NCBI GenBank assembly: GCA_021014325.1
Contig: CM037461.1
Span: 7,655,501-7,719,500, forward strand
Origin: Plazaster borealis
Lineage: Eukaryota > Echinodermata > Asteroidea > Forcipulatida > Labidiasteridae
DNA length: 64,000 nt
Direction of reading: 5' to 3'
Shown: piece by piece, positions 1-64,000 of the stretch
Layout: each line of letters begins with the position of its first letter
How positions within the stretch are numbered: the stretch's first letter is position 1
Program-made: the position numbers and the translations under genes
The notes under the pieces: generated by a model
Told to the model about the DNA's origin: nothing
Seen by the model: only the letters and a program-made list of their open reading frames with translations
Database searches by the model: none

Positions 1-396
1 AAGATGACCCGCAACCGGAATTTCGTGAGTGATTCTCAAGATCTCATCACGGTAATATGGAGGAACAACAATTTGATGAACAATACTCCATTCTTCATCA
101 GCTGGTTTCTGGGTAGGTCTCCATTTCCTCATTAACACGCCAGACTTGACGTAGTAGCATTCCGGAACCCCTTGAGCCTCTTCCTCAGAACACGCTGTGC
201 GGGTGAGCTTCCTCGGATCTGGGTCCACTTTCTGCTGCTCTATCAGCGAGGATCGGCTAAACTTAACATCTTGAGACACTCCCTCCTTTTCTTCTAAATC
301 ACTAAAAAAAGGTTTCAGCCAGCCAAACACCAGAGTCCTCCTCTATAGGCACTGACTCTGCAACCTCCTTTTCCGTTTGCTTCATCTGAGATCTCG
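1..396 (-). pseudogene. pol: pol linker and integrase zinc-binding start (partial)
   Basis: Translation of the minus strand from about 300 to 1 is open and contains the family-typical stretch VLMRKW, then VVPPYYRDEILRITHE and VAGHL, i.e. the histidine half of the H2C2 integrase zinc finger. A run of seven T near 301-308 shifts the frame relative to the upstream part, so the copy is not translatable as it stands (or the homopolymer is an assembly error). The cysteine half and the DDE core lie beyond the window edge. Confidence 0.75.
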
Positions 397-780
397 TCAC
401 TGCACATTCGGGGAAGATTTCTGGAAACTCTTCCTCCAAAGAGGGCTCATCCACAGGTTCACCAGAGACAATAGGGATGCCGACACTTTACCTCCCGCAA
501 TGTCATTACCTAGCAATAATCCGACACCTTTCATCGGTAGACTAGGAACAACTCCAACATCCACAGGGCCAGTGAACAAATCACATTTCAAATTTACCCT
601 ATGCAACGGGACAGGCATAAAATTACCCCCAATACCTTGAATCAACATTGTCGCATTTAGCGAACTGTCTGGAGACAATGACAACACATCCTCCAGCATC
701 AGTGACTGTGACGCGCCTGTATCCCTTAGGATAACAACTGGACTGTCGGCTACATCAGACACACACGACACATACCACAA
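397..780 (-). CDS. pro: Retropepsin-like aspartic protease domain
   Basis: About 127 residues with the aspartic-protease signature DTGAS near residue 20 and the later LLLGND motif near residue 90, both characteristic of the protease in this gypsy group. It would cut the polyprotein during particle maturation. The frame has no ATG at its start (it opens at a TTG) and overlaps the end of gag in a different frame by about 30 bases; upstream it is closed by two TGA codons, so translation would need a frameshift from gag. It ends at 397, after which the pol reading continues only with further interruptions. Confidence 0.8.
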   Translation of the reverse strand: MWYVSCVSDVADSPVVILRDTGASQSLMLEDVLSLSPDSSLNATMLIQGIGGNFMPVPLHRVNLKCDLFTGPVDVGVVPSLPMKGVGLLLGNDIAGGKVSASLLSLVNLWMSPLWRKSFQKSSPNVQ

Positions 781-2114
781 TGAACAAAATCTTTGGAGAT
801 TTCATCAACTTTGTTGATTTCATCAGATATCTTCGAAGAAGAAACACGGTTGCCATCGGCCTCACCGGACTTCCTACGAAGTAGAGTGTCCTTACGGACA
901 AAAGCGACAGGCTTTTCAGACCGCCCTTGCTCGTCAGCGATGAACTTGAAACATCTCGCCTTCGTGTGACCTTTCTTATGACAGTAATCACACGGAGGAA
1001 AAGACTTCTTCTGGTCGTCCTTGGCTCCACTCGGTGATGAAGGCTTCTTTGGACTTTCAGTGCCAGACTGTGCCTCGGAACCTGACTTGCCCTTCTCAGT
1101 GTTTTTGTAAAAACCCTTTGACTGGAAATTAGTTTTGCCCATACTCAGTTTATGAGTTAATTCATAATCGTCAGCTACCACTGCAGCTTTCTTTAATTTG
1201 GTGATCTTGTGTTCTTCCAAATGGGTTTTGATACTCAGAGGGACACTGGTTTTGAATTCTTCCATGAGGACCACTTCTTTTAACTCCTCAAAATTTTTCT
1301 CACATTTGACAGACTGATACCATCGATCAAAAACAATTTCCTTCTGTCTAGCGAATTCAACAAAGGTCTGGCCATTCAATCTAGTCAGTTTTCTAAATTT
1401 CTGTCTATACGCCTCAGGAACCAACTCATACGCATTTAAAATGGATGCCTTAACCGTAGAATATTTACTACATTGGTCCTCTGAAAGTGTGGCATAGACT
1501 TTCTGAGCCTTACCCAGAAAAGTGCTCTGCAGGAGCAAAGGCCAATATTTCTCAGGCCAACTAAGATTTTTGGCAATCTTCTCAAACGACAGAAAATACG
1601 TATCAACATCGTGTTCGTTGAATTTTGGCACCAACCTCACGTTTTTCGCTAGATCAAAATCAATTGGAGTTCTCTCCTTGCCTTTATTTGAACCCACTTC
1701 TAATTCATACTTACGCAGTTCAAATTCTCGTTCCTTTTCCTTTTCTTTGAGTTCAAGCCTTCGTAGTTCAAGTTCTCTTTCTTTATCTTTTTCTCTTTCT
1801 TGACTTTCTCTTTCTTTTCCTCTTTCTCGACTTTCTCTTTCTTTTTCTTCAAACTCAAGCCTGAGCCTTTCCTTTTCAAGCTCAATTTTTGCAAGCTCAA
1901 TTTCTCGATCAAAAGTCTGCGGAGACTGAGACAACTCTAAGTTCAGTACTCCCGCTAGAACTTGCACTAGTTTTGCCTTTTTGGCACTTCTAGAAATTTC
2001 TACATGAACGTGTTTGGCAACTCCGTGCAACTCGTCTTTTGATAACTGTTGCAACTTCTCGATTGACAAATCTTCAGAATCCACGAAAGCTTGTGCATCA
2101 AACTCACTAGCCAT
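750..2114 (-). CDS. gag: Gag polyprotein of gypsy element
   Basis: A 454-residue open frame starting 92 bases after the primer site. Residues 1-70 are a small helical N-terminus; about 70-150 is an extremely charged Glu/Arg/Lys run built from imperfect repeats (a long coiled-coil candidate); about 155-345 resembles the SCAN/retroviral capsid-like region of animal gypsy elements; residues 375-388 form a CX2CX4HX4C zinc knuckle (CDYCHKKGHTKARC) typical of nucleocapsid RNA binding. The frame closes shortly after, while protease continues in another frame. In related elements gag and pol are usually one frame or joined by programmed frameshifting; here either is possible, though a mutation is simpler. 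Confidence 0.85.
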   Translation of the reverse strand: MASEFDAQAFVDSEDLSIEKLQQLSKDELHGVAKHVHVEISRSAKKAKLVQVLAGVLNLELSQSPQTFDREIELAKIELEKERLRLEFEEKERESRERGKERESQEREKDKERELELRRLELKEKEKEREFELRKYELEVGSNKGKERTPIDFDLAKNVRLVPKFNEHDVDTYFLSFEKIAKNLSWPEKYWPLLLQSTFLGKAQKVYATLSEDQCSKYSTVKASILNAYELVPEAYRQKFRKLTRLNGQTFVEFARQKEIVFDRWYQSVKCEKNFEELKEVVLMEEFKTSVPLSIKTHLEEHKITKLKKAAVVADDYELTHKLSMGKTNFQSKGFYKNTEKGKSGSEAQSGTESPKKPSSPSGAKDDQKKSFPPCDYCHKKGHTKARCFKFIADEQGRSEKPVAFVRKDTLLRRKSGEADGNRVSSSKISDEINKVDEISKDFVHCGMCRVCLM

Positions 2115-2205
2115 TTTTATACAACACTACAGACTAGTAACAATAAAACGTGCAACCTTGTTTGACAATTGTACACAGAAATATACGGCTTGTTTTTGTT
2201 CGATT

Positions 2206-2222
2206 TCCCGGACAGGCCCCCA
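2206..2222 (-). promoter_or_regulatory. Primer-binding site, tRNA-Pro type
   Basis: Three bases after the LTR the minus strand reads TGGGGGCCTGTCCGGGA. Starting with TGG (complement of the tRNA CCA tail) and nearly identical to the classic tRNA-Pro primer site of gammaretroviruses, it is the expected minus-strand DNA priming site. Position and sequence together make this a firm call; the exact tRNA is inferred from the motif. Confidence 0.8.
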
Positions 2223-2225
2223 ATT

Positions 2226-3084
2226 TGTTATGATCCAAAAATCTCCAAACTATCCGTGAATATAAATCACTCAAAAAGCCTGAATTTTCTCAGATGCAAC
2301 AAAGAAATCAAACAAGGTGACACTGATGTAAAGAACACAGAATCAAAGTGATTTAATAATGAAACTATCGGCCACTTCAAATACCTATTGGGTTTAACAA
2401 ACGTACAATGATTGAGTAAAACAAGTGTACATTAAAATAGATCATATACAAAATAAGTAATCTCACAGGCTAATACGTCAACCGGGATGAAATACAGGCG
2501 AGGATCACGGCAACAGAAGATACAGCGAGGATCACATACACTGGCTCTAAAACGATCAACTCCAGGGGCGGTAAAACAGTTCTTTGCCGATGTGACTATG
2601 AGCTATCACGGGGTGAACTCACTCCGAAAAATGTCCAGAAGAAGACGAAGCAACAACGGGTACACAATCTGACACCCGCCACAAAATATGGGGAAGAAGA
2701 CCCCAAAATACCGAACTGTAGATTAAGTTCGAAACTGTCCTTTCCGGATTTAAATTGAGCTCTTTAACTGCACTCGGTCAAAAGCGAACTCTACCAAAAG
2801 CTCCTCCAACGAGTTGAATCACAATCACAGAAGTCGTAGCTTCCACCAGTCTTGAGTATTTGTGTCCCCTCGAAGATTGATCCCCAGCCTGTATATAAAG
2901 AATTTGTGTTGTTTTCTGGAAAGTTCTAAAACTAACTTCAAACTTCCAGAGCCTAGATCATTCTAGATCCTTCATAACGGATTAGCGCCGCCCACTAGGG
3001 TCAACGGACTTACACACAGAAAATGATTGACAGCGTGCGTTGTATACACGTAATTACATGTACATGTATTAGGGTCTCATAACA
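2226..3084 (-). repeat. 5' LTR of the gypsy element, 859 bp
   Basis: The segment begins and ends with the perfect short inverted repeat TGTTATGA / TCATAACA, i.e. canonical TG...CA LTR ends. It sits immediately upstream (minus strand) of a primer-binding site and gag. A second, plus-strand copy of the outer end (TGTTATGAGACCCT) occurs at 9570, following an RNase H domain, which supports the boundary. A TATA-like stretch (TATATAAAG read on plus, near 2893) lies inside, but I cannot place the promoter with confidence. Confidence 0.85.
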
Positions 3085-5819
3085 CATGCCCTTTTATACA
3101 CTATAAAGCCCCTCCCAGGATCACTGCCAGAAATTGCAAAAACTCTCTTATTGGTTACTAACTCTGGCAGGTGAAACCTGGTTGGTTCAAACAATTGGGA
3201 CTGTATCTACCACATGAAAGGTTGAATACAGTGACTTAAACATAAACAATACGCAACTCTTACTAACTAAATATTCATCAAGCAAAATGACCCTCCAACA
3301 TCACTGAGCCCTGGTCACTGACTATACATGTAAAAGCACACATACATTATTGTCACACATGAAAATATACCATTACTTAAAACCACCAATTCTGAGCCCA
3401 CCCCAGATTGTGAAATAGATACCACCCCATAGTATGGCTGGTTTTTGGAGTAGGTTCCAGCCTAAATGTTTATATTACAATTACTTAAATGGCTGACTGG
3501 AGACACAGTAAAACTGAAGACAAGAGTCCAGAGACTTTGGCTAATGGTAAACTCATCTATAATGCCATGATGTAAAATGCACTCGTAAAATAACCATTTC
3601 ATTACAATAGTATACGTTTTCAAAGTACGTTTTCATTGATAGTTCAACATTTTCTGGTCTTCAGCCAGCTATAACTACAGTTTCCTATGTACTACTCATC
3701 TAAAACTTGTTCAACATACTGTACATACATTCCCAATACGTACATGTTTTGGGGTTTTTTGCCGAATTACATGCCAAAATATCTTGTTACAAAATACCTT
3801 GTCTTATTTCAACTTGGGGCACAGACACCGTATAGCGCACAAATAAAGACAACGTGATGTGCTCCGGAAGTCTGTAACACCTCTTTCACTGATGGTTCGT
3901 GCAACCATTCAGGTTTGAGGGTTAAGTGCACAGTGTGCCTTGACCACATGCGCTCAGGCTATGTAGATCTAAAGTTTTAGTAGGCCTAACTGAAGTAATT
4001 TTACCAGATTTAATTCTGATCATGGGGGACTCGTTTTCAAACAGCTACGTGTTCTATTTTAAAGGAAAATTAGTACATTATTGTGTTTGTGTGACCTAAA
4101 TTTTCAACTAGCCTGAGTACAAAATTTTCAACCAGATTCAAGATTACTTTAACGGCAGCAGGGCTGTGGTAATATTTCAGGGCTCAAATTTGGGGGAAAA
4201 TCCACAGGATCAAAGGGCTTTTTGCTCAAAATGTTTACTGGCCCAGAATTGTTCTAACAAGACAAGAACAGTTTAACAAGCATACTGTTTTTATTTTAAC
4301 AAGCATTATGACATGCGGTATAAGAGGGGATTTTTCTTCTTCGCCTTTATGGGTATAGTTACTTTATTACTCATTAGAATTGAAAGATATTTATAAGACT
4401 CAAATTGAACATTCGAACATAACACTGCACAGTGAGGTTTTATTATTCAGTTGAAAAACACAAGAAGACTGCTGGACTTGTCCAGTAATGAGTTTACAAG
4501 TCCAACACAAATGTGGTTCAGTGTCAAATTTCAGCCCTGTATGTATTTATATATTTAGCTGTTGTGCAGCGCAGCGGAACAGCTCCTGTTTTCATTAAAG
4601 TTGTTGTTTTTATTTTTCAGACTTCTGGAAGTCACTGAAATAACACATTTCGTGCTAAGCGGCCTTTTGCATTGTTCCTAAAGAGCAATTGCAACGAAAC
4701 TTTCAGTGATGACAGGCATTGGTGCAATGATGATCCTACAACAATGATGTCATGATGACCTCATCACCTGTAACTTGACGTCATCTTAAAGGTTTCTATT
4801 TTAAATATTCGAAAATCCGTATCAAATCAGCCACAAGAGACTGTAGGTTTCTGTTTGCGGGATTGTAAAGGGATAAATTAGGTCTTCATTTTATTCAGTG
4901 TGCGTGACCTCACATGACCTCTACTTACAGTCAAAACCGGAAGTGCCTTTGTAATTTAGAAGTGCTAACTGTTATGAAAATGCTTTTCACGATGTTAGTG
5001 TCTGGCAAGGGTGTGCATTTAAAAAAAATTAGATGACGTCACGATACACAAGAGCGCCCTCTAGCGGCAGGTTAAAAACTGTTCAAAATTTACTTTTTGA
5101 AGATGTGTGTGGAGAAGTTTTGTGTAATCACTTCAAAATGTACACATATGTTGATCGTCAGGCAGCCATCGTATGTGTGAAGTTTTAGATCAATAACGTC
5201 ATCGGGGATCACATGACGTGGCATTAAATGTGCACTTTTTGAAAGCGTGTATCTCCCAAAGTTTTAGTGCGATCATGTTGAAACTTGGTAGGTTGTTTGA
5301 TATTGGCAAGTTCTTGTCAATTTTGAAATGACGTCATCACATGATTGTTTATGATTTTTAAAATTGTTTGCACCTTTAAGTCATAAATTGCTAACTGAAC
5401 ATTGTATAATCTAAATTCTTTTTTAAACAGGCTTGATACGTCATAACTGCTTTAAATACAAAAAGACTTCCATATTCACTCGAGTAAATTGAAAATGTTA
5501 TTGGTAAAACAGCTTGGCATTTGTGCACAAATGCAATCATGTCTAGTTGTTTTATTTGTGTTTATATTTATTTATACTTGTTTATTGGGTTTTTTTGTAA
5601 GATGTTGTCACTCTGCAGCCTATTTATTTATTAGTTTACTTGTTTAAATGTATTTTTAAAAATTTATTTAATTATTTTATTTATTTGTTTTTACACTAAC
5701 TGGGGTTGGGAATGAATGGGGACTAATATCTAAAAAGAGCATGTATTCCAATGTAATTGAAGAGTTAAAAAGAAGGAAGTCTTCGCCTTGCTTTCCTTTT
5801 GTGTGTAAATCATTTCAAC
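3085..5819. other. Gene-free stretch with a TGACGTCA-rich repeat
   Basis: No coding signal. From about 4558 to 5450 the DNA has the look of a dispersed repeat. It opens with a near-palindrome (AGCTGTTGTGCAGCGCAGCG then GAACAGCT) and carries repeated TGACGTCA/ACGTCAT words near 4778, 5034, 5197, 5210, 5330 and 5440. The rest is unremarkable AT-rich sequence, with T-rich tracts at 5530-5690. Confidence 0.4.
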
Positions 5820-6049
5820 TTAAGAACAAAGACAAAGACAAGTCCAAAATCCATGGGAATGGGGATGGAGTAGAAGATTGGGATAGAGTAGAAAATTCAC
5901 CGTATAGAAAATGAATGTTTCTTTTTGCCAAACAAATACCTTGAAGACCACTATTCGGAAATAGTTGGTGCGGATTTGTTGAAGCCGAATGGGGTCAAGC
6001 TGAGCTTCTTTGGGTGGAACACCCCTCTTACCTCCAACCCGGCGACTCC

Positions 6050-6355
6050 TCATCTCCTCTCTACTGAAAACCTGTCTGGCCAGGTTGACAGCAAAGTTGC
6101 CATTTGAGCTGCTAACCCTGTGGATGGCAATGAGTCTTGCCTTGTGAAAAGCTCATTGCCATCCCCAGGGTCAACATGCTCAACAGCAACACCAGGGGCC
6201 GAAAGATTCCTAACAACTCGGTTTGGTTCTAAGGTTTCTTCGAATCCTCCTACCCTTGCTGTCAACCTGGTTATAATTGCATTAATCCCCATGAAGCCCT
6301 CCCTATGTTCCGTGAGAAATGAATTAATTGTGTCTTGAAGTGTTGAGCTATTCAT
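6050..6355 (-). CDS. Possible exon of unrecognised multi-exon gene
   Basis: A 101-residue open frame preceded by a plausible acceptor (TTTAG just before ATATGAATAG). It is hydrophilic, with a helical N-terminal half (NSFLTEHREGFMGINAII) and no known motif. A further frame at 6053-5935 (basic, ...GVPPKEAQLDPIRLQQIR...) ends at a donor-like TTCAAG/GTATTT and may be the next exon. I do not recognise the family. Confidence 0.3.
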   Translation of the reverse strand: MNSSTLQDTINSFLTEHREGFMGINAIITRLTARVGGFEETLEPNRVVRNLSAPGVAVEHVDPGDGNELFTRQDSLPSTGLAAQMATLLSTWPDRFSVERR

Positions 6356-6464
6356 ATCTAAATCCCTCCCCCTCCCCTCTCCAAACCCTCAAAAACATCC
6401 TGAAACCCATCCCTCTGTTCTTCCTCCCTGTTTCCATTTCCAGTTAATAAAGTTCTAAACCAAT

Positions 6465-6683
6465 CTACCATTTCAATGCTACTCCATCCCCATCTGCTAC
6501 TCCATCCCTATCCCCATCCCCATCCCCATCTTCTTCACCATCTTCTATCTCATCCCCATCTTCTTCATCATCTTGTGCCCCATCCTCAACCTCAAAATTA
6601 AGTACATCCAAATCTTCCCCCATTGCTGGTTCACAAGACCCCACCTCTTCACAGGTTGTCTTTCTTTTTTTCTTCTCGCGTTC
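6465..6683 (-). CDS. Acidic exon of unrecognised gene
   Basis: Begins after a clean acceptor (TTTTATAG) and encodes a Lys/Arg patch (EREKKKRK) followed by a long Asp/Glu/Gly tract produced by GATGGG-type repeats at 6480-6560. It ends in a stop, or at a donor-like GGTAGATT just before it. Acidic low-complexity tails like this are common in chromatin and transposon accessory proteins, but no function can be assigned. It probably belongs with the exons at 7083-7223 and 9958-10061. Confidence 0.4.
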   Translation of the reverse strand, partial: EREKKKRKTTCEEVGSCEPAMGEDLDVLNFEVEDGAQDDEEDGDEIEDGEEDGDGDGDRDGVADGDGVALKW

Positions 6684-7082
6684 CTATAAAAATAAAATCA
6701 AAAGAAAAACAGCCCAGTAAATGTATGAACAGTGTATGAACATTTCTAGATTTTTTTCCAGAAATGTATGTATGCGACACTTGTTATATTTTTTTGACAA
6801 TCCACAACTTTGTAAAAACGTGTACATGGTATTTGCAACAATAAATAATTTAAGTCATCATACAAGAGTCACAAATTTAAACATCAAGCTTTTTTCCAGA
6901 AATGTTGCAAGTTTAACAATGTACAATTACTGTAAGTGAGTATAAGAACCCAAATTAAAATCCCCAATATCCAATTGCTCCCCCCCAATTTTAAGCAAGA
7001 AGGCCAGGGTGCATGTCAAGTTAACTGATATCATTCATAACTGTTTTCTATTAAACAAAAAATCAACATTGTACAAATTTAC

Positions 7083-7223
7083 CTTCACAGTTTCTTTAAT
7101 TTTCCGGCGCTTCCTTTTGGGGGCTTCTTCGGATGCCACACTGTAGGCGCGATCAGCCTCATTGAGGACAGTACGGTTATCTAAAGGTGGACACAACAAT
7201 TGGTTGACAATACAATTGTAAAC
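7083..7223 (-). CDS. Exon of unrecognised gene (basic segment)
   Basis: Exactly 141 bases (47 codons) between a TTTCAG acceptor and a GTAAAT donor. It encodes a segment with a strong nuclear-localisation-like run (PKRKRRKIKE). The open frame and intact splice sites make it a credible exon of a minus-strand gene whose other exons would be at 9958-10061 and 6465-6683. Function unknown. Confidence 0.45.
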
Positions 7224-8103
7224 CTGAAATGTCCATTTGTAAAGCATTACATACTTACCTTAGGTTTAGAGTTAACTTTAGTCGGCAGTGAATTTAGATT
7301 ACAGAGGTTTATGGCAAAATTTGCAATGTATTAAAATTTCTATTGAATGTTTGCAATTTGATGTAACTTTAAAATGAGGAAGAGGGCACACTTCAAACTT
7401 AACATTTAATACATGTATTGCTCTTTAAAAACGCATATTATTCTGAACAAAAACTGTTACAACAAAAACGGTTACATAATTTTATTTATAAATTGTTTAA
7501 ATTTAATAGATTGTGAAATAATTTTTATTAAATCACCAACACTTACCCGACATGCACAAAATTTGTGCTGTGAGGGTGTCCTTGTTATGCGTGCCCCACT
7601 GCACACTGACTTTCATGCCAGGGCAAAGTTGGTTCAGGGGGCAAGGACAGACTAAGGCGTAACCAGACCGACCCTAAAAATACGGCCGACCCTGGATATA
7701 TATTGTTTTCATCTTCTTTTCCCCAGCTGAAGTTTTTTCAATGATTAAAAAAAACAACTTTCTTACCACAAACGAATCCGAAAGTGAAAAAAAAAGACTG
7801 ACGTCCTTTTCTTTATATTTTAATAATGGGAGAATGATTGACACTCCTATTAGGGACCATTCAAAATAGTCGATGCTAAAACATAAAATACTACATTAAA
7901 ATACATTTTAGAACTGTTATTATACAGCAGGCTTAAAACAATTACACACTTTTCAGCCTATTTTGATGAATTTGCAACAGTTATGTTTTATTCAAGAACA
8001 ACCAACGTACTTGATATCAATGTAATGACAAGGCATAGCCTTCATGTGGATTCAAGAATTATTTTAATTATCAAAGGTTACAATAAACAAACTCTCAGTT
8101 GAA

Positions 8104-8520
8104 CACTCAGTCAGTCAATTAATCAATCGACCAATCAATCAACCAATTATCAATCAATCAGTTCAATATTCAATCAGTGAATAAGTCAATCAGTCAATCA
8201 TTCAGTCATGTAATCAACAAGTCAATCAATCAAAAAGTAAATCAATCAGTCAGTCATCTAGTTATTAGTCAGTAAGTCAGTCAGTCAAACAGCCAGACAG
8301 CTATACAGAAAGCCAACTAATTAACAAGCCAACCAATAAATCAATCCATTAATCAGTCCATCAATCAATCAGTTATTCGATCAATCAACCAATCGATCAA
8401 CCAATCAGTCAATCAGACTATCAGTCAGTCAGTTAGTCTGTCAGTAAGACAGTCAGTGAATCAGTCAGTCAATCAGTCAGACAGACAGTCAGTCAGTCAG
8501 TCAGTGAAACTCTCAGTTTA
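8104..8520. repeat. CAGT/CAAT tetranucleotide microsatellite
   Basis: About 415 bases built almost wholly from TCAG, TCAA and GTCA-type tetranucleotides in irregular order, densest at 8400-8510. No coding meaning. Confidence 0.9.
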
Positions 8521-8904
8521 ACACGAGAGGTAATATAGAATATTATGAAATCGAAGGAGACATAATAGAAGATCATTTGCAAAAGTTTAAAGATAACAAA
8601 CTCACTAAAGTTTTAAGTAAATTGTTAAATCATAATCACACGTCCATGTTTAAGAGAACAAAACAGTGTGCCCTTAATCGTCAGCGACACCATGAAAAAG
8701 CACGCAAAAACATCAGTCCTTTGAACATCATAATATTATTATGTTCTTGAAAATTTACGCAATTAATGAGAAAATAAAACAGTGGGACAAGATCTTGAAC
8801 ATTCACTTAAAACGGCAGAGTCATTGCTGTGCGATACGGCCACAACCCTGCACGGCCACGACCCTGCAAGGTTTTAAACAAACGTTAAAGACCGAGTCAC
8901 CACT

Positions 8905-9368
8905 CTTTTATTCCCATCAAAATGCCCCTTTTAAAAATGTAAAGTTCGTTTGGTCTGACTCTTGCCAAAATGCGTTTGATTATTTAAAAGCCATTCTGAC
9001 AAAGCATTTCAAATACCAAATGACGCCAGTGATGTTGGTAGGAGGCGGTTTTTCTCCAAGATGATGAGTCAGGAATCGAGCGACCAATCAGTTACTTTTC
9101 AAAGAAACTGAACAAATACAAGATAAAATACTCTACCATCGAAAAGGAGGCATTAGATTTGGTCCTTGCCCTACAACACTCTGAGATGTATGTAACAAAT
9201 GGTGCTGGGGAGACGATTATTTATACTGGTCATAACCCACTTGTGTTTTTTTGAGAAATTCAGGACCAAGAAGCAGAGATTATTTAGGTGGAGTTTGATT
9301 TTGCAACCGTATCCACTTATACTGCTGGAAAGAGCAATGTAATTGCGAATGCTCTGTCCAGAGTTTAG
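8905..9368 (+). pseudogene. Gypsy RT connection / RNase H domain, decayed
   Basis: Plus-strand translation in shifting frames gives the RT thumb-connection text (VKFVWSDSCQNAFDYLK) followed by RNase H landmarks (ERPISYFSKKLNKY, STIEKEAL, then HNPLVFF and the closing NVIANALSRV). At least two frameshifts and a stop disrupt it. The pol frame ends at about 9368, with only 200 bases to an LTR start at 9570, so RNase H is the last domain before the 3' LTR. That again fits a Gmr1-type order. Upstream RT motifs are not visible in the window. Confidence 0.8.
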
Positions 9369-9569
9369 AAGAATGTACATAAACACAGTTGGCATTTATT
9401 TCTGTGCTAAACCAGTGACAGTGTTGGTGAGATTATTGCTGTTTAGGTTAAGGTAAAATGGCTAAGTCGGACGTAACTAATTGTGTTTTGAATAATTTGA
9501 AGTTCATGTTAAGATTTCTTTTTGAAACGAACATTTCCAGGTGTAAATTTTCTTATTTTATGGGGGTGA

Positions 9570-9620
9570 TGTTATGAGACCCTACGTACATGCGAATTAA
9601 CTGAAAGTTTTCTTGAACAC
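9570..9620 (+). repeat. Start of a 3' LTR (same family as the LTR at 2226-3084)
   Basis: TGTTATGAGACCCT matches the first 14 bases of the minus-strand LTR exactly, and is preceded by a short purine-rich run (GGGGGTGA) as expected for a polypurine tract. Similarity fades soon after, so only a truncated or diverged LTR remains. The right boundary is arbitrary. Confidence 0.65.
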
Positions 9621-9957
9621 CTCCTCCGCCTCATCCATCGAGATATTCAACGTGTCCTTGACGAGTCTCCGGTAAAATAACCTTGAGGACGTAGTCAATG
9701 CGCTAAAGCAGTTGATAGGAAAAATACAAATATTAGGATTCTTATTTTAAGGAGGGATGACGCAGAGTGCACATGTACATATCATGGTTTGTGTGATTTG
9801 AGGACTTTGACAGGTAAAAATAAACGACGCGTCATGACGATACAACAAGTGCGTCTTTTCATGTAAAAAATCACAAATATAAACATGGTTGGAATTTTGA
9901 TTGTTAATTACTTGTTTCATAGTGCTTCGAACTGATACATGTGTCTCTAAATGTTAC

Positions 9958-10061
9958 CTCTGTTTCTTTATTGGGGCAGAACATATGCATCAGTGCATCC
10001 ACTACGAGTTCCAATTGTGCCTCAGTGAATGGCCCTTTTTTAGACTCGCCCTCCAATTCTC
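9958..10061 (-). CDS. Exon of unrecognised gene
   Basis: A 104-base exon between an acceptor (TTTAAACAG) and a donor (GAG/GTAACA). It encodes a short segment reading SKKGPFTEAQLELVVDALMH, which could be a helix-rich DNA-binding or dimerisation part (the FTEAQLE start is SANT-like). Too short to assign. It lies upstream, on the same strand, of the exon at 7083-7223. Confidence 0.4.
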
Positions 10062-10649
10062 CTGTTTAAAGAAAATAACAAAATAGAATTGCACTGTGCT
10101 TTTTGTTTCTCAGATTAATAAACTAAGAAAAGCTCAAACAGAAAAAGAAAAGAAAATCAATAAAAAGGTAACCGTGCAAAAGAAAAGTCAAGCAATGACA
10201 AAAAAATAGCAACATTTAAACAGAAAAAAGCAACAAAAGTAAGACATTTAGGGCCTAATAACCAACAATCAAGCCAGCAGCGGTAAAATGCGAAATTTAG
10301 AAACACCAAATTAATTTAAATACGTACGTCTGGAGATCCTTCCTCTCTTGAAGGCCAAGTGCCGCCTGCATTTCAAGTTCTGAAATTTGTTTTCCAATAG
10401 AACAGTTATTAATACATTATTTTGGAATAATAATTCAAAAATCCGGCTTTATCCAGGAGATATGTAAAAAAAACAACTTTAAAAGAATGAACATAAAAAC
10501 TAAATAAGGATGATGAAGATATTGATAGCGTTGTGCTCATCGCTGAAAGATTCTTCCGTCCTATCGGTATTGGGCGGATCAACGCTGTGGTTTCGGATAT
10601 AAGCAACTAATCTAATGGCAGGTTTTTCCTTAAGAATTCCTCCATCTCG

Positions 10650-11060
10650 TTGTCCCAGAGATCCACTCCTTCCTGGCACACTTCTTCTGTGATCTCTGCC
10701 CCTCTTTTCTTCACCCCCAGTCTTTCCTCTCTCATTTTCTTGTCGTTTTTCTTCCTCATTCTGCTTTTCTTCCTCCTGTCTTTCTTCCCTCCTTTTCTTC
10801 TCTTCCTCCTGTCTTTCTTCCCTCCTTTTCTTTTTGTCTAACTGTTCCCCTGTGTCTTTGTGATTGTCCTTTCTCCGTCTCTTCTCCTCCGTTTTTCCTC
10901 ATTCCTTTTTCTCCTTCTTCGCCCCGTCTGTCTACCATTTTCCGTTTACAGTGATTGTCCACTCCCAGTAGATTTACCCTTCTGGTATGCCTCTTCAAAT
11001 CTTCAAATCTGGTAAAACTATTATTTGTCGGACACTGTGGACATCTGTACTTTTCCTTTT
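10650..11060 (-). pseudogene. C2H2 zinc finger plus Glu/Lys/Gly tail
   Basis: Minus-strand reading from about 11060 gives a zinc finger of the form CPQCPTNNSFTRFEDLKRHTRR, followed by a Lys/Glu/Gly/Arg low-complexity region that includes a 39-base tandem duplication (EEKEGRKTGGR twice). A second copy of the same arrangement lies at 22488-23290 (CPKCPAAFVRFEDLQKHTW plus a Lys/Glu tail), so this is a dispersed family rather than a unique gene. No ATG-initiated full frame is evident. Confidence 0.5.
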
Positions 11061-11191
11061 CTTCTTGGTGAGTTTAAATATGTCGCTTCGAGTTCCATCT
11101 ACTTCAAAACCTCTGCCCGCCTTGGTAACACTGCAAATTCATGATTCCTACAATGATAAAAATACACAACAAAACTTGTTTAATCCTCAAC

Positions 11192-12220
11192 TTAATTGTA
11201 GCGCAATGGTTTCCTGTGCTCTCTTTGGGGATTTCTCCTCCCCATTGTAGTTTCATTAACAACATTACTCGTCTCTCTCGCTGTCGCAACAACTTCATGT
11301 AACCAACTCTTCCTTATGGCTTGACCCTCATAAGGCTTCAGTCGGTCAGCGTGAACCACAATTAATGTACTTCTTGGTTTCTCCTGTATTCTATACACTA
11401 CATCAGAAATTTTTTTAATCACTAGGAATGGTCCCTCCCAAGGGTAAGAAGGTTTCCGACTGTCCCCGTTTTCGTCTTGGGCTATGTAACCACACAAACG
11501 CCCCTTCTTCAATTCCATTATTATTCGCTCTTTGGTCGTAATTTCGTTTTTGTCTTACAGCGGCCAACTTAAAATAAGTCCTCGCTGCATCATGGGCTAG
11601 TTGCATTCTCAGTCTAAGTTGTTCAGCAGAATCACTAACTTCTGTCTCTTCTTCGGTGAAGGGTTTCTCAGTTATGACATCTATCGGTAGTGTAAGTTCT
11701 CTGCCTAGCATCATCATGGTCGGTGTTTCACCACTCGACTCCTGTACGGAAAATCCAATATGCCAATGTAGCATATGGAACTTGCTCATCCCAATCTTTT
11801 TGTTTCTTGACTGGATCAATCATGTTGGAGATTATGGTAATCAGAGTTCTGTTGAATCGCTCAACCATCCCGTCTGATTTAGGGTTTGTAACCTGTCGTT
11901 CTCGTTTTCTGTATCCCCAAGTATTCACTGTGTATGACTTCTGCTCCAACATTTCGCCCTTGGTCTGTGTGCAACTCTCGGCGGCACACCAAATCTGCAA
12001 ATAATTTCCTCCACAAATTTCTTTGCCACAGTTTCTGCCTTCTGATTTGGCAATGGTACGCCTCCATCCATTTTGTGAAATAGTCCCCAATGACTAAAAT
12101 GTACATGTTCTCATTCTCTGTCTCTGGAAATGGCCCCAGAATATTCATTGCCACACATTCCAACGGTGCTCCCACGCTATACTGTTGCCACGCTATACTG
12201 TTGTAACAGTGCTCTACTTT
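11192..12220 (-). pseudogene. Ty3/gypsy integrase core and C-terminal module, frameshifted
   Basis: Several overlapping minus-strand frames together spell an integrase: APLECVAMNILGPFPE (the first catalytic Asp position reads Asn), YILVIGDYFTKWMEAY, ELHTDQGRN (second Asp), SDGMVERFNRT (Glu), then a GPY/F-type module (WEGPFLVIKKISDVVYRIQ) ending in HADRLKPYEG and an Arg-rich tail. Integrase would join cDNA to host DNA. Order here is conventional (integrase last), unlike the element at 1-3084. At least three frameshifts and the D-to-N change make it inactive. No RT or LTR is recognised beside it. Confidence 0.85.
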
Positions 12221-13554
12221 TCTTTGGAGGAGATTTTTGCCTTGCACTTGTGCTTGGATAGCTGGCAGCGGTAGTTCCTTGTTAATATTATTATAACACA
12301 ACAAGTAAAATAGTTTAATGATACTTCAAGCTTTCCGTGCGCAGAGAAGGCAGAGACTGCAAACTTATTTCGCGCAAAGGATTTCTGATGGTGATTCCTG
12401 TGTTCTGAATCATTAAGTTGCTGACTGAGTTAACAAAACGTGAAAGCATTGACAAAGAAACAAAAATAAACAAAATTTTAAAATCTAGGAAGGTAACTAA
12501 ACAATTGGTCAAGGAATATGGATTGATTGGTTCTAAACAGCAGTTCTAAAAGTAGTCCTTGACAATAGGAACAAATTGAGGTTTCAAGGGAATTGAACTT
12601 GGAAAATTCTGATAACCTTTCCGTAAGTATAAATTCCACAATTTTTTTCCAAACAAACTACACTGTTTACTTCAATAACAACGGAACAAGACGCAACATG
12701 TAGGCCCTAGGCTTAATTCTTATTTTCCCAGTCAGCGACAACACTATACAATGGACATGCTCAAAAACATTCCACTACGCCGCTGCACATGTCTTCTTCT
12801 TTGGAGTCCACTCATCTACTATAAAAAAAAATGTTTGGCTGGGATTGGGCACATCTAATGGCCTTTTCATTTGCTGCCATGATGTCTTCAAGGCAGCACT
12901 ACTCCTCAAGGGCTGGGCATCGTAGAAGGTGTGGCATAGATTGGGGTGCATGCCACAATCGCAGTAGGTGTCATCGTCGTTGGTATATTCCCATTTCTCC
13001 ATGTTTGTTTTGCAAACCTTTCTCATCTGGGGTCACGCTCAGCCATTTATAATTGTTGTGCCATTTTGGGTCAACTCCCATCTTCCTCTTTTTTGTTTTT
13101 GGTGATCGGCGCTCGAACTCGCTTCAATTGCCACACCGTCGGACGCTGGCTTGTCGTTTATTGGCCTAAAGTAGGCTCTCAATCCTTTCGCTCCATTTTG
13201 TTTGGCAGCCATTGTTGAATGGACATGTAGCACGGATTACCCATGTGGGATTGAGCGAGCGATCAACGTGTTTGCTCTTTTGGGGTCGAGAATGAGCATG
13301 GTTTCGCTGGCACCTCTTTTTGGAAAAAGGTGCACGCGGCATCGAAGGGGTAACAGTTAACTAACTTCAGTGGCCATGTGTGCGTTTCTCAATCGTTCGC
13401 TGCACACAAGAAAGGAACGTGTTGTTTTCTGTTTGTGATCGTGATTGATTTCAGCGGCCGGGACAACGGAGATCAAAGACACACACGAAGAAAGCATTAC
13501 TGATGGATTATATATTACGTTGGCCAAGGCACTGGACAGATACTGTGATAGTAT

Positions 13555-13690
13555 GAACGTTTGTTGCGGTCAATGAAAAAAGGTATTCAAAAATTGAAAA
13601 GCGTATCGGGCGGAAAAAAATGTGCTCGGCCTTTTTGCCGGCGTATCGGCCAAAACAAATTGCGTATCGACCGATACGCTAGCTTGTACG
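13555..13690. repeat. Short repeats of GCGTATCG
   Basis: The word GCGTATCG (or its complement CGATACGC) occurs at least four times in about 100 bases, ending in the small palindrome GCGTATCGACCGATACGC. It adjoins the 3' end of the LINE and may be part of its tail or of its insertion site. Confidence 0.5.
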
Positions 13691-14275
13691 TGGGGAGAAC
13701 CCTGTGTCAACATTAGTTGGTTTTAAGAAACCAGTGATGGCTCTGCAACTGTCGTTGAGGGCAGGGTCAACTTTCTTAGGGTGTGAGGATCTTTCCCAGA
13801 CGGGGCAGGCATACTCTGCATCGGAGTCGCAAAGCGCGATAGCAGTTGTTTGGAGCGTGGATGCATTGGCACCCCATAAGGAGTTGGCCAGTTTCCGAAG
13901 GAGGTCGGTTCTTGTTCTCTCTTTGCCTTTGACCTTTTCAATATGCTGCTTGCACGAGAGCGTCCAGTCCAGGGTGACGCCGAGGTATACAGGGAAGTTG
14001 CAGTGTTTTAGGTGGACACCGTTCCACATCAGGGACTGTTTCATCCCACCGTCACGATTCCGTAGGTGGAACAGGCTTACCTGGGTCTTGGTAGGATTTG
14101 GCTTCAGTTGGTTGTCTGTGTAATAGGTAGTGAGGTTGTCTAGGGCTGATGTGAGGGTGGCCTCAATGTTACCTATGTTGGTGCTCTGAGCTGCAATCCC
14201 AAGGTCATCAGCATAGATGAAGCTCTTTGTCCCTTGGGACACTGGTTGGTCATTTGTGTAGATATTGAACAGCAC
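13679..14275 (-). pseudogene. LINE reverse transcriptase, YADD palm and thumb
   Basis: A 198-residue frame opening inside the LAPVLFNIY block, with YADDLGIA at residues 21-28 (catalytic Asp pair present) and the thumb-region YLGVTLDWTLSCKQHI. It then runs to the usual C-terminal part of jockey-like RTs (CPVWERSSH). It is the best preserved piece of this LINE. Confidence 0.85.
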
Positions 14276-14415
14276 TGGAGCAAGGACACTACCCTGTGGC
14301 AGGCCATTCCTTTGTTTCCTCCATCTGCCGAGCTTTCCATTTAGTTTGACAAAGAAGCGCCTGTTTCTTGTTGCAGTTATATCAGTTTGGTCAGGTGAAA
14401 GTCATGTGTCATCTC

Positions 14416-14664
14416 CTATAGCTTGTTGAGGAGTAGCCGGTGATTCACGGTGTCAAAAGCAGCTGTTAGGTCCACAAAGACAACACCAGTTGGTTGATTC
14501 CTCTTGAAGCCATCCTCGCTGTACTGTGTCAAGTTAATTACTTGGCTGGTGCTTGATTTCCCGGGTCTGAAGCCAGTCTGCTCTGGTATAAGGTGTTCTT
14601 CTGTGATAGGGCCGAGCCTGTTCAGGATCACACGCTCAAAAAGATTAAAGAGGGGGCACAGCAA
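14416..14664 (-). pseudogene. LINE reverse transcriptase, finger/palm fragment
   Basis: An 82-residue frame with RT blocks 1-3 (FERVILNRLGP, EQTGFRPGKSST, and FVDLTAAFDTVNH carrying a catalytic Asp). It lies between the N-terminal RT frame at 14645-15214 and the YADD frame at 13679-14275; frameshifts separate the three. Confidence 0.8.
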
Positions 14665-15214
14665 TGAGATTGGCCTGTAACTCTTTGTCCCTCAGGATCC
14701 TTACTCTGGCTTTCCTCCATGTCTTAGATAACTGAGACATGGATATGCAGTTGTTGAATAGCAAGAGAAGCCAGTGTTGTGTGTTCTTTCCGAAATGCTT
14801 GATCTGTTCTGTTTGGATGTCATCAAGGCCAGAAGCCTTACCGTTCTTGAGGCAGTCGATTGCTGTCTTGAGTTCCTTGATGGTGAAGTTCCAGGTAGAC
14901 TCTCTGTCACCCTGATGCCATGGGTTCTTTTTGTGGCTTCTCTTATGTTGGGTTTTGCCATTCATCAAGAGCTGGTGAGCAACCTGGTTTTCTGTTACGT
15001 TATAATGTACTGTTGTCTTCTTGGGGTCATTGTTGATTTTCTTAATGGTTAACCATGCTTTTTTACTGTTGTGTGAAATATCCACATTCTCGATGCGTTC
15101 TTGCCAAGATCTCCTTCGCTCTTCTGAAATGGCTGCCATGAGCATCTCCCCTACGTTCATGTATTCATCTGAGAAGGGATCCTCCTCATACAGCTTTGAG
15201 TACTGATCATACAA
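14645..15214 (-). pseudogene. LINE ORF2 inter-domain and RT N-terminal segment
   Basis: A 189-residue frame with the linker typical of jockey-like ORF2 (NSKKAWLTIKKINNDPKK) and the RT start region (LKNGKASGLDDIQTEQIKHF). It connects the endonuclease upstream to the RT blocks downstream. Confidence 0.8.
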
Positions 15215-17306
15215 GGAGGCGCTGGGAAATACCTTGCACTGTTTTTTTCGAACTGGTCATAGCTTGATGGGACAGGGTCAAGACCAGCTAAGGCTTCATC
15301 CAGGCCACAGGAAAATTGCTCCAAATCAGCTTTCTGAAAGTTGAAAGGGCGTCTAAAAGGAACTCTCTGGGGTACTACTGCAGCAGTAATGCCAATCAGG
15401 ATTGGTCTGTATTGTGAGTGAGGCATTGGCTCTAGGACTTTCTTCTTGCTTGAGTTTGTTATTTGATCACTTGTGAAGATTACATAAGGATTATAGCCTC
15501 TTTTCCATCGGCAGCTATTGAAAGAGGGAGGGAGTTTGGCATCATGAATTAGATCAAGATGATGAGCCTCTGCCCAACCCTCTACCAGGTTGCCGTCTTC
15601 ATTAGATTCACTGTAGCCCCAGGAGGTACTGTGACTGTTGAAGTCTCCAATTATAATGTTGATATGTTGGTAGTTGAAGGTGTCAGGTTCTTCAAATAGG
15701 AATTTAGAGCCAGGGGGTTTATAGACAGATGTTGAAGTTTCCCCAAGTTCACAGAGAGGATCTCTATATTGTCCCTTTCTGTCAGTGAGGTCTGGTCGAC
15801 AATAATGTCACTTTTGGTAAAAATAGCACTGCCATATTTCTCATGTAGCCTCTCAACAATAAGCTTCATTCCAGGGATTCTCGGTCAGTATTGTTGCTGG
15901 CCTCTGTTGGTCTCTTGTAGACACAATTCGTCACAGTCGTTCATGTGGCAAAACTTTCCAATTAGTTGTTTCGCCGAAGAGAGCCCCTCAGCATTGATGG
16001 ACATCTGTCATTGTCCGTCCTGAAAGAGACGCATGCTTCCGGCGGCAATTGGTGGGAGCCATCAGTTGTGGTTGTTGGTAGAGTGGATACAATATGTGCA
16101 ACGATGCAATAGATGCAGTAGGTAGTGGCTAAATGATCAACAGGTGATGATCGGTAGATGATGGTGGTACTATAATTAGACGTCCGGCGCGTCACAAGGC
16201 GTGTGCGTTGTGTTTTTCCGGAAGGGCAACATTCCAAAAGGTGCGTTACAGGCATTGGTGTTGTGTCTTTCCCCAACGAACAAAGAGGCACCACCAAAAA
16301 CAAAATATCGATGGAAATAAACTTTCCTCACCTCCGTTTAGCAGGAATTTGAAGTCGGCCTGTTCCAAACTTTCCCAGTGCTGACTATGTTACATGAACT
16401 GTAACTACTCCAAACTTGGCGGTTCTCGGTTTAGGGGAACTCCATATATTGGGTTAAATACGGAGCATGATGTTTGCCCTGTTGCTTTTGATGCCATTTC
16501 ACTCCGTCTGCATATGTACATGTACATGAGCCATAAAAACGTCTGGTTGCGGCCCAGCTTAATGCCCACACAGTGATCCAGTCAGCTGTGCAAAATCATT
16601 TGTGGAGGTGAAAATCAGACACACATGTTGGAGACTTAAGTGTACACATGTACATGCAAACAAAACATGTACATGTAACCTTGCCATAAAACCACATCGC
16701 ATTTGATGGAGCTTCTGAACAATGTATGACATTGGCAACAAAATACACAACAATTACTGCAGCCCAAGTTTTTATTTCTTTTCGGGTTAGTCTAAGATCT
16801 TAGTTGTCATTCTGAAACCTGGCATTGATAAAGGAATATTTGATCTTCATTTTGAGAGGAAAGTGTAAACCTAGGACATATTCTAAGTCTCCGCTTGGAA
16901 AATATGACAGATGTTTTTGGCGTAACAGTACGTGCCGTTGTGCAAGGGTTGGTATAAGTGGGCAGCGCTGGCTGCCTCCGCCTCTATTTTCTTTGCGCTT
17001 CTACTGCTGGTAGCTGTACTACCATTACAGTTCTGCAATTGAGAATTGAGTTATCGCTGGCACTGTTAGATTGGGACTACATTGCGTGTTGGCCCTCCTA
17101 CTGTGTTAGGTTGACTGGATGCGCTGCCCAGTCTGCAAGCCGCGATCGGTCAGTCATTGGCGCCGACAGTGGCTGCCACTGGCGGACCGCGGGCAAAAAT
17201 GTGGTGGTGTGGGAGGATTGGTTACAAGTGTGGAGGGGGGGTTGGTAGTCATTGACACACACAAAATAATGTGGACTCGGACACCTGTGGGTTCGGATTG
17301 ACCAAT

Positions 17307-17370
17307 AACTGTATTTGATGTCGGAAAAGCGACCGACCAACGACGGAGGCAGGAGAATGCCATAACCAAA
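17307..17370 (+). repeat. Dispersed repeat, copy 1
   Basis: About 64 bases nearly identical to 18366-18428 in the same orientation (core AAAGCGACCGACCAACGACG, continuing GAGGCAGGAGAATG). The two copies are 1.06 kb apart. Flanks do not match, so this is a dispersed repeat rather than a long duplication. Confidence 0.7.
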
Positions 17371-17550
17371 CAACAATTAACAATAAACAAAATAAAGAGA
17401 AAAGAGAAAATCATTAGTACCAGAAATATGGAAGAGCTCTATCATAAATTAAGATGAAGCACTGATATTTCCCTAATAGTGGAACAAGCCTCATTTGTTA
17501 GACATTAATCCGTCCAGTAGGCCTACAAAGTTATTTATCAACCAAAACAA

Positions 17551-17614
17551 ACATGAGAAACATTGTCCTATGCAGTCTACAAACATGAGAAACATTGTCC
17601 TATGCAGTCTTGAA
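17551..17614 (+). repeat. 32-bp tandem duplication
   Basis: The sequence ACATGAGAAACATTGTCCTA with its following TGCAGTCT occurs twice in direct succession with a 32-base offset. Confidence 0.85.
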
Positions 17615-18365
17615 ATAACTAATAATCCTCAAATAGATAAGTATATTCTTATAAAAGTTGTACACTTTACCAGGAATAATAGTTTTCAACAAGAAAAACC
17701 CACGTTGACAGACAGGGAAATAAGTCATTCATCAAGCCACACTTTGCCGCATAAGCTGTCAACATTGACAAAGAGGGCACTGTTACGATATAAAACTAGG
17801 TCAAAGGTCGCCATTAAATCAGTGAGATATGCTCAGTCTACTCAAGTTTGGCATAGAAATCAGCATTAACCTATATCACAAGTAGCACTAGCTTAGTCAA
17901 TAACCCATATCACAAGTAGCAGTTACTTAAGTCAAAAATCAGTTACTTGGAAAATACAATAGTAGCTCATATTAACGTCCATGAATTAGCGATACAGCAT
18001 GGCCCTCATGTAGGTGCAACGATAGTCTAATGTTATCAACTTTATTTTACAAAAAAAGTGCACAATCCTGCGCTTTATAATACACTCCAAGATAATCTGA
18101 ACATTTATTTATTATTTATTTCTTATTTACCCTGGGGAAACCTCTCAGTGAAACACTGTTTTTCAGAGGTGCCCAGCAACTACATACACAATTTTAAAAT
18201 TGTATTATAAATGTAAACATATATTTATAAAAACATAAATTAATATTAAAAATAGAAAAACAGCCAAAGTTAAATAAAGACTACGGATATACCACAACAG
18301 CACAAAAACTTTACAACAAGCAAAATATACATATTTTAAATAAACATATCAAAAGGAGGAAATGT

Positions 18366-18428
18366 ACCTGTATTTGACATTGGAAAAGCGACCGACCAAC
18401 GACGGAGGCAGGAGAATGGCATAACCAG
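18366..18428 (+). repeat. Dispersed repeat, copy 2
   Basis: Second copy of the unit at 17307-17370, with a few substitutions. It follows an AT-rich stretch at 18100-18340 that starts with a TTTATT run and a CCTGGGGAAACC motif, which itself looks like an old interspersed repeat. Confidence 0.7.
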
Positions 18429-19595
18429 CCCCCGCCTTGTGGTGGCGCCCTCCTGACACACCGTCAGTTGCCTGGATTTATGTCAGCCAAATGGTAAAGT
18501 AACAAATGCAGCAGAGAACAGCAGACTAATGATGCCACCTCTACACAAGGTACCATGGCGTAATCTGCTCAACACATCTGATTACGAATTAAATTCAAAG
18601 TCATTAGAATTTCTGGCCAAGTTCCCTCTTAGAGCCATAATAAATTTTAGTACTTGATCCCGTAATTGTGCGCCAATTATTGTTATAGATTATGTCTACT
18701 CTGATATATAATATAAGTTTGTCGTACAATAAGAGAGTTTGTCCCTGTTCACACTTGTTAACCTATTAATTCATGTCTTTCTTGACATATTTCTCACTTT
18801 CTGAGAAGACATATTTTTTGGAATGGTAATAGTTCTCATTAATCCTATAGCTTCAAATCACTTTACGCAGGAAGTCATCCCGAAAGTGATGCATTCACAC
18901 TTGGTCTATGTATATCATACCTTTCTTATAGAAGCAACCACAGACTGCCTTGCTCCACAAGTCAAAATGAGAATCCGAAATGCGGGCCATGGCAATCCAT
19001 TTATTATCATTTTGACCGCACTGTGAAGTAGTGGCCATTGCCGAGAAATTTTCCTTTACGACACTTCAAAAACATTAAGAATGGGGAAAAAATCAAGTTC
19101 TTGCCACATCTGCCTGTCTGATCAGAAAGTACAGCTGATTAATGCAACAAATTTAATGGGCTGAGTTCTCAAATAATGCACTGCGGCAGAAGTTTATCAT
19201 GCAAGATTTATGCATACTGGATGATCAAACAAAATCTTGAATTGCTGTCTTCATGGAAGTGTACTTTCGGTTTTGAGAGACTTGTGTATTAAACATCTCT
19301 TCTTTTCGTCGGTTAGTCCTACTCATAGAAAGGTTGATCGATATCAGGATAAAGAAAACCTAAAATAAATTCAAATTTCAGTATTATTACCGAAAATTTT
19401 CAACAAGCTTCTAGGAGAGGCGCACATCATCTCCAATAGGCCCTTTCCATGAAATATGCTAATTACATTCGCGCATGCGCTCAAACATCACTGGTTGGCA
19501 GGCTAACAAAAAGCAGGATTGTCCACGCAAAACTCTTCAGGGAGCTGTTATTTATTTATTTACGTTTGCGTGCTACATTTTCATTGGATTAGGTC

Positions 19596-19926
19596 ATGCC
19601 AGTAAGTTGTCGTGTACCTGGTTGCAGAAACCGTAAGGGTAAAGAAGACAAACAAGTGTCTTTTTTTTAGATTTCCTAAAAATAATTGGCATAAACGAGG
19701 AGCATGGAAGCAGGCAGTGGGACGTTGGAAATGGAAGCCAACAGCTCACAATAGATTGTGCAGTGTATATTTTGTAGGAGGCTGGCCGAGCGACCTCGTC
19801 GCAGATGAAAACTATGGGCCGACTCTGAACATGCCACTACTAGCACTAGGTGACCACCAGGACAACAGCCATCGAGATGTGGCTCGATGTAACAATGGAG
19901 AAACGCCATGCAGTCTTCATAAGTAA
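19596..19926 (+). pseudogene. THAP domain exon, frameshifted
   Basis: From ATG at 19596: MPVSCRVPGCRNRKGK supplies the first cysteine pair (CX4C). After a run of eight T the frame jumps by one and continues RFPKNNWHKRGAWKQAV, then LCSVYF. The THAP finger requires C2CH, and the expected Cys-Ser-x-His-Phe reads Cys-Ser-Val-Tyr-Phe, so the zinc-binding His is lost. THAP domains bind DNA and are used by P-element-type and related transposases. The frameshift in a homopolymer may be an assembly error, but the His-to-Tyr change is independent damage. Confidence 0.75.
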
Positions 19927-20628
19927 TAGTCTAACAAAAGCAAAAAAGAAGCAATTAAAAACAATGAAGCAATTAGTATACGTCAAGAAATAAATATATA
20001 TTAAAGATAAATATTAGTTTTATTCGCCGCACTCGTGTCTCGTGAAATAACGGTGACTTACCTGTGTTGTACTTTGCCTAAGCCTTCCTTGAGCGTTTCT
20101 CGGGAAATTTTAAAAACTATCATATGAATACTACTAATAGTACTGCTTACCAGTTGTACTATTACTAAGTACTTTAATTTAATAATTAATCTAGTTCATG
20201 TTTGTTACATTTTTTTTTTAAATGTTTGTATGGTTCACTGAAATGTTGTTGAAAGTTAATACAGAAAAGTTGTTTAACTACTGATGAGTTAGATATGTGC
20301 ACATGACGTACATGACCTAAATTTATTTTATCAAGTAATAAACCACAAGGAAAACTCATCGGGTCAATTTATTTTAACTATCATTTATAATTTCATTGTC
20401 CTTTGTCAGCAAGCTGATATACATGGAATTAAAACCAATTTTGTTCACAAAAAGTTCACAATTTCAAAATATGATTTGATGTATTTCAATATGAGCTATA
20501 ATCAGAGTGGTACAGCCAGCCGAACGAATTTGATATCATACTGCATAGTTTTTACTACCAACGAACTGTTGGTACTGATGCTAGCATTGTTATTGACGTG
20601 GTTATTTTGTTTGGAATAATCTTTTTAG

Positions 20629-20782
20629 GAGGCTGAAGAAGAGGAAAAACAAAGTCGCCTCATCACAGATGACCATGCTAATACAACTGCAGCGGCACTA
20701 AAGATTTTATTGCACATGCATAGTTACGACAATGCCCCTTCCAGTTCTACCGATGATGGAGAACACAACATTATATCACAAG
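20629..20782 (+). CDS. Second exon of the THAP gene (acidic)
   Basis: Delimited by a TTTTTAG acceptor and a CACAAG/GTTTGC donor. It encodes an acidic, Ser-rich segment beginning EAEEEEKQSRLITDDHANTT. Placement between the THAP exon and the convergent minus-strand exon, inside the same TIRs, suggests it belongs to the plus-strand gene. No domain recognised. Confidence 0.4.
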
Positions 20783-20910
20783 GTTTGCCATTTTGACTTG
20801 GAGATCATAGCCAAATAAGGATGCCATTTTCGTTTACTAAAGCGTAAACCGTTCTTTCTACTTCCAACATACATGCCTTGAACTTCACAGAGGCCACCAT
20901 GCACTATAAT

Positions 20911-21079
20911 GTCACCCAGTTTTTTAGCCCAGTATAAAATTTCGTGTTTGTGTCATTATCTTTAATGTTAACTGTTGACCAGGTGTGATGTTTTCCAGAC
21001 TTAAGTTCCTCTACTACTTTGGCCTGCCTCTTCACATCAGCTTTAAGTTGTTCCTTTTCTGCATCCTCAACTTGGATTT
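20911..21079 (-). pseudogene. Transposase-like exon with FYTGL motif
   Basis: After an acceptor (TTTTATAG) the minus strand encodes a short coiled-coil stretch (EKEQLKADVKRQAKVVEELK) and then NDTNTKFYTGLKNW. The pattern 'Asp...FYTGL...' precedes the helix-turn-helix and DDE domains of THAP-associated transposases. A stop follows a few codons later, and the DDE domain is absent. Confidence 0.5.
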
Positions 21080-22149
21080 CTATAAAAGGGATTTAATAAT
21101 TTAACAAAGATTTTATAAGTTGTTTTGAAAGGAAGGTATAAAGTTTTATTTTTAAAGAGGGGCTCCAGGATGTTTGGAAATAATTAGCTTTTACATTTTT
21201 CCAATAGATGGAGTCCCCAAGAAATATAATAAATTATTATGAGTCCCTTACCTCACGCTTAAACAGGGTAAAAATGTCTTTTCCTCGAAACACTCCCAGC
21301 CCGTAATCTGAAAACGCGAGGTCAAACAAACCCCGCGACGAGGAACTCATGACGTCACCGGCGTCTATTCAGTTTGGACCTGCCCATATGAATGCACTTA
21401 GCTAACGAAAATACACTGCCAAACTTCACAATTTGCAATCAATACGGCCGTAAATGTGACTTTTTATAGGACGACCCAACAGGCAAATAATCAGCAATCC
21501 AATTTACAACAGATTTTTGAGTTGGGGGTTTTTGATCTTTGAGAGGCGAGCCGATTCCGCAGCTCGGCTGTAGCGTGAAGTTCGTTTGCCAACCAGTGGT
21601 GTTTGCATGCATACAAGTAGCATATTTTATGGGAAGGGTCTATTGGAAGGGATATCTAGGCGGACAACTTGACCGATGTGGAATTTTTCCGTAGATTGGA
21701 CGTACTTGCAGTGTCCGGACAGTTGACCCTAGCCACCTGTGCCCCATCCCACCTCTTCAACTTTTATGTCAGTATTGATGGCGTGTGTTCCTCGGATGAG
21801 AAAGCAGGTGCCATAAGTACGTCCTGAAGTACATTTCCACTGTATAACTAGTGACGTCATCAAATAAAATGGAGCTGGACGATATTTTACACACGATGTC
21901 AAAAGTAATTTGGATGATTTAGCTGTGTCGTTGAGAGATTGTGACATTTTTACAGGTGTTTAAGATTTATACATGGCAAAGGAAAAAGTGATTTAGCTAG
22001 GAATACAGTTTGACTTTACAAAAATATGGGACCAGACCACTGCCTCACGCCACACTGCCTCCTTCGAGGACTTGCGCTGTCCCCCGATTATTTAAAATAA
22101 GTCAACACCTGCTTAAGCAATTGAACAAATCATATGTCTTAAAATTTAG

Positions 22150-22315
22150 TACAATCTTCAAGTCAACAATCCCCAACAAATTGTATCTTTTTCAACAGTC
22201 CGCAAAAATTTTATCTTTCGACAATCCGCAACAAATTTGTATCTTTTTCAACAATCCGCAACAATTTCATTTTTCTCAACAAATTTATCTTACAACAACC
22301 CGCAACATTTAAATT
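22150..22315 (+). repeat. ~34-bp minisatellite (CAATCCGCAACAAATTT)
   Basis: Four to five imperfect copies of a unit containing CAACAATCCGCAACAAATTT followed by a T-rich spacer. Confidence 0.75.
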
Positions 22316-22487
22316 TACTACTTTGTTATTAAGACTACTCTTTTTGCTCTTTTGGTGCTATGGAATAAGTTCTCTCTATCACCTCCTGCCTTTGTTTCCG
22401 TCCGCCATTTCTATACGTGTAACCTACTCGCCTCTCTACTACCCGCGTTACTTTATTTTATTGTTGTACTATTTTATTTTTTATTGT

Positions 22488-23290
22488 TCACAAATTTACT
22501 GTGTCATGGTAAGTTGTGGAGGCAGCAGCTTCCAATGCAGATGTGCTGTCCGACGAGCTGCTTAATGAGCTGGTTGCGGTAGAGGTAATTACTGATGGCG
22601 TTGGGCTTGACGCCCCAAATTCCACTCTTATTCCCTTGCCCATTCCTAGTTCGCATTGTTCCCCTTCCAAAAAAAACATCTCCTTCATCCATCAATGATA
22701 TTAAAGCTGCGTATGCTGTCTCCTCCAGCCCGTTGTCTGATAAATTGTTTCCTACTACAACTGTGCTCTCTTCTTCCTCAGACCCTTCTGCACCCTTAGA
22801 TTCCTCTACAGCTCCACTCTCCTCACTCCTTTGTTCATATTCTTTCTCTTGCACCCTTCTGAATTTACTCCCTGCCTTCCCTTTGTCAATCTTCGTTTCC
22901 TCGTCTTTGCCTGTCTCCTTCTCTGTCACATGTTTGCTCTTGTCTTTGCCTTTCTCAATGTTCTCCCTTCTCTTGTCTTTGCCTGTCTCCTTCTCTGTCA
23001 CCCATTTGCTTGCATCTACGCCTTTCTCATCGTCGTTCTTGATTCGTCTCCTTCTGGTGCACCGTCTTACTCACCACTTCTTCCTTTTCCTGCTTTCTTT
23101 TGGTAACCCCTTCTTCTGGTGGGTATAAGTGTGCTACCCATGTGTGCTTCTGGAGGTCTTCAAACCTTACAAAAGCCGCTGGGCACTTTGGGCATCAATG
23201 CTTCTCTCGCTCCCTTTGATGCGTCTCCTTGTGTCTTCTCAAATTCCATTTCCTCAAAAAATTCAAACCACAATCTCTGCACCTTAGGCT
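22488..23290 (-). pseudogene. C2H2 zinc-finger protein with Lys/Glu tail
   Basis: Minus-strand frames give two C2H2-like fingers (RCRDCGLNFLRKWNLRRHKE, then CPKCPAAFVRFEDLQKHTW) separated by a TGA stop near 23190. They are followed by a 165-residue frame rich in Lys, Glu and Gly with tandem TEKETGKDKRRE-type repeats and an acidic Ser/Glu stretch. The order finger then charged tail repeats at 10650-11060, so the family is dispersed. Nuclear function is likely; nothing more can be said. Confidence 0.5.
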
Positions 23291-23770
23291 GGGACGCATA
23301 ATTTTATGGATAAAGCAAAGTAAACGCAGACCTGCCAACCTGTACGCATTTTGCGTATCATGTACGCATTTTCACATCTGGGTACGGCGGTACGAGATTT
23401 ATGCAGAAAATACGCAAAATCTAAATCGCGGTGTTTTTAAACTGCAGCACGAACGGACAATTTTGTTCTCAATTTCTTCAACTGTCATTCGTTCGACCCC
23501 AAGTGCAAAAACAACCGAACAAAGACACCCTGCATCTGAGTGATCATTATGTGCTTCGATAAAAAAGAGGTTGTGCTTAGAACTACATTATATTTTAAAT
23601 TCTTACTCCCGCTGGAATACTGATAAACCAATGCGTAACAAAGGGGGTGGGAATGGCGCAATCCAGTTTCGGTCAATCTGGCACAGTACATTGTATAGCC
23701 GTATGCATGGATGTACGTGCACACAACGCACGTGTTCGGCATCGCCGTGTGATTATACTTGAGTGTACAA

Positions 23771-24013
23771 CATGGACGCCGATCGAAGTGTCAGATTAAT
23801 CATGGAGGAAGGAAATACATCATTTATGTTAGTTTTACTTTTATTAGGGGAGAATAGTGGGAATTTCATGGCCTGTGATCTTTGTATAAGAGAAACAAAT
23901 GATGAATTGAAGTGGAACTGGACAATTCTACGCCAGGCTTTCGTTTGTCCGTTTACTGGGCAACCAAAGATGGAACCTTTCTCATTATTATTGTCAAGTT
24001 ATTTGCATGCCGA
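23771..24013 (+). CDS. Exon-like frame inside the TIR element
   Basis: Starts at an ATG (MDADRSVRLIMEEGNTSFML) and ends at a strong donor (CCGA/GTAAGT), about 81 codons. It contains a hydrophobic run (FMLVLLLLGE) and a Cys pair (CDLC). I do not recognise it. It may be an exon captured by, or native to, the 1.1-kb element. Confidence 0.35.
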
Positions 24014-24082
24014 GTAAGTTACTAATAATTTAGGAACATTGTTGAACAGTGCTTTTCATATAAATTAATATATGTAATTGGA

Positions 24083-24251
24083 ATAGAAATCAGTCAAAAT
24101 GGGCTCACCGCCCGTAGGGAAACCCCTGGCCAATTTTTGGTGGAAAATACATTTTGTACATTATTGAATTGTGTTTGAGATTTATACATGATAGTGGAAC
24201 AGAAATCAGTCAAAATGGGCTTACCGCCCGTAGGGGAACCCCTGGCCATTT
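24083..24251 (+). repeat. Direct duplication of a ~56-bp unit
   Basis: The unit beginning GAAATCAGTCAAAATGGGCT and continuing ACCGCCCGTAGGG...CCCCTGGCCA occurs twice, about 111 bases apart, with minor differences. Confidence 0.8.
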
Positions 24252-24520
24252 TTCTTTCTTTTTTTTTTGCCCTAACAATTTGTTTGCCCCTTGAGTGACA
24301 TCTATGATCTTGGCAATTGGAACATACAGTGCCAACAGTACATGTACATGTAGTTGGGCTTCTGGGTTATGTCGCCGTGCACAGGCTTCTGGTTTTAATG
24401 CCGCTGCGCTAATGTGGTACTCAATTTTTTTTTACAAGGTTGGCAGGTCTGTAAACGTCTTGTATAAGTCATAGGGGCCTACTGGAATTTTCATTCGTTA
24501 ATTAAAATGTGAATGCCACT

Positions 24521-24943
24521 TTATCGGTAGTGCACAGGAGCTCTCCTCTGCCGCTCTGGGTTTTGACGCACAGAAACCGGAGTTCTGCCAAGATATATTG
24601 ATGCTTTGCTACCGTTTCCTGTCAGTGTCTCGTGAGCCCAACTCTCTCTCTGGTCACCCTCATACAACTTCAGGCGATCAGCATGCACAACCATCATCCT
24701 CCATTTAGGTTTTGCCTGGATCCTGTAAATTACGTCAGACAATTTTTTTACTACTAAATACGGTGCTCCCCATGGAGAGCTAAGTTTAGGACTATGCCCC
24801 CAATTCTGAGCAGGATTATGAAGCCAAACTAATACCCCTTCCTTAATTCCGCTGGGTTTGGCTTTACGATCGAAGTTCCTCTTCTGACGAACAGCTGCTC
24901 CCTTCAAGCACACTCTGGCTCCGTCATGTACCAGTTGCACCAT
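24521..24943 (-). pseudogene. Gypsy integrase C-terminal (GPY/F) fragment
   Basis: A 140-residue frame matching the tail of gypsy integrases: helical AAVRQKRNFDRKAKPSGIKE, VLVWLHNP, WGAPYLVVKKLSDVIYRIQ and VVHADRLKLYEG, then an Arg-rich end. It is closely related to the copy at 11192-12220. No integrase core lies upstream, so this is a 5'-truncated remnant. Confidence 0.85.
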
Positions 24944-25126
24944 TCAATCTGATTTTGGGTTGTACCCAGTGGTTCTCGTTTTCATTAGACACTCCACATG
25001 CTTGATGTACACACTCCATGCCACAGTACTCACGTGCCGTGGTCTTGTAATTCAGTTTGCAATATAAATCCACATATATATCCAAACAAAAAAGTATAAA
25101 TGAATAGAAATAAAAATAACACTCAC

Positions 25127-25394
25127 CTGTCTAGTTCATTTCTCTGTGGTAAGCCCTTGCAAGGCTACGCACAGTCTGCCACTTCTTCCTGATTTTTCCC
25201 CATGGCCTTTGATGGCCGCCACTTTCAACTAAAACTCTGCTTGCCAGCTCCCAGTAGTGTTTTTTTAATTTTTCAACATTGGCACAAGCCTTACTGCTTG
25301 TGCCAACAAGCTTGTCTTTGTTAACTCTTACAAAATCAGTAAGAATTGAGATCTCCTCAAACGACCAATTGCTTGATCTTCCAGCCTTATCCAT
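25127..25394 (-). pseudogene. SANT/Myb-like exon of a Harbinger accessory protein
   Basis: Starts MDKAGRSSNWSFEEISILTD with the conserved tryptophans of a SANT/Myb-like domain (SNWSFEE, HYWELASRVL and WGKIRKKWQTV). The related exon at 62941-63130 has the same ESGGHQR / ASGGHQR and KIRKKW text. In that paralogue the reading runs straight into a GTGAGT donor; here a TAG (25131-25133) falls two codons before the donor, where the paralogue has Lys, so the exon is probably inactivated. Such proteins bind transposon ends and help the Harbinger transposase enter the nucleus. Confidence 0.7.
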
Positions 25395-28009
25395 TGCGGC
25401 TTTGAAGTTACTCTCGTAATGTTGTACGATTTAGGCCTATTTTAACAACAAAAGGCCGATCATACGTTGATACAATAATAACAAATGTTATTATGTTTCA
25501 ACTCGTTAGAACATTCTCTCCATTGCACTCATGAACATGAAATCATTGATTGGATTCACACAAAAATGAAAGTGCCATCATTCAACAGTGATGAACATTT
25601 TCAACAGTTGTCATCAAATTATTCTTTGAATGTTTTGTTCAGTTGTCATCAAATTATTCTTTGAATATTTTGTTTTGGACACCTACCATACCCCCTTCCA
25701 CCCCCCCACCCACCCACAAAAACAAACGAACATAAAACAACATACATGACACGACACACATTATAAAATACAACAAAGAAATCAAACAGCTAAAAGTACT
25801 TGAAAATCCTCATCAAATAATAAAGGTTAAAGGTATTACATAGATTTGTTAGAGCTGACAAAATAGCCGTAGTGAGTGTTCATGTTTTGTGTGATCAACC
25901 ATGTGGGAACTATTTCACAGAAAAAATGGTTCCCAAGTCAGTATTATCATGGAGCTATGTCCATAGTATTACCATGAGGCGAACGGTTTACACCGTATAA
26001 TAAGTGTTAACATAACATGTGTAGGCAATATGTATGTAACGGCGGAAATTAACCGCAGTTCATTAAACACAATAACCACTGCTTGTGACTATTTTGACGA
26101 TTCCTTTGCTCATGTTCATTTAATACTCTTTGCTTATCGCATCTCCAGTGCATCACAATACACAATCCATGTATACATCAAATATATTTCTGAACGTGTA
26201 GTTCGTGTCAATCTCAATGTTCAGTTCTCGGAGTAGTATATCAGGGCTGCGAAAGACATGAGCTGTATGTTATAATATTAAACGAGGTAAAACAGTTTAA
26301 CAGGAATACAACGTTCGACAAAAAAGTACAAAACCAAAATGGCTCTTACACAGTCAATTCCACCGAAGATTTACTCTACAAGCATTAGGGGTGTTCTCTG
26401 TCCCTTCTCTAGAAATCCAAGCAAGTTTGCACACAAACAAGTCTCTGTCTTGAAATGAAATTCAAGTTTTCTGAACAAGCTTTGATTCCACGATGCTCGC
26501 AACTATCTCACTTCTCCTGCCGCATGCCCGCCCTCAAGCGGTCAAGCTAAACTTAACTAACGGTAACAATGTACATGTACAATACAGGCTCATATACGTA
26601 CAACGAATTGGCTGACTAAATAAAAACAGGCCCAATGTTTTGCACATAGCATTTGTGGTTTTACATTGCCCTCATTGTGATGATTTTGCTGCAAATATTT
26701 TCAAAAAAACTCTTTATGAAGAAGCTGCAAATTCATTTACTTTCACCCTCAAATATTTTAATAAGAAGGGGTAGCTGTCACTCCAGCTAGCTAGAGTCGG
26801 ACAACTTCGCGGTCTCTTGGCACAACCCGACTTCACGCCGTGCACAACTCAAGAACCACGGCACAGGTGCTTGCTCAAACCTCTGTAGTTCATAAAGCCT
26901 GACCATACTCTCAAAAGAAACCTCCTTTGTAGTAGAATACTGGATTTATCAGGCAGAAAATGTGATTTAAATCAATGTCACAACATTCAACTTTATTAAA
27001 AGGGCTTTGTTTTGAGTTTAAAGTGTTTAAATTTATTGAAAATACAGCCGATTATGGTCCATCGGTACGAGTCTTCTCATGTCTTTATGTGTAGCTGTGT
27101 TTTTCTATACCCTCAGGTCACGAAATCACATGTAGACAATGTTTAGTGTACACGGCCGTGCATTAGCAAATAAATAGCGCCCTTTGTTGTCTTTTTGATG
27201 CCAGGCGCTCGAACCTCGCTTTGTATGCAAATTAGTCTATTCCACTGTTCGTCCCCTTTTCATTTCGTAGTCCCTTTTCTCGTCTGTGATTGGTTCATAA
27301 TAAAATGAATATTTATGTTAAATGAACAGGGTGCTTGAACACTGATGGTGAAATTGAATTACATGCTAATAAGCAAAATAAATAATTCATGATCGTATGA
27401 AAACAGACTCGCTGTGGGCTGTGTCGTGACGGTCGTTGTTTTAGCAAGTCAGTGCGAAAACTAGGCGCCGGAAAGAACAATTTTTCTCTGAAAGCAAAGT
27501 TTTTGCTGCTGAGAAACAGATACCTACTTGGAATTCAACTGTTTACCCATTACCAATGCTGATTTTTGAGGTAAGGAGAGCGGTAAATATTTTGTAGTAA
27601 GGTAGTATTTTCGGGACAAATTTTGTTGTTAAACGGCTGTAATGTATTTGTTGGCGTGTTTACACGCGGAAGACATTGGCATGTACGCCCATGTGTTGCA
27701 CTGTACTGTACAATGGGATAAAGCACGCTTGAGTACGTACACACGTGGACGAGTACGTACACACGTGGTTGTGTACGCACATTATTCATGGAGGTGTTTC
27801 ATGTATATTTTTTCATGTACATGTGAAATTACTATTCTGTAAATTTTTACAGTAACGCTGTGTCTGGGTTCTATACAGGCAATTTTCTGTATGGTTTTGT
27901 TCTAAATTTAATCACACAATGACCTTTAAATTTTACACAACAAACAATCAAAACAATGATATACTGATTGGGAAACATGAAACACAGGGCCGACTCCCGA
28001 GCGGAGTCA
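25395..28009. other. Gene-free stretch with small tandem repeats
   Basis: No supported gene. There is a 33-bp direct duplication at about 25608-25675 (GTCATCAAATTATTCTTTGA twice) and a tandem GAGTACGTACACACGTGG pair at about 27730-27766. A small hairpin (GACTCCCGAGCGGAGTC, 27991-28007) lies just left of the RAG1-like gene. Confidence 0.5.
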
Positions 28010-28015
28010 TTTTTT

Positions 28016-28021
28016 TTTATT
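28016..28021 (-). terminator. Possible polyadenylation signal
   Basis: AATAAA on the minus strand about 530 bases after the stop codon of the RAG1-like gene, within AATAAAAAAAAA. Reasonable as a 3' end signal, but such words are common in AT-rich DNA. Confidence 0.25.
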
Positions 28022-28551
28022 GACATATCTGCAGACTCTGGTCAGTCTCATTATACACACACACCGACACAGTCACTTGGCATACATGACACATATAATT
28101 ACAAACAAGAAGCTTTATGATATTCTAACTACCTCAAAATTGATGAATTACTTGCAGGCAGGCCTAGGTAGAGACCAAGTTAGTATAATAGTTAGTACCA
28201 TTTCACATCACATGCACAATGGTGGCCAAATTTCATGGCTCTGCTTCACAGGGAGGCGTAACTGTAGGTTTGCGCTTACAGTAAACACTACAGGAAGCAG
28301 GGGATTATGTGCTTACGTCAACAAGCCTATTTTATGCCTACCTATATATGCTTGTTATTACTCATGAGGCATTCTTTGCTTTCACAGCTAGCTGGCGCAG
28401 AAATTCATCGTTTGCAGTTGCACATTTAGCGGAAAATTACCGTAAGCGCAGACACTGGCTAACAATAACATTGATTGCAACTGATTCAGATGCAACAACA
28501 TTTCTTAGGGAAGTTTCCTAAAAATTACTGTTAGTTATTAATATGAAATAA

Positions 28552-31500
28552 TTAGTCCTCAAACTTGCGAGCAGACTTTGTAATTGTACACTTCTGAATT
28601 TCAGGAGTAGTGCTGAGATGGTGTCTCCGCACAACCGTCAGAAGTCTTTGAAGGGGGTCCCTCATTCCACAAACTACCCTAGCTGTTCGGTTAAACTCTG
28701 TGTGAATGAGCTCACCACCCTGCTCATTTATGAGACCGAATCCAACTCCAAATCTCTGCAGTTGCTGGACTGTATGATCTTCAAGAAGGTGTAGCTTTGG
28801 AGTGATTGAGGCTATTGGGAAGTTCCTTCGGTAGCACTCCATGAAGTCCTTGATACAGGTATCTGCAGCAACATTAACAAAAATATCACAGTGTGATTAA
28901 TTTTAAAGTGAAAGAAATTTAGCTGTTGTTAGTGAACTTTTTAGGAGAAAATCTTGTTGGTATTGAAAATAAAAGTGAATGAACAATATGCACACTGTTG
29001 TTCACATCTCTCTATTATTTTATTTGCCTCCATCTAGAATGAAAACATGATCAAGTGGTACTATTTAGACTTTTAATATACTTTTTACCTATTTTCTTGA
29101 TGTCGTCGTATGTGACTGGCTTTGCATGATTAATTCCATGATGGACATCGGCAAACATCATGAAGGTTTCTTTGAATTTTTGTCCAGTTTTTGCCGCTTG
29201 TCTGACGAGTTCCAGATGCTGAGAGACCGGGATGTTATCACTGGACATCCCTTCAAGAGTATGTCTGGGAGCATCTGTTAAAGCCTGGATGACATCAGCC
29301 TACATATAATGGCAAGTAAAATATAAAGTTAACATAATATTTTATCCGTTAGTATTTATACAAGTAAACTAAAATTTACGAGAGAAAGACTTTTAAAAGG
29401 ATGTAAGAACAATGATTTGTTAATAACCTGACAGCATCTGTGAACATGGTTCCCGACAAATGACTTTCCATGGTATGCCTGACAAGCAACTTTAAACTGT
29501 TTAAGAACATCATCCAAAGAGCCAGTTACTGGTCCCATCCCCATCTGTGGTCCAATTTCTGTTTTATCCTGAATATAAATAAAAATTACATGTACAGGTA
29601 AATTACTACTGAGAATAGATAATTATAGGCACTTTAAATGTAATTTACATTGCATTAAATTGAAAGAATGAAAAAAAATACGCACCAGTGTTTGAAGCTC
29701 AAGTCTAAGAGTGAAAGCTCTTCTTGCCATGTCTTGAAAAGTGTTGTCGACCAACTCAACGTCATTTTGGATCATATAAAGAGGCAGTTCTTCCTCTACT
29801 TCCTCCAATTCTGACTCAAGTTTTTGGAGACTTTCTTGGAGGGCTTTCTGCTGCTCTACTGCAGCATTCACTTGCTGCTCAAAGTTGCACTGAGGTGGCA
29901 TGTTGTCATCTTCATCATTAGTAATGCCAGTCACACATAAGGCAAACAGCTGTGAGTCTAGCCTTTCACATTCCTGCTCCAGCATGTCAAACAATTTCTT
30001 GAAGATTCCTAATGACATATGAAGACTTGGCAGTACAACCTAATTGTAACAAAAATAGAACTCGGTAAATAAACAAATCGGTGCAATAATTTTGAATGTT
30101 TTTGTTATAGGTATTTCAGTGCCAGCTTTAATCCAGTACACTTTACATACATAGTCAAGAGGAATGTCGAGCATTGGTACTGCGATGATGCTGTGAGACA
30201 CATCTTTGGCCCGAGTTTTCCTAGCTCCATCCTGGCAGTAGGCTTGATAGTCCTCATGTATCATATGCAGTGTGCGAGGATGAAAGTTGCCCCTGTCTGC
30301 GCGTGAAGACTTCATTGTCTCGCGAGTGCCCAGACAATACAGGCAGCAGTAACGTGCTGTAATACAAACGTAAGTTAAAGAACTTTTAAAAGACTCTAGA
30401 GAAGTAAATGTTGGTTACTGTTACATTTAAAGACTTCAAGAAAGAGAAAATCAACTGCTGAAAGACAGCGCGACAGTCCTTGTTTTCTGAACATACCATT
30501 ACAACTGCATATTCCGTAGACCTTTGTGAGGATTTCATAGTCTCCAAAAAACAACAATCTGATGGTCTTCCCTCTGAAAAAAAAAAAAAAAATTGCTACA
30601 ATTTGGTCAATACCTTACCAATGCTATTGATTGGCCCTCAAAAATGATCAACAGGTTATCTTTAATTCTATTCCATGTTGAACAAACACAATTGTACTTA
30701 ACAGTTGTTTTGTTTATTTCTATCAGCAGAGATCTAGAGATGGTGTCAAGGTTTCTGCAGCTTCAGGACCCAACAGAAGGTATTTTGTGGCTACGAGTGC
30801 ATCAGTTAAAGATTCTCCTTGCCATTCCTCTGCACTTCAAAATTTGAAAAACCTCACGTGGCGAAAACTTAATGTTTTATACCTCAATGTTTAAATATTT
30901 GGCTCCTTACCTCCATGTCTGCTTACGCAGCTTGGTCAGCTGCTCCATAACAGGGGGGAGTACTTTGCGAAGGTTTACGGAAGAGTCGTTGCCTTCAAAG
31001 CAAAGGAATACGACCGTGTTGTTTTTGGAGTTCAGATGGAGTGTGTTTGCAATCTGAAAGCACATCTTAAAGGACTCGCCTCCCTTATCCCCTCCAATCT
31101 TTATCCACACTTCATTCTCCGGAATGACACCCTTGTGCCAAGTTAATGAGCCATTTCTACAGAAAAAACAAAGGAAAGGTAATGTTTTTGTTGAAATACT
31201 TTTCTTTTGACCTAACACCACCAGCGTCGAACAGACCTCCCTGTACCAGGCATATTTTTTTTGTATAAAAGGAAGGATGTCTGCTTGAAAATGTGGGACT
31301 GTTTGTTAATTCCTCTTCAGTTGTCAGCTTGTGCAATTTTCAAAACAGGATTGAGTATCAGTGTCGTATTTAACTGCATACATGTACATCAGTGTTTAGG
31401 TGTTTACAAAAGAATACATTCTCTATACCTCATGCAAGTTATCACATCTTTCAGAAAGAATGGTTTCCTTATCCCTGTTACAGGTTTAAAATCACTACAG

Positions 31501-33654
31501 GGAACCTCAGTAAATAAAAGCCATCCAACAACACTCACTCTTCATGCCAATCAAGATAGTCGAAGATCATCCTGCTGAGGTCAATCACTGTGACACATGG
31601 TACCTCTCGTGTTTCCATCCCATCCATCCCTTTAGCGCTTGAGGACTTGAATAGCAGAGGGACCATCCTCCCAACAACATTGTCTTTGAGTAGCGCTGCT
31701 TGCTGTTTTCTCATGGAATATTTGGAGGGAATGGGTAATCCAGCACTGTTGAGGTATCTGAAAAAAGACAAACTCAAATTAAGTCTGCATTTGGGCTGCA
31801 CTGCAAGAATTTGTTTCCATGGTGACGAGGCTAAATCTCACCTTGAGTGATCCCTTATATGAAAACCTTTCTCAGAATAAGCCGTCAAACAGAGTGTATA
31901 GCATGATGATGGCAGATCATCCGGAAAAAACAAAATTTGTAATATTGGTTTAATGCTTTTTTTATCAATCTATTTTGAATATGTTGTTTACCTGCGGAGC
32001 TTCCTAAGTTGCTCCCATGCCAACTGGCAGTCTTGCATCATTGCTAGTGACTGATTTGGACTCTATGTGTCTGCAGGTTTAGGGTGGCTGCATGATGGTT
32101 TGGGAGAAACATTTGCTTCTTGTTGGCTTATAAGCTTCACGTAAGCTGGCTATAATTTGTCATAAAAAAGATCAAACATAAATTGTTATGAGGAAATTTA
32201 ACACGGTGTGTTCAAAAGTTAAAGGCAAGTAACATCACAGTGTTGTGATGAGGGAATTTATGTAGTTTTTAAAATGTACATTACATCATAAAACAACCAT
32301 ATAACTAAATTTCTTCAAGTTTTTTGAAAAAATAAATAACCACATTTATGTGTTGTTTTAATTCTCGTTACTTGTGAAACTGAACTTTCACTTTCATAAG
32401 TTTGTTATTTTTCCAATTCTATAATACAGCCTACCTTAAAATGCGACTTGTTTATTTTATTCTCAAACTATGCTCATAATTCTTTTTAGATACATGTACA
32501 AGTCGTTCGAACCTTATTTTATGTGTTCTTTTTTATACAGTAATTTTTATCTTAAGAAAAAAAAGTGATCCAACTTGTTTATTTGACTATTTGAAGTGTT
32601 TGAATTGACTACCTACCCTGCCAAGAGTCTTAAGTTGAGCATTTTGTGTCTGCTTGAGTTTCAACCAGATCCATCTGACAGCCGCTTCTTCAATCTCAGG
32701 GGAGATAGGAGCTCCTCTCGTGTGCTGAGATGCTAGAGATTTGAGTAAGCGTGCTGCTTCAGTGGCTTGAGTTGAAGAATTTTGTTGGCTTTTGATGAGG
32801 GAATCTGGTGCATAGTAAACTGCAAACTTCTGGGGTTTTGGTTTTGCGGGGGGGGGGGCGCATACATGACATTTCATCTGCTTCAGTTTGCCAAGTGAGC
32901 CACATAGGACACATACTGTTTGAAGTGATTGTAGTTGTACTCGTAATACCCTTGGAGATAAAGTTACATCTTGAATGTTTACTGCTTCATTGCAGATGGG
33001 GCACTTCACAACCTTACTTTTCATGTGGCGAAACCAACCAAGTAAACACTCAGCACAAAAGTTATGTTCACAAATAGTTCGAACAGCAGGCCAACCTAAG
33101 ATGCACTGACAAATGGTACAAACAAACATACTCTCCTCAGTTGCAGAATGAAGGATGTCCAAATTTACTGGAACGAGGTTAGATTCCAACAGACCGATGT
33201 TGAAAGACAGTGGGCCGGTCTCAACCTCACTTACTTGTTTTTGTGTTAAAGCCACATTTGGCAATCCGTATCCACTTCTTTTACGCTTAACTGGTCGACC
33301 ACCTCTACTTAATTTGATGTATACTTCACAAGTTTTACACGTCCCAGTTCTTGAATGTTTTTCCCAAGTAGTGGCAGAAGTTTCTCTATGTTCAGCTTTT
33401 ACAAGACATTCCTCTCTCAGGAATCTTGTACATCTCCAACACAAATTTTGGGGTTGAACTTGATCATCATCAAGCCACACACTGAATTGTAGCAGTCCAT
33501 AAATTTTCTTTGAGTATGTTTTTACATACACTGTTGTATTTAGTTTTGCATTACTTGTTGTAGATGGCTTAGAAGCTAAACGCCCACACAGTCTGCAAAG
33601 TCTGTTGAGTGCTTCTTGATGAAGAGTGAAACTCATGATTTTACTTGTTGTCAA
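28552..33654 (-). CDS. RAG1-N-terminus/transposase fusion, N-RAG-TP-like, 10 exons, intact
   Basis: Exons (minus): 33654-32617, 32062-31992, 31757-31539, 31156-30911, 30573-30497, 30356-30151, 30039-29686, 29568-29428, 29299-29089, 28862-28552. All introns are GT/AG, all phases agree, and the coding total is 2,874 bases (957 residues, no stop). The N-terminal 270 residues resemble the RAG1 non-core region: C20/C23 and C72/C75, C106/C109 before KRKR, and a RING C3HC4 (C179, C182, C195, H197, C200, C203, C218, C221), then C248/C251 and C262/C265. The body carries IKIGGDKGGESFKM (Asp about 466), LLFFGDYE (Asp about 536), a coiled coil (about 695-725), FVGNHVH, TPKLHLLEDH and NEQGGELIH (Glu about 902/906), a plausible DDE triad. 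Known relatives are RAG1-like transposon proteins such as N-RAG-TP; catalysis is inferred. It could be active or domesticated. I found no TIRs. Confidence 0.8.
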
Positions 33655-34946
33655 TAAATAAATAAATATTAAATAATGGAGAACATCATTTGTGTTTTAC
33701 GGCATGCTTACTTGTTTGATGTCCTATAATTCAGCAGTGTGTAGCCTAGTACTTAGTCTATTATTAGCTGGTACTACATGTAGAAGGTGTCCAGATTTTT
33801 TTAATTTCCCGCCACTCACTTTAAAGCATATGGGTGCTGTAGCGTGAAAGACTGGTAAGAAGTTTAATTCCCGCCGCCAGTACACTTTTACGCATTGGAT
33901 ATAGCGCGAGCGACTGGTAGCCAGTTTATTGCAACTGTCGGACTGTCCATGCCGCGGAGCTCACGTGATGCGTACGTTGTCTACTTTGAGAAAACCTTGT
34001 ATTTCACTGTCAAATTACATGAAATTTACCGCTCTCCTCTCAACCAAAGATGGAAATTATTTTGAGAACGAATGTACTCTAATCAAAATTGGGTAGTGTG
34101 AGTTTAGGAAAACCTAGAATTTTATGTGACAAAGGGAAGAAAATAAAGGTCGCCGAATCTTAAAAATGTAAAATGTACGGATTTTCCTCACACAGACGGT
34201 GCAAGTAAACGATTAATTCAAGCTTTTTGAAGCACAAAAAAAACGAATTGGTATGGGGAAGCTTGAAATCCAACCTGGACTGGTAAATATAAATACTAAC
34301 ATTTAACTTTTCTGCACCAATGGTCTTTTTATTCAATTTTTCCTGACTATTTTTACGATCTTTTTTATTTACACGGTAGCTAGGACGCCATGTTTGTTTA
34401 CATTTTTCTCATGACGTCACGGCCATTCTTTACTGGTAATGAAAACTCGCTCGAATGAATACTACTAGCTTTTTATTGCATACATTATGGCGAGTGAACG
34501 GCCGTGTGTAATCGGTCTGACTCTAGTATTATTATTAACAAGTTGGGGTGGGGGGAGGGTTTGCCTAGTGTATCGAACATTCATTCAGTCAAGTTTGCCA
34601 GAAGTGTGACCTCTTTTTTCTACCTAGACAACAAAAATGAGAGGTCTGATTTTACTTTCTTCAACCCCCCCCCCCAAAAAAAGGATAAAGTCCTTCCAAA
34701 ATTTAAAGAAATGGTGAGCTCAAAAACAGTAAGGGCAAAAATGGCCTATGGCTTACAATGGGTGGGCCTTCATTTAAATAAAAAACTTCCTTCGCAATGC
34801 TGAATGACAGGCCACACTACAATGCGGATGTTCATTTTTTTCATATGCACCAAAAAAAAGGGAGAATTTATTTTTTGTACCCTTTGGGACCTTTCCAAAC
34901 CACCCAAAAATGTTGACAACCTTTGCAATCTGGGTACCTTTCCTTT
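33655..34946. other. Upstream region between RAG1-like gene and inverted repeat
   Basis: No coding signal. It would hold the promoter of the RAG1-like gene; no TATA box can be fixed. G/C homopolymers occur at 34543-34557 and 34665-34675. Confidence 0.4.
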
Positions 34947-35085
34947 ATAGTCCAGGAGAACAGTACATGAACCGTGACATGGAGTACAACTAACATTTTT
35001 TTGCTGAAATGAGTCCACCAGGGTGTCCCTTTTAAGAAATTGATGCATGCCCAGCTGGCAGGGTTGAGCATATTTTGTTACAGTA
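34947..35085 (+). repeat. Inverted repeat, left copy (candidate TIR)
   Basis: Matches the complement of 41131-41282 over about 140 bases with gaps. Shared blocks are ATAGTCCAGGAG, CGTGACAT with GAGTACAACTA, a diverged middle (GAAATGAGTCC against GAAATAAGTTC), and a perfect 28-base core containing GATGCATGCCCAGCTGGCAG followed by GGTTGAGC (35042-35069). It bounds the XPG/CXC gene on its 3' side. Confidence 0.75.
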
Positions 35086-35663
35086 AAAATTCATATTTCC
35101 TATAGTTTGTATGGTAACGCTATCCAAGTGTCATTTTTCGAAAACCACAGAACCTTTTTGTCACCCTTTCTTGATAAGGTGTACTTTCAGGTCAGTGTAC
35201 TAACCAGATATTGTATGTAGAGATTTCCGACATGATGTAAACAATAATTAGTAAACTACTATAGCTCACCTTGGGAAACTATGTTATCAAGAGGTTACGT
35301 TTTGCTGATCTGACCATTGACCTGGTGCCACATTTTTGCACATTTTGCAACATTTCCGTATTTTGATAACATGTGTACAATATACAAAGTGTTCAATATG
35401 AATGTTTTACCCAAAGTAAAAAATGTCAATGAGGGGATAAAATCATTCCGCTTGACCTTCATAATACACACTACAGTGCATCCTGTTTCTCAGTATAACA
35501 TCTTAGTCATATGATAAATACCAATACATGTAGACATTACCTGCAGTCCTTGGTGTGTAGGTAAAACACAGTTCTGTGGTATGGTGAACACTAATTAGAC
35601 AAATTATCTCAATGCAACAGTTTAGTCTCAACCAAATCCGTCAACTGTAGCCAAAATTACCCT

Positions 35664-37163
35664 TCATTCACTGTCAGAGCTATCTGAGTCCTCAAGTACA
35701 GAAGTGAAGGAATTTGCACATCTTTCATCTGATTCACACTGGCAGTATGTGGTGCAAGACAGTCCTGCTGAATGACAGCTGCATCTATTAGTTGCACAGG
35801 GGTTGTCCGACTTACAGGAACAAACAACAGTCTGAAGGACAGCAGCTGGAGCAACTGCAGCTGGTCCATAGGTTGGGCATGGTTCCTGATTGCCCTTGAT
35901 GTCCCAACCAAACTTAGTGATATCTACATTTGGAGGATCATCTGTAGCAGCAGCGCACCAGATTAAAGTCTGGAGGTGTGCACGTTTGACATGTAGAACA
36001 GCTGCTTCATTTGTTGGGGGCAGGCTTCTGATTGCAGGTGGTTGTCGTTTTCTGCAAAAGGTCTGGTACCTGAGACTATTAAGGTCAGATCCTGGGTTGC
36101 CTCCATATAGGGAAATCAGGAAATCAATGCCTACCCGTTCTGCCACTGCCTGAGGAACAGTGCTGTCGCACATCTCGTCCAGTTCAAGGTCAGATTTTAA
36201 AAGCAGATTGAGTGCAGAAACTTTCCCTTTTCCATATGGATATGACACAGAGTCACATCCAGTGAGGGCATGAAGTGGAAGAACATTTTTGCATTTGTCT
36301 CCAAGTTTGTCAACAGTTTCATTGATGCTGATTACATTTCCATCATGCTTCTTTATTGAGACTTGGGTGGTGATGTACTTCCACACATGGTACACCAATA
36401 GTACAAAAATGTCTGTATCATCTGCAGTAACCTGAATGTGACTTTTGTCTTGGTGAAGGAGATGTATGTAACGGACAAGGTTCACATCTGCTTCCTCATG
36501 GTTGAACTGTGACTGTTCCTCACCGATTAGATGAAGTAAGGGATGTCCATGGGCAGTATTGCAGAGGACATTGATCAGCTACGTCTTATTTTGGTCACTC
36601 TTCATAATGATCTCTCGGTTTGGAAGCGGAGAAGTGCTTGTGAGATTGTGGTGTTGTGGAGCTTTGCCTCCAGCCCGACGAGTTCGTTCATGTGATTTTA
36701 TGGAGCCTGGTAGATACTTGTCAAAGATGATGTACGTCAGATGCCCTTTTGAGTACTTGTGGCAGAAATTGTTTGCAAACTGTTGAGTGGTACAAATCTT
36801 TGGCCACAGAATATGATAGAGTGCTTCATTCCCGTCAACTATCTCAAGGTCTACGGGGTCCAAAGGGGCAGCTGCATTGACAGCCAACTTGGAGATAAGG
36901 ATGCTCTTTGTTCCTTTTCGCATGTTGCCATACTCATTGAACAATGAAGAAGGCACTGGAGCAAGTTCATATCTGAAGAGGTCTTGCAAATGAATGTCAC
37001 GTTTTTGGGAAATAACCAGCAGGCGGGCGTACAGCTTTTCCATGTCATATGCATGTCCAAAGCCAACTTTCAGACCTTTCTTGGCAATCTGCATCGTAAC
37101 AACTCCCTTTTTCAGAGGTTTGTGAAAGCCCCCAGGAAGGTTCTTGGAGAATTTGGCTGCCAT
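35664..37163 (-). pseudogene. XPG/FEN1-like nuclease and CXC portion
   Basis: Separately listed because two stops isolate it: it starts at an ATG four codons after the TGA near 37176, in the same frame, and is cut by TAG at 36579. The first part has the N-region logic of XPG nucleases (VDGNEALYHILWPK; FDKYLPGSIK). The second has the acidic HEEADV, ADDTDIF and the GCD...GKGK segment corresponding to the I-region and helix-turn-helix. The C-terminus is a Cys-rich TSO1-like domain that normally binds DNA. Structure-specific nuclease activity is inferred from motif pattern only. Confidence 0.65.
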
Positions 37164-40100
37164 TGTTTGGCCTATTCAAAGAGAATTATCTACATTCACT
37201 TTGTCTGGTGCAACACGACCACTGACAATGTTGAGAAGTGCATCATCTGCCTGCATGTGAAGTGGGTTCGTGTACTTTCTGACCTCTGATATAATTACAT
37301 TTCGATCAGAAGCATCCAGCTGCCTTCTCCTCTTCCCTTCTTCCTTGTGTCCTGTGCCATCAGCGTCCTCCTCGCGTATTTCCCCATGTATTTTGTCAAA
37401 GGCAATGGAAAGTGTATTGCACAGGTGATATGACAGGGTCCAACTAGCTACCTGCTCCTCTGAAAGGGTCTTTCCAACCAGCCCACCTTTAGCTTTCCCA
37501 TAGCGGATGTATGTTTGCTCCCCAAACTGATCCAAGAAAAGTCCATTCCAGACCCCTTTCCTGTGTCGACACACATGTTCACCGTGGAGGAATGCCTCTG
37601 CTGTATCGTCTGGAAGATTTGTCATATCCACGAGGTGCCAAAGAATATATCTAGCATAATTCCAGTGACTGGCAGCAAAGAAATATGGCAGCATCCTTCG
37701 TAGACTGTACTGGTGAAGCAACCAATCTCCCTGCCTCTCTGCTCTAATGTACAAGAGTAAGATGCTCACAGGTGTTATGAGGCAATCTACGCAAAGGCGT
37801 CCTGTGCGTGATGTACGGGCACACTCCAAAGTGTCCTCAAGTTCCTGCATAGTTCTCTTTCCAGAAACAACGAAAGGTTCCAGCAGGGCTTCTGCTACCA
37901 TCCTCAATCCACGGAGTGCCTTAGGCCATGCTTTACCATTCAACATGTTTGCAACCCCTTTGAATGCTGCACCCAAGATCTCCTCCAGACCACTGCTGCA
38001 CATAAGGGTACCAATGCAACCAATAAAGGACATAATGACATGCATGCCACCGGGACGTACTATAAGATGCTGCCACCTCTCAGGATATGACCATTTGATT
38101 CGCATTGCAACTTTATACAGCTGCATATCTGCACTAACATGAATGTGATCAACATTGTGCTGTTTCATGAAGCTTTCTATGTAGAGGAGTGTCGTCAGAA
38201 CAGTGTCAGGATGCGAAGGTGTCCCATCTATTAATGGCCCTAACAGAAACCCTGTTGCTGGTCCAGGCTCATCATCACTGCCTTTAGCAACATTGAACAT
38301 GAAGCCAGACCACTCTGCCTGTGGATTCTCATCCTTGCTGCTTTCTATGACCTCCACCAACCATCTCACATCTGATTCCTGTGCAGTAATGATACTGTCA
38401 TGCAACTGCTTCACAAGGTTAAAGGGTAGACCCTGGTGTACCTCTACTAATGGTGGGAGTGGTTTCTCCTTCCCCTGGAAGTGTTGCAGCTGTACTGGGG
38501 CTAGGTCTTTGATTTTCAGCTGAGACATTTCCTGCTTGCTCATGCGGGGAATATTAACAGGAGTAACACTGCCACGGGGACCTGTGAGTGATCATAATGT
38601 AATTTTAACATTTTACAAGCGATTTAAAATCAGACTTTAAGCACACTAGGATTATCAAAGGCAACAAACTAGGTGATAGAACGAGTACTATCACCACGTT
38701 GGACTCGAAAATGTACATGTAGCTACTGTATAATGAACTATGTTTGAACATCACCACATTTGATTATTATATAGCTGTTCAAAAACTACTTTAGCTGTAA
38801 CATCAATGCTTCACAATACTATACTTTCTAATAAAGACTTGTTATCTGGCAGCATATCTACAGAGGTGAAATATGTATGTGTTATGGAAGTAACATGTAT
38901 CTACCAAAATAACGTACACAAGCATTCTACCTTGTGAGTTATGTGTGAATTCTACAGCCATGCAGTGAGATTCTCTTACTCCGTTTGGAGTATAGACATT
39001 GAGGTCGAAGTTGTCAAACCAGGCACTAAGCAGATGATCAGTTTGGAGCAGGTCTTTATAGAGATCTTTGTCCTGGGCTGTAACCTTGGCGACAGATTTT
39101 CGGAAACGGCGTACTTCATCATAGGAGCAGATGTAACCACTACTGTGCAGAACGTCAATCAGTTCTCTTGACCCAAACTGATGGTGAAGCTTAACAGCAA
39201 GGCCCAAAGTTGTCTGATTGAATGATTTGATCATAAGTGCCTGTATTGACTGGGCCAGGCTGAGTGACTCTCTAGTGACTGCGCCAGATGACACTAGTCC
39301 ACTTACAAGACTCAGCAGTGTGCTGCTTGTGTCTGCGACAGCAGTTCCAAAATTAAAACTACTCAAGTCATAGGCTTTAGGTTTTCGCTTCTCCTTTGCC
39401 TCTCTTAAAATGGTCTTTATAACTTCAGCAAGCTGGTCATCATTTGCTTCCACAAGATTCAGGTTGCCAGGAATATGCTGTCGCAGACAGAGCAAACTTG
39501 CACACCCACTTATCCTCATAACAATGAGGTCATCCCGGAAATGAGACTCTAGCATCTGTATAAGTCGTGCTCGTTGTTTCCGGATTGCGTCTTGGCAGAC
39601 CGTGGGTTCATTACTTATTGAAGAAGTAGCAACAGAAGCTGAATAGATCTCATAGATTTCAACAGAGTTCCACAGTTTACTTGGATCATTCTTTATGTCA
39701 AACACAACCCGTCGGAATGCATCACTGGATAGGTTCATGGGTTCCTCATCAGCAGCTTTGACAGCATAGCTTACATTTCTCTTAGCTACAAACGAAGTAT
39801 AACAATCATGGTGGTACTGCGCGTCAGCAGCGTGTAGATCAGAAACAGCACCCAGGATGCGAAGGTGAACCTGTCTTGCTTGTTCATCTCCTCGTTCTTG
39901 GCAAGTCTTCAGTAGTTTCTGTTTTAGTTCAATGGTTCTGCACTGAACTACTCTTCTCCACCTCTTTGGGTTTTTGGGTTTTTTGGGTACACATATCTCA
40001 GCACAAATAAGGCAACATGTTTTAAATTCAAACATTGACTGATAAGACCTCCTTTTCGGAGGAGGTTCATTGTCTTTATAGCTCTTGGAAATGCTCTGCT

Positions 40101-40337
40101 TGAGCTTCCTCTGTATATGTGTTTTCGACGTGTAGTTTGATACACAGGTGTGATGGAACTTAATAGTCAGATCAGGGTCTTTGTCAAGGGAATCTTGTAA
40201 GGCTATATATGTAAAGTGTCTTTGCGTTGCTTGCTTGATTCAATGATTTTTTTAATTCTTTCGGAGCCTCCAGTTATAAGACGACCAGTTCTATTACAGC
40301 TGAAATAGCAGCACTCAGAGTCCATTCCTACATCCAT
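35664..40337 (-). pseudogene. Large transposase-like protein with XPG-like nuclease and CXC domain, decayed
   Basis: Exon 1 runs from ATG at 40337 to 38931. The intron is 38930-38582 (CAAG/GTAGAA donor, CTCACAG acceptor) and exon 2 is 38581-35664, predicting about 1,440 residues. The N-terminus has CX3C/HHTC and CLIC...YHHDCY zinc motifs. The middle includes HIHVSADMQLYKVA, GGMHVIMSF and WNGLFLDQFGEQTYIRYG, where Asp and Glu are conserved-looking and may be catalytic. Next comes a nuclease: DLEIVDGNEALYH, IIFDKYLPGSIKSHERTRR, HEEADVNLVRY, TADDTDIFVLL and HALTGCDSVSYPYGKGK, which parallel the XPG N, I and helix-turn-helix parts. It ends with a CXC motif (CSCKSDNPCATNRCSCHSAG) and an acidic tail. 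Damage: a 2-base insertion near 40205, TGA near 37176 and TAG at 36579-36581; otherwise open. Confidence 0.7.
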
Positions 40338-41130
40338 GCTGTTAATCACCCAGACCTAGACGAATCTGCAATATAATTATTTGTCCATGTTCATGAAATG
40401 AAGTCATGCAGATCAAAAAAGCTTTTCTTTCAAAAAGAGATAAATTTGACAGACATTAGACAATAATTGGATAGGAATCATACTTGTAACTTGATATTTG
40501 CACTTGTTGACCTTTCCTGACCTCTGGCTGACCCTATGTCCAGTTTGAAGGTCATCATACCTAGTTGTTATTTACATTGTGTACAAAGGATGTCCTAGGA
40601 TTTTACAAAAGGGGTCATTTGTATCTTTACTCTTAGCAGTTAACATGTTAGGTACAAGTGTTGTTACCCTACCCTCATCATACATAATAAACGGACTTCA
40701 CATTCAAGATTACAAACCATTGAGCCAAAATGTAGACACATTATGAAGGCATATTACCCCCTCACTGTAGCTGTCAGAATACCTTTTAATGTTGAAACAA
40801 ACAAAATTGGTAAACTTACCTGAAATTTTTCTTGCAACAGTAAAGTGTCTGTGTTACACGAACTTGTTTGCCATAAATGGCCACTTGCCAGCATGACAGT
40901 TGCACTTATTTGCACCTATTTGACCTCTTTAGCACCTTGCAAGAAGGTCAAAGGTCATCATGTTTAGTATCATTAAAAAGAGACTGGCCTAGATATCAAA
41001 TGAGGGGTAATTTGTTTATGAATTGCAAAAACTGCAAAAAAGTTCAGTACAGAAAGGTTACCACTACTCCCAAAGTGATTGTATAATTATTGTTATACTT
41101 TGTGTTACAAATGTAATACATTTTGTAAGG

Positions 41131-41282
41131 TTGTAAAACAAAAAAGCTCAACCCTGCCAGCTGGGCATGCATCAGAATTAGTATCCAGACACCTTGGAGA
41201 ACTTATTTCTGCTTAAAAATTGTAGTTGTACTCAATGTCACGCTTCACCTAAATTTTGGGGTTTGGCTCCTGGACTATCAGT
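41131..41282 (-). repeat. Inverted repeat, right copy (candidate TIR)
   Basis: Mirror of 34947-35085; the identical 28-base core is at 41147-41174 (plus strand: GCTCAACCCTGCCAGCTGGG then CATGCATC). Similarity ends abruptly beyond GGACTAT at 41282. No matching target-site duplication was found, so the exact outer edge is uncertain. Confidence 0.75.
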
Positions 41283-41813
41283 TCTTTATTTTTCCATAAT
41301 ATATATAAGCCTCCTTGTTCTTTTCTTTCAAGTTAATGTTGATTTTCAAAAATTTATTTTGACCAACCAACCTAAAATGTTGGGAATTGGTTGGGGACTA
41401 TTCTAAATGTCCCTGAGCATTTTGTCTTGTTTCCTAATTACCATCCTGTTATTAATTTTTTTGCACTTTCGCTGTTAAATGATTTTGGAATTTGTTAATT
41501 TTTTTACTTTTTTGGAATTTTGGAATTTTTTTTTTTTGGTTGAATTTTTTAACTTGTTTGAATTTCTGAAAACATCTTTAAAACATCTTTAATCAACCTC
41601 AACACACCCCCTAACTACCTCAAAACACTTTTTAAACATTTTCAATCAATGCCTTAAAACAATCTACAAAAAAACTGTTTTGAATTTTTGGAATTTCTTA
41701 ACTTTTTAGACTTTTTGGAATTTTTTGTACTAAGCTAAGTATTTTTTTTTTCGAATCCACCAAATGTGTGTACTAATCCTATGGTTTTTGGGCGGAAACA
41801 AAAAATAATGATA

Positions 41814-43345
41814 AATATAACTGAAAAAAGTTTGAAAATCGGTTGTGTAGCTCTTGAGATATGGTCTTACTTCCGGTTCCGGAAGTAAAGGTTAACATGG
41901 GGTCACGGCTACCCAAGGCTAATCTCCAATGCCCAAGGAGTCTATAAATGAAAAAAAGTTTGAAAATCGGTTGTGTAGTTCTTGAGATATGGTCCCACTT
42001 CCGGTTGACCCAGAAGTAAAGGTCAACATTGGGTCACGGTTACCCAAGGCAAATCTTAGGAGTCTATAACTGAAACAAGTTTGAAAAACGGCTGTGTAGC
42101 TCTTGAGATATGGTCTTACTTCCGGTTGACCCGAAATTAAAGGTCAACTTGGGGTCACGGTTACCCAAGGCTAATGTCCAAGGAGTCTATAACTGAAAAA
42201 AGTTTGAAAATCGGTTGTGTAGTTCTTGAGATATGGTCCCACATCCGGTTGACCCGGAAGTAGAGGTCAGCAAGGGGTCACGGTAATCAAAGTTCAATTT
42301 TTTTTAATGCTCAAAGGATCTATAACTGAAAAAAATTGAACATTGGCTGTGTACTTCTTGAAAAATGGTCCCACTTCCGGTTGAACCAGAAGTAAAGGTC
42401 AACCCGGGGTCACAGTTACTGAAGTTCAATTTTAAATGCTCAAAGGGTCTGTAACTGAAAAGAAATTGAACGCTGGCTGTGTACTTCTTGAAATATGGTC
42501 CCACTTCCGGTTGACCCAGAAGTAAAGGTCAACCCGGGGTCACGGTAACTGAAGTTCAATCTTTAATGCTCAAAGGATCTATAACTGAAAAGAAATTGAA
42601 AATTGGTTGTGTAGTTCTTGAGATATGTCCCACTTCCAGTTGACCCGGCAGTAAAGGTCAACATGGGGTCACGGTAACCCAAGGCAAATCTCCAATGCCC
42701 AAGGAGTCTATAACTGAAAAAAGTTTAAAAATCGGTTGTGTAGTTCTTGAGATATGGCCCCACTTCCGGTTGACCCGGAAGTAAAGGTCATCATGGGGTC
42801 ACGGTTACCCAAGGCTAATTTCCAATGCCCAAGGAGTCTATAACTGAAAAAAAATTGAAAATCGGTTGTGTCAAGTTCAATCTTCAATGCGCAAAGGGTC
42901 TATAACTGAAAAGAAATTGCAAATTGGGTGTGTACTTCTTGAGATCAGGTCCCACTTCCGGTTTACCCGGAAGTAAAGGTCAACATGGGGTCATTGTTAC
43001 CCAAGTTCAATCTTTAATGCTCAAAGGGTCTATAACTGAAAAGAAATTGAAAATCGGGTGTGTTCTTCTTGAGATATGGTCCCACATCCGGTTGACCCGG
43101 AAGTAGAGGTCAGCAAGGGGTCACGGTAATCAAAGTTCAATTTTTAATGCTCAAAGGATCTATAACTGAAAAGAAATTGAAAATCGGTTGTGTAGTTCTT
43201 GAGCTTTGTCCCACTTCCAGTTGACCCGAAACTAAAGGTCAACATGGGGTCACGGTAACCCAAGGCTTACCTCCAATGCCCAAGGAGTATATAACTGAAA
43301 AAAGTTTGAGAATCGGCTGTGTACTTTTTGAGATATGGTGCTGCA
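41814..43345 (+). repeat. ~130-bp satellite array, 13 monomers
   Basis: The anchor AACTGAAAA recurs at about 41821, 41948, 42070, 42193, 42326, 42455, 42585, 42715, 42845, 42906, 43036, 43166 and 43295. Spacing is 122-133 and settles at 130; one half-length unit (61) is present. Each monomer contains CACTTCCGGTTGACCCGGAA and GGTCAACATGGGGTCACGGT. Two subtypes alternate (AAGTTTGAAAATCGG...CCCAAGGAG versus AGAAATTGAAAATTGG...CTCAAAGG). It is preceded by a segment also seen at 45698 (GTGTAC..AT.CTATGG). Confidence 0.9.
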
Positions 43346-44212
43346 AAGATTAACTAATTAATGCTTTGAATTACCGTAGTTTGACACCTGATGACGTCAC
43401 ATTAATAAAAATGTGTTTTTCATACTAATAAATTTGATACACGATGATATGTAACTTATCCCAACCCAATGCCTTTTAACGAAAACCCTATTAGAACGTA
43501 CGTATATCCTCTCTCGGTTAGGATTCCAATATCACGGCAGTCTTTGACGCCTAGCCGTGATTGCGCAACCATGGCACAATTTGCCAGCTAGCAATGGGGT
43601 CCGATTTGTCACTTCATCGTTAATAATCTTGAAAATACATTGTACCTTTATTAGTTTTAATGGTCTGGGAAAACTCTTAGTGAAAGCGTTCCGTGTTTTT
43701 AAAAAGATTTCTTTCTTTTAGGTAACTCTCGTAGTCTTTGTTATTTCAATACAACTTTGTGTGCAGCAACATTTGTAAGACACATTGAACGCTAGGGGGC
43801 GTTCCACACGATTCGATTGCGCATGCTCGCTTTTGCAGGGTGATTGCTTAAAGTCAAAATGCGGCAATGAAGAATGAAGGCATTCAATGCCGGTTGTGTA
43901 AACAGGTTTTGTTATTTGATATGTTGTTTATGAAACTGGTGTTACACGGGTCGCCAACTGTTTCATAAACGGTTACACATTTAAAGAAAATAACCGTGAA
44001 TGCGCAGGCTTAGGCCTTCACGTAAGCCTTTGACGCGTACACGGTTAAGTGACAGATCTTACAGTTCAACATTCACATTTGTACGGTTCGGATAAATGTT
44101 GAAAAATTCACTTGAAAAGTGCTGCTAAATGCTGACCATATTGCGATCACGATTTGCACAGCAAATGATCCCATGCTACACACACCCATATCGTTTCCAA
44201 TTTACAGACTTA

Positions 44213-44347
44213 AAACCCGGTTCACACTTCCTGGGAATGCGAATGCGAAGCGAATTTTGGTGCCGCAATAATCGTTATGCCCTGCCCTTTCAATTGTGAA
44301 AGAAAATTCGCTTCGCACGAAGCATTCGCAGGAAGTATGAACCCGGC
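44213..44347. mobile_element. MITE 1, TTA-flanked
   Basis: A 135-bp element whose ends are inverted (ACCCGGTTCACACTTCCTGG... and ...GCAGGAAGTATGAACCCGGC), flanked by TTA on both sides (44210-44212 and 44348-44350). TTA duplication fits PIF/Harbinger. No coding capacity. Confidence 0.8.
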
Positions 44348-44727
44348 TTAAGTCTTTGTTATTTCATCACTTTGCGTGCGGCATAAGTTGCAAGAAACAT
44401 TGAACGCTAGAGGGCGTTGCACCACAAAGCGATTGCACATAATTGTTTATTTTGCAGGGTGATTGCGCAAAGTCAAAATGTTGCAATGAAGACCCAATTG
44501 TTTTTTATCGTTTGAGTGGTTGTGTTAATAAGGTTTTTTGTTCATGAAACGCGTGTTACCAACCATTTCAGAAACGGTTACACACTAAAAAAAACAACCG
44601 TAAATGCTAAGGCTTTGTAAGCCTCCCTGTGGCGGTCACTCTGTTAGCCATCCAATCAACTGGTTAAACATCTACATTATTACGGTCCGGATAAAATAAT
44701 TTTGACCATAATAAATGTGAACGGTTA

Positions 44728-44911
44728 AGCCCGGTTCATACTTCCTGCCAATGCGAATGCGAAGCGAATTTGACTTGAATTTGACGTCAAAACTCTGTTT
44801 GAGCTGCGAATTTTCGCAAAAGTTGAGCACGGCTTAACTCTTGCGAATTATTCGTTGCGAATTTGTGACGTCAATATTCAATTCGCATTCGCAGGAAGTA
44901 TGAACCGGGCT
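44728..44911. mobile_element. MITE 2, TTA-flanked
   Basis: A 184-bp element: AGCCCGGTTCATACTTCCTG at the left, its complement at the right (CAGGAAGTATGAACCGGGCT), and internal GCGAATGCGAAGCGAATTTG / GAATTCGCATTCGC-like arms. It is flanked by TTA at 44725-44727 and 44912-44914. Same family as 44213-44347. Confidence 0.85.
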
Positions 44912-45734
44912 TTACACATATAACTGACCGTTTCAGAAACGGTTACGGGTTTACTAAAAAAAATACTGTTAGTGCATGTAAAGCTAAATGCTAAATTCTT
45001 GTTTTGGCTAAAACAGTTAATTCATATGGGATATGAGTGTATTGTAATTTTGGCTCTTCACACCCCCAAATCCAACACTGACCGTTTAGCCATAAAAAAA
45101 AACTCATTTCTCTGTTCTACACCTTCCCTCAATCAGTTCTTATTATTGCTTTATTGCGACCACCAGAAAGTTTTTTGTTTGCTACACGGCGATTTCCTGA
45201 AGTAATGCCATTGCATAAGAAACCTAAAACATATCGTTTTACAGCGAACGGGACCCAAGGGCAGACAAGTCTGCCACGCCGGCACATCGTCTCAGAACAC
45301 GGCGGTCTATTTTTATCGTCCATGCTGAAACCTGAATAACGATGTGACTTTTGAGTGCTAGCTAGCCCTTTGCTGCCCAGCAGAGAGTTTCGTTTCGCAA
45401 CAACAACGGCAAAATTCAGATCCGAAATACATTGGAAACTAAACTATGTTTTAGTCTCTCATCGTTAGGTCTCTCATCGTCTATGTATATTGTACGAAAT
45501 ACGCAACAACATCGCTCGTATACGGGACAAGGACTTGATTAAGTTAAGAATTTTAGAATATTCATGTCATTATAACTAAGTAAAATAATTAATTAAGTTA
45601 AGGTTAGGAGTTAAGTTTATGTTCTAAGCTTCAACTTGATATATGATCTGACTCCTTCGTATTTGCGCTCTAGAATATAAGGCTTAAAGAAAATATGTGT
45701 ACAAATGCTATGGGATTTTGGGGAGAAACAAAGA

Positions 45735-45772
45735 ATAATAATAATAATAATAATAACAATAATAATAATAAC
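45735..45772 (+). repeat. AAT microsatellite
   Basis: (AAT)n interrupted by one AAC. A similar AAT run lies at 46668-46690, so the motif cluster between them is bracketed by same-strand AAT repeats. Confidence 0.9.
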
Positions 45773-45784
45773 GCTAATTGCTAT

Positions 45785-46663
45785 AATAGGGCGACAGTGT
45801 AAAAAATGCTCCAATAGGGCGACAGTTGTGTATCTAAAAAAAAACGTGCTTTTTAAACATTTTTTTATGAAATTAATGTTTGACAAACTTGTTTTTATGA
45901 TTAATGTCATGGAAGAAATCATTTATTTAGAAACTAACTTTTTTCAATGTCGCCCTAATATTTGTTATACAACTTGTGCTACAATAGGGCGACACATTAT
46001 CTGTCGCCCTATTGTGGCATTTTCACATACGTTATATAAAATGATACAATAGGGCGAGATATAATGTGACATCAGTTCAATACTTTACCTCATCTTCTTG
46101 CAAAGGGTGTACATTTTAATTTCTGATATAATTCATTCATGATTCGTTAAGAAACATTATGGCATTAGTTATTATTTGTTATGTAAAGCACCACAATATG
46201 GCGACAGTTATTATTTGTTATGTAAAGCACCACAATATGGCGACAGTTACTATTTGTTATGTAAATCACTAAAACCTAGTTTATAGACTATCATATTTAA
46301 GTCCACGTACTTCCAAACAGTTTACATTTTTTAAATCAGAAGAAATCTTGAAATGATAGTGTATTTTTTCTAAGTTATCCCAGAAAACAATGTGTCGCCA
46401 TATTGCAGCATTTGTTATCATATCAGATAATAACAGGGCGGCTTTTGCATTCCCATAGCTATCTACTTGACACATCAAAATCACATATCAAGTTTTTTTC
46501 CAGAAAGAAGATGGCCCTTGATCTCTTAATTGGTCAGTTGACCACATTGAACAATTAATTCTGATTGATTGGCCTCATGAATAATAGGGCGACAGTTAGG
46601 TGTCGCCCTTTTATTTACTGTCGCCCTATTATAGCATTATTTGGTATGAAGTGTCGCCCTATT
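45785..46663. repeat. Cluster of AATAGGGCGACAG words in both orientations
   Basis: Plus copies at about 45785, 45813, 45983, 46048, 46195 (AATATGG variant), 46234 (same variant) and 46583. Minus copies (CTGTCGCCCTATT) at about 45948, 46001, 46393 (variant), 46601, 46618 and 46652. Several form close inverted pairs able to fold into hairpins (45983/46001, 46583/46601). Intervening DNA is non-repetitive AT-rich sequence. The density of one 13-bp word in about 880 bp is far above chance. Confidence 0.85.
46168..46270 (+). repeat. 39-bp tandem repeat, 2.6 copies
   Basis: The unit starting GTTATTATTTGTTATGTAAA and containing CACAATATGGCGACA repeats with an exact 39-base offset at 46168, 46207 and 46246. 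Confidence 0.85.
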
Positions 46664-46899
46664 GTGGCAAAAATAATAATAATAATCATAATAAAAATCT
46701 TGACGAAAACAATACCTGTTCTGACAGTAGGTCGGAACAGCTAATAAAATATTCCAACTGAAGCACTGAACAATGCTTAAATTCAGTACGCCAAAATCTC
46801 AATTTCATTAAAATTTGGAGTTATGACATTTTTGCACTGACGCGACGAATTGTCATCAAAACCAACCACCTGCACTACCTCCCCCTGTCCCTCACCTTC

Positions 46900-47140
46900 T
46901 ACCTCCCCCTCTCCATCTCTGTCAACTCCCCCCTCCCCATCCATACCAACCTCTGCCTCCCCATCTATACCAACCTCTGCCTCCCATCCAAACCAACTCC
47001 CCCTTCCCAGTCCATACCGACATCTGCCTCCCCATCCAAACCAAACTCCGCCTCCCCATCCATACCAACCCCTCCCCCACCATCCAAACCAACATCTGCC
47101 TCCCCATCCAAACCAACCTCCTCCCCTGCCCTATTGACCT
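46900..47140 (-). repeat. 24-bp minisatellite, potentially coding
   Basis: About ten copies of a 24-base unit around CCTCCCCATCCATACCAACC. On the minus strand an open frame reads as an eight-residue repeat of the type GEADVGLD/GEAEVGMD. A pyrimidine-rich (CTT/TCC) tract follows at 47262-47365. Whether it is ever translated is unknown; a splice-like TTTTTGTAG is present at about 47383-47391 (minus). Confidence 0.75.
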
Positions 47141-47513
47141 CGTCAACCTTCTCAACCCCTCCCGCCCTCATATCCTCTGCAAATAAAAAATCCATTATAC
47201 CCTCGTCCGCTGAGGCGTAAAAGAAATGGTTGTCGCTGCTTTCTTTAGAATTTCTAACTTCTTCTTCTCCTTCTCCTTTCTCTCCGTCTCCTTTTTCTTC
47301 TCCTTCTCCTTTTTCTCCTTTTTCTTTCTTTTCTCCTTCTATTTTCTTTCAAGCTCCTTTTTCTTCTTCTCTACCACCTACAAAAACAACAAAGGTAAAA
47401 TCCTTAGCATACATGTAGATTGGTCCCCAATCGATGTCCAATTCGGAACAATATCAGATAAATTTTTAATTTTTGGAAACAATAAGGGAAAAAACAGTGG
47501 CAACTCGTGCTTA

Positions 47514-48703
47514 GGCGCGCGGTCCAAATAGAAACGGTTCGGCAACCGTCGAACGGTTGCCCCAAACGGTTCATTTTTGCAGTTTGAACCGTTTGGGAAT
47601 CTGAAAGCAACCGTTTCACACCTTGTGCCACCCGTCTTAAGAAGCACGGTCGGACCAAAGAACTGATACTTGACTGTGGTCGTAGCTAACAAAGGAGCGT
47701 CAGCTGGTCTGGACATCAGTGCCCGGCTGCCGCTAATCCGTTACTAATCCGTTACTAATCCTCCACGGCCATGGATGTCCAGAACAATGGATGATGTTTG
47801 GTGCAAAGCCGTCATTTAGCTTTTATTTTTCAAGTGAGTTTCGTTTTTATATTCTCAGAAATTTCTCCTTCGCGACCAAATTCAATTTATATTATAAGCC
47901 AACATTTGTTTTCGTTATTGGTTTCAACAAACTGCTCATTGAAATAGACTGACTTTTATAAGGAAAACCTAGATTTCTGGCCTCATTATGCAATGTGCGC
48001 AATGCTCAAAATGAAAATAAACGCCAAGCAATGCACAATATGTGGGTGGATACTACGTTATCTGTGAAAACTGTTTGGATTGCTTGGCCTTTATTTTCAG
48101 AATTGCGCACTATGCATTACGCACGACGAACATGTGAATTTCCGGCCCGAATCTTAACCTCTTTCGTTTCCAACAGCAGCCGCGTTTTCATGTTCTTCTC
48201 TGCAGAGTTTCACTGCGGCCAAGTAGATAGATACCAAGTTCGTACCCCGCCTAGAAAATTGCTGTAAATACGTGCAATTGATCGCAACGTGCCTTCGTCG
48301 CTTGTGATGGCATTGGCGGTGGTGCTGGGGTTGAATGCATCAACAAGTTATGATCTCAGGCCATACTTGGTCGTTTTATATGATTTAAAGTACAATGTAT
48401 ATATAACAACATTTTGCAAGCATTTTGGAAATAACCAAACGGAAAACAGTTGTAAAAGGTTTGTGTGTTTTAATTTTGAAATTAATAATATAAGTCGGAG
48501 CCCCTTCCACAGAAGCTATAATCCCCAAACAATGGACAGTAATCCGATTATAGCCCCTTTGTTCAGACTCCGGAGGACCGGGCAAGCTTAGCACATTGAT
48601 AATCCTCCGAACCGTTTGGGAAATGCTGTTGAACCGTTTACCTCTTGAACCGTTTGGGAACCGTTCGACGGTTGCCGAACCGTTTCTATTTGGACCGCGC
48701 GCC
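47514..48703. mobile_element. 1.19-kb TIR element flanked by TTA
   Basis: The left end GGCGCGCGGTCCAAATAGAA and its continuation ACGGTTCGGCAACCGTCGAA match the complement of the right end for about 57 bases with a 2-base difference. Direct TTA repeats (47511-47513, 48704-48706) flank it. Internal copies of GAACCGTTTGGG occur near both ends. It has no transposase-like frame, so it is non-autonomous; the TTA duplication suggests mobilisation by a Harbinger transposase such as that at 60-61 kb, but end sequences cannot be compared. Confidence 0.85.
47982..48128. repeat. Inverted repeat (hairpin) inside the TIR element
   Basis: TGCGCAATGCTCAAAATGAA / AATAAACGCCAAGCAAT on the left pairs with ATTGCTTGGCCTTTATTTTC / AGAATTGCGCACTATGCAT on the right, around a loop of about 45 bases. 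It could be a nested MITE or a foldback arm. Confidence 0.75.
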
Positions 48704-48906
48704 TTAAACGACTGTTGAAAGACTCTTGATCTTTTGCAGGCTCTTTTTTCACTTAAGTGTGCCAAAAAACCTAAACCTGATCTTCAATCTGATATTAAAG
48801 ATAAAAATAAAGCGTGTCATTGGATATGGATGAGTATGGATACGTTCACAATTGGAAATTGTTAGCGCCAACATTGGCAACGTTTGCACGGGTGGAACGC
48901 ACCCCT

Positions 48907-49117
48907 GGTGTGTTGTTCATTAGGTATGGTCCCACTTCTGGTTGACCCGGAAGTAAAGGCCAACATGAGGTCATGGTTACCCAATGTTCATATCTACAGC
49001 CCAATGAGGCTATAACTGAAAAAAAATTGAAAGTCGGTCATTTAGTTCTTGAGATACGGCCCCATTGCAGGTTAACCGGAAGTAAAGGTCAACACAGGGT
49101 CAGGGTTACCTAACCCA
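48907..49117 (+). repeat. Outlying copies of the 130-bp satellite
   Basis: About 1.7 monomers of the array at 41.8-43.3 kb (TGGTCCCACTTCTGGTTGAC, GGCTATAACTGAAAAAAAAT), more diverged than the main array. Confidence 0.85.
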
Positions 49118-49118
49118 G

Positions 49119-50430
49119 TGGGCACACAACGTTATTTCAACGTTGGATATTGGTTGAATTGGCGTCGCAACATTGAAGTACCATAAATCAACGTTGTTTC
49201 AACATCACATTTGCGACGTTGATTTTAAGTTGTTCTTTGACGTTGTATAAACGTTGGATAAAGGTTGTTTTTGTGTCGAGATAATAACAACCAAAATTCA
49301 ATGTTGATCCAACATCAGTCTGCTAACGTTGTATCAATGTTATGTTTTTGAGTTAAGTACAACGTTGGATAAAGGTTGTTTTTGCGTCGGGATAATAACA
49401 ACCAAAAATCAATGTTGATCCAACATCAGTCTGCTAACGTTGTATCAACGTAATGTTTTTGAAGTATGTACAACGTTTGATAAAGGTTGTTTTTGCGTCG
49501 AGATAATAAATAACCAAAAATCAATGTTGATCCAACATCAGTATGCTAACGTTGTATCAATGTTATGTTTTTTAAGTATGTACAATGTTTGATTAAGGTT
49601 GTTTTTGCGTCGGGATAATAACAACCAAAAATCAATGTTGATCCAACATCAGTCTGCTAACGTTGTATCAACGTAATGTTTTTAAAGTATGTACAACGTT
49701 GGATAAAGGTTGTTTTTGCGTCAGGTTAACAACAACCAAAAGTCAATGTTGATCCAACATCAGTCTGCTAACGTTGTATCAACGTAATGTTTTTGAAGTA
49801 TGTATAACGTTGGATAAAGGTTGTTTTTGCGTCGGGATAATAACAACCTAAAATCAATGTTGATCCAACATCAGTCTCCTAATGTTGTATCAATGTAATG
49901 TTTTTGAAGTATGTAGGCCTACAACGTTGGATAAAGTCAACGTTGATCCAATTTCAGTCTGGAATGTTGTAACAACGTAATGTTTTTTTGACGTTGTACT
50001 TCGTTGCATAAAGGTTGTTTTTGCGTCACGATAATAACCTAAAATCAATGTTGATTCAATATCACTCTGCTAACGTTGTATCAATGTAATGTTTTTGACG
50101 TATGTGCAACGTGTGTTAAAGGTTGTTTTTGCGTCGGAATAATAACAACCCTAAATCAATGTTGATCCAACATCAATCTGGTAACGTTGTATCAACGTAA
50201 TGTTTTTTGACATATGTGCAACGTTTGATGTTTTTACCTCATGATAATAATAACCAAAAATCAATGTTGATCCAACATCAGTCTGGTAACGTTGTCTCAA
50301 CAAAATGTTTTCTGACGTACAATGTTGGATAAAGGTTGTTTTTGCGTCGTGATGATAAAAACCTAAAATCAATGTTGGTCCAACATCAGTCTGATAATTT
50401 CACAAAGGTGGATAAAGGTTGTTATTCCTG
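49119..50430 (+). repeat. 111-bp satellite array, 11 monomers
   Basis: The anchor GTTGATCCAACATCAG or a variant lies at 49303, 49414, 49526, 49637, 49748, 49859, 49942, 50050, 50161, 50266 and 50374. The spacing is 111 in most steps, with one 83-base unit. Each monomer holds CAACGTTGGATAAAGGTTGT and ends around TTTTTGCGTC. The leading part (GTGGGCACACAACGTT) is a mixed, non-tandem version. Confidence 0.92.
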
Positions 50431-52452
50431 ACCAATAATAACCAATTAAATTTAATGCTTATCCTTCCAACAGGCAGTTTAACAAATTGCCATGTTTACA
50501 TTACAATCATTGTGTCATCAACATGTCATCTTTTGTGGAAAATGTATGTCTCTGCGGGAAGTGTTCGTGCACCCACCAAATGTGACACCATTTTTGTTCT
50601 GAATAAAATTAGTAGACAACTTGCTGGCGGAGATTTTGGGGTAAGGCCGGCGACATGTGTATTCTCTGATGATGTCATGTGACAATCACTGCTTTCCTGT
50701 AAATGGATTCAAAAGCAATAGCGGAAAAGCAAGATGAGTTGCTTTCCAATGTGGGACCAATGATGGCTCTATCTCGGCATTTACCACATTGGACTTATGT
50801 AGGCACTCTGGTGCTGAGCCAACGCAGGTTATTATAGTGCTGACACAATGTTGGCAGCATTTAAGCTATAGTTACAGCTATCATTGGTTTTTTTTTATTG
50901 GGTTACATTATCGGCGAGCTGCCAAGGGCAACTTATATTGAACTATTTGGTCATACTACGACAATAAGAGGCAATTCATAAAACATAACTGTCCTAACAG
51001 AATAGTTACAAAATAGTTTGCTTGTTAATTGTAAAACAGGTTTGATGGTTGACGTTGACGATTTGTTTGCAATCTAGATGCGAAACCTTCACGCTCATGT
51101 TGATCCAACATTGATCCAACGTTGGTTTAACGCTGACATGATATGCAAATTGGGGGTGTGGCCTAGAAGTGTGTTTTTGATAATAAAACAATTTGGTTTA
51201 ATTAAGTTCTCCGAGGGAAGTTTCTGTACTTTTGTGTTTAATGCGAATGTAAACAAATACGAATTAAGCAGTTTTTTGTTAAAAACGGAGTTTAAACCAT
51301 GACTAGAAAATCTAGGGATCCTGGTCTACATATATACAAGACATACAGTGTGTATGGATGTATAGACCTGGATAGGTTGTAGTCATGTATTGAGTATAGT
51401 ACATGTAAATTATATAACAGAGTAGTATTAACTAACACTTATGATAATTACTTGAAATAATTAATTAACTAGTTAATTAAAGGGCCATTGTTTCTACATT
51501 GTGATTGCCACGTTGTTTCTTCGTCTGCATTTCATTGTTATAACGACTTGCAAATCCAACTATTATTAACGTTGTTTTAACGTCGAAACTTGACGTTGAA
51601 ACAACATTGAAACGTGATTTTAACGTTGTTTTTACGTCGGCATTTCTACGTTATTTCAATTTGCAAATCCAACCATTATTCAACGTTATTTTAACATAGA
51701 AACTTGACATTGAAACAACGTATAAATGCCAACATTGAAACAATGTTAATATTCCCATGTTGTTTCTACGTCAGCATTTCAACGTTAAAACAATTTGCAA
51801 ATCCAACCATTATTCACAGTTGTTTCAACATAGAAACTTTACGTTGAAACAACGTATACCTTTTTTGTTTTCCTTTTTTCCATCTCCACTTGCAAGAACA
51901 AATAAGTTAAAATCTTAAGAATACATGTTGATTGGTCCAGCATCGATTTTTAACAAAGACCAGTACAAGTTATCACACAAGAGCGAAACTAATTTGTTTG
52001 TCCCATCCTCTCATGCCTCTAGCTAACAAAGTTATCTTTTGGCTGCCATAAGTATTGGAATAAATTTTTCAACGGTACTTATAAAAGGTCTTGGCATTGC
52101 TAAAGGGAAGCTTAATTTGGGACATGTTGTGAAAAGTGTTTTGTTGAGGAAGAAAGAGAAAGGGGAAGGATGACTTTTTATGGGAAGAATGGTCGTATGC
52201 ATGATTTGTCTGGGTCAGGAAAACACCTGTCAAAAAAAATCAGTTAAGTTTAGTCAAATCAACATCAGTCAATGTATCTTTGGCACCAAATTCTGTTCAA
52301 TGACCAAAATTCTCAGACTTTATACCCAGATACCTACTATTTTGGTTTGGGGGGCATTGGCTTCTCTGAGGCTATTTCCATACTGCCTGTCAGCCTCATT
52401 TACAGGAAGGTGCGAGCAAAGCTGTCAAATGAATTGAGTGCAAGCCATTGCG
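50431..52452. other. No supported gene apart from repeats
   Basis: Outside the repeat at 51540-51860 I see only short chance frames. Low-complexity AATTAATTAACTAGTTAATT occurs at about 51457-51477. Confidence 0.4.
51540..51860 (+). repeat. ACGTTG-rich repeat, ~150-bp units
   Basis: Two to three imperfect units with CAAATCCAACCATTATTCAA and palindromic ACGTTGAAACAACGT-like pieces. The words are related to the 111-bp array at 49-50.4 kb but in a different arrangement. A short related stretch is at 51090-51140. Confidence 0.7.
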
Positions 52453-52865
52453 TCAGGGTTGTTTCAGGAGGTTTGTCAAGTAAGGTTGATTGATTTTTTG
52501 TGGATCAAAGCAGATGTGGTGTTGATGTGGTAAGTGAACTGCTAAATGTATCACATTGGGGTGTCTGCCATTGAGGTTAATTTTTGTTAGTCTCCAGAAT
52601 GCATCAGAAGCACTGATGTATCTGGCATCGATGTAGGGAGAAATTTCATTAAATTCTGAAGGAGTGTTGCATGATGTGGAAGTGTTGACACTGACAATGA
52701 TTCGGTCTGCTCCTTTGATGTACTTGTATTGGTACTTAACTGCTTTTACAGAGCTGCATATCTCCACATTCATGTGTCCTTGATATTTTAGAAGAAGAAG
52801 AGGATTGTATAGTACAACACAAGAGTTGTCTACTGTTACTTGAAGACGATGGTTGACAGTAATAG
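52453..52865 (-). pseudogene. Helitron Rep/helicase protein fragment
   Basis: The minus-strand frame reads TVDNSCVVLYNPLLLLKYQG, HMNVEICSSVKAVKYQYKYI, SPYIDARYISASDAFWRLTK and HPNVIHLAVHLPHQHHICF. This is the well conserved region between the Rep endonuclease and helicase of animal and plant Helitrons. It ends at unrelated sequence after about 140 residues. Neither helicase motifs nor Helitron termini (5' TC, 3' hairpin plus CTRR) are seen. Confidence 0.85.
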
Positions 52866-54230
52866 TGGCAGTAATAAGTTTGATCAAAATTGCAATGTTA
52901 TCCAAATTTGATGGCGCGATCCTAAGAATTTCTGTATACACATCAAGTACATCCTTTCCTGAGTGGGTATTGCGTGCCCATGGGCTGATACGGCTTTTTA
53001 ATACAACCCATATTCGGCCTTGATCGAAGTTTGCTCAGCCTCTGTTAAATTGACCGTATAGTGGTCAACTAGGGCGCTGATGTCATTCTTGCCAAAACCA
53101 GCTAGCAGTTCCCTATCCTGCGGCCAGTCTTGTAAGTCAAATTACTTAAAATAAGATAGTGGTGGCTTACTGAACGCCTCAAAGCGATGATCTAAATACT
53201 ATGTTGCTTTCTGAATCATCTTGTTCTTCGTGTCACCGTAATCTTGTGTATCACCGCGCCTGCCTCTGGGGTTTATCGTCAAATTTATTAAGCCTTATCC
53301 ATGCTCCAATTCATTGGTAGTCGGATCAAAATTCTGCATGAATTTTGATTCACCCTCTCCTGGGAGAGTGTTGCCATGATTTTCATGAAATCTATCATGA
53401 AGTACATAACCTTGACAAACGTGAAGTCTTTCATCTTCTGTAGAAGCCCAGTGGCAGTGGCCGAAAGATTCTCTTTACTGGCAGCAACATTTTCTAAATG
53501 CTGTACGGTTACACGGTAATTTTTTTCTATCGCACAAATAGCTCGCCATCTACTTGCCAGCCAGCGTACTTGTCTTACTCCACTGTAATTATGGCAAGTC
53601 CTCTTTTAATATCGATGACAGTTCAGTAGTCCTCTCCTTTGCTTTGGGCTCATATGGTAAAATTTTTACACAGTGGCGATTCGAGATCATCTACATACTG
53701 CATATCTTGGTCGTTCACCACATCCAAGACGCCTAATTCTAGTTTATGAGCGGTGCAGTGCACAGTAATTAGGTGATTGCCGATGCGTTCTTTAAACTTT
53801 TTCGCAACCCCATTGTCCTTGCCCATATTTACGGCAGCTCCGTCGAAGTTGCACAAAATGACGTTTTCTTTTTGAATTGTTTGGGTAACCTCAATCGAAT
53901 TGAGCCCTTCGTCGATGCCCTTCAACACTCCATTGGCATCACCAGCTTTTAGTTCACAGCAGTCAACTATTTTGGATTTTATTGTCCTTCGAAACATGTC
54001 GCAGATATACGTTTTCCTGTTCAATAACGCCCCTGTCAGTTATTCCATCCGTCATTACACACAAGAAACGAGCCTCTTTTATCTCAGCCGACAACGACAA
54101 CTCAACAGTCATACTCCCGCAAGTTTTGGGCCATGACATTGCTGTTGCTGTTGGAGAGCATTCTTGAGAAAAAACTTCTTCCTGAAAGTAGTCTATGTTT
54201 TGTCTTGCACATCCTGCTGTTGCAGCTATT
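52866..54230 (-). pseudogene. hAT-like transposase (ZNF862/DUF4371 type), decayed
   Basis: Minus-strand pieces in order: EARFLCVMTDGITDRGVIEQ near 54050, GDANGVLKGIDEGL near 53940, ENVILCNFDGAAVNMGKDNG near 53850 (catalytic-region Asp), LITVHCTAHKLELGVLD near 53740, RWLASRWRAICAIEKNYRV near 53550 and GKDVLDVYTEILRIAPSN near 52910, which is the approach to the C-terminal dimerisation region. Frames shift at least three times and stops intervene between 53330 and 52990. The end of the transposase is replaced by Helitron sequence at about 52865. Confidence 0.8.
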
Positions 54231-54822
54231 GTTGTTACTGTGGTAGAGCATCTCATGGCAGATATTGTCATGATCATGATCATGGAAACGCAGTTCAGTA
54301 GATCTGCGTTGATGACTGTTCTGAAGGCTTTCTAGTGAGCTACAGGCTTGTAGAGTGTAAGCATGATCTTGGAGACTTAGTGCAGGAGAGCTGCGTTGAT
54401 GACTATGTATGGTAGGATCATCACGTAGTGAGTTGGCCGTATGCGTACTCGGGCGGTAAACACAGGTTCCCAATTGGGATATAATCATATTCAGGCTCAG
54501 CTAGTCATCAATTATGCATGAGAAAGAGTTTATGCTGAATTGACACTATTAAGGGCACCATAACCAAGTGACTACAGAGATAGTTATACATGTACTATGA
54601 TTGTTATGGCATTAATTTAAGGGGCAAGTCTCTAAAGGTATATTGTTTTGTTCCATTCAAGGGTGTACATGTCATGAGTGTCTTTTAATAATGTTGAGAG
54701 AGAACAATTATAAAGGGCCAGACTATTACAGATGCACCATCACATTTTGAGATGTCAGAATTGTTTAATAACTTGAAGACTAGAATAAGTGGTGCGAAAT
54801 CTATATGGCTGTGATCATCCTA

Positions 54823-54935
54823 TCAATTGTCTTCATCTTCTTCTGCATCATCATCAACGTATGTGAGTGAGTACCTGCAATCACTGCACTTGCAGAGTTC
54901 AGTGCAAGGGAGATTTTGTTTCAGCCAGTTATAAC
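54823..54935 (-). pseudogene. Cys-rich (CXC-like) C-terminal exon
   Basis: Minus strand encodes KKCYNWLKQNLPCTELCKCS, a Cys pair and an acidic tail (DDDAEEDEDN). It resembles the last part of the CXC domain plus acidic end of the gene at 35664-40337. A (CA)n tract at 54950-54971 takes the place where its intron or preceding exon should be. It is probably the 3' remnant of a second copy of that family. Confidence 0.45.
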
Positions 54936-55062
54936 ATTTTTTTAACTTAAACACACACACACACACACACCTATAATAAGACTGCAGTAGGCATATACTG
55001 CAGTAATATGAAATAATATGCAGGAGTACGGCCATTTTTGTTTTTTATTTTGTGGTAAAATC

Positions 55063-55480
55063 ATGTGGTACTTAGCAGTACCACAGTGTACCACATGACA
55101 TGCATTTCCTGTGGTATTTACCACAGGAATTCAATTCATGTGCTATTCCTGTCATATCGAGACCTGTTTCAAACTCTTGTGGTACTCCATGTGGTAGTAG
55201 CAATACCACAGTAATACCACATGACATGCATTCCTGTGGTAATTTACCACGGGAATTTGTGTGGTGTTCCTGTCATATCGAGACCTGTTTCAAACTCCTG
55301 TGGTACTCCATGTGGTAGTTATCAATATCACAGTAATACCACATGACATGCGTTATTCCTGTGGTAATTTACCACAGGATCTTATATGGTACTCAAAATC
55401 ATGTGGCAATTCATGTGGTATTTGGCAAAACCACAGGAATACCACAGGAGTACCACAGGAATATCACAAGACATTTTCGT
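55063..55480 (+). repeat. ~124-bp palindrome-rich tandem repeat
   Basis: Anchor GACATGC at 55097, 55223 and 55345. Units hold CCTGTGGTAATTTACCACAG (a self-complementary arm pair), TGTCATATCGAGACCTGTTT and many GTGGTA/TACCAC words. It ends in a short run of CCACAGGAATA-type repeats. Confidence 0.88.
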
Positions 55481-55532
55481 AAGTGAAAACACTGGTCTTT
55501 GACAATTACCAAACGTGTTCAGGATGTAAAGC

Positions 55533-56801
55533 ATGAAAAGAATGTTCTTATTTACACCAGAAAAAGCCTTTCGAAGTGAGTATTCACATCTCGGTGAACT
55601 GAGGTCTTTTGTTTCATCCAACGTTCCAATTGTTGCCCTTACTGCCATAGCAACTTTGAAAACGCGAGTGACCATCATAAAATTGCTTTGCCTGCAGAAC
55701 CCGGTCCTTATCATAGAAACGCCAAGGAGAGACCATATCAAACTAAATGTTGTCATTTTAAAGGAGAGAGACATTTTCAAAACTTTTGAATGGAAGTTGA
55801 CAGAACTTCTAGAGAAAGGTGCAGAGTCCGATAGAACAATTATATACTGCAGAACAAAGCAGCAATGTAACGCTCTGTATGGAAAATTTGAAAGAAAAAT
55901 GCAGCCTGCATCATCACAACGAAGGTTGTTTGCGAAATTCCATGCACAAACAGACGATGACGTAAAGACCTATGTGATGGAAAACTTTAACATTGCAGAA
56001 GGCCTCATCAGACTTTTGTTTGCAACTGTGGCATTTGGTATGGGGGTTGATGTAAAAAGTCTTCATTGTGTTATCCATTACGGACCACCCCATTACATTG
56101 AAGAGTTCATTCAGGAGAGTGGCAGAGCAGGGCGTGACGGACAACAGAGTACATCAAACTTAATTGTATACCCTGGTGCAAGCAGACACACCAGACCTGA
56201 TGACCCTATGAAGAGATTCATTGATAGTACAACTTGCAGGCGAGAAGAGGCACTCTCAAACTTCGGTGGTCAGGACACAAACAACATTACAATGCACCTT
56301 TGCTATGATATATGTTCATCTCAATGTGACTGCGGAGAGGAAGCTTGTGGACACACATCTTTTGCAGAACAATCCCTAAGGCGAATAGCTCAGAGAGAGG
56401 ACAAAGTTTTCTCAACAAGAATTGTTGCCGAGAACCTGAAAGAGGAACTGAAAGGAAACATTCACAGCTATAGACTTATGCTTCTTGAACCTAAGGGTGC
56501 AAAGAACAATTATCTTTCTGGAGGTGACATTACCTGCAGATTGCCATCATTTACTGCTAACAAGATTATTGAAGAATGTCATATGGCCTTTTCCTTTGAA
56601 CAATTTAAGGCACGGTATGCATTGTATGATAAGGACATCGAGAAACGTGTGTTTGATATCATTCAGGAGACACTGAAAGATTGTATTTCTGTACCAGTAT
56701 ACCAGGACACGTCGGATTCATATGAGTCCGATTTGTCGTTTTCATCCACGGATGAAGAATACACCCAGCCAGTGCTTGTGACGTCATCAAATTCTGATTG
56801 A
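55533..56801 (+). CDS. RecQ-family helicase, C-terminal half
   Basis: A 422-residue open frame. Residues 14-24 (SEYSHLGELRS) and 34-41 (VALTAIA) are the RecQ region just after the DEAH box and motif III. Residues about 103-108 (IIYCRT) are motif IV. LLFATVAFGMGVD is motif V and FIQESGRAGRDGQ is motif VI with its arginine finger. A Cys-rich segment (CSSQCDCGEEACGH) takes the place of a zinc domain, and the C-terminus is acidic and Ser-rich. Motifs I-II and all upstream sequence are absent: the frame begins a few residues before the FR.EYSHLG block, just after a splice-like CAG at 55523 and a repeat array. It is either a 5'-truncated copy or the last exon of a gene whose earlier exons were lost. 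Helicase activity is not expected without motif I. Confidence 0.8.
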   Translation: MKRMFLFTPEKAFRSEYSHLGELRSFVSSNVPIVALTAIATLKTRVTIIKLLCLQNPVLIIETPRRDHIKLNVVILKERDIFKTFEWKLTELLEKGAESDRTIIYCRTKQQCNALYGKFERKMQPASSQRRLFAKFHAQTDDDVKTYVMENFNIAEGLIRLLFATVAFGMGVDVKSLHCVIHYGPPHYIEEFIQESGRAGRDGQQSTSNLIVYPGASRHTRPDDPMKRFIDSTTCRREEALSNFGGQDTNNITMHLCYDICSSQCDCGEEACGHTSFAEQSLRRIAQREDKVFSTRIVAENLKEELKGNIHSYRLMLLEPKGAKNNYLSGGDITCRLPSFTANKIIEECHMAFSFEQFKARYALYDKDIEKRVFDIIQETLKDCISVPVYQDTSDSYESDLSFSSTDEEYTQPVLVTSSNSD

Positions 56802-58477
56802 CCATCTTTCCAACCACGTATAAAGTATTAATTTAAGATTGAGGGCAATGCCATGGTAACAGAAGTACAGTTTGACTCATTAAATAAGATTTAAATCATG
56901 AGTATCATAAAATAAATACCAAGTTCAATCAAAAACTGTCATAAAAAATTACTCCTTTATGACAGAAAGATCTTTTATTTATAATATATGAGGTTGGAAC
57001 GGAAGGACAGTAAAACTGACATGGTTTTTCCACTGTTCATGTGTTATGCTTAATCCCAGTGAATTTTCCTTAAGGCTACTTCGCTATTAAGGTGAGAATT
57101 GCAATACTTTGATATTTTGATACACTAAACAAATATTTGTTTGACATTTTTGGTTCCATAAATAGAAGGCCTGAAATAGCTAACAATTGGTTACAGAAGG
57201 GTGGTAACGTAAGGACAAAAAGTTAGCTCAATTGTAGCATGCACAAAATATGAGTTAACATTGCTTTTTCTCGAACAGCGAATTGCTGAAATGTGCAGAG
57301 TAACACGCAGAGACCCGTTTCCAATGTTATTCCAATAAGAAACATAGTGGTTGCAAGAAAAATATCTTGTGATTAGTGATAAACAAAACACTATTTTTTG
57401 GACAATAATTGGTCCCATGAAGGCAAGATAACCAAGGTTGATCTGTAGCTTTTTGTCTTACTTCACTAAAAAAAAAATTAGAAACACAATTGCTTCATAG
57501 ATTATGCCAAATTGTCCAGCTTATGCAACAACTTTATTTGCTTCTGGTATGGCTTGATGGAAATTACATCCTTCCCAATTATTCGTGAATGGGTATTGAA
57601 GGCAGATTTCTTCCAATAACTTGAGTCCTTGGCAATAACATTTTGTCTGTTTGTCAGTTTTATCAAAATTTTAATTCCGAGTATAACTTCAGAAAATATA
57701 GACGGTAAGCTTTCATATGACTCCAAATTTGTTTTTGTCACGTGCATTTTTATTTTCAGGTCATGTCCACTTTGATGTGGAATTGCTTTTGACTGTAATA
57801 GTGAAAAGAAAATGTAATGCTCTTGTTAGACTTTTGCAAGTTAAAGTTTGAAATAAGAATTATTAAAGTGTTCATTACGTTTTTCTGCATTTAAAAGGCT
57901 ACCATGGGCTATTTTTTTTAATTACCATCAAATTGGAACACATGTTTATGCATGCCACATTTTTAGCCTAATGTGTTTATCACGTGATTCAGTGTTGTTA
58001 GCGGACTGCTGGGGAAATCTGGGGAACTGTGATGGTACCTGCCAGGGACATTGTCAAATATGCTGTGTGTCTCAGCCTGCATTTTCTTGACAAGATCTTT
58101 GACGTCGTCTTCATGGCTTTGGAACTGGTTACGTATGCCGTGGATCAATGTAAATCATGAGCCCCAAATCACGGAGATATAGGTGAATTTGTCTTTATTT
58201 ATTTCAATTTTGTTTAAAAATATATTATTTAGGTAAGAGTCAGACTTTTTGTTCACGGTTTAAAAACAAATATGATATTTTTTTTTTCTTCGAGCCGAAT
58301 AATGTAAAAAGTTTAGGGTTGCGACAGTTAGGGTCGGTCAGGTAACCAGAAACAGAACATTTTGTTAAGCCTAAACACTCGCGACATTCATTCAGTGGCT
58401 TTCTGCTTTTTTATACATAAATTGTGTATAATGTACGTGTTTTAAAAGCCGCCCGCGTGCCTTCGGTATTTTTTTAT
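56802..58477. other. No supported gene
   Basis: Only short frames. One at 58148-57963 (minus) has an amphipathic stretch (HEDDVKDLVKKMQAETHSIF) and might be an exon of the downstream zinc-motif gene family, but splice sites are not convincing. Confidence 0.35.
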
Positions 58478-58630
58478 TTATTTATTTTTTCGTGAGCTTG
58501 AAATTCCGTAATCCCGGTCATTTTTTCCCCCCGATCCACGCTCATTTTTTTGTAGCTTACAAATCCGTAATCCAAGTAACAAAACAGAAAATGGCCTAAT
58601 CACGAGTAAATCAGAAAATGCTAAACTTAC

Positions 58631-59200
58631 TGTTTGTTCTGAGATGGGAACGTCCAGGTCAACCACATCATCCATGTGCAACGCTTTCTTGCGGCCACCA
58701 CGAGTAACAGCAACGGTAGCCGTTGGTATTGTTTCAGCTTGGTCTTTCTCCGGCGCTTGACGATCAGGCGTTCCTTGGTCTTTTGACATTCGTTTAACCC
58801 GTGTGGGTGAGGAAGAGTCAAAATTGTTTATCAAACATGAACTTGAAAAGTCTGATTGTAGCTTTCTTTGTGCATCAAGTCCGTCCTCATATTTATTGAC
58901 CCTTCGCATACATGCTATACAAAGAATGAATGAATTTGGATACACATCGACGATGGAAACCTGAAAAGCTTGGTTCAATGAACTTACTAATTTTGAGGAA
59001 TGTAAAAGACCAGCATGAAACGATCTATGTGCTTTTCCAGTAATGTCCTCACTGCAAATAATACACCATCTGCCGAGATGTTTTCGCTTGATTTGGCTTG
59101 AAACTCGCTTAACCGGTGTTTTAGTTGAAACTTCGGGCTCCATTTTGTCGCGATTTAGTTGCATGCGTGTACCACCAAACTTGCTTACGTTATCCATCAA
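58631..59200 (-). CDS. Zinc-motif exon (CX2C...CX2C), copy 1
   Basis: Starts MMDNVSKFGGTRMQLNRDKM and ends at a strong donor (CA/GTAAGT at 58630-58629). Contains RWCIICSEDIT, then HAGLLHSS, and ILCIACMRRVNKYED, i.e. two CX2C pairs about 50 residues apart with an intervening helix. This is a ZAD-like layout also seen at the start of the RAG1-like gene (C20/C23, C72/C75), but sequence similarity is slight. A basic Thr/Ala region follows. I do not recognise the family. The first 117 codons are duplicated at 59267-59681. Confidence 0.5.
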
Positions 59201-59681
59201 ATAAACAATCAGGCTTCATACCAATATCAATAAACAACGCGCACATGTATTACTATTATGTACTATGTCTGATTGTAGCTTTCTTTGTGCATCAAGTCCG
59301 TCCTCATATTAATTGACCCTTCGCATACATGCTATACAAAGAATGAATGAATTTGGATACACATCGACGATGGAAACCTGAAAAGCTTGGTTCAATGAAC
59401 TTACTAATTTTGAGGAATGTAAAAGACCAGCATGAAACGATCTATATGCTTTTCCAGTAATGTCCTCACTGCAAATAATACACCATCTGCCGAGATGTTT
59501 TCGCTTGATTTGGCTTGAAACTCGCTTAACTGGTGTTTTAGTTGAAACTTCGGGCTCCATTTTGTCGCGATTTAGTTGCATGTGTGTACCACCAAACTTG
59601 CTTACGTTATCCGTCAAATAAACAATCAGGCTTCATACCAATATCAATAAACAACGCGCACATGTATTACTATTATGTACT
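58850..59681. repeat. 417-bp tandem duplication, ~99% identical
   Basis: 58850-59264 and 59267-59681 match at a constant 417-base offset with about five substitutions. The duplicate includes the coding start of the zinc-motif exon and its upstream region with a promoter-like location. The low divergence means it is recent, or a collapsed/expanded allele in the assembly. Confidence 0.9.
59309..59617 (-). pseudogene. Zinc-motif exon, copy 2 (truncated)
   Basis: A 102-residue frame almost identical to residues 1-102 of the exon at 58631-59200 (differences at residues 2, 12 and 58). It stops right after CMRRVN because one base change (TTTATT to TTAATT on plus) turns a Lys codon into a stop. It is a by-product of a tandem duplication. 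Confidence 0.7.
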
Positions 59682-60071
59682 TTTATGTAGACTTACTAGT
59701 TAATCTGAGCCTGCCACTGTCGTGTGCGGGCACTAGAGTAATCTTACATATTCATAATGTTTATTAAACATGACCACTTCCAATGGCCAATCAAGAGCCT
59801 TTTATTACAAGTAGAGCGCACTCATTACCAAAACCGCAAGACCCGGAAGTGTACAAGATCGTCAAGGCTGTGAGCCTGTGTGGAATAGCGGTGTGTGTAT
59901 GGGGCTGCGTACATTACATGTACAGTACAGGCGCTGTGTGTGTGCATGGTGAGAGTGCGGTGTGCTATTTTTTTAGAGTCAGTCGGGGGACTGGGGTTGT
60001 ATCCCATTCGGGCAGCTGAGGTTTTAGTATCCTTGCTCTATGGTTTTAGCTAGAGTACTTGTCTACACAGC

Positions 60072-61277
60072 CTTGATATCAAGGCTATACATGCTGTTAC
60101 ACAGGCGTTTGGCAGATTGGCAAACCAAGTCATCAGGTTTCCTGCAAACCTGCAAGAAGAAATGCAAAAAAAGAGAAAATTTTTTGCATTGGCCAATTTC
60201 CCTGATGTGATTGGAGCAATTGACTGCAGCCACATTTGCCTGTATGGAGCACCATTAGGAGAGAATGAGCATCTGTTTGTGAACAGAAAAGGTTTCCATA
60301 GTATCAACACACAAGTAATATGTGATGCATCACAACTCAAATTAAAAATAACGTGTTTATATGGTACAAATGTGCAAGGTTTTCCATTATTTTCTCCTGA
60401 CTCAGACAACAGATTAAGCCAAACTTTTCACAGTTTTTTCATGTAAACACGGAAAAACTAAGTTTTACCTTTAAATATATCACTAATAGTAATACATTAT
60501 TATCTACCTGCAACCAGATTCCGTGGAGTTCTCATTGGTGACACAGGGTATGCTCTACGTCCATGGCTGATGACCCCTGTACAAGATCCAACAACAAATG
60601 CAGAAAGGAGATACATTAGGTACAGTTTAATATTGAATTACCATACAAAACACTTCAGTCATTTTCAGACACAATACATGCACATCATTTTCCTGCATCT
60701 GGGAACTCCCGGGACCACAAAAGTCTACACCATGTCAGAGGCATCCATAAACCTCAACAAAGGTATAGCCTTGATGACACTACTTGCTTTAATAAATTTT
60801 TTAAGCCTGCATTATTAACGAACTATCACTTATATTATAATTGATAGTATGTTATTGATAGTGCGTTCATATTGCAGGTTTCTAAATTATTATTACAATG
60901 CTATGACACAAATAAATTGCAATATATCTGAACAAAGATAAACAATAAATAACATACTTGCTTCAATTTTTCATGCATTCTTTTGCCTCGGGAGTCACAG
61001 ACGAACACGGGTTGTCATTGAGCAAACCTTTGGACAACTCAAGAGAAGGTTTCCTTGCCTTTCTCTTGTAATGAGGGTATCCCCAGAGAGGGCATGCTTC
61101 ATCATCAAAGCATGTTGTATACTCTTCAATATCTCCAAGAGTCTAAGGGAGCCCGACTTTGATGATCTTGACGAAGATGCAGATGACAACCAGTATGAAG
61201 ATGAAGGCATACAGTACAATGGCCCTTTGCATGACGGTACAGTCAAGAGGAATGAGCTCATCAATCGGTATTTCTAA
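60072..61277 (+). pseudogene. PIF/Harbinger transposase (HARBI1-like), three pieces
   Basis: Exon-like pieces: about 60072-60442, 60518-60619 and 61001-61277, joined by GT/AG sites in compatible phases. The first has FPDVIGAIDCSHICL (catalytic Asp) and NRKGFHSINTQVICDAS. The second has GVLIGDTGYALRPWLM (second Asp). The third has RTRVVIEQTFGQLKRRFPCL (Glu) and the usual acidic end. The region normally reading PGS..HDS.I is not recognisable after residue ~95, and the N-terminal helix-turn-helix is missing or in another exon, so the copy is probably dead although the DDE triad is present. Confidence 0.8.
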
Positions 61278-61943
61278 CAGGAACAGAAAGAATAAGATTT
61301 GTCATGGGTTATAAATAATACAATATAACCATTTTATTTTGACTTAAGAAAAGCCCTCCTGTTTTGATTTGCGGTTCAAATGTTTCTCAACCCTTTGGCG
61401 TTTTTCTGATATTGGCAGAAGAACATTACTTAAGTAACGTTCTTGCTATATATTTGTACTTGAAATGTGTCAAAAGCAAACTTGGAAATACCAAATTTAA
61501 TTAGAGTACACTATGTGCACCTGGGCAGAAGTAAATTTTTGGGAAAATCCACTAGACCTTTTGGGCTTGAAACTCAAATCATATGAGAAAAAACTGTCTA
61601 TTAATTTTAATAAACTTGTTTTCATTTGAACAAACTAAAGAAGGTTGATCTTGTCTGTCTGACTGAAATATATTTTGGTTTGTTTATAGAGATGTTACAC
61701 AGTGTGGCATTATTAATCAAAAGAAGTAATAATTTATTAATTTAATAATTTGTTTATATAATTTAATAATTTATTTATTTCTAGCTAGTTCAAGAAATAT
61801 CCATTAAAATATGACTCTGCTCTGGGCAAAACAAGATAGACCAACACAAACAACCTAGAATTAAAAAAATTAACCCTCATCACCTAAGTCGTACCACTTT
61901 TCTGGAGCTTTACATTCAAGGTTTGGCTGATGTTTGCCATTGA

Positions 61944-62170
61944 CTACGCAATTTGTTTGGACACTCCCAACTGTTCCTGCGCCACTGCCAGCCTCTCTTT
62001 TTCTATGTCATAATTGGCATTACTTGGTATCTTTGTTTGGTTTTTGGTGAGCTTTGGTCGCTTCGATGCCACAGTCAGAATAGCCTCTTCCTCAGCCTCC
62101 TCCTCCAGCTCTATCTCGTCCTCTTCATCATCTCCACCAACTGCCTTACTTGCATCTTCTGCAGCTATCG
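61944..62170 (-). CDS. C-terminal exon of Harbinger Myb/SANT partner
   Basis: Follows a CAACAG acceptor and ends at a TAG (61944-61946). It encodes an acidic run (DDEEDEDEIELEEEAEEEA) and then a helical end with DIEKERLAVAQEQLGVSK, the usual tail of Harbinger-associated Myb-like proteins. It is read with the exons at 62293-62436 and 62941-63130. Confidence 0.6.
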
Positions 62171-62292
62171 CTGTTGAAGTTTTAAAGTGAAGAATTAATC
62201 AAATTACGTGTAAGTTCACTACCAAGGCAGCAAATTATATGGTTGAAAAAATATTATGCTCATGAATAGTTAGTTTAAAAAAATGTGTTTAC

Positions 62293-62436
62293 CATATGCC
62301 ACATTGTCGATCATTGCCACTTCCTCAAGGTCTGTTTCTCCATCCTCCTTGCTGACTATGCCATCCTATGAAGTGGGGGCCAATGCATCCAGCACAGTCT
62401 CAAACGTCTTATTTGGTTTGGGCTTCTTACCTCCTC
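62293..62436 (-). pseudogene. Middle exon of Harbinger Myb/SANT partner
   Basis: Bounded by GCCTTCAG and a GTAAAC donor. It encodes KPKPNKTFETVLDALAPTS, a TAG stop (62366-62368), then an acidic segment. The in-frame stop inactivates it. Confidence 0.55.
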
Positions 62437-62940
62437 CTGAAGGCAAAAACAAGTAAATTATTTCAGAACAGTTCATCACCCACTTTCTTGAATAAATTTT
62501 GAATCTTTTGAAAAACATTAACTTTAAAACAGAAAAAGTGGTGGGTAGCCCTGTTTTAGTGTGGTATTTTGTTTTATAATAGCAGAAAGAAAATATTATT
62601 AGTTGTCACACGAGCGCGAGTGGAAAACGGAAGATATTGTGCTTCTGCGTCTCATATTGAATGAGGCCAAAGGCCCAGTTGATATGAGATGGGATGTGGG
62701 TTCCTACACAAGGAACTTTACTATATAAGTGCTTCTCAGTGGCACATGTAAATGGTAACCCATGTGAGGGCAGAAATGGTTTTTGTGAATGATTAGCTTG
62801 GAGTGAGTGTGTTACATGTATACCGGTATTCACAGCACAGGAATAAAATGGAATGAAATAAATTGCCCGGTAACCAGGGATAATAAAGTGATAAATACTA
62901 GCTTAACAAATTAAGTACACAAAAAACAAAATTTACTCAC

Positions 62941-63130
62941 CTGTTTTAGAAACTTCTTGATAGTAAAACTTGGCCTTGCTGGCCACATCTACCCACTTCT
63001 TTCGGATTTTATTCTAGTCACGCTGGTGCCCACCACTTGCAACGAGAACTTCTGCAGCCTTCTTCCAATATTCAATCTTTACATTCTCGACCCCTGCCTC
63101 AGCCTTCTTTCCTTTCTTATTAGTTTTGAA
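62941..63130 (-). pseudogene. SANT/Myb-like exon of Harbinger partner
   Basis: Minus strand reads EYWKKAAEVLVASGGHQR, a TAG (63014-63016) where the paralogue at 25127-25394 has a Trp codon, then NKIRKKWVDVASKAKFYYQE and a GTGAGT donor. It is the same protein family as the 25-kb exon. The gene lies tail to tail with the Harbinger transposase at 60-61 kb, the standard two-gene layout. Confidence 0.7.
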
Positions 63131-63199
63131 TAGTTTTGCCGTATTCTCTTGTACAAATGTACACTAAACCGCTACTTCTTCATGTTCCCAGTTTCAGAT

Positions 63200-64000
63200 T
63201 TTTTAGCATTTCTGCAAACATTTTTTTTATCAGCAAAAAGTTACATTACAGTCTGTCATCAAATGTAAATAAAAACCGAGTCGCAAGCATTGCCGAGTTT
63301 CATTATCTAATTCTAATATATCAGGCTATAACTTATAAGTTGTAACATATAGCATAGTAAAGTCCTTTTTTTACAGTTTCTGATTCTCATGAATCACTGC
63401 CCAACACAATTTTTCTTTTTTTATTTGCTACACGTGTAATTATGCAAGAACAAAATTGTTTCACTTGCTGCCGAATGTGATGTAAGTTGTTTCCTCCCCC
63501 CCCCCAAAAAAAAAGGAGATGGCAAGAACCTAAACTTGTCCCATTCCCATTAAAAAAAAATATAAAAATAGAATGAATTCTGAATTTCCGCTCTTGTAGT
63601 CCTATTTATTGCCTTTATTGCTCGTAGGCCGGCCCCTTGAACAACATAGCGATACATTACGTTAAACTAAGTTACATGTACGTACGCTTTTTTTATGTTT
63701 TCTGCTGCAACGGGCTGATAGTGATATGCTTGGTTCAGAATACACAACAGTGCCTTCTTGTTGACCTAATTGTTATGATAATGAGTCGTTATAAATCGTA
63801 GCGACAGACTGTAATGTAATAATTTGCACGAGGAATACTTGTATGTAGTTCCTAAAAATGTAACCCAAAAGATCGACAGAAATTCTTATCAACAACAATA
63901 ATTACTTTGAGTAGTCTAAGCAGACGACATTTCACTCTCCTCCAATCATTTTCCATGATTTCTTCCTGATAAGTCCATGGTGTGTGGAGCAGTACTGAGT
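63200..64000. other. Gene-free end of window
   Basis: AT-rich sequence with a C/A homopolymer junction at 63498-63515. No coding signal, RNA gene or clear repeat. The right edge of the Harbinger element is expected here but no TIR could be matched. Confidence 0.4.

Follow-up and report, generated by a model that had tools for sequence, protein, structure and literature searches.

The window, a 64,000-nucleotide stretch of the Plazaster borealis genome (contig C7:7655501-7719500 of genome G000), carries on its minus strand a ten-exon gene whose introns are GT..AG and whose phases agree; one reading of it, from an ATG at 33636 to a TAA whose last base is 28552, gives 947 amino acids. Its exons were picked by eye, and the ten minus-strand exons, GT/AG sites and consistent phases described in an earlier, sequence-only reading were reproduced; the 957 codons counted there fit a start at 33654 (18 nt upstream of the ATG at 33636) combined with an exon 2 that begins at 32062. 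The features of the gene, in its own direction, are:

32617..33636, minus strand: exon 1, 340 codons, with the RAG1-like N-terminal region in a single exon
33274..33627, minus strand: Chapa (RAG1_imp_bd) zinc region, aa 4-121, with C14, C17; C66, C69; H94; C100, C103
32992..33120, minus strand: C3HC4 RING finger, aa 173-215
32860..32913, minus strand: post-RING zinc finger (C242, C245, H257, C259), invariant in 7 of the 7 rows of alignment A2
31992..32149, minus strand: exon 2 with the boundary that relatives use (acceptor AG, 32151-32150)
32063..32065, minus strand: in-frame TAG inside the relatives-defined exon 2
31992..32050, minus strand: exon 2 in its shortest reading, acceptor downstream of the TAG stop
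31539..31757, minus strand: exon 3
30911..31156, minus strand: exon 4, with the first catalytic Asp, D456 (GGDKGG), at 31089-31087
30497..30573, minus strand: exon 5, with the second catalytic Asp, D526 (FGDYE), at 30542-30540
30151..30356, minus strand: exon 6, with the zinc pair C545/C548 (C2C)
29686..30039, minus strand: exon 7, with the conserved LH (H616)
29428..29568, minus strand: exon 8, with the QAYHG / GNHVH block
29089..29299, minus strand: exon 9
28552..28862, minus strand: exon 10, with H869/H874 (H4H), the catalytic Glu E895 (NEQGGE) at 28713-28711 and the stop TAA

The nearest proteins found were two from Asterias amurensis (P0001, 49% over 71% of the query, and P0002, 44% over 100%), and junctions 2-9 of the nine fall between residues aligned with them, with a one-residue gap beside junction 7 and 0 to 5 residues opposite a gap in each of exons 2-10. 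Further sea star homologues came from Acanthaster planci and Patiria miniata, and the named sources of homologues comprise echinoderms, Hydra, the sea slug Elysia and the sponge Sycon. As homologues occur in several animal groups, and as the ends of a mobile element were found around it (see below), the gene is more than a product of chance.

The gene had been described as intact, and it is at junction 1 that this description is not borne out. In P0001 and P0002 Gly-Arg closes exon 1 and ‘PA..’ opens exon 2, and the same pattern was read by eye in four sister loci of the same genome (L018, which has a frameshift in exon 2, L019, L024 and L025). The window copy has the ‘PA..’ start at 32149, behind an acceptor that is strong by eye, and the frame from there meets the TAG at 32065-32063, five codons upstream of the residues SLAMM. 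A stop-free reading requires an acceptor within or after this TAG, and the acceptor AG chosen in the sequence-only reading consists of the last two bases of the TAG itself. Because the splicing pattern of the relatives puts the TAG in exon 2, the window copy probably carries a premature stop and probably no longer makes the full-length protein; the product predicted under that splicing would have about 368 residues, ending just past the N-terminal half. The TAG may be a sequencing error.

In the N-terminal region CxxC pairs and a KRKR motif were read in the sequence and, together with the RING finger at aa 173-215 and the match of the exon-1 profile to RAG1, they bear out the RAG1 non-core layout noticed from the letters. 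The exon-1 profile matched full-length mouse RAG1 at 2.5e-17 and the RAG1 structure 21wb at 2e-7, the latter over the zinc region preceding the RING; a RING fold alone is not specific to RAG1, and the likeness goes beyond it. On its own the window protein matched Pfam PF12560 at E 0.0023-0.009, below the cut-off for a single sequence, and its closest relatives (P0001, P0002, P0008 and P0018-P0020) gave no match at E up to 0.1; some relatives were above the cut-off. A RAG1-type N-terminus is assigned on the strength of profiles and of more distant relatives. PF12560 and PF06918 occur together in 15 of 28 proteins (precomputed domains, the query P0010 counted), three of the 15 being EukProt records with ‘scpid’ identifiers, which we take to be Sycon gene numbers; the sole record named Sycon ciliatum, P0043, has PF06918 only. 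The Chapa region also matched zf-AD below the cut-off in P0026 (E 2.9e-4), P0030 (0.0022) and P0018 (0.055), and it is possible that the RAG1 N-terminal zinc region is distantly akin to the ZAD (zinc-finger associated domain).

For the remainder of the protein DUF1280 was the best family (67.9 bits, cut-off 25), and PF12940 (RAG1) gave no match at E up to 1. The catalytic and zinc-binding set comprises D456, D526, C545/C548, H616, H869/H874 and E895, and also E891; in a 41-row alignment the motif columns hold D in 41 of 41 rows, C in 40 of 41 and E in 38 of 41 (the remaining three being gaps). The Asp and Glu blocks picked out earlier at about 466, 536 and 902/906 are the conserved D456, D526 and E891/E895. 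The opinion that the sequence of the body is not that of a RAG1 core does not stand at the level of profiles, as the family profile gives the mouse RAG1 core 27.3 bits and 2000 shuffles of that core reach at most 6.0; in hhalign the core against a single RAG1 sequence reached only 41% probability (E 2.8e-4). The predicted fold of P0002 (a relative and not the window protein itself, with its first 370 residues at low confidence) matches RAG1 and Transib, at about 16% identity in the fold alignment, in keeping with a transposase-like body. The common core fold covers RAG1 459 to 1008, with D, D, E and H(4)H in common and C2C at the same spacing, and RAG1 427-458, within the nonamer-binding region, lies outside the alignments; H874 and E895 are 21 residues apart, compared to 20 for H942 and E962 of RAG1. 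The N-terminal zinc/RING region is collinear by profile with that of vertebrate RAG1 and RAG1L. With the profile match to the RAG1 N-terminus and the RAG1/Transib-like fold of the relative, both points on which the sequence-only reading had staked itself (an N-terminal likeness wider than a generic RING, and an RNase H fold) came out in its favour.

The gene is enclosed by inverted arms of about 17 bp, the first nine identical (CACGGCCGT), with TGTA on each side:

27151..34506, minus strand: whole transposon, very probably of Chapaev type, 7,356 bp, with inverted termini CACGGCCGT and a 4-bp TSD
27147..27150, no strand: left copy of the TSD, TGTA
34507..34510, no strand: right copy of the TSD, TGTA
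27151..27167, plus strand: TIR on the 3' side of the gene, CACGGCCGTGCATTAGC
34490..34506, minus strand: TIR on the 5' side of the gene, CACGGCCGTTCACTCGC, its first 9 bp matching the other end

Among the 6,786 CAC..GTG pairs tested around the gene a 9-bp match was found in two, and a TSD in only one of these (27151/34506). Ends and TSDs were also derived, independently of the window copy, for two sister families. One has copies on C7 (17.37 Mb) and C432 that are 99.7% identical over a 7,046-bp alignment; its ends are CACGGCCG, and its TSDs AGCT and GAGG. The other has two copies on C7 (7.61 and 9.54 Mb), 99.1% identical over 8,194 bp, whose ends are CACGTAT and whose TSDs are AGAT and TCTT. 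With copies 99% identical and TSDs that differ, both look recently mobile. A third pair (C429 and C543, 99.0% over 18,090 bp) showed no boundary in the examined stretch and was left out of the end analysis. Among the matches listed, the window's own copy is the sole full-length one of its subfamily, and the nearest other is an incomplete relic (C7:11269765-11271659, 94% over 1.9 kb) whose exon 10 contains a stop. The 560.6-Mb genome holds at least 41 DUF1280 matches (E up to 0.001). Contig C7, 4.4% of the genome, holds 20 of these (binomial P 9e-17, with copies that are non-independent and a total that is a lower bound), and 19 of the 20 sit within a 6-Mb stretch, 7.6-13.62 Mb, whose edges were set post hoc; low recombination may be the cause of this clustering.

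Chapaev DNA transposons (Kapitonov and Jurka 2007, as cited) are described as having CAC..GTG ends, a TSD of 3-4 bp and a transposase marked by C(2)C, LH and H(4)H (PMC4079192), and DUF1280 is given as the family of Chapaev transposases, in the same clade as RAG1 in a survey of RNase H proteins (PMC3985635). According to Kapitonov and Koonin (2015; PMC4411706), two Chapaev subgroups carry Chapa followed by RING, as RAG1 does, Chapaev belongs to the Transib superfamily, and a common ancestor would have had Chapa and RING fused to the core. The element in the window has CAC...GTG inverted termini, a 4-bp TSD (TGTA/TGTA), a DUF1280-type transposase with DDE, C(2)C, LH and H(4)H, and Chapa then RING, the last by profile and conserved Cys/His and not by the single-sequence cut-off of PF12560. 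It differs from the Chapaev elements already known, with which it has the zinc domain, RING, core, ends and TSD length in common, in forming a separate lineage, in its ten exons and in the probable nonsense codon of the window copy. Transib, represented by HzTransib, is without the N-terminal non-core region (PMC7204232). We conclude, with a probability of about 93%, that the gene encodes the transposase of a cut-and-paste DNA transposon of Chapaev type, and that this protein is built like RAG1.

RAG1 and Transib act through a paired-end complex and two-metal cleavage. By analogy, the CAC..GTG ends of the window element would be paired by transposase subunits, and metal ions held by D456, D526 and E895 would serve both the cutting of the ends and their joining with a stagger of 4 bp. 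The N-terminal half, which in RAG1 is concerned with dimerization, ubiquitin ligase activity and nuclear import, would be regulatory and not the catalyst.

That the gene is instead a domesticated, Chapaev-derived host gene in which an alternative exon-2 acceptor skips the TAG is unlikely. Its standing as the only full-length copy of the subfamily among the matches listed, next to one broken relic, and a frame that apart from the TAG is open across ten exons would suit a retained gene, but no mismatch has arisen between the two TSD copies, the TIRs agree in all of their first 9 bp, and the acceptor used by the relatives runs into the TAG, leaving an alternative that must lie within or just after the stop. 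The domesticated copy proposed in the sequence-only reading is thus unsupported, the locus being an element bounded by TIRs and TSDs with a probable nonsense codon. It is more improbable still that the element belongs to the RAG1L/TransibSU (ProtoRAG) lineage proper, for which the RAG1-like N-terminus and the RAG1-core-like fold would speak, since Transib and TransibSU have a TSD of 5 bp (PMC4411706) and the TSD here is of 4 bp, DUF1280 is the best family with PF12940 absent among matches at E up to 1, and no RAG2 partner was seen, judged by ORF length only (the longest stop-to-stop frame within 27151-34506 outside the exons is 128 aa, and a gene of small exons would escape). That unrelated ORFs were stitched together, as exons chosen by eye and an exon 2 that avoids a stop might suggest, is hardly credible, as the full-length homologues P0001, P0002, P0008 and P0010 keep the order of the parts and the junctions align.

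The Chapaev-type transposase bears on how RAG1 gained its N-terminal half, as had been proposed from the letters; this bearing is genuine, and it was already anticipated in print by the Chapa-RING layout of 2015. One published idea is that a Transib recombined with an element like N-RAG-TP of Aplysia, a transposon encoding a RAG1-N-terminus-like protein and consisting entirely of that part (Panchin and Moroz 2008, as cited), and another is that Chapa, RING and core were already together in an ancestor of RAG1 (PMC4411706). Compared by description only, N-RAG-TP and the window element both encode such a protein, which here is exon 1 with the transposase body after it. If Chapaev transposases of this type are homologous to RAG1 over nearly the whole of their own length, non-core and core, the two halves of RAG1 could have been inherited together and not joined late, and, as exon 1 of the window gene alone holds the whole RAG1-like N-terminus, N-RAG-TP could be a Chapaev exon 1 whose intron-split core was missed, the zinc module being portable besides; we offer this combined proposal tentatively, the odds being somewhat against it. 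A transposon with both halves, and with a RAG1-like core fold predicted for a relative, makes the idea of an ancestral fusion more concrete, and well-bounded elements with seemingly recently mobile sister families are material with which it can be tested. To this the analysis adds a RAG1-core fold by prediction, the finding on exon 1 and a fusion of Chapa to a P-type transposase.

This fusion was found among the 22 RAG1_imp_bd matches in the genome, of which 11 have a DUF1280 match on the same strand within 5 kb downstream and four of the other 11 (L012, L013, L023 and L042) were characterised. L012 (G000:C13:5212435-5215713) and L013 (G000:C7:6437223-6440504) share 98.7% identity over 2,057 bp, differ in their upstream flanks, and are decayed copies in which the Chapa zinc domain is linked to a P-element-type transposase. 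In L012 a single frame, interrupted by two stops, holds Chapa (PF12560 5.7e-8) and then the transposase region; in L013 each of the two has a frame of its own, the transposase frame matching TNP-like_RNaseH_N (3.2e-26), Tnp_P_element just under its cut-off (22.5 bits against 23) and a P transposase structure (E 0.0035). The text of the 2015 paper on Chapa places it in no other known transposable element (PMC4411706). Its position on a P-type transposase suggests that this module has been passed between transposases as well, and accounts of the origin of RAG1 must allow for such exchange. At L023:1339-3099 (G000:C2, about 9.570 Mb) an open frame of 587 aa has Chapa (PF12560 6.2e-6), a RING and a motif GRPRK, which is presumably AT-hook-like; it gave no transposase match and may be a host gene laid out like the RAG1 N-terminus. 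At L042:3576-5954 (G000:C22, about 26.762 Mb) an open frame of 793 aa, also with no transposase match, has Chapa (4.2e-9) followed by low-complexity Thr/Pro repeats.

Elsewhere in the window a run of long frames at 35664-40239 on the minus strand appears to be a repeat-like gene with the motif HALTGCDS, none of its three longest frames matching Pfam at E up to 0.001. A 458-aa frame at 750-2126 (minus strand), which has a SCAN domain (1.2e-12) and weakly matches a C2H2 finger, is probably a retrotransposon Gag, and a reverse transcriptase frame at 13679-14401 (minus strand; RVT_1 1.2e-12), with more frames at 14645-15807 on the same strand, probably belongs to a broken LINE. On the plus strand, a 423-aa frame at 55530-56801 contains Helicase_C (1.3e-17), is RecQ-like by eye and is possibly transposon-borne.
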